Shown: piece after piece, positions 1 through 64,000 of the stretch
How positions within the stretch are numbered: the stretch's first letter is position 1
Layout of the letters: each line of letters begins with the position of its first letter
Source of the DNA: Vibrio coralliilyticus
GTDB lineage: Bacteria > Pseudomonadota > Gammaproteobacteria > Enterobacterales > Vibrionaceae
Direction of reading: 5' to 3'
NCBI RefSeq assembly: GCF_024449095.1
Contig: NZ_CP024628.1
Location: 1,364,001 to 1,428,000, forward strand
Length of the DNA: 64,000 nucleotides
Program-made: the position numbers and the translations under genes
The notes under the pieces: model-generated
Database searches by the model: none
Told to the model about the DNA's origin: nothing
Seen by the model: the letters and a program-made list of their open reading frames with translations, nothing else

Positions 1-153
1 GTATTCTAGGTGTTGATCTTCTACACCATGATGATGTTCGTGATTGTGTTCTGCATTGTGCTCGACGACCTGCGGTACGGGCGCGCTGATGGCATAGGCA
101 TTCGCACTAAGTAATACACTAGCCACTGTCACTGTTATTTTTTTAAGTTCCAT
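1..153 (-). CDS. N-terminus of probable secreted collagenase (M9 family), partial
   Basis: Only the first 51 codons are in the window; the gene runs off the left edge. The peptide starts MELKK, has a short hydrophobic stretch and an AYA-type signal peptidase site near residue 21, then a histidine-rich propeptide (EHNHEHHHGVE). From memory, the collagenases of V. alginolyticus and V. parahaemolyticus begin the same way, with MELK, a signal peptide, a PVxQV segment and a His-rich stretch ending HGVE. I therefore infer a secreted microbial collagenase that degrades host or detrital protein. The catalytic HExxH is outside the window, so the call rests on the N-terminus alone. Another secreted His-rich protein is possible. 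Confidence 0.5.
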   Translation of the reverse strand, partial: MELKKITVTVASVLLSANAYAISAPVPQVVEHNAEHNHEHHHGVEDQHLEY

Positions 154-408
154 CTTATTTTCTTCTGTCTGTCGTTAAGTAGAAGCACTTCACGGTGAAG
201 TACCATGTGCAATCGATAACCGATCGCCACTTACTCTAAACAGAGAAAAATATGCATAGTAAGCAAAATATTAACACTGGATATTCTGGTCTCAGTTTCT
301 AATCTTGCTGGTTTCAAAATCCCATCCTTGATTTTATTTTCAGGAGAGAAAACCATCTTATGCTACTAATTCAGCCACTTTTTTACCGGAAATAGGCTGT
401 CAAATGGA

Positions 409-440
409 TAAAAAAATCCCCAAACCTAGGCTTGGGGATT
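409..440 (-). terminator. Intrinsic terminator of the DEAD-box helicase gene
   Basis: A 9-bp stem (AATCCCCAA / TTGGGGATT, 415-440) with an 8-nt loop is followed on the minus strand by a T-rich run. It lies just past the helicase stop codon. Confidence 0.85.
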
Positions 441-468
441 GTGGTACTAAAGCGACAATCTGATGACG

Positions 469-1818
469 TTACTCATCATCAACTTTTGGCGCGACTTTCT
501 TTTTCGGGATGAAGACCGAATCACCCACAGCCACATTCTGGTAAAAACCTTTATCTCGCTGAACCGGTTTCTTCGTCGCTTTCTTCGTCTGTGGTTTAGC
601 TTTCTTGACCACTTTCTTCTTACCACGGTAATCCGGTTTACGTGGCTTAATGCCTTTAAATTTACCTTTCAAGCCTTCCAGCTCAGAGAAAGTGAGATCT
701 TGTTGCAGATACGCCTCCACCCGTTTAAAGCTGTCCCAGTCTTTAGGGCCCACCAAAGAGACTGCATCACCTTTATTACCAGCACGGCCTGTTCGACCAA
801 CACGGTGAACGTATTCTTCAGTGTGCTTAGGCATATCGAAGTTCACCACATGTGTCACATTGGCAATATCCAGACCACGAGAAGCCACGTCCGTTGTTAC
901 TAGAATCTTGAACACCGCACGCTCGAACTGACTCATAATGGTGTTACGCTGCGCCTGATTCAAGTTACCACTCAATGCAATAGCTTTAAGCTTCTTCTCG
1001 TTGAGTTTTTCCGTCAAACGCTCGGTGTCAACACGAGTTGCCGTAAAGATGATCAACTGCTTATAGTCAGCTTCTTCTAGAATACGCTCAAGAATCGCTT
1101 CTTTATGATCAAGATGGTCACATAAGTAGAACTTCTGTGTGATGTCTTTATGCTCTTCGTTCGAAACACCAATTGCAATGCGTTTTGGGGCATCGAGCAT
1201 TTCAAACGCAATTTCATTCACTTCAGCGTGATCCAACGTTGCGGAGAACATCAGTGTTTGACGGCGACGATGCTTAGCCGCGTTGTGGATACGACGCAAC
1301 TCAGGCGCGAAACCAAGATCCAGCATACGGTCAGCTTCATCAAGGATAAGTGTCTCTAAACCATCCAAATGAAGAGAACGGTGATCAAGGTGATCCGCAA
1401 GACGTCCCGGTGTAGCAACGATAAATTTCGGGTAACGACGCAGCGCTTTCACCTGATCGTTGAAGTTTTCTCCTCCGACAATCAGAGTCGCGTCATAAGA
1501 CAAACCACCCAGCATAGAGCGTAGTTCACCGTATACCTGCTTTGCTAACTCACGCGTCGGAGCCAAAATCACACCACGAGGATCTTTTGCAGAAAAAGCT
1601 TTGTTCTTTAAAGACTTGTGTAGCATTGGTAGCACAAACGCCAATGTTTTACCTGAGCCGGTTTTTGAAGAAGCCAACAGATCTTTACCAGCAATCGACA
1701 CCGGAATGGCTTGTTGCTGTATTTCTGTCGCCTTCTTGAAGTCAAAATGCTTCAGGTTTTTCAGTAAGCGATTGTCTAGGCCTAAATCTTTAAAGTGCAA
1801 AGTATTCTCCAAGTTCAA
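469..1818 (-). CDS. DEAD-box ATP-dependent RNA helicase
   Basis: A 449-residue superfamily 2 RNA helicase that unwinds or remodels RNA using ATP, probably in ribosome assembly or mRNA turnover in the cytoplasm. All core motifs are visible in order: a Q-motif region (FDFKKATEIQQQAIP), Walker A ASSKTGSGKT, PTRELA, TPGR, DEAD, SAT and HRVGRTGRAG. The last 60 or so residues are a Lys-rich basic tail (GKKKVVKKAKPQ) of the type that tethers such enzymes to RNA. It is monocistronic, with its own terminator downstream. The family assignment is firm. Which paralogue it is (RhlE-, SrmB- or DbpA-like) I cannot decide without alignment, so I give no symbol. Confidence 0.95.
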   Translation of the reverse strand: MNLENTLHFKDLGLDNRLLKNLKHFDFKKATEIQQQAIPVSIAGKDLLASSKTGSGKTLAFVLPMLHKSLKNKAFSAKDPRGVILAPTRELAKQVYGELRSMLGGLSYDATLIVGGENFNDQVKALRRYPKFIVATPGRLADHLDHRSLHLDGLETLILDEADRMLDLGFAPELRRIHNAAKHRRRQTLMFSATLDHAEVNEIAFEMLDAPKRIAIGVSNEEHKDITQKFYLCDHLDHKEAILERILEEADYKQLIIFTATRVDTERLTEKLNEKKLKAIALSGNLNQAQRNTIMSQFERAVFKILVTTDVASRGLDIANVTHVVNFDMPKHTEEYVHRVGRTGRAGNKGDAVSLVGPKDWDSFKRVEAYLQQDLTFSELEGLKGKFKGIKPRKPDYRGKKKVVKKAKPQTKKATKKPVQRDKGFYQNVAVGDSVFIPKKKVAPKVDDE

Positions 1819-2156
1819 ATGTGCGTTTCAGCCTTGCTCTTGGTTACGGCTTAAACGCGAAAGTGTTCAAAAACGCGCTATGATACCGTGAAAGGTTAGC
1901 ACTGGATAGAGATCACAGAAAATTATCTGTTTTCACTCCCTTTGCACCCCTCATTGTAGTTAGAACATTGACATTTATACCTCTCACCAGTGAGACATGT
2001 ATCAACTAATTTGATAATTGCTTAAATTCTTGGGTTTTTTTGACTTTTTTCTGCTTTTTGAAGCCTAGATTTGAGTCTACACTTTATGAACCGTCACTAT
2101 ATGAGCAGAAATGTATAGGGCGTCTTTTTGATACTTTAAATGCAAGGAGTTCTTCT
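1819..2156. promoter_or_regulatory. Divergent promoter region between helicase and lpp-like gene
   Basis: This 338-bp AT-rich gap must hold the promoters of both flanking genes. Several TTGACA/TTGACT-like hexamers are present (for example around 1970 and 2040), but none has a convincing -10 element at normal spacing. I do not name a promoter. A clear ribosome binding site AAGGAG lies at 2144-2149, ahead of the lipoprotein gene. I see no RNA gene or other structure. Confidence 0.4.
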
Positions 2157-2405
2157 ATGAACAAAATGTTGATCGCAGCTGCGGCGTCTTCTGTACTTCT
2201 TCTAGCGGGTTGTGCTTCTGGTCCAGACGAAGCATCTTCAGCAAAAATTGACGAGCTAAGCAATCAAGTTAGCCAACTAAGCCAAGATGTACAGGCTCTA
2301 CAGTCAGAAGTACGTAAATCTGGCGATGCTGCAATGTCTGCTCAAGAAGAAGCGGCACGAGCTAATGAGCGTATCGACAACATTGCTCAGTCTTACACTA
2401 AGTAA
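2157..2405 (+). CDS. lpp: Lpp-type major outer-membrane lipoprotein (murein lipoprotein)
   Basis: An 82-residue lipoprotein with signal peptide and lipobox LLAGC, so mature Cys at about residue 20, followed by a heptad-rich coiled coil (IDELSNQVSQLSQDVQALQ) and a C-terminal lysine (SYTK). This matches Lpp/Braun lipoprotein in size, trimeric coiled-coil pattern and terminal Lys, the residue joined to peptidoglycan. A longer in-frame reading from 2040 exists, but the ATG at 2157 has a good AAGGAG site 7 bases upstream and starts right at the signal peptide. The gene faces an L,D-transpeptidase, the enzyme class that makes the Lpp-murein bond, across a shared terminator. The role as envelope anchor is established for the family; in this organism it is inferred. 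Confidence 0.85.
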   Translation: MNKMLIAAAASSVLLLAGCASGPDEASSAKIDELSNQVSQLSQDVQALQSEVRKSGDAAMSAQEEAARANERIDNIAQSYTK

Positions 2406-2424
2406 TTCTGTCAATTTTCGATCA

Positions 2425-2452
2425 GAAAGGGCCTGCAATTGCAGGCCCTTTC
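2425..2452. terminator. Bidirectional terminator between lpp and L,D-transpeptidase genes
   Basis: A perfect 28-bp palindrome (GAAAGGGCCTGCAA and its complement) lies between two convergent stop codons. Short T-rich stretches on both sides allow it to serve both directions. Confidence 0.85.
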
Positions 2453-2460
2453 TATTCGTT

Positions 2461-3381
2461 TTAAAGCGATTGATGAATGTAGGAATCACTTGGTGACACC
2501 ACCTCTACCGGTACTCCGTTTTGCGCCAGAATCGCGGCTCTTGCTTTCGCATCAGACAAATCAAACTCTTCTAACCACCATCTGAGCTCCTGAGGAATCG
2601 TCAAATCTTTTTTGCTACCATCGCTGCGCGTTAGCGGTTCATGCGCTTCAAGAAACACACTCCGGTCGGGTTCGAGTGCAATCTTTACTGGCTCATTAAT
2701 CACCCGCACTTTTTCGCCAAGTTTCACTTTTGGAAATAGCCAATCAATATCCTTAGGATCCATACGAATACATCCTGAGCTCACACGCAGGCCAATACCA
2801 AAATCTTTGTTGGTACCATGAATCAGATAATCTCCAACACCGTAAGCAAGACGCATTGCGTATTCACCAAGAGGATTATCAGGCCCAGCGGGTACAACTG
2901 GCGGCAATTCTATCCCTTTTTCAAGATACTCCTTACGAATAGAAGCTGGCGGCGTCCATGTCGGGTTCGGTCTTTTTTGACTGATGCTGGTGACCATTTC
3001 AGGAGTATCACGCCCAACTCGACCAATACCTACAGGAAAAATATGGACCAAGTTTTTCTCTGGTTGGAAGTAGTACAAACGAAGTTCAGCAAGATTAATG
3101 ACAATACCTTCTCTTGGAACCTGAGGAAGGATAATCTGGGTTGGGATAGTCAACACGTAATCTTCAGCGGGAAGAAAAGGGTCAACCCCCTTATTCGCTG
3201 CCATTAGGGTCAGAAAGCCGACATCATACTGCTTAGCAATATCAGCTAAGTTTTCACCACTTTCAACTTGGTGATATTGCGTCCGTCCGACCATATTACT
3301 CCCCTCTGGAGGCAGTTCATAGGTTGCGGCAAATAGTGAAGCACTGAAGCAGCAACAGAGAGAGAGTAGTGTTCGCAACAT
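2461..3381 (-). CDS. Periplasmic L,D-transpeptidase with LysM domain (ErfK/YbiS/YcfS family)
   Basis: A 306-residue exported protein: signal peptide at 1-18, LysM peptidoglycan-binding domain at about 35-80, then a YkuD catalytic domain at about 92-235. The catalytic signature HGTN...SSGCIRM is intact, with His188 and Cys204. Enzymes of this architecture attach Lpp to meso-diaminopimelate or form 3-3 cross-links in peptidoglycan. The probable Lpp substrate is encoded convergently next door. Its ATG lies 1 bp past the photolyase stop codon, so it may be co-transcribed with the photoreactivation genes, an odd functional pairing. The family is firm. The choice between Lpp-anchoring and cross-linking activity is inference from context. 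Confidence 0.93.
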   Translation of the reverse strand: MLRTLLSLCCCFSASLFAATYELPPEGSNMVGRTQYHQVESGENLADIAKQYDVGFLTLMAANKGVDPFLPAEDYVLTIPTQIILPQVPREGIVINLAELRLYYFQPEKNLVHIFPVGIGRVGRDTPEMVTSISQKRPNPTWTPPASIRKEYLEKGIELPPVVPAGPDNPLGEYAMRLAYGVGDYLIHGTNKDFGIGLRVSSGCIRMDPKDIDWLFPKVKLGEKVRVINEPVKIALEPDRSVFLEAHEPLTRSDGSKKDLTIPQELRWWLEEFDLSDAKARAAILAQNGVPVEVVSPSDSYIHQSL

Positions 3382-3382
3382 T

Positions 3383-4798
3383 CTAAGCGTCCTTCGCTTC
3401 CTTGTAGAGCCGTAAGGTTACTTCTCTTTCCACCTTGTGATCAACTATTGGCGGCGGATATGACAAGCTTCTTACACCGCTCCATTTCCAAGGTTGATGA
3501 ATATGTTTGTCTGGTACCTGAGCCAATTCAGGTATCCACTGACGAACGAACTCTCCGTTTGGATCGAAACGTTCTCCCTGAGTAATGGGGTTGAAAATGC
3601 GAAAGTAAGGCTGTCCATCACAGCCCGTTGAAGCACACCACTGCCAACCACCGTTATTCGCCGCATAATCACCATCGACAAGCTTATTCATGAAGTAGCG
3701 CTCCCCAACTCGCCAATCCACATGAAGATCTTTCGTCAAAAAGCTCGCGACTATCATTCTAAGCCGATTATGCATCCACCCACTCTGATTGAGTTGCCTC
3801 ATTGCAGCATCGACGATCGGAAACCCCGTCTCCCCCAGCTTCCAGGCCTCAACCTGCTGTGGTTTATTGTGCCATACCAAGCGTTCCCCCCAGTCCACAA
3901 AAGATCTACCTTTACTTAACTTCGGTTCGAAGTAGATCAGATGTTGATAGAACTCACGCCATATCAACTCACTTTGCCAGACTTCTCTACCTTGGCTAAG
4001 AGGAGGAGTCTGGCCAAACATCAAACGCGCCATACACTGACGAATGGACAAAGCACCAATGGCTAGATAGGGTGAAAGCTGACTGGTTCCTGAAACTGCT
4101 GGAAAGTCACGATTACGTGCATAACCTTCAATAGCTTGGCTATCAAAGTCTCGCAGCTTTTGAATGATTGATTGTGTATCAACAACATATTGGTCACTCG
4201 GCTCTCTTGAGTAACTGAATTTAACATCATCATTAAGCAAAAGAGAGCCTAATTGTTCAGGTAGTTCACTCGAAGTGACTGCCTTGGGTTGACGAACGTG
4301 AAACGAGCAAGCATCAAGTTTTGCAAGATAGGCCTTCTTAAATGGTGTGAAGACTTTGAAGTAACTGCCTTGTTTGTTTACCACGCTACCAGGAGTAAAT
4401 AGGCACTTATCATCGCTGGACTCAAGTTGAATTCCGGCATGACTCAAACAAGATTCAAGCTTAGCATCACGTTGCTGTTCATTAACCTCATATTCTTTAT
4501 TCACATAGACTCGGGTAGCCCCCAGTAAAGTAGCAACCTCAGCCACACATTGGGCGCTCTTCGTATATGTTTCAACCTGCTGATAAAGCAGTGGGATACG
4601 CAAAGATTCGAGATCTTGCTTTAATGCCTGTAAGCGGCGATAGATCAAGTCGGCCTGAATAGGTGCCACACCATGATCCTGCCATGTTTTTGGCGTGGCA
4701 ACATAAATACAGACAACCGGTTCACCCGTCTCAACGGCGTTGATCAATGCAGCGTTATCTTCGACTCTTAGATCACGCCTTAGCCACACAAGATTCAT
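3383..4798 (-). CDS. phrB: Deoxyribodipyrimidine photolyase (class I CPD photolyase)
   Basis: A 471-residue flavoprotein that uses blue light to split cyclobutane pyrimidine dimers in DNA. The N-terminal antenna domain begins MNLVWLRRDLRVEDN. The C-terminal FAD domain carries the hallmark segments WRVGERYFMNKLVDGDYAAN, NNGGWQWCASTG and FNPITQGERFD. The open frame extends 32 codons further upstream, into the MerR gene. I chose the ATG at 4798 because it gives the canonical family N-terminus and leaves a 4-bp gap after the regulator. It is third in a tight ybgA - merR - phr order, so light- or stress-controlled expression through the MerR protein is likely. Length and motifs match CPD photolyase better than cryptochrome. 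Confidence 0.95.
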   Translation of the reverse strand: MNLVWLRRDLRVEDNAALINAVETGEPVVCIYVATPKTWQDHGVAPIQADLIYRRLQALKQDLESLRIPLLYQQVETYTKSAQCVAEVATLLGATRVYVNKEYEVNEQQRDAKLESCLSHAGIQLESSDDKCLFTPGSVVNKQGSYFKVFTPFKKAYLAKLDACSFHVRQPKAVTSSELPEQLGSLLLNDDVKFSYSREPSDQYVVDTQSIIQKLRDFDSQAIEGYARNRDFPAVSGTSQLSPYLAIGALSIRQCMARLMFGQTPPLSQGREVWQSELIWREFYQHLIYFEPKLSKGRSFVDWGERLVWHNKPQQVEAWKLGETGFPIVDAAMRQLNQSGWMHNRLRMIVASFLTKDLHVDWRVGERYFMNKLVDGDYAANNGGWQWCASTGCDGQPYFRIFNPITQGERFDPNGEFVRQWIPELAQVPDKHIHQPWKWSGVRSLSYPPPIVDHKVEREVTLRLYKEAKDA

Positions 4799-4802
4799 GA
4801 CT

Positions 4803-5588
4803 TTACCCCTTAAGTCGCTGAAGCAATTCTGAAAGCACCAACTCACCTGAAACAGAGTCTTCCAGTTGTTTAATGGCAGACAATTGCGACTCACTCACCG
4901 CACGCGCACTGTATATAGCCAGTGCTGAGAATTCATTTAGGCATGGGTGATCGATCAAGCCAGACAAATCTTCAACGTCGTCGATCAAGGTGACTTTATA
5001 TCCCTTCTCCACCAGTGAAAGTGCCATCAGACGAGAACCAATATCCATACTGCCTTGAGCGCAAATAAACAGCGCTTTACCTGAACGTGCCACTTTGTTT
5101 TCAGCTTCAATGATAGCGTTGAGTTTGGTTAGCATCAGCGTATGGAATAAACCAAACTGAAGTGAACGCAGACTCTGCCTGACAAGTCCAAGGGCTTGCA
5201 CTACTGGTTGAATAAACTGGGCTTCTACAACATGGAGTGGATACTCTTTAAGTACCGAATGTATTAAGGTTTCAGCCTTACCTTTGTTGAGGTTTGCCAA
5301 AGCGTCCAAAACAGGCTCAACATCCTCTAGTTGAGTCTCACTAGCAGATACTTCGGATTCAACCTGCTCTCCTGATTCCAGCAAAGCTTTCACCTTACCA
5401 ATCGACACTCCTTTGCCTAACCAGCCTTGGATCTTATTGATTAGGTCAATGTGTTTCTGAGTATAGAGGCGGTGACCTTTTTCTGTTCTTTCAGGCTCAA
5501 TCAAACTATAGCGGCGTTGCCAAGCTCTCAGAGTGACTGGTTTTACGCCCGTCAGCTCAGATATTTCTCTTATTGCGTATCTCTTCAT
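4803..5588 (-). CDS. MerR-family regulator with degenerate cobalamin-type domain, probable photolyase regulator
   Basis: A 261-residue regulator. The N-terminal MerR winged helix is clear (YAIREISELTGVKPVTLRAWQRRY, roughly residues 4-27, then a wing with GHRLYT). The remainder, about 85-250, has the length and helix/Rossmann layout of the LitR/CarH/BluR group, whose members sense light through adenosylcobalamin or partner proteins. I cannot find the cobalamin-ligating E/DxHxxG: the matching place reads GSMDIG, without His. The Trp-Glu-His motif of CarH is also not evident. It probably controls the surrounding DNA-repair operon, as PhrR/LitR-type regulators do, but is unlikely to use B12 in the CarH way. 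It starts 2 bp after the ybgA-like stop. Confidence 0.85.
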   Translation of the reverse strand: MKRYAIREISELTGVKPVTLRAWQRRYSLIEPERTEKGHRLYTQKHIDLINKIQGWLGKGVSIGKVKALLESGEQVESEVSASETQLEDVEPVLDALANLNKGKAETLIHSVLKEYPLHVVEAQFIQPVVQALGLVRQSLRSLQFGLFHTLMLTKLNAIIEAENKVARSGKALFICAQGSMDIGSRLMALSLVEKGYKVTLIDDVEDLSGLIDHPCLNEFSALAIYSARAVSESQLSAIKQLEDSVSGELVLSELLQRLKG

Positions 5589-5589
5589 C

Positions 5590-6540
5590 TTATAATCCGT
5601 ATCTCAAGCGCATTTCCTGAGGGTGTGGCTGCAAAAATTTCTGTTCGGATAAATAAGCATCCGGATAAGCAGCCAAGTAATGTTTAATTAAAGTGATGGG
5701 AGCCAAGAGCGGTAACGTGCCTTGACGATATTGGTCAATGACATTGCACAGCTCGGCTTTCTGTTCTTTAGCGAGGTCTCGTTTGAAGTAGCCCTGAAGG
5801 TGCATCAAAACATTGGTGTTATTCTTGCGACTTGCTCGGTGAGAGACCGCCTTCATCAAACCAACACGATATTTCTGGTAGAAAGTATCAATATCATAAT
5901 CTTTGATGTTCGCAACTAAGCGGCCAAGCTCTTTGTAAGATTGAGGGTGGTGCGCCATCAAAGTCAGTTTATAACGTGAGTGAAATGCAACAATTTTACC
6001 TGCTGTCGGTTCCCCTTCCATTGAATCGTAGAAATCTCTTAGCGTGTATATACGAGTAATGAAGTTCTCCTTCAGTACAGGGTCATTTAAGCGACCATCT
6101 TCTTCCACAGGAAGCCACGGCATCTGTTTCATTAACTCTTGTGTGTATAGGCCTACACCAATATTTTCGGCCCCACCTTTCTTATACACCTTGACTCGCT
6201 CCATACCACAAGTCGGTGACTTGGCGCAGACAATGTAGCCACATAGGTCGGTATGACTTAATTCAGCCACTTTACTTTTGGAGTATTCCACCATTTTGTC
6301 TGTGTGATCTATAGATGCATCTTTTGTTTCTACTAGAGCAATACGTTCCTGGTCTGAGATCAATCGGATAGTTGGTCTCGGAACAGGCATTCCCATCCCT
6401 ACCTCGGGGCAAACAGGAACAAACTCGAAAAAGGGAGCAAGTTCTTTAGTAACAAACTTACTGATCTTATGTCCTGAGTCGAAGCGAACTTTTTCACCTA
6501 AAACGCAAGAACTAATGCCGACTTTGATTACGTTGCTCAT
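5590..6540 (-). CDS. YbgA-like DUF523-DUF1722 protein
   Basis: A 316-residue cytoplasmic protein. The N-terminal DUF523 domain is recognisable from ISSCVLG near the start, the CPEVGMGMP loop, and conserved cysteines in KSPTCGMERVKVY. The C-terminal DUF1722 domain follows (FHSRYKLTLMAH and the helical repeat). E. coli YbgA, encoded directly upstream of phrB, is the DUF1722 part, and a UV-damage-linked role is suspected but not proven. The conserved Cys residues suggest a metal or Fe-S site. I chose the ATG at 6540 over one 20 codons upstream because the extra segment is unconserved-looking and crosses the operator repeats. It is first gene of the light/DNA-repair operon. Confidence 0.85.
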   Translation of the reverse strand: MSNVIKVGISSCVLGEKVRFDSGHKISKFVTKELAPFFEFVPVCPEVGMGMPVPRPTIRLISDQERIALVETKDASIDHTDKMVEYSKSKVAELSHTDLCGYIVCAKSPTCGMERVKVYKKGGAENIGVGLYTQELMKQMPWLPVEEDGRLNDPVLKENFITRIYTLRDFYDSMEGEPTAGKIVAFHSRYKLTLMAHHPQSYKELGRLVANIKDYDIDTFYQKYRVGLMKAVSHRASRKNNTNVLMHLQGYFKRDLAKEQKAELCNVIDQYRQGTLPLLAPITLIKHYLAAYPDAYLSEQKFLQPHPQEMRLRYGL

Positions 6541-6566
6541 ATGATGCTCCAGTATTCTTGTTAATG

Positions 6567-6637
6567 TGTACAAAAATATCTTTTGTATAAGTTTTAGCAC
6601 AACATCCCAAAGTTATACAAGAAATAAAAATGTACAA
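6567..6637. promoter_or_regulatory. TGTACAA-type operator cluster upstream of the photolyase operon
   Basis: An imperfect dyad TGTACAAAA-N5-TTTTGTATA (6567-6589, 8 of 9 pairs) is followed by two further half-sites in direct orientation, TATACAA (6614-6620) and TGTACAA (6631-6637). MerR regulators of the LitR/CarH/BluR/PhrR type are known to bind TGTACA-containing repeats at photolyase promoters. I infer that the MerR protein encoded in this operon binds here. Confidence 0.6.
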
Positions 6638-6681
6638 TTTAACGAAGTGTTACGTAATTGATCCGTTTTCGGTTCAATTCT

Positions 6682-6873
6682 GAAGCAATCGTTTTTCCAA
6701 ATCGATTGCATTAACCCTTTCAACAAAAAACGTTATAGATACTCATATCTATAGTTAAATGGGTAACTTTTGTGACACACTTCTCACGGAGCCTTATCAT
6801 ATCTAGCTAGTATTGCTTCAACAGTTTTTTGAGAATCAACAAAATTAGTAATCAGAACACATAATTACTAATA
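6682..6873 (+). promoter_or_regulatory. deoD control region with several inverted repeats
   Basis: Four signals precede deoD. GCAATCG-N11-CGATTGC lies at 6685-6709. TATAGATA-CTCA-TATCTATA, a perfect 8-bp repeat, lies at 6734-6753. A CRP-like TGTGA-N6-TCTCA lies at 6771-6786. ATTAGTAAT-N11-ATTACTAAT, a perfect 9-bp repeat, lies at 6844-6872, close to the GGAG ribosome site. CRP/CytR control of nucleoside genes is established in enterics and vibrios; assigning any of these repeats to a particular regulator is inference. Confidence 0.45.
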
Positions 6874-6890
6874 AACTTGGAGTAACTACT

Positions 6891-7601
6891 ATGGCAACCC
6901 CACACATTAACGCTCAACCAGGTGATTTCGCTGAAACAGTTTTAATGCCAGGTGACCCTCTTCGCGCTAAATACATCGCGGAAACCTTCCTAGAAGATGT
7001 AAAACAAGTTTGTGATGTTCGTAGCATGTTTGGCTTTACAGGCACTTACAAAAGTCAACGTGTTTCTGTAATGGGCCACGGTATGGGTATCCCATCAGCT
7101 TGTATCTACGTTCACGAGTTGATCGCTGAATATGGCGTAAAAAACGTGATTCGTGTGGGTAGCTGTGGTGCAGTACGTGACGACGTTAACCTGATGGACG
7201 TTGTCATTGGTATGGGTGCATCCACAGATTCCAAAGTGAACCGTATCCGTTTTAATGATCATGACTTCGCTGCAATTGCTGATTACGGCCTTCTAGAGGA
7301 AGCGGTAAACCAAGCACGCGCTCAAGAAGTACCTGTAAAAGTGGGTAACGTATTCTCTGCAGACCTTTTCTACACTCCGGAAGCAGACATCTTTGAGAAG
7401 ATGGAAAAGCTTGGCATTCTAGGTGTAGATATGGAAGCCGCGGGCATCTACGGTGTCGCTGCGGATCTTGGTGCCAAAGCACTGACTATCCTGACAGTGT
7501 CTGACCACATCATCCGTGGTGAAAAGCTGAGCTCTGAAGAGCGTCAAAAATCTTTCAATGACATGATGAAAGTTGCGCTTGAGACAGCCATCAACATCTA
7601 A
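6891..7601 (+). CDS. deoD: Purine nucleoside phosphorylase DeoD-type
   Basis: A 236-residue enzyme that phosphorolyses purine (deoxy)ribonucleosides to free base and (deoxy)ribose-1-phosphate in nucleoside salvage. It begins MATPHINA, then shows the phosphate-binding [11 protein letters not shown], the GHGMGIPS and IRVGSCGAV loops, the purine/ribose segment [10 protein letters not shown] and the catalytic SDHI near the end. All are typical of hexameric DeoD. It stands apart from any deoA/deoB/deoC genes, so it is probably the second deoD that vibrios carry, outside the main deo operon. It has its own promoter region with a possible CRP site. The GGAG ribosome site is 8 bases from the ATG. Confidence 0.95.
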
Positions 7602-7614
7602 TGACCTTTCTTTT

Positions 7615-7640
7615 GCTGCCAGCGCCTTGGCTCTGGCAGC
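7615..7640. other. Hairpin between deoD and the zinc-ribbon gene
   Basis: An 8-bp inverted repeat GCTGCCAG / CTGGCAGC with a 10-nt loop lies between the two genes. Neither strand has a T-run after it, so it is not a classical terminator. It may partly separate the two genes or mark the 3' end of the deoD message. Confidence 0.4.
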
Positions 7641-7664
7641 CCAGATAATCCCGAGGGGGAGATA

Positions 7665-9134
7665 GTGACAACTGGCAAACTGCCTAAGGAAGCAGACGGG
7701 TTACAACTCAACTTTTGTAAAACATTGGCGTGTGACAACTTTGGATTGAGTGATGCACATCGATACGTCGTGCAACATGCTAACCCTAAGCGACCTGCGA
7801 TGGTTTGTCGGGAGTGCGGTGCTTTCCCCCCCTTACTTAACAATCAGGAAGTGTTAAACGAACTCCATCGTTTAAGACAACTCCACAGTGACGGTCTTCC
7901 AGCGTGTCGCAATACCGATTGCGAAAACTTTGGCTTGTCTGTCCATACTCACAAACACCTGTATCATGCCTTTGGTTACAGCGGTGACCGTCAACGTTAT
8001 CGTTGCAAGTTGTGCCAATCGACGTTCGTAGATAAATGGTCGGGTGCCAACAAAAAACTCGCTTTTCAGGAAAACCTCCTCGGTCTGCTCTTTATGGGCT
8101 ACTCCGTACGTGAAATTTGCCGTAAATTAGAGATCAACCCGAAGACGTTTTACGATCATCTCGATCACATCGCTAGCCGATGCCGCCGCAAACTCGCCAT
8201 GTTTGATGCTCGTTGGGTAAATCATGCCGAAAAGTATGAGCTCGCCTCTTACTATGTGCCTCTGCAGCCTAAGAGCAACAACGGCGTTTTATGGATCGCA
8301 ACTGGAGAAGCAAACTCGGGCTATATTCTTTGCCAGCACGTCAACTACTCTAGCAATGAAGAGCCACAAGGGGATATCGACCACGACCCCTATCAAGAAA
8401 CCGCGCGATTTGTCTCTCGTGATCACTCATCAGAGGCCAGTATTCCTGTGCCACAGCCTTCACCGATGCTCAGAGAACGTATCGACCAGCAGTATCAAAC
8501 CATTTTAGCCCGCGGTAATGTCGAGGACCCAATGGGTAACCTGACGGTGTTCAACTACCCATCAAAAGGGGCGCTCATTCGTCCACCTTATACATCTTAC
8601 GCCCATTTCCTGCACGTTTTGGATCTATGTAACAGCGAGCGTCAGGTTTCTATCTATTTACCTCAGGACCCAGTTTTACGCTCTGCGGCGCTCAGCGTCT
8701 GTCTACCACGTATCCAGCGTCAAAATGTCGACCTTCTGTATGTAGAAGAAGACGCTAACTGGAATGAACAGCATCTGGTTGGCAAAATCGATATTGTTCA
8801 TATGGGATGGTGGAGAGACCGCTGGGCAATTACCTCTTTCGCCAACTCGTCTAAAGGGATCTGTTATCTAGCAGGTAAGAATAACGAGCCTAAAGAATGG
8901 CTTAGCAAAGCAAGTATTCGACAAACTGAGTTCTATCAACAACGATTCCAAACTCTGTTTGAAAGCTTCATCAATGAGCCACGCCGTAAGCTTCGTCCAG
9001 GCGGGCTACTGCCTATGTTGGACATTTTTCGAGCATGGCATAATTTGTGCTACCAAGATAAGAGTGGTATGACTGCAGCGCAAAGTCTTGGTTTAACTCA
9101 GTCACCTTTGACTCTGCGGGAACTGCTTTCATAA
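7665..9134 (+). CDS. Double zinc-ribbon, helix-turn-helix protein with transposase-like layout, unknown function
   Basis: A 489-residue protein I do not recognise by name. Its N-terminus holds two copies of one zinc ribbon: Cys18-x4-Cys23 with Cys48-x2-Cys51, and Cys81-x4-Cys86 with Cys114-x2-Cys117. Each copy begins with Cys-x4-Cys followed by a near-identical NFGL. A helix-turn-helix (GYSVREICRKLEINPKTFYDHL, about 145-166) follows. This arrangement is like the InsA/IS1-type DNA-binding part of transposases, but the C-terminal half lacks an obvious DDE triad and there are no terminal inverted repeats. It is probably a resident DNA-binding protein. It starts at GTG 7665 after GAGGGGGAG and sits 63 bp behind deoD. 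Confidence 0.7.
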   Translation: MTTGKLPKEADGLQLNFCKTLACDNFGLSDAHRYVVQHANPKRPAMVCRECGAFPPLLNNQEVLNELHRLRQLHSDGLPACRNTDCENFGLSVHTHKHLYHAFGYSGDRQRYRCKLCQSTFVDKWSGANKKLAFQENLLGLLFMGYSVREICRKLEINPKTFYDHLDHIASRCRRKLAMFDARWVNHAEKYELASYYVPLQPKSNNGVLWIATGEANSGYILCQHVNYSSNEEPQGDIDHDPYQETARFVSRDHSSEASIPVPQPSPMLRERIDQQYQTILARGNVEDPMGNLTVFNYPSKGALIRPPYTSYAHFLHVLDLCNSERQVSIYLPQDPVLRSAALSVCLPRIQRQNVDLLYVEEDANWNEQHLVGKIDIVHMGWWRDRWAITSFANSSKGICYLAGKNNEPKEWLSKASIRQTEFYQQRFQTLFESFINEPRRKLRPGGLLPMLDIFRAWHNLCYQDKSGMTAAQSLGLTQSPLTLRELLS

Positions 9135-9261
9135 TTACTAATATTGTGAAGTACGCCATTAAACCTTAGGCGTATTAATGCTTTTACTAGAGTTGCATCA
9201 GCCACTATTTTTATAATACTTTTGAATGAATATTAGAAATGGCTGCTAAGGGGTTGATTCA

Positions 9262-10746
9262 TTGGATAAAAGCCAGCACCTGCTAGACACAGAGATTGAA
9301 CAGCTCAAAACACGAATTGAAAGCGAACCTGAGAAGGTTTTAGCTATCGCTGAACAGTGCGCAACGCGCGCCAATCAGATTTTATACCCGGAAGGGGCTG
9401 TGCAGTGCCTGATCATCATGTCTCGCTGTGCTTGGAGTCTAATGGATTATCGGCGTGGGCTGAAATACATCAAAGAAGCTCACAGCAAACTCAACTCTTT
9501 AGACACTGACGATTTTCTTCCTGAGATCCTTCATATCCACGCACTCCATTTTTGGGGGCAGGCTAAGTACTATTCCGCCCAGCAGTTCTGGATCAATGCA
9601 TTGGAGCAATCTGCACTAGTCGATGAAATCGAAATCCAAATTGAATCCTTAATTGGGCTCGGAAATGTCTGGCGTATCACCCATGAGTACCAGCTTGCAA
9701 GAACCACTCATGAACTGGCTGTGACCGTGGCCAATAACACCCGCATAGGTTGGCTGGAAGGTAAAGCAAGGATTCTCCTCGCCTGGGATCTTTACTTACT
9801 CAACAATTATGTGGAGATGCTGACGGTACTTGATGGCGCAACCGAGGCACTCAAAGGCCACGATGACAAAACTTGGCAAGCCGAAATGTGGGACTTCCGA
9901 GGGCTAGCTCTGCTAGGCCTTGAAAGAATAGAAGATGCAGAAGTGGCAACAGGAAAAGCACAAGCCCTCGCCGAAAAGCATGACCTCGTGTGGATGAAAG
10001 CCCATTCCTATATCAGCCAAGCAAGATTGGAGCTTTTGAGAAAGCGACCTGACGAAGCCGCAAAGCTATTGGTCCAGGCTGAGCGTTCTGCGGCTTCTTT
10101 CGATAATGGTGAGTTACTGTCACAAATCTGCTTTCAACAATCCCGCGTAGCTGAAGAGCAAGGTGACTTTAAAACCGCACTACGAGCTTTTCAAAAATAT
10201 CGTAAATATTCAATAGACATGCTCAGAGAGCAAACGGCTCGCGTCAGCAACGATAAAGCTCGGGCATCAAAACGCCAGCTTGAGCAACGAGCTCGCAAAC
10301 TCATTAACCGCATCCGAGGTCAACACGAGTACGATCCTGAGAAACACCTCAATCAAATGGTGTCTGAGATTTACTGGTGGGAACAATTGGTGTTGTTTAA
10401 AACGGAACTTAAACGATCCAATCATGCTGTTGTGATCATTCAACACAATGATCCTGAGTACCTTGAAGTATGTGCTGAACTGGCACACTCACTTTGTACT
10501 CATCGAGATTTGCTCTCTCGACTAAGCAGCGATCGCTTAGGTATCCTACTGTCAGAAAAAGACGACGCTGCACTGCAGGTATTCCACGTGTTGGCACAAA
10601 TGATTGAAATCTATCCATGGCACCGCAAAGGCCTGAATAAGTCACTACCAAAAGTTGTTTTTCAGGACATCCTGACATTCCCGTTTACCCTAGAACAATT
10701 AGAAGAAAGCCAACCACTGGAAATACAGAATGGAAACATTGCTTAA
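9262..10746 (+). CDS. TPR protein with degenerate GGDEF domain
   Basis: A 494-residue protein. Residues 1 to about 325 are helical tetratricopeptide-like repeats; a coiled segment (RQLEQRARKLINRIRG) leads into a C-terminal domain at about 350-480. That domain aligns in pattern with GGDEF, but the signature reads SRLSSDRLGILL (about residue 417 on) instead of RxGGDEFxxLL. Catalysis and c-di-GMP synthesis are therefore impossible. The start is TTG 9262, with AAGGGG 8 bases upstream. It overlaps by 17 bp the next gene, a TPR-GGDEF protein of the same layout. The pair looks like a duplication in which one copy became a sensor, scaffold or antagonist. Function is unknown. Confidence 0.75.
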   Translation: MDKSQHLLDTEIEQLKTRIESEPEKVLAIAEQCATRANQILYPEGAVQCLIIMSRCAWSLMDYRRGLKYIKEAHSKLNSLDTDDFLPEILHIHALHFWGQAKYYSAQQFWINALEQSALVDEIEIQIESLIGLGNVWRITHEYQLARTTHELAVTVANNTRIGWLEGKARILLAWDLYLLNNYVEMLTVLDGATEALKGHDDKTWQAEMWDFRGLALLGLERIEDAEVATGKAQALAEKHDLVWMKAHSYISQARLELLRKRPDEAAKLLVQAERSAASFDNGELLSQICFQQSRVAEEQGDFKTALRAFQKYRKYSIDMLREQTARVSNDKARASKRQLEQRARKLINRIRGQHEYDPEKHLNQMVSEIYWWEQLVLFKTELKRSNHAVVIIQHNDPEYLEVCAELAHSLCTHRDLLSRLSSDRLGILLSEKDDAALQVFHVLAQMIEIYPWHRKGLNKSLPKVVFQDILTFPFTLEQLEESQPLEIQNGNIA

Positions 10747-12310
10747 TAAAATCTCCGAATCGGGTTTAGATGCTTCTTCTGTGTCTGGGGAAGAAGCGAT
10801 CATTTTCTGGAATCATATTCGCCAGCATATTGCGACAACGCCGCAGGAAAAAGCACAAAGCCTGATCATCAGTGCTGAATATCGCAATGAACTTAAGCAG
10901 CCGAAGACCAGTATTGAAGAGTTAAGAAGTGCATTGGAACACCTCTCTTTACCTAATGATGCTGAATTGATCCTTGAGGTGAAAAATAGCTTGGCCGATA
11001 GGTTGGTTGAAAGTGGCGACTACTCGGGCGCACTTCAAGAATACATTACCTCTTCGACCATTGCGGTAGACACCAGTCATATTGATGCCTACGTATTAGC
11101 GGTATTGGGTATGGGCAACCTTTGTGATGCGTATGGCGACCATAACCGTGCCCTACGCTATTACCAGAAAATCGACAGCATTGACCATGCCATTTCCAGC
11201 CGTTCGCTGCGACTACGTTATAAGCTGTATATGTTGGCGTGTTATATTGAGCTTAACCGAACTTCCGCAGCACAAGATTTACTCAAAGAATGTTCTGAAC
11301 TCGCCATTTTAGTCAGCGATAAAGTGCTGGCTGGGCAAATTTTGCTTTATCAGGCCAAGCTATTTCGCCGTCTGGGTAAACATGAACAAGCCATTGAATC
11401 TTTGGGCAATGTTCAATACACCGCAGGGAACATCCACTCTATTTGGCTATCGAACATGATTCGTCTTGAATTGGCACACAGCCTCAACGAGTCAAACAAG
11501 CCGCACCTCGCAAATTGGGTATTAGAAAGAGCTCAGAAGAAAATAAGGCGCTACGCCTCTCCTGTGCTGAATCTAAAATTAAATACTGCTCTCGGTGATA
11601 TCTACGAGCAGCAAGGTGACTTTCAACAAGCTCTGGCCTGCCAAAAGAGGGCTTTTCGTATCGAAAGTGACTTAATGAAACAAATTCCCATTGGTGAGCT
11701 TGGTGCTGCCCAGTTACGTCGATTGTCACGATTTGAACTGCAGCTTAAGTTGATACTATCAGAGCTTGAAAACCGAGAACTCAAGGAAACAACTGAAAAC
11801 CAAAAACATACCGTAGCTAAGCTCCAGCAAGACGTGTTTACCGACCCACTGACCAGTCTACACAACCGGCGCTGGCTCGATGTAAAACTCAAAGATCTGC
11901 TGTTACATGATGTACCTTTTGCTTTGATGGTGATTGATATTGACCATTTTAAATCGATTAACGACGAGCTCAGCCATCTGGTGGGCGATAAAGCCATCGT
12001 CAATGTTTCCCATGAACTGGCCGCCTACTTCAAGTTCAGAGGTGCATCGAGTGTCCGGTTTGGTGGTGAAGAGTTTTTGGTGATTCTTGAGCGTACAACT
12101 CTAGAGCAAGCTACAATGCATGCGGAGAACTACCGAGAACGCATTTTCAAATTTGGCTGGCAAAATATTCTTGGTGAGCGTGGACTTACCGTGAGTATTG
12201 GTATTACACTTCACCGCGAAGGTGAAAATACTCAGCGTACCTTCTATCGCGCAGATAAAGCTCTATACCGAGCAAAAGCGAATGGTCGTAATCAAGTGTG
12301 CACTGAGTAA
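10730..12310 (+). CDS. TPR-GGDEF diguanylate cyclase
   Basis: A 526-residue cytoplasmic protein: TPR-like helices over about 1-340, a coiled coil at about 345-370, then a complete GGDEF domain starting TDPLTSLHNRR. It has the metal/substrate segment IDIDHFKSIND and the active site FGGEEF at about residue 444. Such enzymes make c-di-GMP from two GTP. The usual RxxD inhibitory site just ahead of the active loop is absent (FRGASSVR), so product feedback inhibition is unlikely. The TPR part presumably binds a partner that controls activity. It is translationally coupled to the degenerate paralogue upstream, which is a candidate partner by inference. No transmembrane helix is seen. Confidence 0.9.
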   Translation: METLLNKISESGLDASSVSGEEAIIFWNHIRQHIATTPQEKAQSLIISAEYRNELKQPKTSIEELRSALEHLSLPNDAELILEVKNSLADRLVESGDYSGALQEYITSSTIAVDTSHIDAYVLAVLGMGNLCDAYGDHNRALRYYQKIDSIDHAISSRSLRLRYKLYMLACYIELNRTSAAQDLLKECSELAILVSDKVLAGQILLYQAKLFRRLGKHEQAIESLGNVQYTAGNIHSIWLSNMIRLELAHSLNESNKPHLANWVLERAQKKIRRYASPVLNLKLNTALGDIYEQQGDFQQALACQKRAFRIESDLMKQIPIGELGAAQLRRLSRFELQLKLILSELENRELKETTENQKHTVAKLQQDVFTDPLTSLHNRRWLDVKLKDLLLHDVPFALMVIDIDHFKSINDELSHLVGDKAIVNVSHELAAYFKFRGASSVRFGGEEFLVILERTTLEQATMHAENYRERIFKFGWQNILGERGLTVSIGITLHREGENTQRTFYRADKALYRAKANGRNQVCTE

Positions 12311-12312
12311 AA

Positions 12313-13203
12313 CTAACGCCAAAAGAATAAAGAAATCCCACCAAGCGCAGCCAAAGTCCCCACCATGCTTTTGGCTGTGACCTTCTCGCCTTTAACCATG
12401 TAGATAAACAGCATGAACAGTGGACTGGTTGCAATCAACGTCTTAGCAATCGCAGGATTTGCATGTTTTAGCGCAATTTGTTGTAACCAGAGAGCGAGAA
12501 AAGTCCCAACAAAGATGGCACTCAACAGCCACAAAAAAGACGACGTAGATAGTTGACGCAAATGCATAATCATCGATGAAAACGGCTTTTTCTCAAACAC
12601 AGTAATAACCAAAGCCACCGCCAACACTCCGACAGATAATCGAATCAATGCTCCCAACAAAGGCGGTAAATCTCCGGCAACAAGCGCATAATGAGAAATG
12701 ACTACCCCCGAGGCCTGACAGACACTTGCCAGCATGCCAAATCCTACACCTGACCAATGCGTTTTTTCGCCGTGGACATCCGGTTGAAAAATCACAAAAG
12801 TGACCGCTGCAGTGGTGACCAAGACACCTACCCAGCTTTGTAGGGGAAGTATTAATCCCAGTGCAACTAGCGCTAAAACACCGGATAATGGCGGGGCCAA
12901 CGACTCCAACAGCAAGGTTTTATTCGCACCAATTCGCTTTAATGAGGCAAAGTAGGCACTGTCTCCAATCGCTATTCCTATGATTCCGGACAACGCCAAT
13001 ATCAACAAATGGAGAGTGGATACCTCAGTGGCTGGTCCATCAAGCCATGGCATGACTATTAACATCATCCCAGACGCTGCAACGCCTTTAACAATATTGA
13101 GCTGCATCGCTGAAAAGTGATGACTAAACTGGCTGTAAATCCAAGTCGCGACCGCCCAAACTACAGCCGCAGATAGTGCGGCAATTTCTCCCTGAAACTC
13201 CAT
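12313..13203 (-). CDS. EamA/DMT-family membrane transporter
   Basis: A 296-residue integral membrane protein with about ten hydrophobic helices arranged as two homologous five-helix EamA halves. The first begins EIAALSAAVVWAVATWIYS; the second begins WSGVGFGMLASVCQASGVV. Members of this drug/metabolite superfamily export or import small metabolites across the inner membrane; the substrate here cannot be told. The gene is convergent with the diguanylate cyclase, only 2 bp separating the stop codons, with no terminator between them, so read-through antisense is possible. Confidence 0.9.
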   Translation of the reverse strand: MEFQGEIAALSAAVVWAVATWIYSQFSHHFSAMQLNIVKGVAASGMMLIVMPWLDGPATEVSTLHLLILALSGIIGIAIGDSAYFASLKRIGANKTLLLESLAPPLSGVLALVALGLILPLQSWVGVLVTTAAVTFVIFQPDVHGEKTHWSGVGFGMLASVCQASGVVISHYALVAGDLPPLLGALIRLSVGVLAVALVITVFEKKPFSSMIMHLRQLSTSSFLWLLSAIFVGTFLALWLQQIALKHANPAIAKTLIATSPLFMLFIYMVKGEKVTAKSMVGTLAALGGISLFFWR

Positions 13204-13330
13204 CCGTTCACCTTAAGACTGGATTAAGAAAATGGGTAAACACTCTCTAATTTCTTGTTTTTATTTCTATACTTAACTTCGTATCACCGTACGTTTTATT
13301 GAATAAAAACACAATAACAGGGACGCATTT

Positions 13331-13720
13331 ATGTTTTTGGACTACTTCGCGCTAGGCCTACTTATTTTTGTCGCATTGGTCATTTTCTACGGCATCATTG
13401 TCATTCACGACATCCCCTATGAAATCGCCAAAGAGCGGCAGCACCCGCATCAAGATGCCATCCACTATGCTGGCTGGGTCAGCTTGTTCACACTACACGC
13501 TATTTGGCCATTTCTCTGGATATGGGCCACATTGTGGCGTCAAGAAAGAGGATGGGGGTTTCAGAAACTAGAGGAAGAACAGCACGATATTCATCATCGT
13601 GTTGATTCACTCATCGATCAAGTTAATCAGTTGCAGCAAGCCGTGCACCAACTAAAAGAACAACATCATGCTGAACCTTCGCTCACTACCCGAACCGGCG
13701 ATAATAAGGAGGAGCAATAA
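13331..13720 (+). CDS. yiaW: DUF3302 inner-membrane protein (YiaW-like)
   Basis: A 129-residue protein with two N-terminal membrane segments (about 5-27 and 46-70) flanking the conserved HDIPYEIAKERQHP loop, followed by a coiled coil (IHHRVDSLIDQVNQLQQAV). It matches the DUF3302/YiaW family, which in E. coli is encoded with the HlyD-like YiaV. Here too the stop codon overlaps the ATG of an HlyD-like gene by one base, so the two are translationally coupled. The family has no established biochemical function; a small partner subunit of the HlyD-like protein is the natural inference. Confidence 0.8.
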   Translation: MFLDYFALGLLIFVALVIFYGIIVIHDIPYEIAKERQHPHQDAIHYAGWVSLFTLHAIWPFLWIWATLWRQERGWGFQKLEEEQHDIHHRVDSLIDQVNQLQQAVHQLKEQHHAEPSLTTRTGDNKEEQ

Positions 13721-14850
13721 TGGATTTACTCCTCATATTGACCTATGCCGCATTATGTATTGCCATATTTAAAATCTTTAATATTCCACTCAATAAGTGG
13801 ACCGTGCCCACGGCCGTATTAGGTGGTGTGGTATTAGTCGGCACACTGATTCTGCTGATGAACTACAACCATCCGTTCACCCAACTTGGCAATCAGGTAT
13901 TTTCCAGCACACCTATTGTCTCAGGTGTGCGAGGCCGCGTGATCGAAGTTCCGGTTGAACCCAATAAACCTCTTAAGAAAGGGGACATTTTGTTCATGAT
14001 CGATCCGGTTCCTTATGAAGCTGAAGTTGAAAAACTGGAAGCTCAGATAAAAGAAGCCAGCCAAGGCGCACTGGGGCTAGAATCTGATGTGCAAGAAGCA
14101 CAAGCTGCTCAAGCTCAGGCCATCGCGGACCGAGACAAAGCGCAACGCGAATATTCACGGTATCAGCGCGGTTTCGATAAAGGGGCGTTCACCGAACAGG
14201 AACTGGATACACGACGTCAGGCATACAAAGCTGCGGAAGCGGCGGTGAAAGTTGCTGAAGCTAGGGTGGAGCAAGCCAAGATCGCACTCAACTCTGAAAT
14301 TGGTGGAGAAAACACCACAGTGGCACGCCTGTTAGCGGAGATACGACAGGCTGAGTTTGACCTAGAGCAAACCATTGTCAGAGCCCCTACCGACGGCTTT
14401 GCAACCCAGTTAGCCTTGCGACCCGGCGTTATGGCCGTTCCACTGCCATTAGCACCAGTGATGACCTTTATTCATACCGAGGAAACACTTTATGCGGCCG
14501 CGTTTAGGCAAAATTCCTTACAACGCTTGCAACCTGGCTATGAAGCAGAATTTCTCTTCAGAGCGCTTCCTGGTAAGGTTTTTAAAGGAGAAGTAGTCGA
14601 TGTGCTGCCTGCGATTGGTGAAAGCCAATTTCAAGCCCGTGGAGCTCTTCTAGGGACAGAAGCACTACGGACAAGTGGACGAGTGTTTGTGACACTTAAA
14701 ATTACGGACGACTTATCTGATTATCATTTGCCCATGGGTACTGCTGTCGAAGTGGCGGTTTATTCAGATAAATTCACCCACGTTTCGATTATGCGCAAAG
14801 TCCTCATCCGAATGAAGAGTTGGCAAAACTATCTCTATCTTGACCATTAA
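13720..14850 (+). CDS. yiaV: HlyD/EmrA-like membrane fusion protein (YiaV-like)
   Basis: A 376-residue periplasmic adaptor anchored by N-terminal hydrophobic helices (about 1-50). A lipoyl/beta-barrel half (GVRGRVIEVPVEPNKPLKKGDIL) is followed by a long Ala/Gln-rich coiled-coil hairpin at about 95-205, the second lipoyl half (TIVRAPTDGFATQLALRPG) and a beta-barrel domain. Such proteins bridge an inner-membrane pump to an outer-membrane channel. No pump gene lies next to it; YiaW is the only partner. A strong AGGAGG ribosome site lies inside the end of yiaW. A good terminator follows. Substrate is unknown. Confidence 0.85.
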   Translation: MDLLLILTYAALCIAIFKIFNIPLNKWTVPTAVLGGVVLVGTLILLMNYNHPFTQLGNQVFSSTPIVSGVRGRVIEVPVEPNKPLKKGDILFMIDPVPYEAEVEKLEAQIKEASQGALGLESDVQEAQAAQAQAIADRDKAQREYSRYQRGFDKGAFTEQELDTRRQAYKAAEAAVKVAEARVEQAKIALNSEIGGENTTVARLLAEIRQAEFDLEQTIVRAPTDGFATQLALRPGVMAVPLPLAPVMTFIHTEETLYAAAFRQNSLQRLQPGYEAEFLFRALPGKVFKGEVVDVLPAIGESQFQARGALLGTEALRTSGRVFVTLKITDDLSDYHLPMGTAVEVAVYSDKFTHVSIMRKVLIRMKSWQNYLYLDH

Positions 14851-14866
14851 TGTCGACAAGATAGTA

Positions 14867-14899
14867 CAAAGGCCTCTAAACAGAGGCCTTTGCTATTTT
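14867..14899. terminator. Terminator between yiaV-like gene and gltS
   Basis: An 11-bp perfect stem CAAAGGCCTCT / AGAGGCCTTTG with loop AAAC, followed by CTATTTT on the plus strand, separates two convergent genes. The minus side has a shorter T-tract. Confidence 0.8.
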
Positions 14900-14907
14900 A
14901 GTATGCT

Positions 14908-16134
14908 CTAGCCAATAAAGGAGATGTAACCTTGTAGGATAATCAGGTTCACAATATCAATAAAGAAGGCACCCACAATAGGTACGACCATGAAAGCTTG
15001 TGGGGAAGGGCCAAATTTATTCACCAAAGACCCCATATTCATAACAGCGGTCGGCGTTGCGCCCAGACCAAAACCACAATGCCCACCCGCAATAACAGCC
15101 GCATCGTAGTTTGAACCCATCACCTTAAACGTCACAAAGTAAGCAAAAATACCCAAAATGACAGACTGAACCGACAGGATAATCAAAAATGGTATCGCAA
15201 GATCGAAAATATTCCATAGTTTTAAGCTCATCAAAGCCATAGCCAAAAACAGCGACAAAGACACAGTACCCAAAATATCGACCGTCTCCGCATCCACTTT
15301 GTGAGTTTTGGTCACTTCCAGAATATTGGTGATAAACACACCGATAAACAGCGCATAAACAAAGTCAGGGATCATCAGCCAGCTGATTTCTAAGCTGCTC
15401 ACCCATTGTTCAAGATATTTAGCACCAGTGACACAAATGAGGAGGATAAAAAGTATTTCAATGACCTTTTTCGCTGTCACCTTATCTTCTTCGTATTCGT
15501 TATACGTCACCACTTCTGGGAACTTTTCGTGGGTTTGGGTACCACGCCCGTATTCAGATTCAAAGTTATTTTTGTTAATCAACTTCTGTGCTACTGGGCT
15601 ACCAATTATACCGCCAATAATCAAACCAAATGTAGCCGAGGCCATCGCGATTTCTAAGGTGTTACTCAAACCATAGGTCTCTGTAAAAGTTTGAGACCAT
15701 GCAGCACCAGTACCATGGCCGCCGGATAAGGTAATAGAGCCGGCAATCAAACCCATTAATGGGTCTAAACCTAGAGCTGAAGCCAATGACACCCCAACAC
15801 CGTTTTGAATAATGATGTAAAAAGACGCAACCGCAAGGAAAACAAAGACTTTCGCTCCACCTTTCATTAACTGCGTATAGTTTGCAGCTAACCCCACGGT
15901 ACTGAAAAACATCAGCATAAAGGTATTCTGCAGTGGCAGTGAAAACTCCAAACTTACGCCATTAAAATGCATTGCAGTGATGATCATCGCAACGATTAAT
16001 CCACCAACAATAGGCTCTGGAATGTTGAATTTCTTCAAAATTGGCAGCTTTGAGTTTACAAAGTGACCAAGAAATAACACGCTGATAGCAATTAAGAAAG
16101 ATTCTAGTGGTCCAACCGAAATTATCTGATTCAT
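14908..16134 (-). CDS. gltS: Sodium/glutamate symporter GltS
   Basis: A 408-residue inner-membrane protein with about ten or more hydrophobic segments that imports glutamate with Na+. The sequence shows the GltS features: an inverted two-half layout, the glycine-rich LSGGHGTGAAW reentrant loop in the first half and its counterpart GGHCGFGLGATPTAVMNM in the second. Length agrees with E. coli GltS (401). It is monocistronic and oriented in the same direction as the qrr RNA gene about 300 bp upstream. Read-through from qrr is unlikely, because qrr has its own terminator. Confidence 0.95.
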   Translation of the reverse strand: MNQIISVGPLESFLIAISVLFLGHFVNSKLPILKKFNIPEPIVGGLIVAMIITAMHFNGVSLEFSLPLQNTFMLMFFSTVGLAANYTQLMKGGAKVFVFLAVASFYIIIQNGVGVSLASALGLDPLMGLIAGSITLSGGHGTGAAWSQTFTETYGLSNTLEIAMASATFGLIIGGIIGSPVAQKLINKNNFESEYGRGTQTHEKFPEVVTYNEYEEDKVTAKKVIEILFILLICVTGAKYLEQWVSSLEISWLMIPDFVYALFIGVFITNILEVTKTHKVDAETVDILGTVSLSLFLAMALMSLKLWNIFDLAIPFLIILSVQSVILGIFAYFVTFKVMGSNYDAAVIAGGHCGFGLGATPTAVMNMGSLVNKFGPSPQAFMVVPIVGAFFIDIVNLIILQGYISFIG

Positions 16135-16437
16135 ATAACCTCTTCATTGTTTGTCACTCATCTTCCCTAACGAGTAAAGAGCATACAGCTCTAAGCCTTT
16201 TCGTTACCAAGGGATCAGGTAACAATTGTAGGCATTGATTGAGATATTCTCTATTGAAAGGTGTCCTCTCTACTGTGGATATTCCCACGCGATTTTCAAC
16301 AGTAAGACCCGATGATGTACTTTAGGGTCAAAAAGAAAGCGGACATTATTAATAAACTCACGAGCGTTTGTCGAGTATAGAGAGAAAATTCGTTTTATGA
16401 ATCAATGTAAATTGACGAAGAGTGAGCTAAAAAGCCA
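16135..16437 (-). promoter_or_regulatory. gltS upstream region
   Basis: This is 303 bp of non-coding DNA between gltS and the qrr terminator. It must hold the gltS promoter, but I see no convincing -35/-10 pair and no repeat worth naming. Confidence 0.3.
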
Positions 16438-16546
16438 AAAAAAAAGCCAACCGCAATAATGGCGATTGGCGTATATATTGTGTGAACAAGTTCATTCACT
16501 AACAACGTCAGTTGGCTAGGTGACCCTCGGCTTAATAAGGGTCACC
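16438..16546 (-). ncRNA. qrr: Qrr quorum-regulatory small RNA
   Basis: This is a small RNA of about 109 nt on the minus strand. The first stem-loop is GGTGACCCT / AGGGTCACC (16519-16546). It is followed by the near-invariant Qrr core CTAGCCAACTGACGTTGTTA (complement of 16500-16519), the segment that pairs with luxR/hapR, luxO and aphA messages. At the 3' end is a terminator hairpin GCCAATCGC / GCGGTTGGC ending in nine T. A sigma-54 promoter and LuxO-type repeats lie directly upstream. Qrr RNAs are made at low cell density by LuxO-P and sigma-54 and act with Hfq. Which member of the multi-copy qrr family this is I cannot tell; luxO is not adjacent, so it is not the luxO-linked qrr1. Confidence 0.93.
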
Positions 16547-16555
16547 TTAAATAAA

Positions 16556-16571
16556 GCAGGTATCGTGCCAA
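16556..16571 (-). promoter_or_regulatory. Sigma-54 promoter of qrr
   Basis: On the minus strand TTGGCACGATACCTGC gives the -24 TGGCAC and -12 GC elements at the required spacing. The predicted start falls at about 16544-16546, exactly where the Qrr sequence begins. Confidence 0.9.
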
Positions 16572-16633
16572 CTTTAAAACCCACAAAAACCCTAATCTTG
16601 ATCCAACTTTTCACCAATTTATTATAATGAAAA

Positions 16634-16670
16634 TGCAAAATGAAAATTGCATTTTGCAAAAAAGTGCAAT
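16634..16670 (-). promoter_or_regulatory. LuxO-type enhancer sites upstream of qrr
   Basis: A perfect dyad TTGCATTTTGCAA (16647-16659) is flanked by two more TGCAA half-sites (16634-16638 and 16665-16669). The dyad matches the LuxO box described in qrr promoters and lies about 100 bp upstream of the start, as expected for a sigma-54 enhancer. Confidence 0.85.
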
Positions 16671-16779
16671 TCGATATTAAACAAGTATCTTATCAACTAG
16701 TTTATCCATTCACTATTTTCATACTTTTTTGACGTCAATCCGATATACTCCCACTACCTAAACTGAACCGCTGTAACGA

Positions 16780-17700
16780 ATGAACTATCTATCTACTTTC
16801 TTCAAAGGCTTAGCTATGGGCGCTGCCGACGTGGTACCAGGAGTCTCTGGTGGTACCATTGCTTTCATCACTGGTATTTATGACACATTATTGGAGAGTA
16901 TCCGGCGTATTAACCCAAGCTTAATTGGTATTTTAAAACGCGATGGATTGAAAGCTGCGTTTAATCATATCAATGGCTTATTCCTTATCGCTCTCTTTGG
17001 TGGTGTACTAACCAGCATTGCGACTCTGGCAAAGCTAATTTCATGGCTATTAGTGACACACCCTATCCCTCTCTGGTCTTTCTTCTTTGGCTTAATTCTG
17101 GTTTCGGTCTTCCATATGCTAAAGCAAATTGAAAAAAGAAGTATCAGCCGACTTATCTTCCTATTACTCGGGGTTGGGTTTGCTTATAGCATTACCATCC
17201 TCAAACCACTTCAAATGGATCCGACCAATATTAATGTCATGTTTGCGGGGGCTATCGCCATCTGTGCCATGATTTTACCGGGGATCTCAGGCAGCTTCAT
17301 TTTGTTGCTCATCGGCATGTATAGCTCCGTTCTAGGTGCGGTGAAATCACTGGATGTGACTATCTTGCTGCTCTTTCTCACTGGCTGTGTGATTGGCTTG
17401 CTGAGTTTTTCTCACGTATTGTCTTGGCTACTAAAACGCTTCAGGGATGTGACTCTGATTTTTTTAACTGGCTTAATGATTGGTACATTACCAAAGATCT
17501 GGCCTTGGAAAGAGACTCTAACCTGGCGGACGAATTCGAGTGGTGAGCAAGTCCCACTCGTCGAGCGCAATCTATCACCGTTTGACTTTGAAGCCATCAC
17601 GTCACAGCCAGCACAAATAGGCATCGCTGTCGTTCTTATGTTGTGTGCCATTGCTCTAGTGCTGGGGCTAGAAAAGTTTGCCGAAAGCCGCGAACTCTAA
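16780..17700 (+). CDS. popT: DUF368 membrane protein, PopT-type undecaprenyl-phosphate translocase
   Basis: A 306-residue polytopic protein of the DUF368 family, with two internally related glycine-proline motifs in inverted-repeat halves: VVPGVSGGTIAF (about 18-29) and ILPGISGSF (about 165-173). From the literature as I recall it, DUF368 proteins, including one from V. cholerae, were shown to return the lipid carrier undecaprenyl phosphate across the inner membrane for peptidoglycan and polysaccharide synthesis, mainly at alkaline pH. The gene is divergent from the qrr RNA and shares its upstream region. It ends with its own terminator. Family assignment is confident; the translocase role is by homology. 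Confidence 0.85.
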   Translation: MNYLSTFFKGLAMGAADVVPGVSGGTIAFITGIYDTLLESIRRINPSLIGILKRDGLKAAFNHINGLFLIALFGGVLTSIATLAKLISWLLVTHPIPLWSFFFGLILVSVFHMLKQIEKRSISRLIFLLLGVGFAYSITILKPLQMDPTNINVMFAGAIAICAMILPGISGSFILLLIGMYSSVLGAVKSLDVTILLLFLTGCVIGLLSFSHVLSWLLKRFRDVTLIFLTGLMIGTLPKIWPWKETLTWRTNSSGEQVPLVERNLSPFDFEAITSQPAQIGIAVVLMLCAIALVLGLEKFAESREL

Positions 17701-17705
17701 TCACT

Positions 17706-17731
17706 AAAGCAGCCAACTGGCTGCTTTTCTT
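17706..17731 (+). terminator. Terminator of popT
   Basis: A 10-bp stem AAAGCAGCCA / TGGCTGCTTT with a 2-base spacer (effectively a 4-base loop) is followed by TCTTTT, directly after the stop codon. Confidence 0.85.
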
Positions 17732-17859
17732 TTCATCTTTGTCTACTGAACCTCATTCCAAAAGCTCATAATAGTCAATGATGGCTCGTCGCCTACTTCA
17801 CGCAGGCGTATTCAAGTATTAAAAAGCGGGGCTGATTAAGTAATCGCTTCATCAATGTG

Positions 17860-17923
17860 AAACCCGGCATTTGCCGGGTTTGTTATTGTATAGAGAAAAC
17901 AGCCTGTCAGATGACAGGCTGTT
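17860..17923 (-). terminator. Two tandem hairpins downstream of ctlX
   Basis: The nearer hairpin, AACAGCCTGTC / GACAGGCTGTT (17898-17923), sits 6 bp past the ctlX stop and is followed by TTTTC on the minus strand. A second hairpin, AAACCCGGCA / TGCCGGGTTT (17860-17881), lies beyond it. Both are perfect 10-11 bp stems. Confidence 0.75.
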
Positions 17924-17929
17924 AAATAT

Positions 17930-18907
17930 TTATAGAAGGGTCTGCCGGCTTGGTAAGAAAACTTCACCCAGCATACAACGAACGCTGCCACCCCCGATCG
18001 ACTCGATGGTCTGAACGTTGAAAGGTAAAAGCTTACCGTGGCTCGCAAGTTGGGCACGTTGTGCTGATGAGAAGGCATCGTACGCCGATTGTGACATGGC
18101 AATCACTTTGTCACCATTCACCGTTTCAAGTTCTAGAATGTTGCCACAGAACTGGTTCATCTGCTCAAGGCTGATAGAAATAACCTGCTTATCTTTCGCC
18201 AGAGACTTAAGTACAAAACGACGTTCAAATTCAGGAATCACTTCGTCACAAATGACGCAGAAGCGCTCCCCGATCGCCATCATCACATTCGTATGGTAGA
18301 TCGGCTTGCCTGACGGTAAGGCAGTCTGGAATGACACAACACGATCGTAACCGATACGCTCAGCGTAGTCTTCCAATACTTCGCGATCACAACGCTGTGA
18401 CAACGCCGCATAGATAGTACGATTCACATGATCAATGACCATAACACCCGTACTTTCTAGATGTGCATTTTGAGCCAGATAATCAGTCAGAGAATCTTCT
18501 GACACCACCTTTCGCCCTGCGGCTTCTAGAGCTTCACGCAAAGCATCTGGGCGAACTTCCTGCTGACGGTTTTCACACGCCATAGGGAAAGTGTACAAAG
18601 CACCATCAGCAGTAGTGCTGAACCAGTTATTAGGGAAGACGGCATCGGGCGTTTCGACTTCACCAAGAGGGTAATCAAATTCCACAACTTGAACACCAGC
18701 TTGGCGCAACTGACCAACCATGGTATTAAATTCTTGCATCGCTTGCTTGCGAACTTGCTCCGTGGTTTCGTTGACTTGATGTTGGAACTCATTGTCTCGA
18801 GCGGTTTCAGCATTAAACGCAAATTCTTTTGGTGGAACCATTACCACACAGTTGGCGTTTTGCACGGTAGAAACTGACTTTTCTAGTTGTGTTTGCTGTT
18901 TGAACAT
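17930..18907 (-). CDS. ctlX: Citrulline-utilisation hydrolase CtlX (amidinotransferase fold)
   Basis: A 325-residue guanidino-group-modifying enzyme. It shows the MVPPKEFAFN start of the catalytic core, the PDAVFPNNWFST signature with the active-site Asp/Glu region, a mid-protein HLESTGVMVIDH with the catalytic His area, and the near C-terminal SIGGGSVRCMLGEVF with the catalytic Cys. These match CtlX/arginine-deiminase-like hydrolases; CtlX is linked to citrulline use in Francisella. A GTG 8 codons upstream is possible, but ATG 18907 fits the family start. It is monocistronic; an inverted repeat upstream may be its operator. Dimethylarginine or arginine substrates are alternatives. Confidence 0.85.
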   Translation of the reverse strand: MFKQQTQLEKSVSTVQNANCVVMVPPKEFAFNAETARDNEFQHQVNETTEQVRKQAMQEFNTMVGQLRQAGVQVVEFDYPLGEVETPDAVFPNNWFSTTADGALYTFPMACENRQQEVRPDALREALEAAGRKVVSEDSLTDYLAQNAHLESTGVMVIDHVNRTIYAALSQRCDREVLEDYAERIGYDRVVSFQTALPSGKPIYHTNVMMAIGERFCVICDEVIPEFERRFVLKSLAKDKQVISISLEQMNQFCGNILELETVNGDKVIAMSQSAYDAFSSAQRAQLASHGKLLPFNVQTIESIGGGSVRCMLGEVFLPSRQTLL

Positions 18908-19212
18908 GGCGATAGACTCGTTATATCTCACTCACTTACGCTGAATTGTAGACATATTGTTAAGACAACAATTACTGAATTCATGTATAACAATCGATAC
19001 TAATCTTACATTTTTACTGTGAATCTTAAGTTTTACAGTAAATTTTATGGATAGAATGACATTTAAAACCCTTTGACTGAATATTATGCAGCTATTGGTA
19101 TAACAAATGGTTGATATACGGTTACATTTCACACATTAACGAGCTACCATATGATGCAAAGCGCAACCGCTATCTATAGCTTTCTTCTGCGTTGTGAATT
19201 TTAAGGCGAGTT
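18908..19212. promoter_or_regulatory. Divergent control region between ctlX and ABC exporter gene
   Basis: This is 305 bp of AT-rich non-coding DNA. One clear element is the inverted repeat TTTACTGT-N14-ACAGTAAA at 19013-19042, a plausible dimeric regulator site between the two divergent genes. I do not recognise the regulator; it does not fit an ArgR box well. Confidence 0.4.
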
Positions 19213-21066
19213 ATGTTTAAGAAATTTGAAGGTTTCACGAAACCTTTTCCTAATGAAGAACCTTCTCAGCCACCGAGTGGAATTTTTGCTTTCTGTCGTT
19301 ATTACACTCGCGGGTTTGAAGTACCTCTGATCCTTATGTCGTTGATGGCAACGGTTGTGGCCATCGTAGAAGTGTCATTATTTGGTGCCATGGGCAACCT
19401 TGTTGACTGGCTGTCAACCAGTAACCCTGAAACATTCTGGCAAGAAAACCGATCCGAACTCATGCTTTATGGTGGTTTACTCTTAGTTGTCATGCCTGTT
19501 TTGGTCGTTGCCTATTCACTATTGGTGCACCAAACACTCCTTGGCAACTATCCGATGTCCATTCGCTGGTTAGCGCATCGCTACTTGCTAAAACAAAGCC
19601 TGAATTTCTATCAGGATGATTTTGCAGGTCGTGTCGCGACTAAGGTGATGCAAACCTCTCTGGCAGTCCGTGAAACCGTAATGAAAACCATGGACGTTTT
19701 CGTTTATGTATCCGTATATTTCACTGCGATCGTCGTACTTCTGGCTCAAGCTGACTGGCGTCTGATGATCCCTATGGTTATTTGGCTATTGTGTTACATC
19801 GCTATTCAGATCTACTTCGTACCTAAATTGAAAAAGGTCGCTTCTGAGCAAGCTGACGCCCGATCCACGATGACAGGGCGTATCGTCGACAGCTATACCA
19901 ACATTGCTACGGTTAAACTATTTTCCCACAGCAAACGGGAAACGGTGTACGCAGAAAATGGCATGCGCGGCTTCCTTGATACTGTTTACCGCCAGATGCG
20001 CTTAGTGACCGGCTTTGACGTCGCCGTTGAGATCACAAACTACCTATTGGTCTTCACTATCGGTGCGCTCTCTATTTATCTGTGGATGGACAATTCGATC
20101 AGCATCGGTGCCATCGCTATTGCAATCGCTCTGGCTTTGCGTATCAACGGCATGTCTATGTGGATTATGTGGGAAGTCGGCGCCCTATTCGAAAATATGG
20201 GGACTGTTGTCGATGGCATGAAGACACTATCTAAGCCGATTGATATTCAAGATAAAGACAATGCAAAGCCGTTAACGGTTAAGCAAGGTGGTATCCAGTT
20301 TGACGACGTCAGTTTCCATTATGGTGACGAGAGTAAAGGTGTGATCAGCCACCTCAACCTTAACATCAAGCCAGGAGAAAAGGTCGGTCTGGTTGGTCGC
20401 TCTGGCGCAGGTAAATCAACTTTGGTCAACCTGCTCCTTCGTTTCCATGATGTTGAAAGCGGTAACATTAAGATAGACGGTCAGGTGATTTCTGATGTCA
20501 CTCAAGACTCTCTGCGCAGCAATATAGGTATGGTAACCCAAGATACCTCACTGCTACACCGCTCAATTCGTGACAATATCCTTTATGGAAACCCTGATGC
20601 CAATGAAGACGATCTGCTACGCGCAACCAAACAAGCCCATGCACACGAGTTTATTGAGACACTGAGTGACCCGTTCGGTAACAAAGGCTACGATGCTCAG
20701 GTGGGTGAGCGAGGCGTCAAGTTGTCTGGAGGTCAACGACAGCGTATCGCCATTTCACGTGTGCTGCTTAAAGATGCACCTTTGCTCATTTTGGATGAAG
20801 CCACTTCGGCCCTTGACTCAGAAGTCGAAGCTGCAATTCAAGAAAGCCTCAATGAGCTTATGGAAGGGAAAACGGTTATCGCCATTGCCCATCGTCTATC
20901 CACCATCGCCGCAATGGATCGATTGATTGTGTTGGACAAAGGACAAATTGTTGAGCAAGGTACTCATCAGGAGCTGATCCAGAACGAAGGCATTTATGCT
21001 CAGCTCTGGGCACACCAGACGGGCGGTTTCATCGGCGACGAAGATCAGCAAAAACAAACGGCTTAA
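19213..21066 (+). CDS. ABC exporter, fused membrane and ATPase domains (MsbA/MdlB-type)
   Basis: A 617-residue half-transporter. Six membrane helices occupy about residues 30-330; the C-terminal nucleotide-binding domain spans about 350-600. It has Walker A GRSGAGKST, the Q-loop, signature LSGGQRQR, Walker B LLILDEATSALD and switch His (IAHRLS). It works as a homodimer to export lipids, peptides or drugs across the inner membrane. There is no dedicated adaptor or substrate gene next to it, and the sequence does not tell the substrate. The start ATG 19213 has GGCGAG upstream. A strong terminator follows. Confidence 0.93.
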   Translation: MFKKFEGFTKPFPNEEPSQPPSGIFAFCRYYTRGFEVPLILMSLMATVVAIVEVSLFGAMGNLVDWLSTSNPETFWQENRSELMLYGGLLLVVMPVLVVAYSLLVHQTLLGNYPMSIRWLAHRYLLKQSLNFYQDDFAGRVATKVMQTSLAVRETVMKTMDVFVYVSVYFTAIVVLLAQADWRLMIPMVIWLLCYIAIQIYFVPKLKKVASEQADARSTMTGRIVDSYTNIATVKLFSHSKRETVYAENGMRGFLDTVYRQMRLVTGFDVAVEITNYLLVFTIGALSIYLWMDNSISIGAIAIAIALALRINGMSMWIMWEVGALFENMGTVVDGMKTLSKPIDIQDKDNAKPLTVKQGGIQFDDVSFHYGDESKGVISHLNLNIKPGEKVGLVGRSGAGKSTLVNLLLRFHDVESGNIKIDGQVISDVTQDSLRSNIGMVTQDTSLLHRSIRDNILYGNPDANEDDLLRATKQAHAHEFIETLSDPFGNKGYDAQVGERGVKLSGGQRQRIAISRVLLKDAPLLILDEATSALDSEVEAAIQESLNELMEGKTVIAIAHRLSTIAAMDRLIVLDKGQIVEQGTHQELIQNEGIYAQLWAHQTGGFIGDEDQQKQTA

Positions 21067-21086
21067 TCCACCCGTTTAAAAGCATT

Positions 21087-21115
21087 AAAGCAGAGGTTTC
21101 GCCTCTGCTTTTTCG
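21087..21115 (+). terminator. Terminator of the ABC exporter gene
   Basis: A 10-bp stem AAAGCAGAGG / CCTCTGCTTT with loop TTTCG is followed by a T-rich tract. Confidence 0.85.
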
Positions 21116-21190
21116 TTTTCGATATTCAATCTGCCACAGAAATTGATATATACTCGCGCCATTCGCATTCAACCAAGTTCAACAAGACCA

Positions 21191-21892
21191 ATGAATAAAA
21201 GTTTACTGACAAATGTGCTGGCACTGGCGCTATTAGCTGGCGGTTACCAAACAGACAACCAAGTCGCATTTTACGCCGGCTTGTTTGCTTTTTCTGGCGC
21301 AATCACCAACTGGTTAGCGATTCACATGCTGTTCGAGAAAGTACCCGGCTTATACGGTTCTGGCGTGATCCCTGCGCGTTTTGAAGAGTTTAAGGCCGCC
21401 ATCAAGAACTTGATGATGGAACAGTTTTTCACCGCAGAAAACATTGATCGATTCCTCAACAAAGAAATGTCGGGCAAGACACTCAATCTTGAGCCTGTAC
21501 TAGAGAAAGTCGATTTCAATCCAACGTTTGATTCTCTGGTCAATGTCATTGCAAACTCTTCTTTTGGCAGCATGCTGGCTATGTTTGGCGGCGCGGAAGC
21601 CCTGCAACCGCTGAAAGAACCGTTTGTCGAAAAAATGCAGGAAGCGGTGGTAGAAATCAGCCAGAGCGATGCGGTTAAAGAAGCGCTAAAGGGTCAACTG
21701 GAATCGCCAGCCATGATGGAAGAGATTCAGGCCAATATTGAAAACATTATTGACCAGCGCCTAAGTGAACTGACGCCAAAGCTGGTCAAAGAAATCGTCC
21801 AGAAAATGATTAAAGAGCATTTAGGCTGGCTGGTAGTTTGGGGCGGCGTGTTTGGCGGTCTAATCGGTATCGCATCATCATTCATTGCCTGA
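21191..21892 (+). CDS. DUF445 family membrane protein
   Basis: A 233-residue protein with an N-terminal hydrophobic pair of helices (about 5-20 and 26-46, including GAITNWLAIHMLFEKVPG, the conserved DUF445 signature), a long helical cytoplasmic or periplasmic middle, and a C-terminal membrane anchor (VVWGGVFGGLIGIASSFI). The family is widespread, of unknown function. I chose ATG 21191 over the upstream frame start at 21143 because it begins directly at the first helix and the extra residues have no family look. Confidence 0.8.
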   Translation: MNKSLLTNVLALALLAGGYQTDNQVAFYAGLFAFSGAITNWLAIHMLFEKVPGLYGSGVIPARFEEFKAAIKNLMMEQFFTAENIDRFLNKEMSGKTLNLEPVLEKVDFNPTFDSLVNVIANSSFGSMLAMFGGAEALQPLKEPFVEKMQEAVVEISQSDAVKEALKGQLESPAMMEEIQANIENIIDQRLSELTPKLVKEIVQKMIKEHLGWLVVWGGVFGGLIGIASSFIA

Positions 21893-21916
21893 TGTAGAAC
21901 CCAGCAATTGACGAAC

Positions 21917-21946
21917 AAGGGAAGCGAATGCTTCCCTTTTCTTTTT
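21917..21946. terminator. Terminator between DUF445 gene and lrp-like gene
   Basis: A 9-bp stem AAGGGAAGC / GCTTCCCTT with loop GAAT is followed by TTCTTTTTC on the plus strand. It can also serve the convergent regulator gene. Confidence 0.8.
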
Positions 21947-22423
21947 CTAGAGTGTTGCTATCAAATCCGCGTTTACACCAAAGCTGGTTTTGTGCTCTTC
22001 AATCACTACTTCACTTCGCGTCTGAATCACACCGGGTAAGGTACCCAGCTTAGTCGACATAAAATTCTGATACGCTTTCATATCTTTAACTCGAACCTTA
22101 ATCATGGTGTCAAAATCACCAGATAATGAATAACACTCTTCTATCTCTGGCATATCTTCCACCGCTTTAGCGAACTTCTCAAAGATTGAGAAGCTGGTTT
22201 GGTCGAGACGGATGTGAATAAAAACCTGCACATCTAAACCCAATTTCTCTGGGCTGAGCTCAGCGTGATAGCCCTTGATATAGCCTTCTTTTTCAAGGCG
22301 TTTAACCCTTTCAGAGCAAGGTGAGGTGGTCAAGTTTACTTGCTTAGCAAGCTCTACAACAGGTAGGCGACCTTTTAGGTTTAAGGTACGGAGGATTTCA
22401 CGATCAATTCTATCTAAGTCCAT
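21947..22423 (-). CDS. Lrp/AsnC-family transcriptional regulator
   Basis: A 158-residue feast/famine regulator. The N-terminal helix-turn-helix (VVELAKQVNLTTSPCSERVKRL, about 23-44) is followed by the RAM/AsnC ligand-binding domain with SGDFDTMIKV and TLPGVIQTRSEVVIE. These proteins form octamers and sense amino acids. Size and HTH sequence fit Lrp-type regulators, but the long global Lrp itself differs, so this is probably a local paralogue. The nearest amino-acid genes are ctlX (3 kb away) and, beyond the insertion sequence, putP; regulation of either is a guess. Confidence 0.9.
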   Translation of the reverse strand: MDLDRIDREILRTLNLKGRLPVVELAKQVNLTTSPCSERVKRLEKEGYIKGYHAELSPEKLGLDVQVFIHIRLDQTSFSIFEKFAKAVEDMPEIEECYSLSGDFDTMIKVRVKDMKAYQNFMSTKLGTLPGVIQTRSEVVIEEHKTSFGVNADLIATL

Positions 22424-22533
22424 TTAACGCTCTGATTAGATGTCTTTCTTTATGCTTATCATAATCGAAACAAGTCAATGAAACCTAATAAAGGAACAGC
22501 TTTAGAAGAAATTTTATTAGCAAGAATAGAAAT

Positions 22534-22764
22534 TTATGCGGCTTCAACGTTCGAGAGCTCACGCTCTTGGACTAAGTCTGCCTGAGTGTTGCACACACGA
22601 CAAAACGCCTGCTTTTCCATTTTTACATAATGGGCACCCTGGAAGAGGGTTGCAAAGAAACACGCCAAACTCTTTTTCACCGAGTCATGCTCTTCTTGGC
22701 ATCGCTTCATAACAACTTTGTGGGCAGTCACTTTTTGGCAGCAATGGCAATATACCTGAGGCAT
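22534..22764 (-). CDS. Small Cys-rich zinc-ribbon protein, unknown function
   Basis: A 76-residue protein with two Cys pairs that would form one zinc ribbon: YCHCCQKVTAHK near the N-terminus and FCRVCNTQ at about residues 53-60, with an extra Cys in each half. There is no signal peptide. It has good coding character and a GGAGAGA ribosome site ahead of the ATG, so I treat it as a real gene. I do not recognise a named family. The insertion sequence lies 125 bp upstream and may have separated it from its original promoter context. Confidence 0.7.
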   Translation of the reverse strand: MPQVYCHCCQKVTAHKVVMKRCQEEHDSVKKSLACFFATLFQGAHYVKMEKQAFCRVCNTQADLVQERELSNVEAA

Positions 22765-22888
22765 TTTCTCTCTCCGTGAGCGATAGCGTTATTGATAGTG
22801 GACATATTAGTAAGGCCTTAGTTCCAATTGCTCAAATTTTCATTTTCAATTTGTGAACCAAGTTCAATTATCAACCAGCTTTATTAAA

Positions 22889-22913
22889 AAAGCCCCGAAT
22901 ATCGGCAACGTAG
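22889..22913 (+). repeat. Left terminal inverted repeat of the insertion sequence
   Basis: This 25-bp end matches the right end in reverse complement except at one position. It contains a small inner palindrome CCGA-ATA-TCGG and ends 1 bp before the transposase stop codon. Confidence 0.85.
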
Positions 22914-22914
22914 T

Positions 22915-24252
22915 TCACTTAAGAGGAGCTGCGTAGCGATTAACAGGGTATCGGGTCTTTGATATTTTTACCGCCCTAGGCCGATTTGGCTTAGGGCGTT
23001 TGTCTATAAAGAGGATAGATAAATCTCCTCGAAGGCTCTTTAAGCGTTTCGGCGTGTTACCTAAAGACACCGCTTTACTCATCATTTTGAGCTGGCTGGC
23101 TATAAACTGGCAAGCGTACTTAAAGCTGATTTCATTAGGTAAGCGTCCGTGTTCAACGGCAGCTTGACTAGCCTCTCGTCTCACCAAGTTATAACCAAGT
23201 AATAACCCCCACAGCTCTTGATAGACGAGTTCGACTGTTTTGCTTCTCAACACTAAAGCGTTGTGTTGCATTGAGCTCTTGATGTCACGGTAACCTAATT
23301 CGATTTCCCATCTTTCATGATAAAGCTCTGCCACAGATTGAGCGTCATACTGCTCTCTAGGAAGCGAGGTAAACACCGTTTTGGATTTACCTTGAACCTC
23401 ATAACTGACGGCTCTGACTGTCCATTTTTCTGGAAGACGAGGATTCTTTTTACGAGCTTGCGGTGAGACCTTCATCTCCACAAGCATGTCACTGCTTTCT
23501 TTATCATCCAGTAGAGTATATTTGACTCCTTTCCTTGCAGGGAGAAGCCAGTGTCTATTTATTCCACTGTTTTGCAGAGAAAGGAGTAAATCTGCACCAT
23601 AAAAACCTTTATCCAGTAACGTCACTGAGTTGTCTGGTAGAGCGTTGATGAAAGGCATCGCTAGAGGAATTTCACCTCGGCGATACGGGCTTATCGCCGC
23701 ATCAACGATGACATGAGAGCGAACATTCATCATAGTCACAACTCTCAATACTGGATGAGGTGTTTGTCTGTTGCTAGACGTATTTCCAGAGCCAAAATGT
23801 TCCCTCAATTCTGGTGTGTCAGCCGTTCTAAAAAGAGCGCCATCGACAGCAAAAACTTGTAAGCCTTGCCATGTATCATCAGGGTATCGCTCAAGTCCCC
23901 ACGTTTTCCCACATTGCTTAAACAGCCATTCGGGTGCTGCTTTGCCTAAGCGTTGTCTTGCTTGGGTTAAGGCGCTCTTTGCCAATAGCTCTTCATCAGC
24001 CAAACCGTCAGCACAGACATTCATTCTTCGAGCGACTTCGGCAATGGGTTCATTGCGGAAAAAAGCCATACCCACAATCAGCCACAACACCATATCGCTC
24101 GGTAATCGGCGTCGACGGATAGTCGCTTTATCGGACAGTGAGGCTGCTTTAGCTACCCACGCATCGGGAATGTGTTCAGAAAAGGTGGTGAGTTGGGCAA
24201 CATCAACAGGGTTTTCTTCAAGGAAGTCGGCAAAGAAGTGTTGAATAGACAT
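22915..24252 (-). CDS. IS4-family DDE transposase
   Basis: A 445-residue transposase with an N-terminal DUF4372-like helical domain and a DDE domain. The first catalytic Asp is in FAVDGALFRT, the second in TLLDKGFYGADLL, and the Glu in the diagnostic IS4 motif Y-x2-R-x3-E-x6-K seen as YHERWEIELGYRDIK. The frame is open from end to end, so the element could be active. The ATG is preceded within a few bases by a stem-loop and six T on the coding strand, which should restrain translation or block read-through. Codon use is like the rest of the window. Confidence 0.93.
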   Translation of the reverse strand: MSIQHFFADFLEENPVDVAQLTTFSEHIPDAWVAKAASLSDKATIRRRRLPSDMVLWLIVGMAFFRNEPIAEVARRMNVCADGLADEELLAKSALTQARQRLGKAAPEWLFKQCGKTWGLERYPDDTWQGLQVFAVDGALFRTADTPELREHFGSGNTSSNRQTPHPVLRVVTMMNVRSHVIVDAAISPYRRGEIPLAMPFINALPDNSVTLLDKGFYGADLLLSLQNSGINRHWLLPARKGVKYTLLDDKESSDMLVEMKVSPQARKKNPRLPEKWTVRAVSYEVQGKSKTVFTSLPREQYDAQSVAELYHERWEIELGYRDIKSSMQHNALVLRSKTVELVYQELWGLLLGYNLVRREASQAAVEHGRLPNEISFKYACQFIASQLKMMSKAVSLGNTPKRLKSLRGDLSILFIDKRPKPNRPRAVKISKTRYPVNRYAAPLK

Positions 24253-24256
24253 AAAA

Positions 24257-24320
24257 AATCGGAAACCTATAAACAGATTTCCGATTGTCTCTCATCAGAA
24301 GGATCGGTCAACCGATCCTT
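24257..24320 (-). promoter_or_regulatory. Twin hairpins in the transposase leader
   Basis: AAGGATCGGT / ACCGATCCTT (24299-24320) and AATCGGAAA / TTTCCGATT (24257-24286) lie between the right end and the start codon. The second is followed by a T-run that leads straight into the ATG, so it looks like a terminator/attenuator that would stop incoming transcripts and mask the ribosome site. Confidence 0.65.
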
Positions 24321-24327
24321 ATCTGAT

Positions 24328-24352
24328 CTACATTGCCGAATATCGGGGCTTT
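24328..24352 (-). repeat. Right terminal inverted repeat of the insertion sequence
   Basis: This is the 25-bp partner of the left end, one mismatch. It is the outer boundary next to the putP stop codon. Confidence 0.85.
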
Positions 24353-24372
24353 ATGTTTCGTCGGTTTACCGC

Positions 24373-25860
24373 TTACTCAAGCTCAGTAAGCTGTTTTTCA
24401 AACTTCGCATGCTGCACTTTTACCGATTCTTCTGGTTCACCTGTCGTCATGCTTACAACCACAATTGCGATAGTAGAGAAGATGATTCCCGGAACAATTT
24501 CGTAAACATCGAACCAACCACCTGTTAGTTGCTTCCATACCACGATAGTCACACCACCAATCACGATACCTGCAAGCGCACCGTTGCGGTTCATACGAGA
24601 CCAGTACAAGCTAAGCACCAATGCTGGACCAAATGCAGCACCAAAGCCTGCCCAAGCGTAAGACACTAGGCCAAGAACTGAACTGTCTGGCGTCATCGCT
24701 AGGATTAGCGCCACGATAGAGATAGCCACTACCGCAATACGGCCAACCATCACAATCTCTTCAGACGTAGCGTCTTTCTTCACAAGCTGCTTGTAGAAAT
24801 CTTCTGCCAATGCTGAAGAAGAAACCAAAAGCTGTGAGTCCGCAGTACTCATGATTGCAGCCAAGATCGCCGCAAGAAGAACACCTGCAACCACTGGGTG
24901 GAAGATAGAGTTCACCAGTAGCATGAAGATCTTCTCGCCGTCATCAATGGATACGCCAGAGTTGGTAACGTAAATCAGACCAACCAGACCAACCAGCATT
25001 GCGCCAACCATAGACAGTGCAGTCCAAATCACAGCGATACGGCGAGCCGTGGTCAAATCTTTGTTGCTACGCGCTGCTTTAAAACGAGCCAGAATGTGTG
25101 GCTGACCAAAGTAACCTAAGCCCCACGCAACCAAAGAGATGATCGCAATCGCTGACAGCGGTTCACCTTTTGTGTCATTCCAGAAAGTCAGCAACTGAGG
25201 GTTGATGTTGGTGAGATCAGAGCTTAGTTGACCAAAACCACCTTCCATCGCTGCAATAGGTACAATCATTAGCGCCGCCGCCATCAGAAGGCCTTGTACA
25301 AGGTCAGTCCATGATACCGCTAAGAAGCCACCAAACAATGTGTAAGAAACCACACAAACCGTACCAATAATAACTGCTGTGGTGTAATCCAATCCGAATA
25401 CCGTTTCAAACAGTTTTCCGCCCGCTACCAGACCAGAGCTGGTATAGAAAAGGAAGAATAAAAGGATAAAGAAAGCAGAGATAACCTGAATCAGTTTCGA
25501 ATTATCGTTAAAGCGACGTGACAGGAATTCAGGCAACGTCAGAGCATCCGTCGTAATACTGTAAGTACGAAGACGCTTAGCACTGATCAACCAGTTCAGC
25601 CAAGTACCCACTAACAGACCACCTGCTAGCCAAAATGCTTCAATACCGGCAGCGTATGCATAACCAGGAAGCCCTAGTAGTAACCAGCCACTCATATCTG
25701 ACGCACCTGCGGAAAGGGCTGCTGGCCAAGGGCCTAATGAACGGCCACCCAAGAAGTAATCCGCTGAGTTTTTCGTTCGTTGGTATGCAATAACGCCTAT
25801 TGCCAGCATCAGAATGAGATACGCAATAAACGTGGTCGTAATAGCAAAGCTATTTTCCAT
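24373..25860 (-). CDS. putP: Sodium/proline symporter PutP
   Basis: A 495-residue inner-membrane carrier of the sodium-solute symporter family that imports proline with Na+. It has about thirteen hydrophobic helices. The PutP/SSS features are visible: the N-terminal RTKNSADYFLGGRSLGPW loop with the Asp/Arg/Gly-rich signature, SAGASDMSGWLLLG (the Na+/proline-binding Asp-Met-Ser) and the FGGFLAVSWTD segment. It is last in the order putA - putA C-domain gene - putP on the minus strand, so uptake and breakdown of proline are encoded together. The insertion sequence has landed 20 bp past its stop, where the native terminator would be expected; none is visible. Confidence 0.95.
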   Translation of the reverse strand: MENSFAITTTFIAYLILMLAIGVIAYQRTKNSADYFLGGRSLGPWPAALSAGASDMSGWLLLGLPGYAYAAGIEAFWLAGGLLVGTWLNWLISAKRLRTYSITTDALTLPEFLSRRFNDNSKLIQVISAFFILLFFLFYTSSGLVAGGKLFETVFGLDYTTAVIIGTVCVVSYTLFGGFLAVSWTDLVQGLLMAAALMIVPIAAMEGGFGQLSSDLTNINPQLLTFWNDTKGEPLSAIAIISLVAWGLGYFGQPHILARFKAARSNKDLTTARRIAVIWTALSMVGAMLVGLVGLIYVTNSGVSIDDGEKIFMLLVNSIFHPVVAGVLLAAILAAIMSTADSQLLVSSSALAEDFYKQLVKKDATSEEIVMVGRIAVVAISIVALILAMTPDSSVLGLVSYAWAGFGAAFGPALVLSLYWSRMNRNGALAGIVIGGVTIVVWKQLTGGWFDVYEIVPGIIFSTIAIVVVSMTTGEPEESVKVQHAKFEKQLTELE

Positions 25861-25936
25861 GTGTTTGTCCTCTTATAAAAGATCGCCTTCCATGAACGCC
25901 CCCACTTACACAGAGTGAGGGCTCTCTGAGAAAGGA

Positions 25937-26635
25937 TTAGTGGGCTTCACTCCCAAGCTCTAGCAAGGTCGCGTTTCCACCCACTGCTGTTATATTTATT
26001 GTTCTCGTTCGCTCTGTGATAAAGCGAAGCGATAAGTGTGGATCGTGTGCAACCGGAATCGCAGTCACGTCCGTTTCCGAAACTAGGCCAACAATCGCGC
26101 CTGAACGTTTCGCTAATTGGCGGTTGATTGTACGTTCAACCTCCTGATTACCTATGTATCCAACACTACGTACATCCGACTCCAGCAACTGATGATATGC
26201 ATCAAGAGAGGCAAATTGTAATAGATTCATAGGTAGGGAAGACTGCTTGTAGGCAGCTTCCAAATCTTGGCTAAGTTGCGCATCATCACTGCACAAGATG
26301 ATGCTATTACCAGCAATTAAGGCCGCTGTCAGCTGAGCTACGGTCGCCTGCTGAGAAGACGCTGATGCCTCCTCTTGAATTATGAGCGCCACCCCACGGC
26401 CAGCGGTATACAACTCGTTAGTTTCGCCTGTCGGACCAATCAATTGGTGTGTTTCAGCCAGCAGGGCTGAAGCATGCTCAATATGATAAGCCATCACGGA
26501 CGCTAAGTTTTTTTGCTCTAACTGCAAAGCCTGTTTAAAAGAAAGCAAACACTCACTTTTAGAATCAAAGCTAGTCAGATTCCAGTTTTCCCAAGCTGAG
26601 TAAGCATCAGAAAAACGAGTTACTTGATGAACCAT
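25937..26635 (-). CDS. Separate gene for the C-terminal (ALDH-superfamily) domain of PutA
   Basis: A 232-residue protein matching the C-terminal domain of long PutA proteins such as that of E. coli. The middle looks like a fragment of an aldehyde-dehydrogenase fold (TVAQLTAALIAGNSIIL), and the end carries the PutA tail signature (RFITERTRTINITAVGGNATLLELG). In long PutA this domain closes the substrate channel and helps oligomerise. It has its own AAGGAG ribosome site and ATG (26635), 22 bp after the putA stop, so it is a true split gene, not a frameshift. An in-frame upstream extension overlapping putA lacks any family match. No catalytic Cys is present. I infer that it assembles with PutA. 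Confidence 0.8.
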   Translation of the reverse strand: MVHQVTRFSDAYSAWENWNLTSFDSKSECLLSFKQALQLEQKNLASVMAYHIEHASALLAETHQLIGPTGETNELYTAGRGVALIIQEEASASSQQATVAQLTAALIAGNSIILCSDDAQLSQDLEAAYKQSSLPMNLLQFASLDAYHQLLESDVRSVGYIGNQEVERTINRQLAKRSGAIVGLVSETDVTAIPVAHDPHLSLRFITERTRTINITAVGGNATLLELGSEAH

Positions 26636-26657
26636 AATCTTTCTCCTTACCAACAGA

Positions 26658-29600
26658 TTAAGAAAACGAAGTTTGTGTAAAACGGAATAGGTAGTGCGGG
26701 CCGCCAGCTTTTGGCCCCGTACCAGAAAGGCCCTGACCACCAAACGGTTGCACGCCAACAACCGCACCCACCTGATCACGGTTGATGTAGCAGTTACCCA
26801 CACGTGCGTGTTTTTCAATCCAGCGGTAAGTGGTTTCGTTGCGGCTATGAATCCCCATAGTCAAACCAAAACCTGTGCTGTTAATGCGATCTACAATCTG
26901 ATGCAGTTCATTGGCCTTGAAGCGCACAATATGCAGAATCGGGCCAAATTGCTCTTCTTCTAAGCACGAAATATCACGAATTTCAAAGGCACTTGGTGCA
27001 ACGAAATCACCGTGTTGATGTTCTTCACCCAAAGTAAGTTCAGCCACTTTCTTTTCCGTCGCGGTCATACGCTCAATATGCTTAACCAGTTTGGTTTTGG
27101 CTGTCGTATCGATAACCGGCCCCACATCGGTGGAATGAAGATAAGGAAGGCCGACACTCAGTTCCTGCATCGCCCCCTGAATCAGTGCAACGATGCGATC
27201 AGCGATGTCTTCCTGAACATACAGTACGCGCAAAGCACTACAACGCTGGCCTGCTGAGGCAAACGCAGAACGAATAACATCACGTACAACCTGTTCAGGT
27301 AGCGCTGTACTATCGACAATCATTGCGTTTTGACCGCCTGTTTCCGCGATAAACGGAACTGGCTCAGCATCACGAGCCGCCAATGTTTGATTGATTCGTT
27401 GCGCTGTTGCCGTTGAACCCGTAAAGGCAACACCAGCAATGGCAGAGTGAGAGGTTAATGCCGAACCGATTTCAGCACCGCGACCTGGCAGCAATTGAAT
27501 AGTCCCCGCAGGGAAACCTGCGTCATTCATCAGCTCAACTGCACGTGCAGCAATCAAACTAGTTTGCTCTGCTGGTTTAGCGACTACTGTATTACCCGCA
27601 ACAAGAGCAGCGGTAATTTGGCCGAGGAAAATCGCCAGTGGGAAGTTCCATGGACTGATACAGACAAAGACACCACGTCCTTGACGAGACACTGTACGAG
27701 ATTGGCCATCAAAGCCTTGTAGCTGAAGCTCACCTAAAGCATCAACCTGCTTAGCGTAGTAGCGACAGAAATCAACCGCTTCACGCACTTCATCAATGCT
27801 GTCGTGAATTGTTTTACCTGCTTCCTGATGGCACAGTGCCACAAGCTCAGCGAGGTTTTCTTCTAGCAGGTCAGCTAACTTATCCAGCTTCTCTGCTCGT
27901 AGCGCTTTATCACTCTTCTGCCAATTTGCAAATGCCTGCTGTGCACCTTCGATCGCTGCGGAAACATGATCAAGAGATGCAAAGGCTACCTGACCGACTT
28001 TAATACGGCGGTCATAAGGCGCTGTGACCACTTCAGTATTCACATTTTCCTTGATCATGCTTTCAGCATAAGCTTGACCATTGATGATCGGGCCTGCCAT
28101 CCATTGCTTATTTAAGAACCCTTCAACAGCTTGCTCAAAAGGCTTCGCCTCAGACTCCACATCAACGTTGACACCGTAAGAGTTACGACGCTCAGGGAAT
28201 ATTTGTGGTGGCAGTGGAATATTGACATTATTCAGCGTATCAAACGCTTTCAACATATCGACAGGATGCTGCGTCAATGTTTCAACAGGACAACGAGCAT
28301 CGACTAAGCGGTGTACAAATGAGCTATTTGCACCATTTTCCAACAAGCGACGCACCAAATATGGTAAGAGATCCTTGTGGCTACCCACAGGTGCATAAAT
28401 ACGAACTGGCTGCTGGTAAGCTTCCATCGCATGGTTATATAGGGAATCCCCCATGCCATGTAAACGTTGGAATTCGTAATCTTTATGCTGAGCCATCACT
28501 GCGATTGATGTGACGGTTTGGGCGTTGTGACTGGCGAATTGAGGGAAAATATTACCGCGAACATTTTCAGAAAGTAGGAATCGAGCACACGCTAGATAAG
28601 CAACATCCGTCGCTTCTTTGCGAGTATAAACTGGATAGTTATCGTAACCAGCTTGTTGAGACCATTTTATTTCACTATCCCAGTAAGCACCTTTAACTAG
28701 GCGCAGCGGAATCAAATCGCCCTGCTCTTTTGCCAGGCCATTAATCCAAACCAACACAGGCAATGCACGTTTTGAATAAGCCTGAATTACCAGACCAAAC
28801 TTGCCCCAACCTTTGACTAAGTCACTGCGATACACTTTTTCGAACAACTTGAGTGACAGTTCAAGACGATCGGCCTCTTCTGCGTCAATAGTGATCGCCA
28901 CATCAAGTTCAACAGCGCGGCGAAGTAGCTGCATTAGCGTATCAGCTAACTCAGTCATCACACGTTCTTCGTTTGCCACCTCATAACGTGGATGAAGTGC
29001 AGAAAGCTTGATAGAAACGGAAGGCGCAGGGCTGGTCTCTAACCCATATTTATCGCGTCCAACCGCTTCAATTGCCATTAAGTAATCTTTGAAGTATTTG
29101 TTAGCATCTGCAGTGGTCAGCGCAGCTTCACCTAGCATATCGTAGGAATAAGTGAAGCCTTTATCACGCATGTTGCGACCATTTTTCTGAGCTTCCGCAA
29201 TGCTTCGACCCAAAACAAACTGATGGCCCATCACCTTCATAGCCTGATGCATCGCTTTACGAATCACTGGCTCTGACATCTTGTTGACTAGGCGATTGAC
29301 TGCTGAGACAGGACTTTGAGAATCCGCTTCAGGAAGCCCCACCACTTTGCCCGTCAGCATCAATCCCCAAGTGGACGCGTTAACGAATACAGAATCTGAA
29401 TTCTTAAGGTGAGATTTCCAGTCAGCAACACTGAGCTTATCTCGGATTAAAGCATCAGCAGTCGCGGAATCCGGAATACGCATTAGCGCTTCGGCAAGAC
29501 ACATCAACAAGATACCTTCTTGAGTATCTAAACTGTACTCAAGCAGCAGGGCATCAATCATCTGGATTGATTTTTTGTCTGCGCGGATGGTTTCGATCAG

Positions 29601-29777
29601 CTCAGTTGTTTTCGCGGTGATCTGTGCTTTTTCAGCATCAGTAGGGATTGCCAAAGGCAACAATTGTTCAAGCCATTGGGATTCGTCCACCATATAAAGT
29701 GGCGAGATCAATGACCACAGTTTGTTAAGCGGCTGCTCAACAAACTCGGCATTCAACACATCAGTTGCTGTAAACAT
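26658..29777 (-). CDS. putA: Bifunctional proline dehydrogenase / delta-1-pyrroline-5-carboxylate dehydrogenase PutA
   Basis: A 1039-residue enzyme converting proline to glutamate. The N-terminal helical arm leads to the FAD-dependent proline dehydrogenase barrel (YDMLGEAALTTADA, then SIKLSALHPRYE, LRLVKGAYWD and SHNAQTV, about 210-440). The NAD-dependent aldehyde dehydrogenase follows (ISPWNFPLAIFLG, GSALTSHSAIAGVAFTGST, catalytic Cys in SAGQRCSALR). It lacks the ribbon-helix-helix DNA-binding domain of E. coli PutA, so it is not an autorepressor, and it lacks the C-terminal ALDH-like domain, which is encoded by the next gene. Control is probably by the AraC-type protein encoded just upstream. 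Confidence 0.97.
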   Translation of the reverse strand: MFTATDVLNAEFVEQPLNKLWSLISPLYMVDESQWLEQLLPLAIPTDAEKAQITAKTTELIETIRADKKSIQMIDALLLEYSLDTQEGILLMCLAEALMRIPDSATADALIRDKLSVADWKSHLKNSDSVFVNASTWGLMLTGKVVGLPEADSQSPVSAVNRLVNKMSEPVIRKAMHQAMKVMGHQFVLGRSIAEAQKNGRNMRDKGFTYSYDMLGEAALTTADANKYFKDYLMAIEAVGRDKYGLETSPAPSVSIKLSALHPRYEVANEERVMTELADTLMQLLRRAVELDVAITIDAEEADRLELSLKLFEKVYRSDLVKGWGKFGLVIQAYSKRALPVLVWINGLAKEQGDLIPLRLVKGAYWDSEIKWSQQAGYDNYPVYTRKEATDVAYLACARFLLSENVRGNIFPQFASHNAQTVTSIAVMAQHKDYEFQRLHGMGDSLYNHAMEAYQQPVRIYAPVGSHKDLLPYLVRRLLENGANSSFVHRLVDARCPVETLTQHPVDMLKAFDTLNNVNIPLPPQIFPERRNSYGVNVDVESEAKPFEQAVEGFLNKQWMAGPIINGQAYAESMIKENVNTEVVTAPYDRRIKVGQVAFASLDHVSAAIEGAQQAFANWQKSDKALRAEKLDKLADLLEENLAELVALCHQEAGKTIHDSIDEVREAVDFCRYYAKQVDALGELQLQGFDGQSRTVSRQGRGVFVCISPWNFPLAIFLGQITAALVAGNTVVAKPAEQTSLIAARAVELMNDAGFPAGTIQLLPGRGAEIGSALTSHSAIAGVAFTGSTATAQRINQTLAARDAEPVPFIAETGGQNAMIVDSTALPEQVVRDVIRSAFASAGQRCSALRVLYVQEDIADRIVALIQGAMQELSVGLPYLHSTDVGPVIDTTAKTKLVKHIERMTATEKKVAELTLGEEHQHGDFVAPSAFEIRDISCLEEEQFGPILHIVRFKANELHQIVDRINSTGFGLTMGIHSRNETTYRWIEKHARVGNCYINRDQVGAVVGVQPFGGQGLSGTGPKAGGPHYLFRFTQTSFS

Positions 29778-29965
29778 GCGTTTTCCTCAATCTCAAACCT
29801 GATAAATTCATCAGGATTCTTACAATGGTTTGCAGTGTATTTTGAGCGCGAGAGGATTACTTGTCAAAAGCTCCGAGTTTTTTGCTAAAAACTCTGATTA
29901 TTAACAAAACAAAAACAGAGTCACATGCAAATGAGCAAAATAATATATGGTTAATCTTTTCTTAT
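29778..29965 (-). promoter_or_regulatory. put operon promoter region
   Basis: The gap between the AraC-type gene and putA holds an inverted pair ACTCTG-N19-CAGAGT (29891-29921) next to TCACATGCAA, a CRP half-site-like sequence. In V. vulnificus the putAP promoter is co-activated by CRP and PutR at overlapping sites. These elements are candidates for that; the match is loose. Confidence 0.4.
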
Positions 29966-30781
29966 TTAACCAAATTGTTTCTTGTAGCGGGATGGAGACA
30001 TGCCTTGCAGTCGAGAAAAGGTATGGGTAAAAGCGCTTTGACCAGAAAAGCCTGTCAGTTCTGCTACTTGGCCAAGTGAAAGATGCCCTTTTTCAATCAG
30101 TGATTTAGCCATATCAATACGCTTACCGAGCACATATTGATGAGGTGTGATTCCCATCTGTTCTTTAAATAAGTTGTGAAATTGACTTTCACCCAGAAAG
30201 ACACTACCAGCTAATTGAGCAACTGAGATCTTTTGACTCAGGTGCTGCTCGATATATCGATCAATCGCCTCAAGGTCGAAACGCGATTCTTTGCGCGAAG
30301 GAGCAAACGTCGACATATGACGCTGGAGAAGTGCGATAACCGTATCGTTGCAGGCACGACTAAGAAGCAAGTCTTCCGGGTTGGAATGCATCTCAGCCAC
30401 CAGCATTTGTATGAGCTTCTGGATTTGCCCGTCGAGCTGAAAATAAGTATCACGTTGATTGATTTCATTGAGCTTTTGTAGCATCAAGGGATCATCTCCT
30501 GACGGAGGGGGCATGTTCAAAACTAGGATATCTGACTGGCCGACCACACCACCAAACGCATGACCTGAACCGGAGCTCACAACACAACCTTGGCCCGGAC
30601 CAACTAAATTACCAAACCCACTGACTTCAAACTCCGCCTGCCCTTTCAGGCCGATGACTATCTGGGTATAGCTGTGATCATGGCAATCCATATAAGAAGG
30701 CAATGTCACCAGCTCCGCAGGCTTAGGTGACAAAAGTTTGGCATGTTCACCAGTCAATGCTGGGTGCTTAGATGAGCTCAT
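29966..30781 (-). CDS. putR: AraC-family regulator, probable PutR
   Basis: A 271-residue activator. The N-terminal cupin-like sensor (HDHSYTQIVIGLKGQAEFEVSG) is followed by a C-terminal double helix-turn-helix, about 170-268, with ISVAQLAGSVFLGESQFHNLFKE and LSLGQVAELTGFSGQSAFTHTF. It lies directly upstream of putA in the same orientation, 188 bp away. In V. vulnificus an AraC-type regulator called PutR activates putAP with proline; the position and family here suggest the same protein. The AraC assignment is firm. The PutR role is inferred from context. Confidence 0.8.
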   Translation of the reverse strand: MSSSKHPALTGEHAKLLSPKPAELVTLPSYMDCHDHSYTQIVIGLKGQAEFEVSGFGNLVGPGQGCVVSSGSGHAFGGVVGQSDILVLNMPPPSGDDPLMLQKLNEINQRDTYFQLDGQIQKLIQMLVAEMHSNPEDLLLSRACNDTVIALLQRHMSTFAPSRKESRFDLEAIDRYIEQHLSQKISVAQLAGSVFLGESQFHNLFKEQMGITPHQYVLGKRIDMAKSLIEKGHLSLGQVAELTGFSGQSAFTHTFSRLQGMSPSRYKKQFG

Positions 30782-31240
30782 AACACAGTTTTGTGATCTT
30801 AAATGACACTAGAGTCGCATGTTATACCAAAAACTTCTCAATCCGAAATCTATTCAACCTCATATGCAATCGAGCAAATACTAACCTTGATCTAGGCTTA
30901 AAACTGGGTCCCTAAAACAGGATAAAGCTGTTCAACATAAGCTTCGGAAGAATGATCAAGTGCACATAAATTACGGTATATGTCACTTCTAGCCACATTT
31001 CTTTTTGCAGATGCTCAATCTTCACTTGCATATTTCCCCAATCAACTCAAAATGATAGGTAGCATCCAAGTTTTATATACACTCATGAGATTATTCTGCT
31101 CAAACGCTGATTAATCTGTTAAAAGAAAGATGCAGGGATAAAAGAAAAACTTGGGAGAGACAGGGGAACAAGGACTGTCAAAAGTTTGTCTTTTTTGGGT
31201 TTTTACGTTGGTAATAAAACGTTAATTGTTGCAGGGAAAT
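30782..31240. other. 459-bp non-coding region between putR and the first PEGA gene
   Basis: It holds the two divergent promoters. It is AT-rich, with scattered TTGATC and TATATAC-like hexamers but no pair I would name. The ribosome site AGGGAA precedes the ATG at 31241. I see no small RNA, terminator or conserved short frame here. Confidence 0.35.
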
Positions 31241-32353
31241 ATGATAACACGTCGCATCCCAGCGCTTTTAATTGCGCTAAGCCCTATATGGGTATCGACT
31301 TCGGTTTTTGCGGAAACGGCTGACTCTGCCGATCCTGTCGCAGCTATCGATAGTAAGTTAGAAAACAAACAAAGCGAACTGCAAGCGCTAGGCGCTGAGT
31401 TCGAAGGTGAGTCCGAACGTTTACAACAACTTAGGGCTGAACTGAGCAAATACCAGCGTGAAGAGCAAGAGCTCAACGCTAAGCGTAATCGCGCTAAGTC
31501 TGCACTGGACAAACAATATAATCGCCTTCTAGACGATCCAGATGTCGATCTGCTGTCTTTCCAACAAGAGTACCAGCAAGCTTGGTCCTCTGTGAAAGAA
31601 AACCAAACACAAATTCTTGAACAAGAGCAAGCCATTACCGAGCAGGAAATGCGTTTATCTCAGATAAAGCAGAAACGCTCTCGTATTAACTCCGAGCTGT
31701 CTTACCTTAAGGAACAGAAAGTAGAGGCACGCGTTAAACGACTCGATGCCGAACTTCGTGAAAGTGACGTACTCAACACCGCGTTTAAAACCACATGTTC
31801 AGCAACAATGACATTGGGTGAGTGTACTAATCAGGGTAAATACCTCACCAAGCAACGTGCAGTCAATACATTCAAAGCTAAGCTACTTGACGGTCTAACC
31901 GAAGCGAACCTTGCCAAGCAAAACCTGAAAGGTGTTCAGCTCAACGTGTTTGTTCAAGAGAGCCAAATTATCCGCTCAGGCTTCGAAGGCAATAACAGTT
32001 ACTACACTGAAATGCAGGCACAGCTTCAAGCTCGTCCAGAAGCGTCAGCAGCATGTAAACTACTAAATGTCTCTTCCCGTTACTGCCTGAATGGGGCGGA
32101 AGTGACGAAAAAAGACCAAAGCAACAACAAAGAGAAAAGCTGGGCAAACATTACCGTTCGCTCAGATCAGTATGAAGATCGTGTCACCATTAACGGTGTC
32201 AACTATGGTAGCACGCCAGTCGAAGTTGTCCTCCCTAGGGGTAAGCATCAGTTCACTGTTTCTAAAGACGGTTTCCAAACTTACAATCGCACTATTGCCG
32301 TCCATGGCAATGACACAGTTTGGGTTAAGCTACGTCCGGATTCAGATATTTAA
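31241..32353 (+). CDS. Exported coiled-coil protein with C-terminal PEGA domain
   Basis: A 370-residue protein: signal peptide (ALLIALSPIWVSTSVFA), a long coiled coil at about 30-185, a central region with four Cys (TCSATMTLGECTNQG and CKLLNVSSRYC), then a PEGA domain near the C-terminus (VTINGVNYGSTPVEVVLPRGKH). PEGA domains are beta-sandwich modules typical of surface or envelope proteins. The next gene is a paralogue with the same layout plus an added domain. Function is unknown; a periplasmic or surface scaffold is plausible. The ATG at 31241 with AGGGAA five bases upstream is preferred to a slightly longer frame. Confidence 0.8.
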   Translation: MITRRIPALLIALSPIWVSTSVFAETADSADPVAAIDSKLENKQSELQALGAEFEGESERLQQLRAELSKYQREEQELNAKRNRAKSALDKQYNRLLDDPDVDLLSFQQEYQQAWSSVKENQTQILEQEQAITEQEMRLSQIKQKRSRINSELSYLKEQKVEARVKRLDAELRESDVLNTAFKTTCSATMTLGECTNQGKYLTKQRAVNTFKAKLLDGLTEANLAKQNLKGVQLNVFVQESQIIRSGFEGNNSYYTEMQAQLQARPEASAACKLLNVSSRYCLNGAEVTKKDQSNNKEKSWANITVRSDQYEDRVTINGVNYGSTPVEVVLPRGKHQFTVSKDGFQTYNRTIAVHGNDTVWVKLRPDSDI

Positions 32354-32398
32354 CCCACTTCTCTTTTTAGAAAGAGGGGGATTGCACAAAATTGACCA

Positions 32399-32460
32399 AA
32401 AACGCCACTTTGTCGTAAGTTATTGCTTTATAACTTAAGACAAAATGGCGTTTTCGTTTA
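32399..32460 (+). terminator. Long hairpin between the two PEGA genes
   Basis: Stem arms of 9, 6 and 8 bp (AAAACGCCA, TTTGTC, TAAGTTAT and their complements), separated by single mismatches, enclose loop TGCTTT. The whole hairpin spans 32399-32454, followed by CGTTT. It is far longer than usual terminators but probably ends the first gene's transcript. Confidence 0.65.
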
Positions 32461-32500
32461 GAATAAGCCCATCAGATAGAAAAAATTGTAGAAATAGATA

Positions 32501-34333
32501 ATGCGAACTGGTTTACCAACGCTCCTTCTTCTTGCTTTGTCACCTTGCTTTCTCACTGCCAATGCTTTGGCCCAAGAGGCGCGAGACCCTATTGTCGTGA
32601 TCGACCAGCAGTTATTTGACAAGCACGAAGAGCTAAAAGCAGCAATACAAGCTCGAGATGAGCAAAACGCAAAGTATGAAGAGCAACAACAGTCTGTCGC
32701 AGAGTTAACCAAACTCGTCAAATCTTTGGATAAAACACTCAGCGAAGCCAAAGCGAACCTCGAAAGCGACTATTCTCGAATGATTGACAACCCAAGCATC
32801 GATTTAGCTGCAACGCAGGAAAAATACCAAGACGCTTGGTCAAAGGTAAAACAAAACCAAAAGCAACGCCTATCTGAAGAACAACAGCTGCAAGAGCTCA
32901 AGCACCAACTGGATCTTGCCAATAGTGAAGTCGAAGCCATCGAACAAAGCATTGAAGTTTTAGACCAAAATAAACTCCGTGCTCGCGCTGAACGTCTTCA
33001 AGAAGAGCTGCAACAAGCTCACACTTTATCCGTCAGCTTTACTAACCGTTGTCAAGCGGATATGACCATCGCTCAATGTGATCGCCAGACACGTGACCTT
33101 GCCTTGCAAAAAGCCGTCAAGCAGTTCCAATCCGAGCTTATTGCTAACACCAGTGAGCCTCAAGTCGTCAAGCTGAACGCCAACAAAGTACCTTTCAATA
33201 TTCATGTACTGCGCTCAAAATCCAAAGAATCGGGCTTCTATGATGGTGTTCGCTACCGAAGCCTGATGGATGTGGAAATGCAAGCTCGACCAACCCAAAG
33301 CGCAGCGTGTACATTGCTCGGTATCGATAAACAATACTGTTTTGAGCCAGAAACTTTGAGTGACAAAGATGCGTTTGTCAGTAACAAAGAAGTCGCTTGG
33401 GTCACCTTGACCATTCGCTCCAATCTTTTTGACGATAACGTAACGATCAATGGTGTTAACTACGGTAGCACCCCTGTAGAAGTCATGCTTCCTGTTGGCC
33501 CACACATGATCACTGTTGAGAAAGAAGGCTACCGCTCCTTCCACCGCGAGCTGACTGTAAAACGTGACCAAAATCTACGCGCAGTCTTGGTTGAAAAAGC
33601 CAATCCTCTACGTGAAGGTGACAAGTTCGCAGACTCCCTAGGGTCAGGGCTTCAAGGGCCAGAACTCTCTACCATTCTTTCTGGTCAATATCTTGTGGGT
33701 GAACACGGTTCCAAACAACTAAAGCTCAAACACCCATTGGGGTTTGGAACTACACCGATTACCGTCGGACAATTTAAAGCTTTTGTTGATGCGACCAACT
33801 ACCAAACCGACGCAGAATTAACAAACACCTGTACAGCTATCGTCAAAGGTGAAGTGACACCGATTTCAAAAGGTTACTGGCGAAACCCGGGCTTTAAACA
33901 AGCATCCAACTCCCCTGTTGTTTGTGTGAGCCGAAATGATGCGCAGGCCTATGCTAACTGGTTAAGCAATAAGACTAATCACAGCTATCGATTGCCAAGT
34001 GAAGATGAGTGGGAAATTGCCGCTCGAGCAGGGGCTGAAACTTATTACTGGTGGGGCGATCAGTTTATTCCCAACCAAGCTAATACAGGTTGGGGAGGTA
34101 CTCCTTGGTCAAACAAGAGTACTTCTCCCGTTAATGCCTTCAAACCCAATCGTTTAGGCATTTACGACACAGTGGGCAACGTTTGGCAGTGGACTAGCGA
34201 TACCCGAGGTTTGCTCAAAGGCGGCGCATGGAACTTCTCTCCGGATATGGCCGCTGCGCATCAGCAGCTGTCATTGTCCAGTTCGTCCGCAGCTAACTAT
34301 GTTGGCTTCCGAGTTGTACGTGACATCCACTAA
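32501..34333 (+). CDS. Exported coiled-coil/PEGA protein fused to a formylglycine-enzyme-like (SUMF1) domain
   Basis: A 610-residue protein: signal peptide, coiled coil at about 30-185, four-Cys middle region, PEGA domain (VTINGVNYGSTPVEVMLPVG, about 320-340), then a sulfatase-modifying-factor domain at about 400-605 (TPITVGQFKAFV, VVCVSRNDAQAYANWLS, YRLPSEDEWEIAARAG, GIYDTVGNVWQWTSD, LLKGGAWNF, YVGFRVVRD). The catalytic Cys pair of true formylglycine enzymes is missing after GGAW, so enzymatic Cys-to-formylglycine conversion is unlikely; it is probably a binding module. The N-terminal two thirds are paralogous to the preceding gene. It ends at the terminator/VqmA box upstream of vqmR. Confidence 0.85.
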   Translation: MRTGLPTLLLLALSPCFLTANALAQEARDPIVVIDQQLFDKHEELKAAIQARDEQNAKYEEQQQSVAELTKLVKSLDKTLSEAKANLESDYSRMIDNPSIDLAATQEKYQDAWSKVKQNQKQRLSEEQQLQELKHQLDLANSEVEAIEQSIEVLDQNKLRARAERLQEELQQAHTLSVSFTNRCQADMTIAQCDRQTRDLALQKAVKQFQSELIANTSEPQVVKLNANKVPFNIHVLRSKSKESGFYDGVRYRSLMDVEMQARPTQSAACTLLGIDKQYCFEPETLSDKDAFVSNKEVAWVTLTIRSNLFDDNVTINGVNYGSTPVEVMLPVGPHMITVEKEGYRSFHRELTVKRDQNLRAVLVEKANPLREGDKFADSLGSGLQGPELSTILSGQYLVGEHGSKQLKLKHPLGFGTTPITVGQFKAFVDATNYQTDAELTNTCTAIVKGEVTPISKGYWRNPGFKQASNSPVVCVSRNDAQAYANWLSNKTNHSYRLPSEDEWEIAARAGAETYYWWGDQFIPNQANTGWGGTPWSNKSTSPVNAFKPNRLGIYDTVGNVWQWTSDTRGLLKGGAWNFSPDMAAAHQQLSLSSSSAANYVGFRVVRDIH

Positions 34334-34343
34334 GTAGACCAGC

Positions 34344-34370
34344 AGGGGGGGGATTTCCCCCCTTTTTTAT
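34344..34370 (+). promoter_or_regulatory. VqmA-binding site of the vqmR promoter, overlapping a terminator-like hairpin
   Basis: A G8-ATTT-C6 dyad (34345-34362) matches the GGGGGGATTTCCCCCC palindrome described for VqmA binding ahead of vqmR in V. cholerae. It is followed by six T, so transcripts from the upstream gene would form a perfect terminator hairpin here. A -10-like CATAAT follows at 34374-34379. Confidence 0.85.
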
Positions 34371-34385
34371 ACCCATAATCCAGAT

Positions 34386-34539
34386 AGAATCAGTTCTGAG
34401 TTCAGCCAACACTGAGCTTAGTATCGATTGGTACGTCTATACTCAGTTCCTCGTACTGAGTTCATAGAACCTCTTCTACACGTCGACAAGAACAATTCTT
34501 GTGTTTGCCAGCTCTCCTGTCGATTGCTGGCAATTTTTT
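34386..34539 (+). ncRNA. vqmR: VqmR small RNA
   Basis: This is an sRNA of about 150 nt in the gap upstream of vqmA, on the same strand. It is preceded by the VqmA box and a CATAAT -10 about 7 bases before the assumed start. It ends in a terminator with stem TTGCCAGC / GCTGGCAA and six T (34505-34539). The segment containing CCTCTTCTACACGTCGACAA and the GCCAGCTCTCCTG loop resemble V. cholerae VqmR as I remember it. VqmR is made when VqmA binds the autoinducer DPO and represses biofilm and toxin genes such as vpsT by base pairing. The 5' end is estimated to within several bases. Position and terminator are solid. Confidence 0.85.
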
Positions 34540-34659
34540 ATTCAAAGTACAATTCAAATATAGCCAAAATTTCTTATATTCAGGCCATCAACTGCAATCA
34601 GGAATGGATTGGCGGATTACTCATTTGATATCATATGTCGAATACTGTGAACGGCAGGA

Positions 34660-35379
34660 ATGACCTTGGAACCACACTTAATATCCCTGTTTAATCAACT
34701 ACCTGGTTATTGGGGCTGCAAAGACCGCAACTCGATTTTTGCTTATGCGAACCGCGCTTACGCCAAGTTGATTGGTTTAAATTCACCACAAGACTGTATT
34801 GGTCTCACAGATCACCAAATGCCAAGTCCCACCACTAAATGCGCCAGTGACTTTCAAGAGCAAGATCGTTTTGTCATTGAAAATAAGCGGCCAATCAAAG
34901 TACTCGACATACACCCCTACCCAGATGGCACTTGGCACACTCATATTTTTAGTAAGTCCCCATGGTTGGATGCACAAGGTAATGTACAGGGAACCATATT
35001 CTATGGGCAGGAACTGACAGATACTGCCATTCTCGAAGTTGGGCATTGGATTTGTCGAGCGACTGGATTGCACGACGAAGAACGGATATCACTAAATCAT
35101 CTGTCGCCCAAAAATCACCAAATAAAGCTGACGACACGTGAATCTGAAGTCCTTTTCTTGCTGCTGTATGGCAAGAAGCCAAAATACATCGCAGACATCA
35201 TGAACATCTCAACCAAGACGCTAGAAAACTACGTGCTCCATCTAAGGGAAAAATTCGGTGCTCACAGTAAAGCACAGTTAATCGATATGGCGTTGGATGC
35301 AGGATTTGGCTCACACATACCACACACGCTATTACGCACTCAACTTTCGGTCGTGCTCAATAATGAATACGCCGCATAA
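34660..35379 (+). CDS. vqmA: Quorum-sensing receptor and transcription factor VqmA
   Basis: A 239-residue cytoplasmic receptor for the autoinducer DPO (3,5-dimethylpyrazin-2-ol) that activates vqmR. The N-terminal PAS domain (LPGYWGCKDRNSIFAYANRAY to GTIFYGQELTDTAILEVGHW, split here for brevity) is nearly identical in pattern to V. cholerae VqmA. The C-terminal LuxR-type helix-turn-helix follows (TTRESEVLFLLLYGKKPKYIA, recognition helix STKTLENYVLHLREKFGA). The only in-frame ATG (34660) has the AGGA of a ribosome site directly against it, with an in-frame TGA 12 bases upstream, so initiation may be weak. Some expression probably comes from vqmR read-through, as in V. cholerae. Confidence 0.95.
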   Translation: MTLEPHLISLFNQLPGYWGCKDRNSIFAYANRAYAKLIGLNSPQDCIGLTDHQMPSPTTKCASDFQEQDRFVIENKRPIKVLDIHPYPDGTWHTHIFSKSPWLDAQGNVQGTIFYGQELTDTAILEVGHWICRATGLHDEERISLNHLSPKNHQIKLTTRESEVLFLLLYGKKPKYIADIMNISTKTLENYVLHLREKFGAHSKAQLIDMALDAGFGSHIPHTLLRTQLSVVLNNEYAA

Positions 35380-35390
35380 AGCGGCGTATT
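35366..35390. terminator. Hairpin across the vqmA stop codon
   Basis: A 10-bp stem AATACGCCGC / GCGGCGTATT with loop ATAAA overlaps the vqmA stop and separates it from convergent pdxH. T-tracts are poor on both strands, so termination efficiency is uncertain. Confidence 0.55.
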
Positions 35391-35408
35391 GTGTGAGTAA
35401 AAGTAACG

Positions 35409-36044
35409 CTATGGAGCCAGTCGATCGATGTGCCACTCACCGTTTGCTTTGGAGAACAGGAATCGGTCATGCAGGCGGTGATCCCCCCCTTGCCAGAATT
35501 CAATGCTTTCCGGCTTAATACGAAAGCCGCCCCAAAAAGTAGGTACAGGAATCTCACCTTGAGCAAACTTCTGCTTCAGCTCAAGAAACTTACCTTCCAA
35601 TACTCCGCGTGTTGAAATTCGGCTGCTTTGTTTACTGGCAATTGCAGCCAATTGACTCTCTTTAGGCCGTGAGGAGAAATACTTAATGTTCTCCGTAATA
35701 CTCAGCTTCTCTGCCACACCCGTAATATGGACCTGACGCTCTAATGGATGCCACGGGAAATGAAGGCTTACTCGAGAGTTACCTTCTATTTGCTGCGCTT
35801 TACGGCTACCGAGGTTGGTATAAAATACAAACCCTTGAGTATCAACGTGCTTCAACAAAACGATTCGCTGGAAAGGTTGACCCTGCTCATCTACCGTCGC
35901 TACGGTCATGGCCGTTGGATCGGTGAGCTTAGCGTCAATCGCTTGCTGTAGCCATAAGTTGAACTGATCCACTGGGTTAGCTTTAAGATCTTTTCTACGC
36001 AAACCACCCTTACTGTATTCACGGCGGATATCTTCGAGTTCCAT
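35409..36044 (-). CDS. pdxH: Pyridoxamine 5'-phosphate oxidase
   Basis: A 211-residue FMN enzyme that oxidises pyridoxine- or pyridoxamine-5'-phosphate to pyridoxal phosphate, the last step of vitamin B6 synthesis and salvage. It shows [10 protein letters not shown] at the N-terminus, FMN-binding RIVLLKHVD and [26 protein letters not shown], the [10 protein letters not shown] loop and the C-terminal WGGFRIKP...W...RLHDRF with the substrate-binding Arg. Length is normal (E. coli 218). The ribosome site is GGAG just ahead of ATG. It is a single gene in this setting. The tryptophanase encoded 10 kb away is a PLP enzyme but is not linked. Confidence 0.97.
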
Positions 36045-36324
36045 CTTCTCTCCTGCGAAATTTTTTTGCTGATTGTGCGCTCATATATACATGAACACAA
36101 GCGTATGTACCACATTGCCTGAGAATTTGATGTATTAGAAAGAGCTGTCGTTGGCAGATAACAAGTTATCAAGAAAAATACCCGTATATACTTAGTACAA
36201 CTGATTGATTGTTTTCTATTATGTAAGTGTTTGATATAGCACATCGTTCTAACAGCTATAACTTAACATTTGCCAATTTGAATAATAGAATCAATCGAAT
36301 ACGCCAAAGCAACAAGGAACATCA

Positions 36325-37716
36325 ATGAGTCAAGACAGCTACAACAAGCTCTCAAGTAATGAGCTTGAGTATGTGGATGACAAAACGGCAGCACTTCTAC
36401 TCAATACACCGAGTAGTGCTCGTATTATGCTGTGGGTGATGGTTCTATTTTTCATTCTGGCGGGTATCTGGGCTTCATGGGCTCAAATCGATAAGGTGAC
36501 CGTAGGGCAAGGAAAAGTTGTTCCCTCTTCTCAAGTACAAATAGTACAAAACCTTGAAGGTGGGCTCGTGAAAGAAATTCTTGTTCGCGAGGGACAGGTG
36601 GTTCAAAAAGGCCAGCAACTACTGTTAATCGATGATACTCGCTTCCGCTCTGATTTTCGCGAACGAGAACAACAAGTCGCCAACCTAACGGCAAGCGTGC
36701 TGCAGCTCTCCGCTTCCATCACGAGTGTCACTATTAATGAAGACTTCAGTGAAAAATCTTGGCAGAAAAGTGTCCAGATCGATTTCAGTAAGCTTGCTTT
36801 CCCGCCCCAACTTGAAGAGCGACAGCCTAAATTGGTTGAGCGTCAGCGCGCGGAATATCGTCAGGATTTAAACAATCTGCGTAACCAGATTTCTTTAATC
36901 GATCAACAAGTCAAACAAAAACAGCAGGATTTAGTAGAAATTCAAGCCCGAGTCAGAAACCTGCGTGAAAGTTATAACTTCGCACGCAAAGAGCTAGAGA
37001 TCACTAAACCCCTTGCGGATGAAGGTGTAGTACCACGGATTGAACTACTCAAGCTTCAACGTCAGGTAAACGATACTCGCCGAGAAATGACCTCCAGCGA
37101 ACTGAAAGTTCCCGTACTCAAATCAGCGATTAAAGAGTCTATGCTTGGTCGTATTGATGCCGCACAGAAATTTCGTTCAGAGCAACAAGAAAAGCTCAAC
37201 GAAGCGCAGGATAAACTTTCTGCTCTTACTGAGTCTACCGTAGGTCTAGAGGACAGAGTGAATCGTACGGTGGTCATTTCCCCTGTCACTGGCACGGTCA
37301 AAACACTCAATGTCAACACTGTGGGTGGAGTTATACAACCGGGTATGGACATCGTGGAGATCGTCCCAAGCGAAGATACGTTGCTCGTCGAAGCTAAGAT
37401 TGCTCCACAAGATATTGCATTCCTCCGCCCTGATTTACACGCCATTGTCAAATTCAGCGCTTACGATTTCACCAAATATGGCGGGTTGGAAGGAACGCTT
37501 GAACACATCAGTGCCGATACCACCACGGATGAAGAAGGTAATAGCTTTTATCTTGTCAGGGTTCGAACCAAAGAAACCAGCCTCAATAACGATACCTCTT
37601 TACCTATCATTCCTGGCATGACTGCATCCGTCGATATCATCACAGGCAAACGTACCGTCATGGAGTACTTACTCAAACCTATTTTAGGTGCCAAAGGCAA
37701 CGCATTGAAGGAATAA
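36325..37716 (+). CDS. lapC: Type I secretion membrane fusion protein, LapC-type
   Basis: A 463-residue HlyD-family adaptor: short cytoplasmic N-terminus, one membrane helix (about 35-55), a lipoyl half (QNLEGGLVKEILVREGQVVQKGQQLL), long coiled-coil arms at about 100-310, the second lipoyl half (RTVVISPVTGTVKTLNVNT) and a C-terminal beta-barrel with the MTASVDIITGKRTVMEYLLKP signature of HlyD/LapC proteins. It links the LapB-type ATPase to an outer-membrane TolC-like channel to secrete a giant RTX adhesin. First gene of lapC-lapG-lapD-lapB. The channel protein (LapE) and the adhesin are not in the window. Confidence 0.92.
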   Translation: MSQDSYNKLSSNELEYVDDKTAALLLNTPSSARIMLWVMVLFFILAGIWASWAQIDKVTVGQGKVVPSSQVQIVQNLEGGLVKEILVREGQVVQKGQQLLLIDDTRFRSDFREREQQVANLTASVLQLSASITSVTINEDFSEKSWQKSVQIDFSKLAFPPQLEERQPKLVERQRAEYRQDLNNLRNQISLIDQQVKQKQQDLVEIQARVRNLRESYNFARKELEITKPLADEGVVPRIELLKLQRQVNDTRREMTSSELKVPVLKSAIKESMLGRIDAAQKFRSEQQEKLNEAQDKLSALTESTVGLEDRVNRTVVISPVTGTVKTLNVNTVGGVIQPGMDIVEIVPSEDTLLVEAKIAPQDIAFLRPDLHAIVKFSAYDFTKYGGLEGTLEHISADTTTDEEGNSFYLVRVRTKETSLNNDTSLPIIPGMTASVDIITGKRTVMEYLLKPILGAKGNALKE

Positions 37717-37718
37717 AA

Positions 37719-37757
37719 ATGCCAACAACCAGTACGACAAATAAGGTCAGAGCTTAG
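37719..37757 (+). CDS. Possible 12-codon leader or coupling peptide ahead of lapG
   Basis: The frame reads MPTTSTTNKVRA and stop. Its ATG has a strong GAAGGA ribosome site (the end of lapC) at ideal spacing, while lapG itself, starting 5 bp after this stop, has no clear site of its own. It may exist only to bring ribosomes to lapG by translational coupling. It is not a fragment of lapG, being in another frame. Confidence 0.4.
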   Translation: MPTTSTTNKVRA

Positions 37758-37762
37758 CCCAC

Positions 37763-38425
37763 ATGAAATATTGGCTAATAGCTCTGCTTATTATTTTGGC
37801 TTCCACGGCTTCACAGGCGCTTAATACTCAAGAGCAGCGCTGGGTTGAAGCTGTACGCAACACCTATGGGGACAGAGCAGGGAAGCGGGTCGAAACTTGG
37901 CGTCGTGAGATGGAACAATTTAAAGGCTTGTCAGAAAGGCGGAAGCTTACCGAGGTCAATAATTTCTTCAACCAACTGAATTTTGTTAACGATGATCGTT
38001 TGTGGGGCAAGAAAGACTACTGGGCTACCCCACTCGAGTTCTTGGGCAGTAATGCTGGGGATTGTGAAGACTTTACCATTGCCAAATATTTTTCTCTGCT
38101 CGAGCTAGGCGTCTCAGATAGAAAGCTGCGTTTGGTATACGTGAAAGCCATCACGCTAAATCAGTTCCATATGGTGCTCGCATACTATTCGAAACCCAGC
38201 GCAGAGCCTATTCTGCTCGACAACATCGATCCACAAATCAAAAAAGCATCCAAGCGCCGAGACTTATTACCGATCTACAGTTTCAACGGTAAAAATCTTT
38301 GGCTAATGAAATCGAAACAAGGGCAACTGGCAGGAAAATCATCCCGACTCAGTCTGTGGAATGATCTTCGTGCCCGTGAAAAATCACTCAAACTGAATAA
38401 ACCAATAGTGAATTACGATGAGTAG
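37763..38425 (+). CDS. lapG: Periplasmic cysteine protease LapG (BTLCP family)
   Basis: A 220-residue exported protease: signal peptide (IALLIILASTASQA), then a transglutaminase-like cysteine protease fold with the catalytic triad Cys101 (NAGDCEDF), His136 (NQFHMVL) and Asp153 (LLDNIDP). LapG clips the N-terminal retention module of cell-surface adhesins and so releases cells from biofilm. It is held inactive by LapD, encoded next, when c-di-GMP is high. It is a calcium-dependent enzyme in the family. Gene order and motifs leave little doubt. Confidence 0.95.
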   Translation: MKYWLIALLIILASTASQALNTQEQRWVEAVRNTYGDRAGKRVETWRREMEQFKGLSERRKLTEVNNFFNQLNFVNDDRLWGKKDYWATPLEFLGSNAGDCEDFTIAKYFSLLELGVSDRKLRLVYVKAITLNQFHMVLAYYSKPSAEPILLDNIDPQIKKASKRRDLLPIYSFNGKNLWLMKSKQGQLAGKSSRLSLWNDLRAREKSLKLNKPIVNYDE

Positions 38426-38430
38426 GCAAT

Positions 38431-40341
38431 ATGACTTTATATAAACAGCTTGTCGCGGGAATGATTGCTGTATTTTTGATGCTGATGGCTTCGGTTTTCA
38501 TCATCGAATTTAACACCACGCGCAATAACTTAGTGCAGCAGCAGCGCTCAGAAGTGAATAACACCATTAATACGGTCGGCTTGGCTTTGGCTCCCTATCT
38601 AGAGAGCAAAGATCAGGTCGCAGTGGAATCTGTTATCAATGCTCTATTTGATGGCAGCAGTTATTCCGTCGTTCGACTGATCTTCTTAGATAGTGGCGAA
38701 GAGATTCTGCGCTCTTATCCAGTCAAACCTCTCGATGTACCAGAGTGGTTCACCAACCTACACTTGTTTGAAAAAATTCACGATCGGCGTGTAGTGACCA
38801 GTGGATGGATGCAATTAGCCGAAGTTGAAATCGTCAGCCACACTGGGGATGCCTACACCCAGTTGTGGAACGCATTCGAGCGTTTGGTTGTTGCTTTCAG
38901 CCTGATTTTTACTATTGGTCTCTTGGCCATCGCCTTTATTCTTAAGCGTGCCCTTCGTCCTCTTCAACTCATCGTGGAGAAAATGGAACAGGTGGCACGC
39001 AATCAATTTGGAGATCCTCTGCCTAGACCAACCACGAAAGATTTAATCTATGTCGTTGATGGCATCAACAGTATGTCCGCACAGGTAGAGAAATCCTTCC
39101 AAGCTCAAGCCAAAGAAGCTCAACAGCTACGTGAACGCGCGTATATTGACCCTGTTTCTGGGCTTGGCAACCGCGCTTACTATATGAGCCAGTTGAATTC
39201 ATGGCTTGGTGAAGGTGGTTTTGGTGGTGTAGCCATTCTTGAAGCCAGCTTTATTCATGAGTTGTATGAGGAAAAAGGTTACGAAGCAGGCGATGGCATG
39301 GTACGCGAGTTAGCGGATCACCTAAAAGTGTCTTTGACTTCGCCGGATGTGACGCTTGCTCGTATATCCTCTGCCGAGTTCGGTTTTATCTTACCAAACA
39401 TAGATGAAACGGATCTTAAACTAGTGTCAGAGAGCATCGTAACTTATGTTCAAGACATCAATGCTGACCCGACCGGCATGGCCACATCGAACTTATCGCT
39501 TGGCGTCGTCTACAGCGAAGCAACTAAGAGTGCGTCTGAAGTGCTCACCATGCTAGATAATGCTTTAGCCACGGCAAAATCCGACCCAGAAATAGCCTAC
39601 GGCTACGTCACCGGTAACAGCTCCGAGAACCTGATGGGTAAACAACAGTGGAAGACACTAGTCGAAGAAGCGATGAGCAATGACTGGTTCCAGTTCCGTT
39701 TCCAAGCTGCCAATGACGGTTGGGGTAAAACTTATCACCGTGAAGTCTTCTCTTCTATAGATAAAAATGGTGAGCGCTTTAGCGCTAATCAATACTTATT
39801 CGCTCTTGAGCAGTTGAATGCCAGTCACCTGTTCGATGAGTATGTGATCAAGGCAATTGTAGAACGCTTAGAAAATGGCGAATTTTCCGAACCCATCGCG
39901 ATTAACGTCTCGCAAAGCAGTATTGCTCAACCGAGCTTCATCCGCTGGGTCACTCAGATGCTAAACCGACACAAATCGGTAGCACATCAACTACACTTCG
40001 AAATTCCTGAAAGCTGTTTTGTGAATATGCCACACCATACTGCTCTATTCTGTAATGCTGTGCGTAATGCGGGTTCAGATTTTGGTGTAGATAACTACGG
40101 GCGTAATTTCCAATCGCTGGACTACATAAATGAGTTCCGCCCAGCGTACGTGAAACTGGATTATCTCTACACACACCATCTGGATGATGAGAAACAGAAA
40201 TTTACCCTGACTTCTATCTCACGTACCGCACATAACCTTGGGATCAAGACCATTGCGTCGCGAGTTGAGACACAAACCCAGTTGGACTTTTTGTCTGAAC
40301 ACTTTATTGATGTCTTCCAAGGCTTCATTGTCGATAAGTAA
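38431..40341 (+). CDS. lapD: LapD-type c-di-GMP receptor with degenerate GGDEF and EAL domains
   Basis: A 636-residue inner-membrane protein: first helix at about 8-26, periplasmic LapD/MoxY output domain (27-150), second helix (about 150-172), HAMP, then GGDEF and EAL domains. The GGDEF motif reads ISSAEFGF and the EAL start lacks the Glu-Ala-Leu (FQFRFQAANDG), so both enzymes are dead and the EAL domain acts as a c-di-GMP sensor. When c-di-GMP is bound, the periplasmic domain sequesters LapG and the adhesin stays on the surface. It begins 5 bp after lapG and is followed by lapB. Function is established for LapD homologues; here it is by homology. Confidence 0.95.
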   Translation: MTLYKQLVAGMIAVFLMLMASVFIIEFNTTRNNLVQQQRSEVNNTINTVGLALAPYLESKDQVAVESVINALFDGSSYSVVRLIFLDSGEEILRSYPVKPLDVPEWFTNLHLFEKIHDRRVVTSGWMQLAEVEIVSHTGDAYTQLWNAFERLVVAFSLIFTIGLLAIAFILKRALRPLQLIVEKMEQVARNQFGDPLPRPTTKDLIYVVDGINSMSAQVEKSFQAQAKEAQQLRERAYIDPVSGLGNRAYYMSQLNSWLGEGGFGGVAILEASFIHELYEEKGYEAGDGMVRELADHLKVSLTSPDVTLARISSAEFGFILPNIDETDLKLVSESIVTYVQDINADPTGMATSNLSLGVVYSEATKSASEVLTMLDNALATAKSDPEIAYGYVTGNSSENLMGKQQWKTLVEEAMSNDWFQFRFQAANDGWGKTYHREVFSSIDKNGERFSANQYLFALEQLNASHLFDEYVIKAIVERLENGEFSEPIAINVSQSSIAQPSFIRWVTQMLNRHKSVAHQLHFEIPESCFVNMPHHTALFCNAVRNAGSDFGVDNYGRNFQSLDYINEFRPAYVKLDYLYTHHLDDEKQKFTLTSISRTAHNLGIKTIASRVETQTQLDFLSEHFIDVFQGFIVDK

Positions 40342-40352
40342 AAAGGTTTTAA

Positions 40353-42467
40353 ATGCAGGATCCTTTACTCAATTCGCTGATTTACGTCAGCCGTTACTTC
40401 GGGCTGGCCAATTCACCGGAAGCATTGATTAACGGCTTACCTTTAACAGAGGGTAAGCTCACGCCATTCCTATTTCCGCGCTCTGCAGAGCGTGCTGGAC
40501 TAGTTGCAAAAGAAAATCGTTCCAAGCTCGAAGATATTTCAGATTTAGTCTTACCTGTCGTTTTGTTACTCAAAAGCGGCGATGCATGTGTGCTGAACGC
40601 CATCAACAGCGACAAGCAGGAAGCTGAAATCGTTACGGGCGAATCCGGTTTAGTACCAATCTCTATCTCTTTGGATGAGCTGGAAGAGCTCTACATTGGC
40701 CGCTATTTTCTGGTTAAGAAACAGTTTCGTTACGATGAGCGCTCTCCGGAAGTCCTCAAAACCCGTGAAGGTCACTGGTTCTGGAGCACCATCTGGCAGT
40801 CAAAGAACATCTACCGCGATGTCTTAATCGCTTCTATTCTGATTAACTTGTTTGCCGTTGCTGCACCGATGTTTACCCGCCTAGTTTATGACAAAGTGGT
40901 GCCCAATCTTGCGTTTGAAACCTTATGGGTACTGGCAAGTGGTATTTTCGTCATCTTCCTGTTTGACCTGACACTCAAGATCATGCGCAGCTACTTCATT
41001 GATGTGGCGGGCAAGAAGTCGGACATATTAATTTCATCCAAACTGTTCAGCAAAGTTCTTGGTATTCGCATGGAATCAAGGCCCCCCTCTGTTGGGGCTT
41101 TTGCCCGCCACTTACAAGAATTTGAGTCCATTCGGGAGTTTTTTACTTCAGCAACCATTGGCTCTTTGATTGACCTGCCGTTCTCCTTACTCTTCCTTGT
41201 CTTGATTTGGTTAATGGCTGGCAATCTAGTCTTAGTTCCCATTGCTGGCGTCGTGATTCTGATTGTTTACTCAGCGCTGATTCAGGGCCCATTGCGCCGT
41301 ACCATTGAAGAAGGCTCACGTCTTGCTTCACAGAAATACGCTAACTTGATTGAGAGTTTGTCAGGGCTTGAAACCGTAAAATTATTTGGTGCACAGAGCC
41401 AATTTCAGTTCCGCTGGGAAGAAGCCGTTGCTCATATGGCCAACTGGAATATCAAGAGCCGTCGCATCACAGATGGTATCCAAAATACCGCTGGCTTTGT
41501 TCAACAAGCGTCTAACGTCGGTATGATCATCCTAGGTGTGTATCTGATAGCAGAAGGCGAACTCACCATGGGTGGCTTGATTGCCGCCACCATGCTTAGC
41601 GGCCGAGCCATTGGCCCTATGGTTCAACTTTCCTTACTCTCTACACGCTACAATCAAGCTAAATCGTCTATGACCATTATCGAGCAAGTCATGGAAATGC
41701 CAGATGAACAGGAAGAAGGGAAGCGCTACATCCACCGCCCTATTGTTCAAGGTAAGATTGAACTAGATAAAGTGACTTTCCACTATCCTGATTCGCCCAT
41801 TGCATCTATTCGCGATCTAAGCATCACGATTAATCCGGGTGAGAAAGTGGCAATCATTGGTCGAATTGGCTCAGGTAAGACAACACTGGAACGTTTGATA
41901 CTGGGTCTATTTAAGCCAACCGAAGGCCATGTACGCATCGATGATACCGATATTGAACAACTGCATCACATTGATATTCGGCGTAACATCGGCTGTGTAC
42001 CTCAAGATAGCCAACTGTTCTATGGTTCGATTCGCGACAACATTACCCTTGGCCGCCCACTAGCCGATGATCGTGATGTGATGGATGCCGCCAATCGTGC
42101 TGGCGTAACCGTATTTACACAGCAAGACCCCGCTGGTTTAGAACGTCAGGTTGGCGAAGGCGGCTTGTTACTCTCAGGAGGACAGCGTCAAGCCGTGACT
42201 ATTGCACGAGCCTTCCTCGGTCGCCCACCAGTGCTGTTAATGGATGAACCAACCAGTGCTATGGATAACCGCTCTGAGATGCACATCAAGCAACAATTAG
42301 CGCAACTAAAGCCATCGGAAACGCTGATCTTAATTACGCATAAAACATCCATGCTCGATGTGGTTGATCGAGTCATCGTCATGGAAAAAGGTTGTGTGAT
42401 TGCTGATGGACCTAAAACTGAGGTACTTAACAATCTCAAGCAAGGTAAAGTGAGAGCCGCTAACTAA
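40353..42467 (+). CDS. lapB: Type I secretion ABC transporter, LapB-type
   Basis: A 704-residue protein: N-terminal C39-peptidase-like domain that lacks the catalytic Cys (1-130), a six-helix membrane domain at about 155-430, and an ATPase domain with Walker A GRIGSGKTT, signature LLSGGQRQAVT, and Walker B VLLMDEPTSAMD. The dead C39-like domain is typical of exporters of RTX adhesins, where it binds the unfolded substrate. It pairs with the LapC-type adaptor encoded three genes upstream. It is the last gene of the operon and has a strong terminator. Confidence 0.93.
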   Translation: MQDPLLNSLIYVSRYFGLANSPEALINGLPLTEGKLTPFLFPRSAERAGLVAKENRSKLEDISDLVLPVVLLLKSGDACVLNAINSDKQEAEIVTGESGLVPISISLDELEELYIGRYFLVKKQFRYDERSPEVLKTREGHWFWSTIWQSKNIYRDVLIASILINLFAVAAPMFTRLVYDKVVPNLAFETLWVLASGIFVIFLFDLTLKIMRSYFIDVAGKKSDILISSKLFSKVLGIRMESRPPSVGAFARHLQEFESIREFFTSATIGSLIDLPFSLLFLVLIWLMAGNLVLVPIAGVVILIVYSALIQGPLRRTIEEGSRLASQKYANLIESLSGLETVKLFGAQSQFQFRWEEAVAHMANWNIKSRRITDGIQNTAGFVQQASNVGMIILGVYLIAEGELTMGGLIAATMLSGRAIGPMVQLSLLSTRYNQAKSSMTIIEQVMEMPDEQEEGKRYIHRPIVQGKIELDKVTFHYPDSPIASIRDLSITINPGEKVAIIGRIGSGKTTLERLILGLFKPTEGHVRIDDTDIEQLHHIDIRRNIGCVPQDSQLFYGSIRDNITLGRPLADDRDVMDAANRAGVTVFTQQDPAGLERQVGEGGLLLSGGQRQAVTIARAFLGRPPVLLMDEPTSAMDNRSEMHIKQQLAQLKPSETLILITHKTSMLDVVDRVIVMEKGCVIADGPKTEVLNNLKQGKVRAAN

Positions 42468-42483
42468 ACTGACAAAAACAATA

Positions 42484-42515
42484 AAGCCGCTCAATATTGA
42501 GCGGCTTCTCTTTAC
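42484..42515. terminator. Terminator between lapB and chiA
   Basis: A perfect palindrome AAGCCGCTCAA / TTGAGCGGCTT, with the central TA as turn (42484-42507), is followed by CTCTTT. It serves lapB and possibly convergent chiA. Confidence 0.85.
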
Positions 42516-42539
42516 CTACGATAAGAAGAGCTGTCTAGA

Positions 42540-45068
42540 TTAGCAGTCTGCAGGGCCGACTTCTTTCCATACCCCCCACTGGCCCGATTGAGATGGGTCA
42601 TCACCTTGTGTCCACCACTTGGCTTCCCAGACTTTCCCATCCCAAGTCACTTGGTCACCGCCATTGTATACTGCGCTAGAATCCCAAGCGTTGGTACAAG
42701 TACCGCCACCTGTATCTTTCTTCGCAACAACGACAGTCGCCAAAGCAGAAGAGGTCGCTTGAGCGTCACTCACTGTAACCGTAAAGAGTAATGAAGTATC
42801 TTGCGTATATTCCACTGCGGTAAACGTCACCGTTGCACCATTAATGGTCGCATTAAGTCCAGCAGGCACATCCCAGCTGTACGTTAATGTATCATTATCG
42901 GCATCACTAGAACCTGAGGCGTCAACCACCACTACGTCTCCAGCATTCACTGTAGCAGGAGCTGACACTACAGCAACTGGCGCAGTGTTTACAGGACCAG
43001 TGTCTTTCGCCTGCACTGTCACAACCACAGTGTCAGTCCCCGTAGCTCCTTCATTATCCGTCACTGTCAGTTTGAAAGTAAGCGTTTCAGTTTGCGCAAC
43101 TTCTGCCACATCAAAACTTGCTTGTGCGGTGTCTGCACCCGTTAGTGAAACACTAGTACCTGACAGTTGTTCCCACGCATAGCTTGCAACACTGCCATCA
43201 GAATCGCTTGAGCTACTGCCATCCAATACAACCGATGCAGGACCTGTCACAGTTATATCAGCGCCAGCTACAGCAACAGGAGCTCGATTAGCCGGAGTTC
43301 CACCAGCAAGCCCTTCATGCATCGCATTGAGAATATCACCGTTGTCGGCATCGATTTCCCAAGAGAACAAGCCAGCAAGACCTAAGCTACGTACATAGGC
43401 GCCCTTCGCTTTCACAGAGCGGTCATCATCAAACGTAATCAACTGACCTGTAGAACGATTCCAGACCCAAGGAGCTTCAGCCTGCGCATCGTATCCGTAT
43501 TCAAAACCGTTGATGCCAGTATTATCCGCGCCAAGCATAAAGGACTTCACACCTTTATAGTCAATTACACCATCTTCCCAAACACCTTGTGCTGTGCTGC
43601 CTTTCAGCTTACCAGTCCCGGTCCCTGTCATTGGATCATTAGGATCTGTAAGCGTATCAGGTGTCACGCCTTCCCAACCACGACCATACATTGCAGTACC
43701 AACAACCAGTTTGTTCGCAGGGACGCCCTGCGCTAACAAGAGCTGAATACCATTGTCTGTTGTGTAAGCAGGCCCTTTGTACGGTTCACCATTTTCATCC
43801 ATCCCGGAGCCATCACATTGGCCAGGACGCATAAACGTTCCGCAATAAAGGGCGGTCTGATGGCCCGGTACATTATTCCAACCACCGTAGAAGTCATATG
43901 TCATCGCAAAGATGTAATCCATATACTGAACCGCATCGGCATAATTCACGTCTTCTATCTTGTCATAGCCAACCCCGATCGCAGAAGTCAGCTCGTAGGT
44001 GCGCCCCGTATCGGCTTCCAGCTGATCTAGCATTGCACGTAGTTCTTGCATCAACGCGACATAAGCCGGGCCGTCATTCACCGGGTCGCCAAGATCTGGA
44101 GCCGCACCGCCGCCACCTGGGAATTCCCAGTCAATATCGACGCCATCATAAAATTTCCAAGTCGTCAGGAAGCGCTTAACAGAAGCGACAAAAGTGTCTC
44201 GGTTCGCTTTGGTAGTAAAGTCAAAGAATGGGTCTGATAACGTCCAACCACCAATAGAAGGGATAATTTTTAGATCTGGATTACGCTGCTTAAGCGCCAT
44301 CAGCATCGCGTAGTTACCTTTGATTGGAGAGCTGTATTCATGGCCAGCTTGAGGGAAACTTTTCTGATAAGCTGCCCAAGGATCATGAATCACAACTTCG
44401 TAATCAGGAACACCAGTACAAGCGGTCATCAACGCATTGTAGCTGTTACCACCAACAGATTTCACAGACTCATTCGGACCACAAATAGGAATGAAGCCGT
44501 ATAGAATATGGGTCAGGTTATCGGCAGGAATATTATCAACGGTAAATTCACGTCCATAAATCCCCCACTCGACAAAGTAAGTACCAACGACTGTGCTCGG
44601 GTCGGTGTTGTAGCTCTTGTTATTGGGATCGACGTTCATCGCCAGTGGTGCTAAATGAGCACCATCGGTATCTGCGACCACGATCTCAGCAGGCGCACTC
44701 GTGCTACAGCCACTTTCATCACAAGCTTCAATGGTCATTTGATAACGACCACCTGTCGCATACTTGAAGTTGGCTGTTGTTTGGCTACCCGAAATTGGAC
44801 CAGTAGCTACCTCAACACCATCAAAGTAAACCTTGTATGTGTCCCCTGTTGTGCCACTCCACTGATTAAACTTAATAGCGATATCAGCTTCATCAAAATA
44901 TTTCACCATTTGGTTGTAACCAGCGGTGGTTTCCATTGCTAATTCAATCTTCGAGAACTGAAGATTGTTCGAGCCGTAGACATCAATACTTGGGGCTGTT
45001 GGTGCAGCCATCGCAGTGCCGGATAGCGCCAAAGCGATACTAGCGGCGCACAAAGTTATACGATTCAT
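42540..45068 (-). CDS. chiA: Secreted chitinase A (GH18) with two PKD-like domains and a chitin-binding domain
   Basis: An 842-residue secreted endochitinase: signal peptide (1-21, ending GTAMA), N-terminal ChiA beta-sandwich (to about 135), GH18 barrel (about 155-585) with the DxxDxDxE motif DGVDIDWE whose Glu is residue 315, two Ig/PKD-like repeats (APVAVAGADITV and APVAVVSAPATV) and a C-terminal CBM5/12 (WDSSAVYNGGDQVTWDGKVW). Glu315 is the known acid/base of V. harveyi ChiA, and the catalytic half is nearly the same protein. The tail is longer than in that enzyme. I use ATG 45068, five codons into the frame, because it starts the signal peptide. Chitin-induced expression is expected in vibrios. 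Confidence 0.96.
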   Translation of the reverse strand: MNRITLCAASIALALSGTAMAAPTAPSIDVYGSNNLQFSKIELAMETTAGYNQMVKYFDEADIAIKFNQWSGTTGDTYKVYFDGVEVATGPISGSQTTANFKYATGGRYQMTIEACDESGCSTSAPAEIVVADTDGAHLAPLAMNVDPNNKSYNTDPSTVVGTYFVEWGIYGREFTVDNIPADNLTHILYGFIPICGPNESVKSVGGNSYNALMTACTGVPDYEVVIHDPWAAYQKSFPQAGHEYSSPIKGNYAMLMALKQRNPDLKIIPSIGGWTLSDPFFDFTTKANRDTFVASVKRFLTTWKFYDGVDIDWEFPGGGGAAPDLGDPVNDGPAYVALMQELRAMLDQLEADTGRTYELTSAIGVGYDKIEDVNYADAVQYMDYIFAMTYDFYGGWNNVPGHQTALYCGTFMRPGQCDGSGMDENGEPYKGPAYTTDNGIQLLLAQGVPANKLVVGTAMYGRGWEGVTPDTLTDPNDPMTGTGTGKLKGSTAQGVWEDGVIDYKGVKSFMLGADNTGINGFEYGYDAQAEAPWVWNRSTGQLITFDDDRSVKAKGAYVRSLGLAGLFSWEIDADNGDILNAMHEGLAGGTPANRAPVAVAGADITVTGPASVVLDGSSSSDSDGSVASYAWEQLSGTSVSLTGADTAQASFDVAEVAQTETLTFKLTVTDNEGATGTDTVVVTVQAKDTGPVNTAPVAVVSAPATVNAGDVVVVDASGSSDADNDTLTYSWDVPAGLNATINGATVTFTAVEYTQDTSLLFTVTVSDAQATSSALATVVVAKKDTGGGTCTNAWDSSAVYNGGDQVTWDGKVWEAKWWTQGDDPSQSGQWGVWKEVGPADC

Positions 45069-45433
45069 ACCTATTTCTCTCATTCCTTGTACATTTACCC
45101 GAAAGTTGGGAAGTGATACCTATCGCCGTAAGTTGCCTTAAATACCTAGCTGGCCAAGTAGTGAGCCGAAAAACTTATCGAGGATCGGTATTCGCTGTTC
45201 TTTGCTACATCACGAAGAACATCACTTTCAGTATTCGAGAGACTTTTTTTTTGATGAAAAAAATAAAGACTCTTTTCGAGGCAAGATCAGAAAATAATTG
45301 TATATCTTAGACTTGTTACATCACAAATGAGGATACCTGCCCATATTTTATAAAATATCAAACATGGAAAAACATACTTATTTGTCAATAATTTAACGGG
45401 TGATATACCAAATATAGTGACAAAAACGTATAG
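45069..45433 (-). promoter_or_regulatory. chiA upstream region
   Basis: This 365-bp AT-rich stretch lies between chiA and the tnaA terminator. It holds the chiA promoter and poly-T/poly-A tracts (45247-45266), which may bend DNA. I see no recognisable regulator site and no gene. Confidence 0.3.
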
Positions 45434-45474
45434 AAAACCTGCCTCCTAAAGGGGTTAGGAGGCAGGTTTTAATC
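45434..45474 (-). terminator. Terminator of tnaA
   Basis: A perfect 16-bp stem AAAACCTGCCTCCTAA and its complement with a 5-base loop lies 10 bp past the tnaA stop. The stem's own terminal T-tract provides the U-run. Confidence 0.85.
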
Positions 45475-45479
45475 AAGGA

Positions 45480-46877
45480 TTATTTGGACTTAAATCGCGC
45501 CGTGAAATGACGCAGTACAGGTGGTTCGTACTCAAACGTTAAGCCTTTAAGCTCATGAGCACGCTCTTTGAGCGCAATGATCGCATCAGCGATGTAATCC
45601 ATGTGATCGTTGGTGTACACACGACGGGGTATAGTCAAACGCATCAGCTCCAGCTCTGATGGCTTTTGTTTACCTGTTTCGGGATCACGCCCTAAAAGAA
45701 GTGAACCTATTTCTACGGCGCGCACACCAGATTCAAGATATAGGGCATTACATAAAACATGCGCAGGGAACTCCTCAGGTGGAATGTGTGGCAGTATCTT
45801 CGCTGCATCGACAAAAACGGCATGACCACCAGTGGGATACTGAATAGGAATACCACCTTCACGTAAGCGATCACCTAGGTACTGAACTTGGCTTATCCGG
45901 TAGTGGAGAAAATCTTCGTCTGCTCCCTCATACAAACCACGAGCCAACGCTTCCATATCTCGACCCGCCATACCGCCATAGGTCACAAACCCTTCCATCG
46001 GAACACAGCGAGTTCGCACCGCTTGAAAAAGCTCCTCATGATCTCTAATACAGCACAAGCCACCGATGTTAACCATTGGATCTTTTTTGGCCGACATGGT
46101 GAGCATATCGCCATATTGATACATTTCACGAATGATCTCTAAGATGGACTTATCCTGATACCCTTCTTCACGCTGTTTTATAAAGTAGGCATTTTCACAG
46201 TAACGGGCAGAATCAATCACGACTGGAATATCATTTTTACTCGCTAACTCATAGACAGCACGCATATTTTCCATCGAAACGGGCTGACCTCCTGAACTGT
46301 TACAAGTGACGGTGGTGATAATCGCACAGACATTATGAGCGCCATACTGTTCTATCGTGGCTTCCAACTTATCGAGATCAAAGTTACCTTTCCAGTCATA
46401 AGGCGTCGTTGTGTCAAAGGCATGTCTATCCACCACATTGATTGCCTTGCCACCATTCAGTTCGATATGTCCAGCGGTTGTATCAAAGTGATAGTTGGAG
46501 ATGAAAACCGGCTCCGTCCCACCGCGAACGCTACGCATACGCTCAATCAGCGCTGGAAACAGAATTTGTTCTGCCCCGCGTCCTTGGTGAGCAGGCACTG
46601 TAAGCTTATAACCAAAGAAATGTTCCACTGCCTGACAAAGATTGTAGTAGTTGCGACTTCCGGCATAAGACTCATCTCCCATCATTATGCCTGCCCATTG
46701 GTTGTCGCTCATCGCACCTGTCCCTGAATCTGTTAGAAGGTCGATGTACACATCATCACTCTTTAATAAGAAGGGGTTGAGACCAGCTTCATTCAACGCG
46801 ATGACTCGATCTTGGTATGTGGTCATTTTGATCGGTTCAACCATTTTAATACGAAAAGGCTCTGGTATACGTTTCAT
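45480..46877 (-). CDS. tnaA: Tryptophanase (tryptophan indole-lyase)
   Basis: A 465-residue PLP enzyme that cleaves tryptophan to indole, pyruvate and ammonia. The PLP lysine lies in [13 protein letters not shown]. The family's PLP and substrate segments are present: [33 protein letters not shown] and [13 protein letters not shown]. Tryptophanases and tyrosine phenol-lyases are close relatives. Here the C-terminal LRHFTAR (His, not Phe), [12 protein letters not shown] (Val, not Met/Arg) and the DTTAGH Asp favour tryptophanase, although stretches such as [14 protein letters not shown] look like the phenol-lyase. Indole is a vibrio signal for biofilm. A TnaC-like leader peptide lies upstream, so tryptophan-controlled attenuation is likely. 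Confidence 0.9.
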
Positions 46878-46952
46878 GTTTAATTTCCTATAGATAGATC
46901 TATCCCTGCAGAAAACTGCATTGGATTCAAAAATAAAATGACAAATAAGAGC

Positions 46953-46966
46953 GGCGCGTATGCGCC
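46953..46966 (-). other. GC-rich hairpin between leader peptide and tnaA
   Basis: GGCGC-N4-GCGCC on the minus strand is followed by CGCTCTTATTTG and a T-rich region. It lies between the TnaC-like stop codon and the tnaA start and could be a pause or termination site in the leader. Confidence 0.4.
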
Positions 46967-46974
46967 TGAGGAAA

Positions 46975-47076
46975 TTAAATGAGTGCTGATTCTTTATTCA
47001 GCAGGGACAAGCAGAAGTCTAAGTTATACCATGGCGACAACACTAAGCGGCTGTCGTGCATCCAAATGCATTTCAT
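46975..47076 (-). CDS. tnaC: TnaC-like leader peptide of the tryptophanase gene
   Basis: A 33-codon frame begins [10 protein letters not shown], has AAAGGA eight bases ahead of its ATG (47076) and ends 97 bp before tnaA. Residues 16-20 are WYNLD, matching the WFNID core of E. coli TnaC, in which Trp12 and Asp16 are essential for tryptophan-induced ribosome stalling. The peptide goes on for 13 residues after the core, where E. coli TnaC runs 8 and ends at Pro24. No Pro stands at the end here, so the stall site may differ. Inference: tna expression is controlled by stalling at this peptide. It is too short for normal gene finding. Confidence 0.6.
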
Positions 47077-47379
47077 AGCGTTATCCTTTACTTTGGTTAC
47101 AGACACATCAATCAATATAGTCGTGTTGTTATCTATTTACCGTGAAACGCCGCTCAAAAACCATCCGTTATAGAAATGAAAGCCGAACATTCATAAACCT
47201 AAAAGGCCTTATTTAAAGTTCGTCACGAGCACCTCTCACACTCTAGTTCGAATAACTAAGACATTTATCATCATTAAAAGTTAAGTTTCCGTGAAATCTT
47301 ATCACTTTGACATTCATCTAATTGAAACCTATTAACTTGCTAGGCAAAGTATTGGTAACCAAACCAAATGGATCAAGTC
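47077..47379. promoter_or_regulatory. Divergent promoter region of tnaC-tnaA and the DUF2057 gene
   Basis: This is 303 bp of AT-rich non-coding DNA. It contains the promoters of both directions. I can see no firm -35/-10 pair or CRP site, although CRP control of tna is usual. Confidence 0.3.
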
Positions 47380-48033
47380 ATGAAAATCACTACAACATTA
47401 TTGGCTGCAACAGCACTGAGCCTCAGTGCGATGGCAGCGGCCGAAGTCACGATTACCGTCCCTGAGACAGTGGACGTCTTGGTTGCAAATGATGCCAAAC
47501 CAGAATTGTCTGGCGGTTTCTTTTCGGCGAATAAAACACTGACTCTGCCAAATGGTGAGAACCAAATCTTATTCCGCTATCAACCGTACTTCACTCAAGG
47601 TAATGACCGAATTATTCTTGAAAGCGACCCTATCATTGCCACTTTTAATACCAGTGATACAGAGCTGACGTTCGACATGCCGAAATACCGTGATCACCAC
47701 GAAGGTGAGAAGAAAATTAAAGATGTAGACTGGCAACTGACGACAGAAAACGGCAACCCGCTTGCCGTCACTCAGGACAAGCTTATAAAAGATGGAATGC
47801 AAATAGGGCGTAACTTCCAAATTGAGCTAGCTGATTACAACCGTCGTGGTGGTGTGGCTGCGGTTTCAGCCGCCGCAATAGGCGCAACAGTCCAGCCAGT
47901 TCATCTACCCGCTCAAGTGACGAAGGAAGGCGTCAAAGGTGATTCCACAGCGGAAGAGATGCTGCATTTCTGGTACAACAAAGCCGATGCAGAAACACAA
48001 GCACGCTTCAAACAGTTCTTGCTGGAAAAGTAA
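47380..48033 (+). CDS. DUF2057 periplasmic protein (YccT/CsgI-like)
   Basis: A 217-residue exported protein: signal peptide (TTLLAATALSLSAMAA), then an all-beta-looking domain with VTITVPETVDVLVAND, LPNGENQILFRYQPYF and a C-terminal helical tail (EEMLHFWYNKADAETQARFKQFL). It fits DUF2057; the E. coli member YccT (CsgI) holds back curli assembly in the periplasm. Whether vibrio members act on an amyloid is unknown. I take ATG 47380 rather than 47368 because the signal peptide then starts MKITTT. It converges on an HD-GYP gene with a shared hairpin. Confidence 0.75.
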   Translation: MKITTTLLAATALSLSAMAAAEVTITVPETVDVLVANDAKPELSGGFFSANKTLTLPNGENQILFRYQPYFTQGNDRIILESDPIIATFNTSDTELTFDMPKYRDHHEGEKKIKDVDWQLTTENGNPLAVTQDKLIKDGMQIGRNFQIELADYNRRGGVAAVSAAAIGATVQPVHLPAQVTKEGVKGDSTAEEMLHFWYNKADAETQARFKQFLLEK

Positions 48034-48049
48034 TCAAGCTTAATAAACC

Positions 48050-48079
48050 AAAAGCCTGCGCATTAAGCGCTGGCTTTTT
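48050..48079. terminator. Shared terminator of the DUF2057 and HD-GYP genes
   Basis: AAAAGCC-T-GCGC / GCGC-T-GGCTTTT with loop ATTAA has one internal T:T mismatch. It is followed by TTC and overlaps the last codons of the HD-GYP gene. Confidence 0.7.
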
Positions 48080-49340
48080 CTATGGCAGGGTGACCTGTAG
48101 AAATCTGATAACACTCCAATTCATTCTCCATCAAGCATTCAAACACTACCGCATCAAGTTTACCGTCATCCACCAACCCCTGAAGAATTTGCATTGTTTC
48201 ATTAAGCAAGACCCCTTGTCGATAGGGGCGAGATTGCGTCAAAGCCTGAAATACATCGGCAATAGCAACAATACGGCTGGGTTGATCCAACTCTTTGGCC
48301 GTCTTCCCTAAAGGATACCCAGAACCATCAAGCCTTTCATGATGGTTTGAAGCCCAATCAATCACTTGACTGGAACGAAACATGTTCGTTAATGCATGGC
48401 GGGTATCCGTCGCATGACGCTTGATACAGGCGTATTCTTCATCGGTCAACTCTGCAGGTTTATGCAAAATAGCCACTGGAGTTTTCAGCTTGCCAATATC
48501 ATGCACTAAACCAGCCAAATACAACATACGTTGCGCTTTCGTCGAATACCCCAATTGTTTACCTAGAAATGAGGTTAACTCTGCAACATGTCGAGAATGT
48601 TGGAATGTGAAAGTACTTTTGGCATCGACAATCTGGGCAAAAAATTCTGCCACCGCAATCGTGTCTTCCAACCCCAAACACGATGAAAAGAAAGGTATGG
48701 AAGGAAAGCGGCTTGCCATGGTTTCTATATAACGAGATTCCATAGAAAACCAGAAGTCGTCATTATCGATCAATTCACACATATGCTGAACCATATTCGG
48801 CTCAAATAAAGTACCAACATTTGCGGTTAGTTCACCAATAATCGACCGTTTATTATTTTCAGTGATATTGCCGTATTGATCCGGGTAAAAACGCGAGTAG
48901 AGATAGTCGACTCGATCGGAAATAAATAGCAGCCCAGCAAGCTGTTTATCCGTTTCAGACAGTCTGTCTTCACAGCTCAGATGTTGCCACTGAGTATGGT
49001 GATACAAAACCGGCAGAGCAAAAACAGCTAAAGGCGGGCAAACACTCAGCAACCCATGTCCTTTAATACAGTGCTTCTTTGTGTTCTTCGGAGCCATTGA
49101 CTCGAACAGATAGGTCAATTCATCAGACTGTGAAACACCACAGTCATGAATCAACCCCAGAGAAAAAGCGAGTTGAGATAGCTCTTCCTCCCACCCCATT
49201 CGTTTAGCACATTGATAAGCAATGTACCCAACTCGGTAACCATGGTTGATATCATCAATTCCAACGTCATCGAGAGCTGAAGCGATTTCAAATAGCACCT
49301 GACGTAAATCTACGCTTACGTTATCAAGCGATTCATCCAT
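48063..49340 (-). CDS. HD-GYP phosphodiesterase with an extra N-terminal HD domain
   Basis: A 425-residue cytoplasmic protein. The C-terminal half carries the HD-GYP signature: His in FQHSRHVAELTSFLG, the HDIGKLKTP metal site, KRHATDTRH and HHERLDGSGYP. It should degrade c-di-GMP to pGpG/GMP. The N-terminal 200 residues look like another HD domain (GLIHDCGVSQSDELTYLF), with the metal pair HD kept but no GYP motif. Tandem HD/HD-GYP proteins of this length occur in vibrios; the first domain may be regulatory. There are no membrane helices. Confidence 0.9.
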   Translation of the reverse strand: MDESLDNVSVDLRQVLFEIASALDDVGIDDINHGYRVGYIAYQCAKRMGWEEELSQLAFSLGLIHDCGVSQSDELTYLFESMAPKNTKKHCIKGHGLLSVCPPLAVFALPVLYHHTQWQHLSCEDRLSETDKQLAGLLFISDRVDYLYSRFYPDQYGNITENNKRSIIGELTANVGTLFEPNMVQHMCELIDNDDFWFSMESRYIETMASRFPSIPFFSSCLGLEDTIAVAEFFAQIVDAKSTFTFQHSRHVAELTSFLGKQLGYSTKAQRMLYLAGLVHDIGKLKTPVAILHKPAELTDEEYACIKRHATDTRHALTNMFRSSQVIDWASNHHERLDGSGYPLGKTAKELDQPSRIVAIADVFQALTQSRPYRQGVLLNETMQILQGLVDDGKLDAVVFECLMENELECYQISTGHPAIEKASA

Positions 49341-49569
49341 TCGTATTAACCTAACTGACTAATTTTTCTTATTTTAGATTTATAAGGCTAAACGATTTCG
49401 TTTCATAAAAACCATAAATTCATTAAGACTATTTATATAATTGTGATTTGTATAACGTCTTGGGCGAACTTCGTGCTACATGAAAAATGTTTTTGCAACA
49501 AGTGTTTATGGTCATACCAGTCATTCTCTGTTAAGTTAACCTTTCATATTCAACTTGTTTAGGTTCCTT

Positions 49570-50112
49570 ATGTTCACAATCTCTATCGACTCTGAACTCG
49601 AACTCGCTCTTGTCCAGGAATCATTTGCCACTCAGTACAGCGAATTAGTATCCGGTCAAACGGAATACTTATCACAATGGTTAGCTTGGCCTCCCTACTA
49701 CCAGTCTGAGCAGGACTTCCGCATGTTCGTTCAGCGTGTATTACATGAATATGCAGAAGGGAAATCAATGACGTGCGCAATTCTCTACAATCATGAAATT
49801 GTGGGTAACTGCAGTTTTAACACCATAAATCACGATACTAAAACCGTCGAAATTGGTTACTGGCTATCGCAACACCAGCAAGGCAAAGGCATCATTACTC
49901 GCGTTGTGAACAAACTGATTGATATTGCATTTAATGAGTACCAGATGGAGAAAGTCCAGCTATCTGCCGCCAAAGACAACCTACCGAGCCGACGAGTCGC
50001 CGAGCGAGTAGGTATGACCCTAGAGGGTATCATCACCAATAAGGAAAAAGTTGGAGATCGAATTCTGGATCATGCCATTTATGGGATTCACCGCCACAAT
50101 GTTCATCATTGA
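49570..50112 (+). CDS. GNAT acetyltransferase (RimJ/RimL-type)
   Basis: A 180-residue GCN5-related acetyltransferase. It has the acetyl-CoA pocket QHQGKGIITRVVNKLIDIAF (about 104-123, containing the Q/R-x-x-G-x-G/A type loop), IGYWLS ahead of it, and AAKDNLPSRRVAERVGMTLEG near the end, a RimL signature. Such enzymes acetylate N-termini of ribosomal proteins or small molecules; the substrate here is unknown. The open frame extends to a TTG at 49555, but ATG 49570 gives the normal start. The gene is single. Confidence 0.88.
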   Translation: MFTISIDSELELALVQESFATQYSELVSGQTEYLSQWLAWPPYYQSEQDFRMFVQRVLHEYAEGKSMTCAILYNHEIVGNCSFNTINHDTKTVEIGYWLSQHQQGKGIITRVVNKLIDIAFNEYQMEKVQLSAAKDNLPSRRVAERVGMTLEGIITNKEKVGDRILDHAIYGIHRHNVHH

Positions 50113-50207
50113 GTAGATTGATTCCAAGCACAGATTTATTGGTTGACTGAGGTATTTAGTCTCGCTTGGTGATAGGATTGCGGCTTTAAAACCAAAGAGA
50201 GAACACC

Positions 50208-50636
50208 GTGTCTTCATTGCTAAAGCTGCTCTTAGTCGTTGTAACGCTGGGTGCAGGCTTCTTCGCCGGTGACCTATACCAATGGTTTCAAAGCCGTTCT
50301 CAAGTCAAACCTTTGTCAGAATACTGCTTACTCACCACTCAAGCTTGTGAAAGCGATAATGTTCGTATAAAAGTTGATCGCGACATCAGTCAGCCACTGG
50401 TACCTACCGAAATCGTCGTCGACTGGCCCGAAGCTCAACAAGAAAGCCTGTTGCTGACTTTGGAAGGCTACGAGATGGAAATGGGTACCGCCGTATTTAA
50501 ACTCAATAAAAGCTCAACAGGCCAGTTTACAGGCCAAGTTATTCTGCCGGTATGTACGACTGATGCCATGACTTGGGTTGGCAAACTCACTGATGGCCAA
50601 CACAGTGTGAGCACCTCGATTAGGATGGAACAATGA
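50208..50636 (+). CDS. Membrane-anchored protein of a copper-delivery operon, unknown function
   Basis: A 142-residue protein with an N-terminal signal anchor (LLKLLLVVVTLGAGFFAG) and a periplasmic domain with three Cys (EYCLLTTQACES and PVCTTDAM) and a beta-rich look (VRIKVDRDI...VPTEIVVDWP). It has a GTG start. Its end overlaps the SCO gene by four bases (ATGA), and SCO overlaps PCuAC by one, so the three are coupled. Context says a part in copper handling for cytochrome oxidase assembly, for which the Cys residues and Met-Glu-Met-rich loop (EGYEMEMGT) would suit. I do not know a family name. Confidence 0.75.
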   Translation: MSSLLKLLLVVVTLGAGFFAGDLYQWFQSRSQVKPLSEYCLLTTQACESDNVRIKVDRDISQPLVPTEIVVDWPEAQQESLLLTLEGYEMEMGTAVFKLNKSSTGQFTGQVILPVCTTDAMTWVGKLTDGQHSVSTSIRMEQ

Positions 50637-51232
50637 GTAAGAACTGGTCTTTAATTTTAGTTGCCGCGTTTGCACTTGGCTTTGGCGTGAAAGCGTATCT
50701 GGGTTCACAGCCAACGATCGAGGTTCCTGCTGCAACCAGTAAAGAAGTCGTCCTGTTCGGTGAAAATGACAAACCGGTCAAAATCTTCGATCAACAAGAC
50801 TCTCGCGTACGCATCGTTTACTTTGGCTTCACACGTTGCCCAGATGTCTGCCCAACATCATTAGCCATGCTAGCTGGTGCACTGAATCAGGTGGACAAAA
50901 GTGTTAAGTCTAAATTCAGACCTATGTTTGTCTCACTCGACCCAGAGCGTGACGCGGCAGCAGATTCTTACAAGTACGCACAATATTTTCATCCAATGAT
51001 TGAAGGACTATCAGCTCCGCTCGATATCACAACGCCTTTGGCACATAAATATGGCGTCATTTTCCGCAAGACCCAATTAGAAAACTCAGAGCTTAAGTAT
51101 ACACTCGACCACAGCTCCTATTTCTACTTCCTAAAACCAGATGGCACATTAATTACTAAAGTGCCACACACGCTGACACCGGCTCCTTTGGTTGAAGCGA
51201 TGAAAACAATTACGTCACAAGGAAACTCGTAA
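50633..51232 (+). CDS. SCO1/SenC-type copper chaperone
   Basis: A 199-residue membrane-anchored thioredoxin-fold protein that supplies or reduces the CuA site of cytochrome c oxidase. It has a signal anchor at 1-24 and the copper motif TRCPDVCPTS with Cys69 and Cys73. The third ligand, His160, lies in YTLDHSSYFYF. All three ligands are present. It forms an operon with an unknown anchored protein and PCuAC. The family is certain; the oxidase target is inferred. Confidence 0.95.
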   Translation: MSKNWSLILVAAFALGFGVKAYLGSQPTIEVPAATSKEVVLFGENDKPVKIFDQQDSRVRIVYFGFTRCPDVCPTSLAMLAGALNQVDKSVKSKFRPMFVSLDPERDAAADSYKYAQYFHPMIEGLSAPLDITTPLAHKYGVIFRKTQLENSELKYTLDHSSYFYFLKPDGTLITKVPHTLTPAPLVEAMKTITSQGNS

Positions 51233-51684
51233 TGAAGTTAAAAGCCCTTATTTTAGCGTCTATCGCACTTAGTCCACTTGCTCACGCGGCTTCAGACGTC
51301 ATGCTATCCCATACCTATGCGCGTGCGACTCCACCGAGTGCAGCCACCAGTGCGGTATTCACTGAAATCATGAACCACAGCGCCAAAGATCGAGTCATCG
51401 TTGCTGCCAGCACTGAAGCTGCAGGTAAAGTAGAGCTGCATGATGTGATTAAAGAGGGCGATGTAATGAAAATGCGTCAAATCGATCAAATTACTGTGCC
51501 GGCAAATGGCATGGTTGAGCTAAAACCAGGTAGCCTGCACATTATGCTATTTGACTTGAAAAAGCCGCTGGTCGAAGGTGAGAGCATTGATGTGAAACTG
51601 ACCTTCGCAAACGGTGAGGAGCAGACTGTCTCAGCACCTATCAAGAAAGTCATGAGTGGAATGAGCCACAAACATCATCACTAA
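51232..51684 (+). CDS. Periplasmic copper chaperone PCu(A)C
   Basis: A 150-residue exported chaperone: signal peptide (MKLKALILASIALSPLAHA), then the DUF461/PCuAC fold. The copper-binding motif H-x10-M-x21-H-x-M is exact: His70, Met81, His103 and Met105. A C-terminal Met/His tail (MSGMSHKHHH) adds binding capacity. It delivers Cu(I) to the CuA or CuB site, in partnership with the SCO protein encoded just before it. A strong terminator follows. Confidence 0.95.
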   Translation: MKLKALILASIALSPLAHAASDVMLSHTYARATPPSAATSAVFTEIMNHSAKDRVIVAASTEAAGKVELHDVIKEGDVMKMRQIDQITVPANGMVELKPGSLHIMLFDLKKPLVEGESIDVKLTFANGEEQTVSAPIKKVMSGMSHKHHH

Positions 51685-51696
51685 GTTTTGTTGATT

Positions 51697-51722
51697 AGCC
51701 CGGCCTTCGCCGGGCTTTTTAT
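51697..51722 (+). terminator. Terminator of the copper operon
   Basis: An 8-bp GC-rich stem AGCCCGGC / GCCGGGCT with loop CTTC is followed by TTTTTA. Confidence 0.9.
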
Positions 51723-51732
51723 TGTTCACTCT

Positions 51733-52686
51733 TTAGCGAGTTGGGTAGAGGTGAGCAAAGTTGTCCACCTGCTTTTCCCAGATTGGTGGTGTACCAATAT
51801 GTGCCTGCACCGCAGAAATAAACTCTCTAACCAACGCCGTTTGCTTACGATGTGGGTACAGAGCATATAGGGCGAGGCCGCGATTACATAGAGTGTAATG
51901 CGTCAAGATCGGCTTTAGATTCATCTCGGCAACTGGGCGGTATAGGTTGGAAGAGGAAATCATGGCATAGCCAAGCCCATCTTGGACGGCCGCTAACAAA
52001 GTCAGCACATCATTGACCTTGTATTTACCCGTCATTTTGTGATTTATGAACGTACTGCCACCCGGAGCTTCACTAATACGTGCCGTATCTACGGTTAATG
52101 GCCCATTACTATAGACGACAGAAGGCAAGCTCATTAGCTCGTCCGGCGTCTGAGGTTCTCCGTGCTGCTCGATAAAGCTTTCAGACGCCAAAATCACCGG
52201 CCTGATGTCAGCGATTTTCTTTGCAATTAAACTCGAATCTTCTAGCCGACCAAGGCGAAATGCGACATCAAAGTGATCAGAAATAATATCTGAACGCTTA
52301 TCATCCATTTGCAGGTTAATTTCCACCTCAGGATAACTGCGCATAAATTGCGTAATCACGGGCTGAAGGTAGTGCTGGCCAATATGCAAAGGTGCGGTAA
52401 TGCGTATGCGTCCTTTCGGCCTTGCCTGATAAGAGTCTGCGATGGAGTGAACATGCCCTAAAGTCCCAACCAGATTATGTGCCTGCTCGAGAATTTCTTC
52501 ACCCGCTGGCGTTAGGGAAAAGGAGCGCGTTGAGCGATTAAGAAGCTGCACGCCTAGTTCTACTTCCAGTTTTTTGATCTGTTTTGACAACGATGAGTTG
52601 TCCATATTGTGCAAGGTCGCAGCTTTAGTAAAAGAGCCTTGCTGCACCACATCAATAAACAGCGCTAACTGGTTAACCAAGGACAT
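51733..52686 (-). CDS. LysR-family transcriptional regulator
   Basis: A 317-residue regulator with an N-terminal winged helix (LALFIDVVQQGSFTKAATLHN, LSKQIKKLEVELGVQLLNRSTRSFSLT) and a periplasmic-binding-like effector domain (KGRIRITAPLHIGQHYL, DVAFRLGRLEDSSLIAKKI). It belongs to the large group of regulators of oxidoreductase and exporter genes. No divergent partner gene is next to it; it follows the DUF188 gene by 9 bp and may be co-transcribed. Its target is unknown. Confidence 0.92.
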   Translation of the reverse strand: MSLVNQLALFIDVVQQGSFTKAATLHNMDNSSLSKQIKKLEVELGVQLLNRSTRSFSLTPAGEEILEQAHNLVGTLGHVHSIADSYQARPKGRIRITAPLHIGQHYLQPVITQFMRSYPEVEINLQMDDKRSDIISDHFDVAFRLGRLEDSSLIAKKIADIRPVILASESFIEQHGEPQTPDELMSLPSVVYSNGPLTVDTARISEAPGGSTFINHKMTGKYKVNDVLTLLAAVQDGLGYAMISSSNLYRPVAEMNLKPILTHYTLCNRGLALYALYPHRKQTALVREFISAVQAHIGTPPIWEKQVDNFAHLYPTR

Positions 52687-52695
52687 CCACCCCTC

Positions 52696-53154
52696 CTATT
52701 TTTGCGCCCTTTGCCACTGCACTAACCATTTGTCTAAATGGTTAGCAAATTGCTGTCGATCCGCTTGGTTTAGCGGTGCTGGGCCGCCTGCTTGGACACC
52801 ACTACTGCGCATGGTTTCCATAAAATCACGAATATTAAGGCGTGACTTTATGTTCTCTTTGGTGAACTGCTCCCCACGAGAACTCAACACGTGGCCGCCT
52901 TTGGTGATGATCTCATCGGCCAATGGGATATCGCTGGTGATCACCAGATCGCCAGCTTCACAGCGCTGAACAATCTCATTATCTGCGACGTCAAAGCCAG
53001 CCTGAACTTGTAGCATGGTGACTTTTGGAGAAGCAGGAGTACGGATAAACTGGTTAGCCACTAGAGTGACTTCCACGCCAGTGCGCTCAGAGGCTCGAAA
53101 AAGAATGTCTCTGATAACTACCGGACACGCGTCTGCATCAACCCAAATTTTCAT
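52696..53154 (-). CDS. yaiI: UPF0178/DUF188 family protein (YaiI)
   Basis: A 152-residue cytoplasmic protein that starts [17 protein letters not shown], the PIN-like acidic signature of the YaiI/YqxD family. It continues with [20 protein letters not shown], another acidic pair, and [14 protein letters not shown]. The fold resembles PIN nucleases, with Asp residues that could bind metal, but no activity is established. Length fits the family. It is followed by the LysR gene. Confidence 0.9.
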
Positions 53155-53217
53155 CTATTACTTTCCTAAATCTGCAATTGGCGCCATTACACCGCAAAAG
53201 CGCCTTGCTGAATAGCC

Positions 53218-53538
53218 TTATTTGAATTTCACCGCGGTACCACTGACGCTCACCATCATCATGCTGCCGCCACTGCCAATGACTTCGTAATCAATGTCGA
53301 TGCCGACGATGCCATCGGCACCCAGCTCACGTGCTCGCTCTTCCATTTCAGCAAAGGCTATCTCACGAGCTCGGCCCATCTCTCTTTCATACGCGCCAGA
53401 GCGGCCACCGACGACATCTCGAATTGCGCCGAACATATCTTTAAAAATGTTGGCCCCTAAGATAGCTTCACCGACCACAACGCCCAAATAATCTTGTACA
53501 GGTCGGCCTTCAACTACTGAAGTCGTTGTTTTAATCAT
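53218..53538 (-). CDS. ybjQ: YbjQ/UPF0145 family protein
   Basis: A 106-residue protein of the YbjQ family (DUF74): [40 protein letters not shown] and the C-terminal [16 protein letters not shown]. Structures show beta-rich pentamers; function unknown, heavy-metal binding has been suggested. Typical length. It has a GGAGAAAG ribosome site and stands alone between the DUF188 and LysR genes. Confidence 0.93.
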
Positions 53539-53616
53539 AATCTTTCTCCTTTTGAATCACTGTTATCCATATTAGCAGTGGGTTTAGTCAAACACTGCGC
53601 TCACAAACTAATCTTG

Positions 53617-54510
53617 CTACAAGGTTAACTTCGGCTGAATAAAGTCGATAAACGAGGAGATTCGCCGTGCTACTGCTGAAGATTTGTAGTACACAGCACT
53701 CACCTGCTCTCGACCGGTATCAAGACGCTTGGCATCATCAAGTAAAGATACCAGCCTACCTTGTTTAATATCTTCGCGAACCATAAAGCCAGACAAACAG
53801 GCAATACCATTAGATGCCAATGCCAACTGCCGAACCGTTTCACCATTACTCGACGTGATATCTGGCTCTATGGCATCAACTCCTTTTAGCGGCCATTGGT
53901 TAAGCACTTTAGGTGATGTAAAACCTATCAATTGATGCGACTGTAATTCTAACGTTGTACGGGGCGCACCAGCAGATTCCAGATATTGGGGAGAAGCAAC
54001 GATGAAGAGCTCACTTTTACCTAGTGGACGTGCATGCAATGTTGAATCTTTTAGTTGTCCGATACGGATAGCGACATCGGTGCGCTGCTCGAGCAAATCA
54101 ACAAAACCTTCGTTAGAGGTTATTTCCAACTCAATCTCTGGATAAGTATCTTTGAATGACTGTATCAGCGGTACAAGCTGATGGAAAACAAATGGACTGG
54201 CGGCATCCACTCGTAACTTACCTCTAGGACGTTCGCTTCCAGAAATCAGATCTTCTTCAGCCTGATGAATAATGTGAAGGCCCTTACGCACAGAGTCAAC
54301 AAAAGTCCGACCTTCTTGGGTTAACTCTACCCGCCTTGTTGTTCGGTTCAATATTGAAACACCCAGCTGTTTCTCCACCTTGCTTACCGCACGTGAAATT
54401 CTGGCAACTTGTATGTTTAACATTTCAGCTGCCGCTGAAAACCCGCCGCTATCGACAACCGCGAGTAGCATTTCTAACTCATCTGAACGTGTGCGCATGT
54501 CTTCGTCCAT
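53617..54510 (-). CDS. LysR-family regulator divergent from an MFS exporter
   Basis: A 297-residue LysR regulator: winged helix (LEMLLAVVDSGGFSAAAEML, ISRAVSKVEKQLGVSILNRTTRRVELT) and effector domain (GKLRVDAASPFVFHQLVPL, DVAIRIGQLKDSTLHARPLGK). It is divergent from an exporter gene, the classical setting for a LysR protein controlling its neighbour. An ATG four codons in (54498) is an alternative start. Confidence 0.92.
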   Translation of the reverse strand: MDEDMRTRSDELEMLLAVVDSGGFSAAAEMLNIQVARISRAVSKVEKQLGVSILNRTTRRVELTQEGRTFVDSVRKGLHIIHQAEEDLISGSERPRGKLRVDAASPFVFHQLVPLIQSFKDTYPEIELEITSNEGFVDLLEQRTDVAIRIGQLKDSTLHARPLGKSELFIVASPQYLESAGAPRTTLELQSHQLIGFTSPKVLNQWPLKGVDAIEPDITSSNGETVRQLALASNGIACLSGFMVREDIKQGRLVSLLDDAKRLDTGREQVSAVYYKSSAVARRISSFIDFIQPKLTL

Positions 54511-54620
54511 TAAACTTAATTACCTTTATTTATAGCAAAAGTAATTTGATAAAATCACCATTTTTAACAAATAAAAGATTTTCAATAATGGCGGTCACGA
54601 CATCATTATTAGAGTTTATT

Positions 54621-55808
54621 ATGCCAATTGCACTTTTTGCTTTAACCCTCAGTGCCTTTGCTATCGGCACTACTGAGTTTGTTATCGTCGGATTGATTCC
54701 GACTATGGCAAGCGACCTTGCAGTATCCCTACCTTCCGCTGGCTTATTGGTTAGCTTATATGCGCTTGGCGTGGCAATTGGAGCTCCCGTCATAACTGCG
54801 CTTACTGGCAACTGGCCAAGAAAAAAGGTCCTATTGTCCGTAATGAGCTTGTTTGTTTTAGGCAATGTACTCGCGTGGCAAGCTCCGAGTTATGAAACTC
54901 TGATCATCGCTCGCATCCTGACCGGACTGGCTCATGGGGTGTTCTTTTCCATCGGTTCTACTGTTGCGACAGGATTGGTCAGCAAAGAAAAAGCCGCCAG
55001 CGCTATCGCGATCATGTTTACAGGCCTTACCGTTGCTTTGGTCACCGGTGTTCCTCTTGGCACTTATATCGGGCAAGCATTTGGATGGCAGGCGACATTT
55101 CTCACCGTGGCTATTCTTGGCGTCATTGCCTTGCTTGGCAGTGCCCTGTTAATTCCTGCCAATCTCAAACAGCCACCAGCAACCAAAATTTCAGCCCAGC
55201 TAAAGGTTCTTACCGAACCTAGGTTGCTACTGGTTTATGCGATTACGGCACTTGGATATGGAGGCACTTTTACTGCTTTCACTTATCTCGCCCCTATACT
55301 GGAAAACGTTTCTGGATTTAACTCTGGGACCATAGGGTTAATCATGTTGGTGTATGGTGTTTCCGTCGCCATTGGCAATATCTGGGGAGGCAAAATGGCC
55401 GATAAACTTGGCCCTGTCAAAGCACTGACCGCCATTTTTATTGGTCTTGCGATGATACTGTTTGTCTTCAACCTTGCTGCTTACCATCCTGTTAGTGCTG
55501 TTATTACGATTCTAATCTGGGGGGCATTCGCCTTTGGTAACGTTCCTGGGTTGCAAGTTTACGTGGTTAATCTGGCAGAAAAACATACGCCTGATGCGGT
55601 TGATGTCGCCTCTGGGCTTAACATAGCGGCGTTTAACGTCGGCATCGCTTTAGGCTCATGGGGAGGAGGATTAATCGTTGCAAAGCATGGCCTAATGAAT
55701 ACACCTTGGGTCGGCGCTTTGATTGTCATCATTGCCCTACTTCTCACCCAATTCAGCGGTTTGCTCGATAAGCGTGAAGCAACATGTCAGGGCGCAGAAG
55801 TAAACTAA
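54621..55808 (+). CDS. MFS efflux transporter (DHA1, AraJ/YdhP-like)
   Basis: A 395-residue, twelve-helix major facilitator. The start MPIALFALTLSAFAIGTTEF and the first-loop signature GLIPTMASDLAVSLPSAGLLVSLYA (shown in part) are typical of sugar/drug exporters of the AraJ/PbuE group, as is GNWPRKKVLL in the 2-3 loop. Substrate unknown: drugs, purines or sugars. The frame runs on to an ATG at 54588 and beyond it into the divergent LysR gene. I prefer 54621 because it gives the family N-terminus, but 54588 is possible. The intergenic gap is the likely LysR control site. Confidence 0.9.
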   Translation: MPIALFALTLSAFAIGTTEFVIVGLIPTMASDLAVSLPSAGLLVSLYALGVAIGAPVITALTGNWPRKKVLLSVMSLFVLGNVLAWQAPSYETLIIARILTGLAHGVFFSIGSTVATGLVSKEKAASAIAIMFTGLTVALVTGVPLGTYIGQAFGWQATFLTVAILGVIALLGSALLIPANLKQPPATKISAQLKVLTEPRLLLVYAITALGYGGTFTAFTYLAPILENVSGFNSGTIGLIMLVYGVSVAIGNIWGGKMADKLGPVKALTAIFIGLAMILFVFNLAAYHPVSAVITILIWGAFAFGNVPGLQVYVVNLAEKHTPDAVDVASGLNIAAFNVGIALGSWGGGLIVAKHGLMNTPWVGALIVIIALLLTQFSGLLDKREATCQGAEVN

Positions 55809-55904
55809 AGCCACTTCCTTTCCATGTATAGACGTATCTATTAATAATAGTCGATAAACAGGGCTAGCATTTAGGCGTACGTTCTTGAAATACCGGAAGA
55901 GTTC

Positions 55905-56666
55905 TTATTCTTTGCTTGGCGATAGAGCACTTGGAATTACTTTGACATTCAGTTCTTTGGGTAGATGATCTTTATTGGTGTAAATACGCTCAAAGTGAGC
56001 AAGAGGCGCAACCTTGATAGCAGTAGTGCGCTCCCATTTAGTGGCATCAGCTACCAGCCAAGTTTGGCGACTGTTGCGCATGATGGATTGAGATAAGTCC
56101 GATTCTAACTGCTCGTGCTCCATTGCGAAGTGACTGCTGGTCACCGATGCGCAACCGCATAGGCCGATATCGGCTTCAAAGCCCTCGAAGAAGTTGACCG
56201 TACTGCTCCCGACCAAATCTTGATGCTCGCGACGAAACAAGCCGCCTGCAAGGTAGACTTCGATGTTCTGATTGGCTTCTAAAATTTTTGCGACTTGTAG
56301 GTTGTTGGTGACAACACGTAAGGCGGTTTTCCCCAATAGAAACTGAGCAATGCGTGTAACCGTAGTACCAATACCCATCATCACGGTCGCACCGTCTGGA
56401 ATGGCTTCCGCGACCGCCATTGCGATGCCATCTTTGGTGGTCGATTCCACTTCTGAACGAAAACGATAACTGGTGTTTGTTAAGGTAGCAGGCAAACTGA
56501 CCCCACCATGAACTCGACGCGCGAGCCCTAGTTCGCACAAGTTGTTTACATCGCGTCGAATGGTTTGCGTAGTCACCGAAAACAACTCGGCCAACTGATC
56601 AATCTGAACATCTTGATCTGCTTTAAGGGTCGCGAGGATCTGTTTTTGGCGTTGGTTCAGTTCCAT
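55905..56666 (-). CDS. DeoR/GlpR-type repressor
   Basis: A 253-residue regulator: N-terminal DeoR helix-turn-helix (RQKQILATLKADQDVQIDQL, VTTQTIRRDVNNLCELGLARRVHGG), then the sugar-phosphate isomerase-like sensor domain (DGATVMMGIGTTVTRIAQFL, LRVVTNNLQVAKIL, CGCASVTS). It resembles GlpR and its relatives, which sense phosphorylated sugars or glycerol-3-phosphate. It is encoded 8 bp behind a glycerophosphodiesterase and opposite a TRAP transporter with GlpR-like ATGTTCAT repeats between them. I infer that it represses both directions. Confidence 0.9.
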   Translation of the reverse strand: MELNQRQKQILATLKADQDVQIDQLAELFSVTTQTIRRDVNNLCELGLARRVHGGVSLPATLTNTSYRFRSEVESTTKDGIAMAVAEAIPDGATVMMGIGTTVTRIAQFLLGKTALRVVTNNLQVAKILEANQNIEVYLAGGLFRREHQDLVGSSTVNFFEGFEADIGLCGCASVTSSHFAMEHEQLESDLSQSIMRNSRQTWLVADATKWERTTAIKVAPLAHFERIYTNKDHLPKELNVKVIPSALSPSKE

Positions 56667-56674
56667 AGTTCCTA

Positions 56675-57379
56675 CTAAAATTTGTCTGGCTTATCCGTGA
56701 TGATGTAATCCACACCCAAATCGTAAAACGCTTGTGCTTTGTCTGGCGCATTCAACGTCCAGATCTTTAACACCAAACCCGCATTTTTAATTGACTTCGC
56801 AATCTTAGCATCAAGAATTTTGTGATCAATGTGGATGCTGAACAAGTCCAAGTTTTGCAACGACTCTAGGCTAAAATCATTCCATACTTCGCAGATGAAC
56901 CCACGTCTTACTTCTGGTATCTGCGCTTGGCAAATGGCCAGTGCCTCTTTACTAAAACTTGATAAAAGCAGCTTATCCAGCGGGTAGTTTTTCTGCTTCA
57001 CTACCTTAACCACTTGCTCGACCAGAGTGTCGATGGTTTTGTCATCGTAGGTTTTCAACTCAAGATTCAGCGTGAGCCCGAGTTCGACACATTTATCCAA
57101 CGCCTCTTCGAGAGTGGGAATGGATATTCCTTCGAACGATGCACCGAACCAACTCCCTGCATCGAGTGCTTTAAGCGCCTTAATATCAAGGTCTGATACT
57201 TTACCTTTGCCGTTGGTACAACGATCAACCGTCTTATCGTGAATGATAACTGGAACGTTGTCTGCGCTGAGTTGGGTATCGATTTCTACCCATAGGGCAC
57301 CTGACTTAGCAGCGTGTTCAATGCTCACCAAAGTATTCTCTGGTGCTAACGATGCCGCACCGCGATGGCCTGTAATCAT
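56675..57379 (-). CDS. ugpQ: Glycerophosphodiester phosphodiesterase
   Basis: A 234-residue cytoplasmic enzyme (no signal peptide) that hydrolyses glycerophosphodiesters to glycerol-3-phosphate and an alcohol. It has the GDPD catalytic segments: ITGHRGAASLAPENTL, WVEIDTQLSADNVPVIIHD (metal Glu/Asp and second His), SIPTLEEAL, LNLELKT. Size fits UgpQ (247). It begins the operon with the DeoR regulator and is divergent from the TRAP transporter, so glycerophosphodiesters may be the imported substrate. Symbol by similarity only. Confidence 0.88.
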   Translation of the reverse strand: MITGHRGAASLAPENTLVSIEHAAKSGALWVEIDTQLSADNVPVIIHDKTVDRCTNGKGKVSDLDIKALKALDAGSWFGASFEGISIPTLEEALDKCVELGLTLNLELKTYDDKTIDTLVEQVVKVVKQKNYPLDKLLLSSFSKEALAICQAQIPEVRRGFICEVWNDFSLESLQNLDLFSIHIDHKILDAKIAKSIKNAGLVLKIWTLNAPDKAQAFYDLGVDYIITDKPDKF

Positions 57380-57535
57380 AGTGTACTCTCAATGTTCATT
57401 TGAAAACCAAGCGACAATAGATTGGTTTTATTACAGTTTTATTATCTATAACGTTCTAGCCTTTAATTTAGCTGAAAAACGACATCAGCGGCAATGGTCT
57501 ATGTTACTAAACAATTGTGAGATCTCATTCAAAAT

Positions 57536-57566
57536 ATGTTCATATTAATAATGAAAATGTTCATAT
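57536..57566. promoter_or_regulatory. GlpR-like direct and inverted repeats in the ugpQ/TRAP control region
   Basis: ATGTTCATAT occurs twice (57536-57545 and 57557-57566), 21 bp or two helical turns apart. Between them ATGAAAAT makes an inverted pair with the first copy. GlpR/DeoR-type regulators bind ATGTTCG-like half-sites. This is a candidate operator for the DeoR protein encoded nearby. Confidence 0.6.
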
Positions 57567-57653
57567 GAGTGTAACAATTCACTCGCATACTCTACAAATA
57601 TTACATATCACTCTCTAATTTTTATAAAACAGCCATCAATAAGGTACTGACAA

Positions 57654-58670
57654 ATGAAAAAGCTATTAGGTGCGGTAATTACAGCGGCAGCGCTACTTTT
57701 AGTAGGTTGTGGTGAATCGAAAAAGCCTGAAGCTGAGGCAACTGCTGATCCAATAGATATCAACATGAGCCTGGTATTTACGCAAAATGAGTTACTGACC
57801 AAGGAGCTCATTAAGGCGACAGACAAAATCCGTGAACGTACTGACGGTTCAGTGAACATCAAAGTATTCCCGGGCGGGCAGCTACCTGTATACAAAGATA
57901 ACCTAGAGCAGGTTGTGAACGGTGCAAACTGGATCGCGGTCGAAGATTTAACCTACCTAGGTGACTACGTACCAGACTTCGCGGCGCTTGCTGGACCAAT
58001 GCTTTACAACACGTACGATGAATACCTAGCAATGATGGACACAGAGTTTGTCGCTGGGCTAAAAGCGAAAGCAGAAGAGAAAGGTATTAAAGTACTGAAT
58101 GCAGATTACATGTTCGGCTTCCGCCACATGATCACCAACAAAGAGATCGTGAACTCTGCAGATATGAAAGGCATGCGTATTCGCGTGCCACAAAGCCAAC
58201 TGTTCATTAGCACGCTATCTGCGATGGGCGCGGCACCTGCATCTCTGCCATTCCCAGAAACCTACGCAGGTGTTCAGCAAGGTGTGGTTGACGGTCTGGA
58301 AGGTTCTATTCTGACGATGTACTCGACTAAGATCTATGAAGTCGCGAAGAACATGTCACTCACCAAGCACTTCCTTGGCACAGTCGGCATCTATATTTCT
58401 CCTAAGTTGTGGGACAAGTTCACTCCAGAGCAGCAGCAAATCATTAACGAAGAGCTGGAAGCGGGCGCGATTTCAAACACCTCTGAGCTGGTCAAGCTAG
58501 ATACGGAATACACCCAGAAACTGGAAGAACTTGGCGTAACGTTTAACGAAGTCAACTCTGAAGAGTTCAACCAGCTAACGGCTGATGTCTACAACCAGTT
58601 CCCTGAATGGAGCGAAGGCATCCACGCTAAGATCATGCAAGAGCTAGAAACGATTCGTGCAGCTCAATAA
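57654..58670 (+). CDS. TRAP transporter solute-binding protein, lipoprotein form (DctP family)
   Basis: A 338-residue DctP-type binding protein. It has an N-terminal lipobox LLLVGCGES, with Cys20, followed by Gly at +2. The DctP fold follows, with FPGGQLPVYKDNLEQVVNG, the ligand-Arg region MKGMRIRVPQSQ and GVQQGVVDGLEGS. Most TRAP binding proteins are soluble in the periplasm; a lipoprotein one is less common in proteobacteria. It is first gene of an operon with the two membrane subunits and a HAD phosphatase. The Arg168-type residue suggests an organic acid or phosphate group in the ligand. Confidence 0.92.
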   Translation: MKKLLGAVITAAALLLVGCGESKKPEAEATADPIDINMSLVFTQNELLTKELIKATDKIRERTDGSVNIKVFPGGQLPVYKDNLEQVVNGANWIAVEDLTYLGDYVPDFAALAGPMLYNTYDEYLAMMDTEFVAGLKAKAEEKGIKVLNADYMFGFRHMITNKEIVNSADMKGMRIRVPQSQLFISTLSAMGAAPASLPFPETYAGVQQGVVDGLEGSILTMYSTKIYEVAKNMSLTKHFLGTVGIYISPKLWDKFTPEQQQIINEELEAGAISNTSELVKLDTEYTQKLEELGVTFNEVNSEEFNQLTADVYNQFPEWSEGIHAKIMQELETIRAAQ

Positions 58671-58771
58671 CTCACAAAACACTAACTAACCTAGATGCGG
58701 CTTGATGTTTTTCAGGCCGCATTGTTCGTAAATTATCTATGGTTAGTAGGTAATTTACCGGAGAAGATTTT

Positions 58772-59236
58772 TTGTTTTTACTAAGAAATATTGAAGAGAT
58801 CCTCGCTTCGATTGCTATTTCAATCACGGTCTTGGTTGTGATTGTGAACGTTGTTTTACGTTACGGGTTTGGCTTTGTCGTCCCTTGGAGCGAAGAGCTG
58901 TCTGTGATCTGCTTTATCTGGGCGGTCTACTTAGGTATTAGCTCTTGTTACAAGCATAAGCTGCATATGGGCGTCGACGTCATAGTCGCTATGCTGCCAA
59001 GCAAAGCGAAACCTGCATTTAGGCTCGGTGTGTCCGTGTTCTTACTGGCCCTCAATATCTTGATGGCGATTCTGAGCTATCAATACCTGATGCTTTCTAA
59101 CAAAGTCACGCCTGTAATGGGCCTGTCGTACTTCGCCATTAATGGCGTACTGTTACTTTGTTTTGTTCTTATGGCTATTCACACAGTGAAGTTCATTGTG
59201 GATGACGTCGCGTTACTTAAGCGTTCACATAAATAG
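58772..59236 (+). CDS. TRAP transporter small membrane subunit (DctQ)
   Basis: A 154-residue protein with four membrane helices (about 8-32, 45-63, 86-106 and 124-146) and the DctQ signature WSEELSVICFIWAVYLGIS. It forms the membrane complex with DctM. The start is TTG 58772, with CGGAGAAG 6-8 bases upstream; no good ATG fits the first helix. It lies 9 bp before dctM. Confidence 0.9.
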   Translation: MFLLRNIEEILASIAISITVLVVIVNVVLRYGFGFVVPWSEELSVICFIWAVYLGISSCYKHKLHMGVDVIVAMLPSKAKPAFRLGVSVFLLALNILMAILSYQYLMLSNKVTPVMGLSYFAINGVLLLCFVLMAIHTVKFIVDDVALLKRSHK

Positions 59237-59245
59237 GTTCTGTCG

Positions 59246-60529
59246 ATGGAAAGCTATCTGCCAATCATCATTCTATTTGTCCTTTTTCTGCTCAATATTC
59301 CCATTGCTTTTTCACTGATCGCATCATCGATGGTCTACTTCTTATTCATCAATGATTCGATTCCCGTGAGCTTGGTTATGCAGCGTTTCATCAGCTCCGC
59401 TGAATCTTTTCCGCTATTAGCGATACCGTTTTTCATTATGGTCGGCTCGGTCATGAATTACGCTGGGATCAGCCGAAGCTTGCTGGCCTTTGCTGACTCT
59501 ATGATTGGCCACAAAACAGGTGGCCTGGCGCAGGTTAACGTAGCATTAAGCACATTGATGGGCGGCATCTCAGGCTCTGCTAACGCTGATGCTGCGATGC
59601 AGTCGAAAATACTGGCGCCAGAAATGACCAAACGCGGTTATGACCTACCCTTTACCGCAGCGGTAACCGCAGCTTCTTCAAGCATCAGCCCAGTGATTCC
59701 GCCGGGTATCAACCTGATCATTTTTGCGTTGCTCGCCAATGTTTCTGTTCACCAGATGTTTATTGCGGGTTATGTACCTGCGCTTCTGATGGCGGCTTCC
59801 CTGATGCTGACCATCGCGTTTATAGCCCGCAAACGTAAGTACAAACCGTCTCGTTCAGAGCCTGCAACAGCGAAAGAGCGTTTCCATTACTTCCTGAAAG
59901 CCGTGCCTGCATTGCTGATTCCTTTCGGTATCATTTTGGGGATGCGCTTTGGTTTGTTTACACCGACAGAGGCAGGTGCGATTGCGGTTCTACTCTGCAT
60001 CATCATTGGCGCATTTGTGTATCGCGAACTTGGCTTTAAACATATTCCCATGATCATGCGTGAAACGGTTCAAGGCACCAGTAGCGTCATGTTCATCATC
60101 ATTGGTGCCATGGTGTTTGGTTACTACATGACGCTGGAGCAAATCCCACACAATGTGGCCTCAGCGCTGATTGAACTGACAGACAACAAACTGGTGTTGC
60201 TGCTACTCATTAACGCTCTGCTGTTGGCCGTAGGGATGTTTATTGAAGGTGGCGCGGCGATGATCATTCTCACGCCATTGCTACTGCCAGCCGTACTGAA
60301 CTTGGGCGTCAACCCAGTTCACTTCGGCATCATTGTCATTGTAAATATCATGATTGGGGGTGTGACACCGCCATTTGGTTCAATGATGTTCACCGTATGT
60401 TCCATCCTAAAGGTACGTATGGTTGATTTTGTACGAGAAGTGGCACCACTACTGTTGGCGCTACTGACGGTGTTGATGCTGCTGACTTTCTCAGAAAGCT
60501 TAGTGATGTTTTTGCCGAATTTACTTTAA
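59246..60529 (+). CDS. TRAP transporter large membrane subunit (DctM)
   Basis: A 427-residue protein with about twelve hydrophobic segments that carries out Na+-driven transport. It has the DctM signature LLAIPFFIMVGSVMNYAGIS, SGSANADAAMQSKIL and SSISPVIPPGINLI, and in the second half TPTEAGAIAVL and GGVTPPFGSMMF. These glycine/proline-rich reentrant hairpins form the substrate path. It works with the DctQ and lipoprotein DctP encoded before it. Confidence 0.95.
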   Translation: MESYLPIIILFVLFLLNIPIAFSLIASSMVYFLFINDSIPVSLVMQRFISSAESFPLLAIPFFIMVGSVMNYAGISRSLLAFADSMIGHKTGGLAQVNVALSTLMGGISGSANADAAMQSKILAPEMTKRGYDLPFTAAVTAASSSISPVIPPGINLIIFALLANVSVHQMFIAGYVPALLMAASLMLTIAFIARKRKYKPSRSEPATAKERFHYFLKAVPALLIPFGIILGMRFGLFTPTEAGAIAVLLCIIIGAFVYRELGFKHIPMIMRETVQGTSSVMFIIIGAMVFGYYMTLEQIPHNVASALIELTDNKLVLLLLINALLLAVGMFIEGGAAMIILTPLLLPAVLNLGVNPVHFGIIVIVNIMIGGVTPPFGSMMFTVCSILKVRMVDFVREVAPLLLALLTVLMLLTFSESLVMFLPNLL

Positions 60530-60562
60530 CACGATGTATTGAAAGAATTTTGAGGTGTAGAA

Positions 60563-61354
60563 ATGAATTCGGTAACGAATGATTTAAACCAAAACTGGAA
60601 ACAGGTCGACTGGGTACTGACGGATGTCGATGACACCCTGACTTGGGAAGGCCGTTTGCCGCCAGAGACCTTAATCGCACTACAAAAATTAAGAGACTCA
60701 GGCAAGAAAGTGGTCGCTGTAACGGGGGCGTGTGCGGGTTGGTGTGACCATATTGCCCAGCTTTGGCCTGTGGATGCCGTATTAGGTGAAAACGGCGCGT
60801 TTATTATGGAAAAGAAAAATGGATATCTTACCTTACGCTCTGGTGTTCCTCTTGAAGCTATCCGCGACGACCAAACAAAGCTAAAAGCGCAGGTTGAAGA
60901 CATCCTACGTGACTACACAGATTTGTCACTGACACTGGATCAATCCTATCGCTTGTGTGAAGTGGCGATTGATATCGGCCAGAACCGACCTCGTGTAGAC
61001 GAAGCCGTGATCGAAGAAATTGTCGCTAAGATTCATGCTTTGGGTGCCCACGCCACCGCCAGCTCGATTCACATTAATGCATGGTATGGCGAGCACTCGA
61101 AAAAGGCGACAGCCACGGCATTCCTTACCGAGAAAGGCCTGTCTAGCCAAGAGATCACAACGCGTGCCTGTTATGTCGGTGACTCAATGAACGACCAGCA
61201 CATGTTTGAAATTATGCCAAACAGTGTTGGGGTCGCGAATATTAAGCACTATTGGGATCGCTTGGCGTTTCACCCTTCGGTCCTAATGACGGAGCCAGGC
61301 GGCTACGGTTTTGCGCAGTTTACTGAAAAGTTGCTAGCACTCAATACTCAGTAA
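60563..61354 (+). CDS. HAD-superfamily phosphatase (Cof/sucrose-phosphatase type)
   Basis: A 263-residue phosphatase: motif I DVDDTLT with nucleophile Asp21 and acid/base Asp23, motif II VTGACAG, motif III Lys (HSKKATATAFL), and motif IV GDSMNDQHMF. The cap is of the C2 type seen in Cof-like and mannosyl/glucosyl-glycerate phosphatases. Its position behind the TRAP genes and near a glycerophosphodiesterase suggests that it dephosphorylates a product of the imported compound. The exact substrate is unknown. The AGGTG ribosome site is near the ATG, 33 bp past dctM. Confidence 0.88.
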   Translation: MNSVTNDLNQNWKQVDWVLTDVDDTLTWEGRLPPETLIALQKLRDSGKKVVAVTGACAGWCDHIAQLWPVDAVLGENGAFIMEKKNGYLTLRSGVPLEAIRDDQTKLKAQVEDILRDYTDLSLTLDQSYRLCEVAIDIGQNRPRVDEAVIEEIVAKIHALGAHATASSIHINAWYGEHSKKATATAFLTEKGLSSQEITTRACYVGDSMNDQHMFEIMPNSVGVANIKHYWDRLAFHPSVLMTEPGGYGFAQFTEKLLALNTQ

Positions 61355-61456
61355 GCAGTTAAGTATTTAGCCCTAAAGTACAACCTGTTAATGCCCAGGA
61401 TATTCAGCTTTTACCATGGAAGGTACTAATCCAACGTAGGCCAATCGACCTAGCCT

Positions 61457-62017
61457 TTATCTATCTTTCAAAAACTGCCTAACAACCCAACTAAAGAAGA
61501 CAACGGGTGGGACAACTTGAATGAATAATAAGATAGGCTTAGGAAAGAAATAGATCAACGCAATCAAAATTGATAGAAAAAGAATAATAAGACGCACAAC
61601 ATAACGTGCGTAGTAAGACAAGTCATGCACACCTGCAGCAGTTTGAGGCTCATCAATGAGCCTCAACACAGACTGAATTTTGACCGTTTCGGTGCCACCT
61701 TGGGAAGAGTGATGTTCTACATCTGTGTATGTTGCATTGTTTGAGCTTTCGACATAAGTTACCCCACTCAAATCGTATATCTGTGAAAATGGGTATTTAA
61801 GGTCAACAGTGATCCAACTGTCGCATTCGGTTTTAATAATACAGAAATTCTTGATTTGATTTCCTTCTTCTATCTCCTTGTAAACGAGGTCTACAAGCTT
61901 TGTAGGCATCTTTGATGCCATGAGAAACTGGAAACACGCGTGGCAAATTCCGCCTCTAGAGGCTAATGCATTGGGGGCGACAAACTTATAGCACTTATTG
62001 CAAGTAAATATGCCCAT
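61457..62017 (-). CDS. Zinc-ribbon membrane protein, unknown function
   Basis: A 186-residue protein. The N-terminus has a four-Cys zinc ribbon (FTCNKCYKFV, then GGICHACFQF), the middle (about 60-125) is a soluble domain with no recognised motif, and the last 50 residues hold two hydrophobic helices (LIILFLSILIALIYFF and PILLFIQVVPPVVFFSWVV). I do not know a named family. It looks chromosomal and intact, with AT-rich codon use slightly unlike its neighbours. The promoter must be local, since 129 bp separate it from the gene behind it. Confidence 0.65.
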   Translation of the reverse strand: MGIFTCNKCYKFVAPNALASRGGICHACFQFLMASKMPTKLVDLVYKEIEEGNQIKNFCIIKTECDSWITVDLKYPFSQIYDLSGVTYVESSNNATYTDVEHHSSQGGTETVKIQSVLRLIDEPQTAAGVHDLSYYARYVVRLIILFLSILIALIYFFPKPILLFIQVVPPVVFFSWVVRQFLKDR

Positions 62018-62146
62018 AACTGAAGGCCTAATTCGGAATTACCTCGTCTTACGATAATTCTAGAACAGTACCTTATATATGTTGAATGATGAGACTAGGG
62101 GAAGGGCGCTCCACTAGTCCGGTGCTTTCTGACATTATTATTAATA

Positions 62147-62392
62147 TTATCGATGCGCACTAATCAATCGCTTATGGAGCTGATCTTTCATCACTGCCTG
62201 ATCATGCTTCATTTTGTGCATTTCTTCATCACTAACAGGAGAGTCCATCATCTCCAATTTGCGGATTTCCTTATCTAGTGAATCGTAGGACTTCATTGCA
62301 GCGAGAAAATTTTCATCCATTTTAGCTAATGCTCGAATGGTTTCTTTGTACTGTGGAAACTCATTGAGTAGAGAGTGATCTTCACCTAGCAT
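62147..62392 (-). CDS. DUF465 (YdcH-like) small protein
   Basis: An 81-residue, wholly helical and charged protein. It starts MLGEDHSLLNEFPQYKETIR, the DUF465 pattern (short helix, then H-x-L-x-x-E-F-P), followed by a heptad-like segment ending KMKHDQAVMKDQLHKRL. E. coli YdcH is of similar size and function unknown. A single gene with GGAG-type ribosome site. Confidence 0.85.
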   Translation of the reverse strand: MLGEDHSLLNEFPQYKETIRALAKMDENFLAAMKSYDSLDKEIRKLEMMDSPVSDEEMHKMKHDQAVMKDQLHKRLISAHR

Positions 62393-62564
62393 AACGGCTC
62401 CTTTGCTTATCTTAGTCGATTTGGTTAGGTTGTTTTTTATACAAACATAGCACCCTTAATTACCCATCGTTGCGATCTCAATCGACAACTTCACTCGGGA
62501 CTCTATTTTTGACCAAATCTTAACTTTCTCTAACTCTCTTCTCTGTTGTTCACAATGGCATAAA

Positions 62565-63464
62565 TCAAAATGCCCCAAAATAATATACTATAAGGGGGAT
62601 CGTAATCAGTGATAACAGGGATGATATGACAAGCGCAAGGGATAGTGCGTAGTTTACCTCTTGGCGACATTTACCGCTAAAGCCTAACGTATTGAGTCCA
62701 ATTGGTAAGCCTGCCAGCAAACATATTTGTTTGGTCATCGTTAGCGAAAATGGGCTTAGGACAACAAAGAAGAAAGCTGGCATTAATACGACCTTTGTTA
62801 ACGAGATAATAAATGCCGCCTTAATGCCCTGTACATTCAATCGATTAGCTGTTAATCGAGCGCTTAATACCCAAATTGTGCCAAACTGTAATACGTATAC
62901 CGTCGATGACTTAAGGTATGCGACTTCTACTCCTTGCCATACCTGTAATTTCGATAACACAAAACCAACTAATATTGCCCACGACAAAAGTGGAACATTG
63001 GGTAGAGCTCGTTTTACCTTTTTTGCTCCTCGAACAGCCGCAAGCAAAGATGCACACATAAACAGAACGAAGGAGTGAAAAGGAATAATCATATAGATCA
63101 GTGAAATGACCGATTCATTACCTAACCACAAAAACAGCGGAACACCAACCAACACTAAATTTGAAAAACTTGTATTGAGCGCAATACTCACCGATTCATT
63201 GTGCCCACCGACTCCCAAAAAACGACAGCAACACAGATAAACCCCCACCATGAATACAACAGCAAGTAGATAGTAAACTCCTGAGTAACTCAGCAATGCT
63301 TTAAAACTTATCTCTCCCAAGGAAACTAAAAACAACATTGCCAACGGAAGGATGCGATTAATGAATGATGACTCGATAGCTTGACGGTAGGCCAATAGCC
63401 ACGAAGTATTACTCACACATCCTAGCAGAATGAACACCAGTAACCCGAAGAGTTCCGGACTCAT
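62565..63464 (-). CDS. AEC-family (auxin efflux carrier-like) membrane transporter
   Basis: A 299-residue protein with ten hydrophobic segments in two five-helix halves; NTSFSNLVLVGVPLFLWLG in the first half and GLPIGLNTLGFSGKCRQEV in the second are typical AEC motifs. Members carry malate, malonate or other organic acids out of or into the cell. It starts 10 bp behind the acetolactate decarboxylase gene. An earlier ATG at 63500 overlaps that gene; I chose 63464, which has GAGGTG ahead of it. A role in exporting a fermentation acid is a guess from context. Confidence 0.8.
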   Translation of the reverse strand: MSPELFGLLVFILLGCVSNTSWLLAYRQAIESSFINRILPLAMLFLVSLGEISFKALLSYSGVYYLLAVVFMVGVYLCCCRFLGVGGHNESVSIALNTSFSNLVLVGVPLFLWLGNESVISLIYMIIPFHSFVLFMCASLLAAVRGAKKVKRALPNVPLLSWAILVGFVLSKLQVWQGVEVAYLKSSTVYVLQFGTIWVLSARLTANRLNVQGIKAAFIISLTKVVLMPAFFFVVLSPFSLTMTKQICLLAGLPIGLNTLGFSGKCRQEVNYALSLALVISSLLSLITIPLIVYYFGAF

Positions 63465-63474
63465 AAGCCACACC

Positions 63475-64000
63475 TCATCCCTTCCCTCCAGATTCCACAT
63501 GGTGAATGACCTTATGGTCTACTTTTTCAACCTTGTGGGCCAAAAACTCAGCGTTGTCTGGTAAAACAATACTGAACTTTGAAGCGGCCTGTAATGATAA
63601 TGATGCCTGATCGATACTAAAATCATACACATGCCCAGCATACTTTCGATCAGTAGATATAAAGTGAATATGGTAACCCGGTACAGTCATTGGATAAGCG
63701 AATGTTGGAGATTTAAATACAACCATCGTCCCAGTAATATTTTGATATTCATTCACTTGTTCGTTATCAGCAATAAATTGCTTGAGATCAAGGTCATTAT
63801 GACCTGCTGGTTTAGTAATGCTTCTTGCCCGCACAAGATTAAAACGCCCTTCTATTCGCATAACATAAAATACATTGTCTGAAACTAATCGAGGTTTTAA
63901 CAAGCGCGTAAAGTGCGCTTTACTATCGACATTCTCAAGGCTAAAAACGGTGTGAGGATAAAAGTTTGACACAATCGAAAACGGTGTTTTCGTGTCTAAA
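63475..64000 (-). CDS. budA: Alpha-acetolactate decarboxylase, C-terminal part (gene runs off the window)
   Basis: This frame is open to the right edge; the last 175 codons are present. The usual family length is about 235-260, so the start lies outside. The segment TKTPFSIVSNFYP, the EGRFNLVRARS active-site strand (Glu, Arg), and the zinc-site signature VPGYHIHFISTDRKYAGHV with its histidines identify the BudA/AlsD decarboxylase, which turns acetolactate into acetoin in the neutral fermentation pathway that protects vibrios from acid. An in-frame GTG at 63972 is not the start, because the family sequence continues upstream of it. Confidence 0.9.
   Translation of the reverse strand, partial: LDTKTPFSIVSNFYPHTVFSLENVDSKAHFTRLLKPRLVSDNVFYVMRIEGRFNLVRARSITKPAGHNDLDLKQFIADNEQVNEYQNITGTMVVFKSPTFAYPMTVPGYHIHFISTDRKYAGHVYDFSIDQASLSLQAASKFSIVLPDNAEFLAHKVEKVDHKVIHHVESGGKG

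Follow-up and report, generated by a model that had tools for sequence, protein, structure and literature searches.

Most Vibrio species carry more than one qrr gene, with four or five as the commonest numbers (PMC8043402). LuxR activates qrr2–4 through boxes lying about 30–40 bp upstream of the LuxO site (PMC2680268), and the LuxR box of V. harveyi qrr2 is placed at −165 to −146 (PMC3323551, Table 2). Here we describe a qrr gene in a 64 kb stretch of Vibrio coralliilyticus DNA, hereafter the window, where it lies between gltS and a divergent DUF368 gene (Table 1). The gene is real but expected: it adds a further copy of a regulator already studied in depth, and many other vibrios have one at this locus too. 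The analysis additionally supplies the qrr set of the genome, which numbers four and includes a luxO-linked copy.

Table 1 Features of the qrr locus and related features of the window (positions in the window).
Feature	Position	Strand	Remarks
gltS, sodium/glutamate symporter	14908..16134	-	TIGR00210, 453 bits (cut-off 311); downstream of qrr, same direction
qrr small RNA, assigned as V. harveyi qrr2 ortholog	16437..16544	-	Rfam RF00378, full length; fold z −5.8
Intrinsic terminator stem-loop	16446..16470	-	nine pairs, then nine T
Qrr pairing core GCCAACTGACGTTGTTAGTGAA	16495..16516	-	same in all four own-genome qrr genes
Stem-loop 1 TGACCCTTATTAAGCCGAGGGTCA	within 16437..16544	-	followed by pairing core, stem-loop 2 and terminator, in that order
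Sigma-54 −24/−12 promoter TTGGCACGATACCTGC	16556..16571	-	exact match to YTGGCACG-N5-TGC
Second, weak LuxO-like site TTTCATTTTGCAT	16633..16645	-	two mismatches
LuxO site TTGCAAAATGCAA	16647..16659	-	exact TTGCAW3TGCAA; about 108 bp upstream of predicted start
Degenerate LuxR/OpaR-type (MQSR) box AATGGATAAACTAGTTGATA	16691..16710	-	candidate; 31 bp upstream of LuxO site
−10-like element TATACT of divergent DUF368 gene	16744..16749	+	conserved across most aligned loci
DUF368 gene, assigned as VCA0040-type undecaprenyl-phosphate transporter	16780..17700	+	NF052564, 502 bits (cut-off 400); Pfam PF04018
VqmR small RNA (RF02834)	34396..34541	+	99.1 bits; only other Rfam match in window at gathering threshold

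The qrr gene and its promoter region

The sequence-only reading had recognised a qrr gene with all its parts, preceded by LuxO sites and a sigma-54 promoter, and had named a search with the Rfam Qrr model as a check. This search matched the minus strand along the whole model (RF00378, positions 1–108 of 108) at 114.3 bits (E = 2.2e-21; gathering cut-off, 50 bits). The RNA folds at −41.4 kcal/mol, compared with −22.2 kcal/mol for dinucleotide shuffles, with 0 of 200 shuffles as good. The T-run terminator noticed earlier is present, and aligns with the terminators of other qrr loci, while the pairing core is identical in the 28 fetched loci that carry qrr on the DUF368 promoter side. These results confirm that the gene is a complete, standard qrr gene and that its original identification was correct.

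We then examined the upstream elements. The −24/−12 element is the sole exact match to its pattern within the 64 kb, and its TGGC and TGC are invariant in 32 of 32 aligned rows (29 loci and three paralogs); with one mismatch allowed, three matches occur versus 2.2 expected by chance in the window, so the element by itself is not decisive. Counted from these bases, +1 would lie at about 16544, and the GG preceding TGACCC is probably upstream of the transcription start. The exact LuxO site is likewise the only match in the window at zero to one mismatch (1.08 expected by chance), and its weight comes from its position. Since chance matches to such motifs are expected, the motifs alone are insufficient; it is their order and spacing beside a full-length Qrr that convince. 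The "LuxO-type dyads" of the sequence-only reading need correcting: a single one matches exactly, and the other carries two mismatches. A LuxO-like site (two mismatches at most) lies upstream of qrr in 28 of 29 loci, and none was found at that tolerance in the remaining one (L047).

The weak second LuxO site, together with a degenerate LuxR-type box further upstream, would be in keeping with a decayed, silent copy. However, the RNA elements are all intact, as is the sigma-54 promoter, and the window copy has the top Rfam score of the four in its own genome, making decay extremely improbable. The window gene is almost certainly a functional qrr gene; it is orthologous to V. harveyi qrr2, and the genome was found to hold four qrr genes including this one.

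Position at the DUF368 locus and assignment to qrr2

The DUF368 protein was used to collect related loci, and the exact qrr core (0 mismatches) was sought within 3 kb on the DUF368 promoter side in the best 80 of 580 relatives. A comparison of flanks, which had also been proposed, revealed the same arrangement elsewhere: among these best 80, qrr is divergent from DUF368 in 28 of the 32 Vibrio-type loci (31 Vibrio and one Vibrionaceae), and these 28 with the window form the 29-locus set used throughout. The core was not present at that distance and stringency in the other four Vibrio-type loci (L015, L027, L035 and L044). Allowing up to four mismatches, it was found on that side in none of the 48 other loci of the best 80 (Aliivibrio, Photobacterium, Grimontia, Salinivibrio, Shewanella, Pseudomonas and more), one of which, L084, has only 39 bases there. 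Fifteen selected loci were also scanned with Rfam, in agreement with the core search: Qrr was detected in L026, L027, L029, L042 and L047 and in none of the other 10; the L027 copy (V. methylphosphonaticus, 6799-6906, minus strand, 93.9 bits) sits about 2.9 kb past the far end of DUF368. Within the genus, 140 of 148 genomes searched gave at least one qrr match.

On the far side of qrr, the 29 loci divide into 14 with gltS, 14 with malT (named by NCBIfam in the V. harveyi locus L026) and one, L042, with another gene; in L034 and L047 one further ORF lies between malT and qrr. The earlier suggestion about the neighbours is weaker than the main claim, since gltS adjoins qrr in fewer than half of the 29 loci, and a conserved pairing as the reason for gltS standing beside qrr was rejected. 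In Aliivibrio L036, malT adjoins DUF368 with no qrr between them, from which we infer that qrr2 probably originated in the interval between these two genes, with gltS a later arrival. In the V. aestivus record (L025, 1011-2236) gltS is split into two ORFs, which points either to a disrupted gene or to an error in the sequence.

Assignment to qrr2 was made by comparison with V. harveyi qrr2; a V. parahaemolyticus gene also bears this name. The box of V. harveyi NBRC 15634 (L026), TGGTGACTTATTTATCACTT, has 18 of 20 bases the same as the published LuxR-binding box of V. harveyi ATCC BAA-1116 qrr2, and begins 166 bp before GACCC, compared with 165 published. Because the published qrr2 box thus recurs almost unchanged upstream of the V. 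harveyi qrr at the same DUF368 locus, the window gene is taken as the qrr2 ortholog.

We also searched for a LuxR-type box by scoring the 200 bp upstream of qrr in the 29 loci with a matrix derived from 19 different boxes, whether known or predicted (PMC3323551, Table 2), qrr2 boxes left out. The best box falls at −192 to −196 relative to the core in 12 of 29 loci, the window included, against a uniform expectation of less than one, although the loci are related and a binomial figure for this count is therefore no more than indicative. The best box lies elsewhere in the other 17, among them L026, where the matrix favours −222 over the published-type box at −193. Scores range widely, with 16.4 bits in V. 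neptunius (L009), 5.9 in the window and 0.2 in V. metoecus. The window box (13 of 20 consensus bases by hand count) scores too low to be called by itself (shuffle p = 0.65); the degenerate sequence may be regarded as a weak lead. No clear LuxR-type box was found by the matrix at the other three qrr genes of the genome (3.3, 7.7 and 7.2 bits). A side point is a possible loss of the LuxR feedback site in this lineage.

The neighbouring genes DUF368 and gltS

By its family models, the DUF368 protein is identified as a VCA0040-type undecaprenyl-phosphate translocase, which gives this neighbour of qrr a name, C55-P translocase, in place of an unknown function; V. cholerae is reported to depend on VCA0040 for its cell shape when the pH is alkaline (PMC9876793). 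It had been suggested that the LuxO-bound DNA could affect this gene. In the window the LuxO site lies only 120 bp from the DUF368 ATG, and the possible LuxR-type box sits between the two, as would suit LuxO, or a LuxR-type regulator, bound upstream of qrr and also controlling the translocase gene. However, a promoter-like stretch TTCATACTTTTT...TATACT precedes DUF368 in most of 34 aligned loci, even in L015, which has no qrr there, and the distance from the LuxO site (zero to one mismatch) to the ATG varies from 96 to 454 bp across the 28 loci with such a site upstream of qrr. With this conserved promoter-like stretch of its own and so variable a distance, LuxO control of DUF368 is unsupported. 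Furthermore, no sigma-54 element facing DUF368 occurs there at up to one mismatch, and the main text of PMC9876793, which deals with VCA0040, contains neither "qrr" nor "quorum". Shared control is thus unlikely.

For gltS, 302 bp away in the same direction, qrr could instead be a leader or read-through element. This is very improbable: the qrr terminator, nine pairs with nine T, stands before gltS, and gltS is absent from that side in 15 of 29 orthologous loci. A sigma-70-like site (16374-16345, minus strand) could also start gltS itself, a consensus match only, at 10 of 12 positions, where five such sites were found versus 2.2 expected in the stretch.

We further considered direct base pairing, comparing the 26-nt Qrr core with 131 mechanical ORF starts (at least 150 amino acids; window and own-genome loci). 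The best predicted partner, a positive control within this prediction, was the luxR-type gene, at −21.7 kcal/mol; in another comparison its predicted pairing outdid 98% of shuffles. gltS ranked 5th (−18.8 kcal/mol), the aphA-like gene 14th, its start possibly set too far upstream, and luxO 40th. Pairing with DUF368 was poor (rank 108 of 131) and was rejected. Since luxO is a known Qrr target and ranks only 40th, the test is coarse.

For gltS, a 39-nt Qrr stretch against −80 to +40 was equalled by 18 of 50 window ORFs and by 38% of shuffles, while the −300 to +60 leader gave −27.7 kcal/mol, with 12% of shuffles as good; across the gltS leaders with start of 14 loci, the fraction of shuffles as good ran from 0.04 to 0.76. 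The site at codons 2–11 beats 96–98% of random synonymous versions in seven of these 14 loci, which are near-identical there. In the other seven it misses 95%, with fractions as good of 0.08 to 0.93 (V. metoecus, 0.91). Repression of the neighbouring gltS by pairing of the Qrr core with codons 2–11, in this vibrio group, is accordingly a doubtful proposition, and the possible pairing is offered as a weak lead; if true, it would tie glutamate uptake to cell density. No published link of qrr to DUF368 or of Qrr to gltS was found in the literature searched (most subscription papers and supplements lay outside it), and gltS, glutamate and vca0040 do not occur in the main text of PMC9732341.

The qrr set of the genome and comparison with described systems

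Of the four qrr genes in the genome (5.02 Mb, three contigs), C1 carries one and C2 the others, all with identical 22-base cores. The C1 copy (C1:2275544-2275638) adjoins luxO (LuxO equivalog NF041946, 867.7 bits; cut-off 800) and is without nine bases of stem-loop 1, an absence given as a mark of Qrr1 (PMC8043402). For V. coralliilyticus, a 2025 paper reports three Qrr genes and no qrr1, using BLASTN with an 80% length rule (PMC11837519), a rule that might miss a diverged qrr1; the luxO-linked qrr1 present here is a lead only.

A LuxR/HapR/OpaR-family regulator (NF040929, 432 bits; cut-off 350) and the genes for Hfq and RpoN are also present. The luxO, luxR-type, hfq and rpoN genes are established directly, as are the family to which the RNA belongs, the ordered arrangement of promoter and LuxO site, and the common locus. 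A PadR-family protein is probably AphA; it has no match to the NCBIfam AphA model, and the name is therefore given as a deduction. Expression, LuxO dependence and targets of the window Qrr would follow established Qrr biology. At low cell density, LuxO-phosphate at 16659-16647 would activate sigma-54 polymerase at the −24/−12 element, and the Qrr of about 108 nt, with Hfq, would by base pairing repress the LuxR/HapR-type master regulator and activate aphA.

The window also encodes VqmR, a second small RNA of quorum sensing, at a distance of about 18 kb from qrr. A PAS-GerE regulator located 3′ of VqmR (34660-35379, plus strand) did not match the NCBIfam VqmA model and is probably VqmA.

Some genomes hold larger sets. 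In a first search, six of 148 genomes listed at least seven qrr matches, and a re-search of these six found eight qrr over the Rfam cut-off in G068, G085, G111 and G131, six in G112 and five in G073. Eight exceeds the published "1, 4 or 5" (PMC3262071), and such counts may already be within a histogram figure of PMC8043402. In two of these genomes (L151, G068:C2:259000-273000; L153, G131:C1:3803000-3815000), qrr copies bracket genes on the other strand, one for a Peripla_BP_4 sugar-type periplasmic binding protein, the other for an MCP chemoreceptor; in a third (L152, G085:C2:775000-794900), ORFs beside the qrr copies have similar N-terminal sequences. An amplified qrr–receptor cassette is possible in these genomes. 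The DUF368 protein of G111 is 91.8% identical to that of V. ruber.

Among described systems, the window Qrr shares family and core with the luxO-linked Qrr1 of its own genome (C1:2275544) and differs from it in the nine stem-loop 1 bases absent from Qrr1. V. metoecus is a close relative of V. cholerae; its DUF368-linked qrr (L029) has gltS on one side and DUF368 on the other, as in the window, but differs in its three overlapping exact LuxO sites and in a best LuxR-type box of 0.2 bits, effectively none. V. harveyi qrr2 resembles the window gene in its DUF368-divergent position, its RNA and its LuxO site; it differs in its downstream neighbour (malT in L026, gltS in the window) and in its published upstream LuxR-type box, which scores 10.2 bits compared with 5.9 for the degenerate candidate box of the window.
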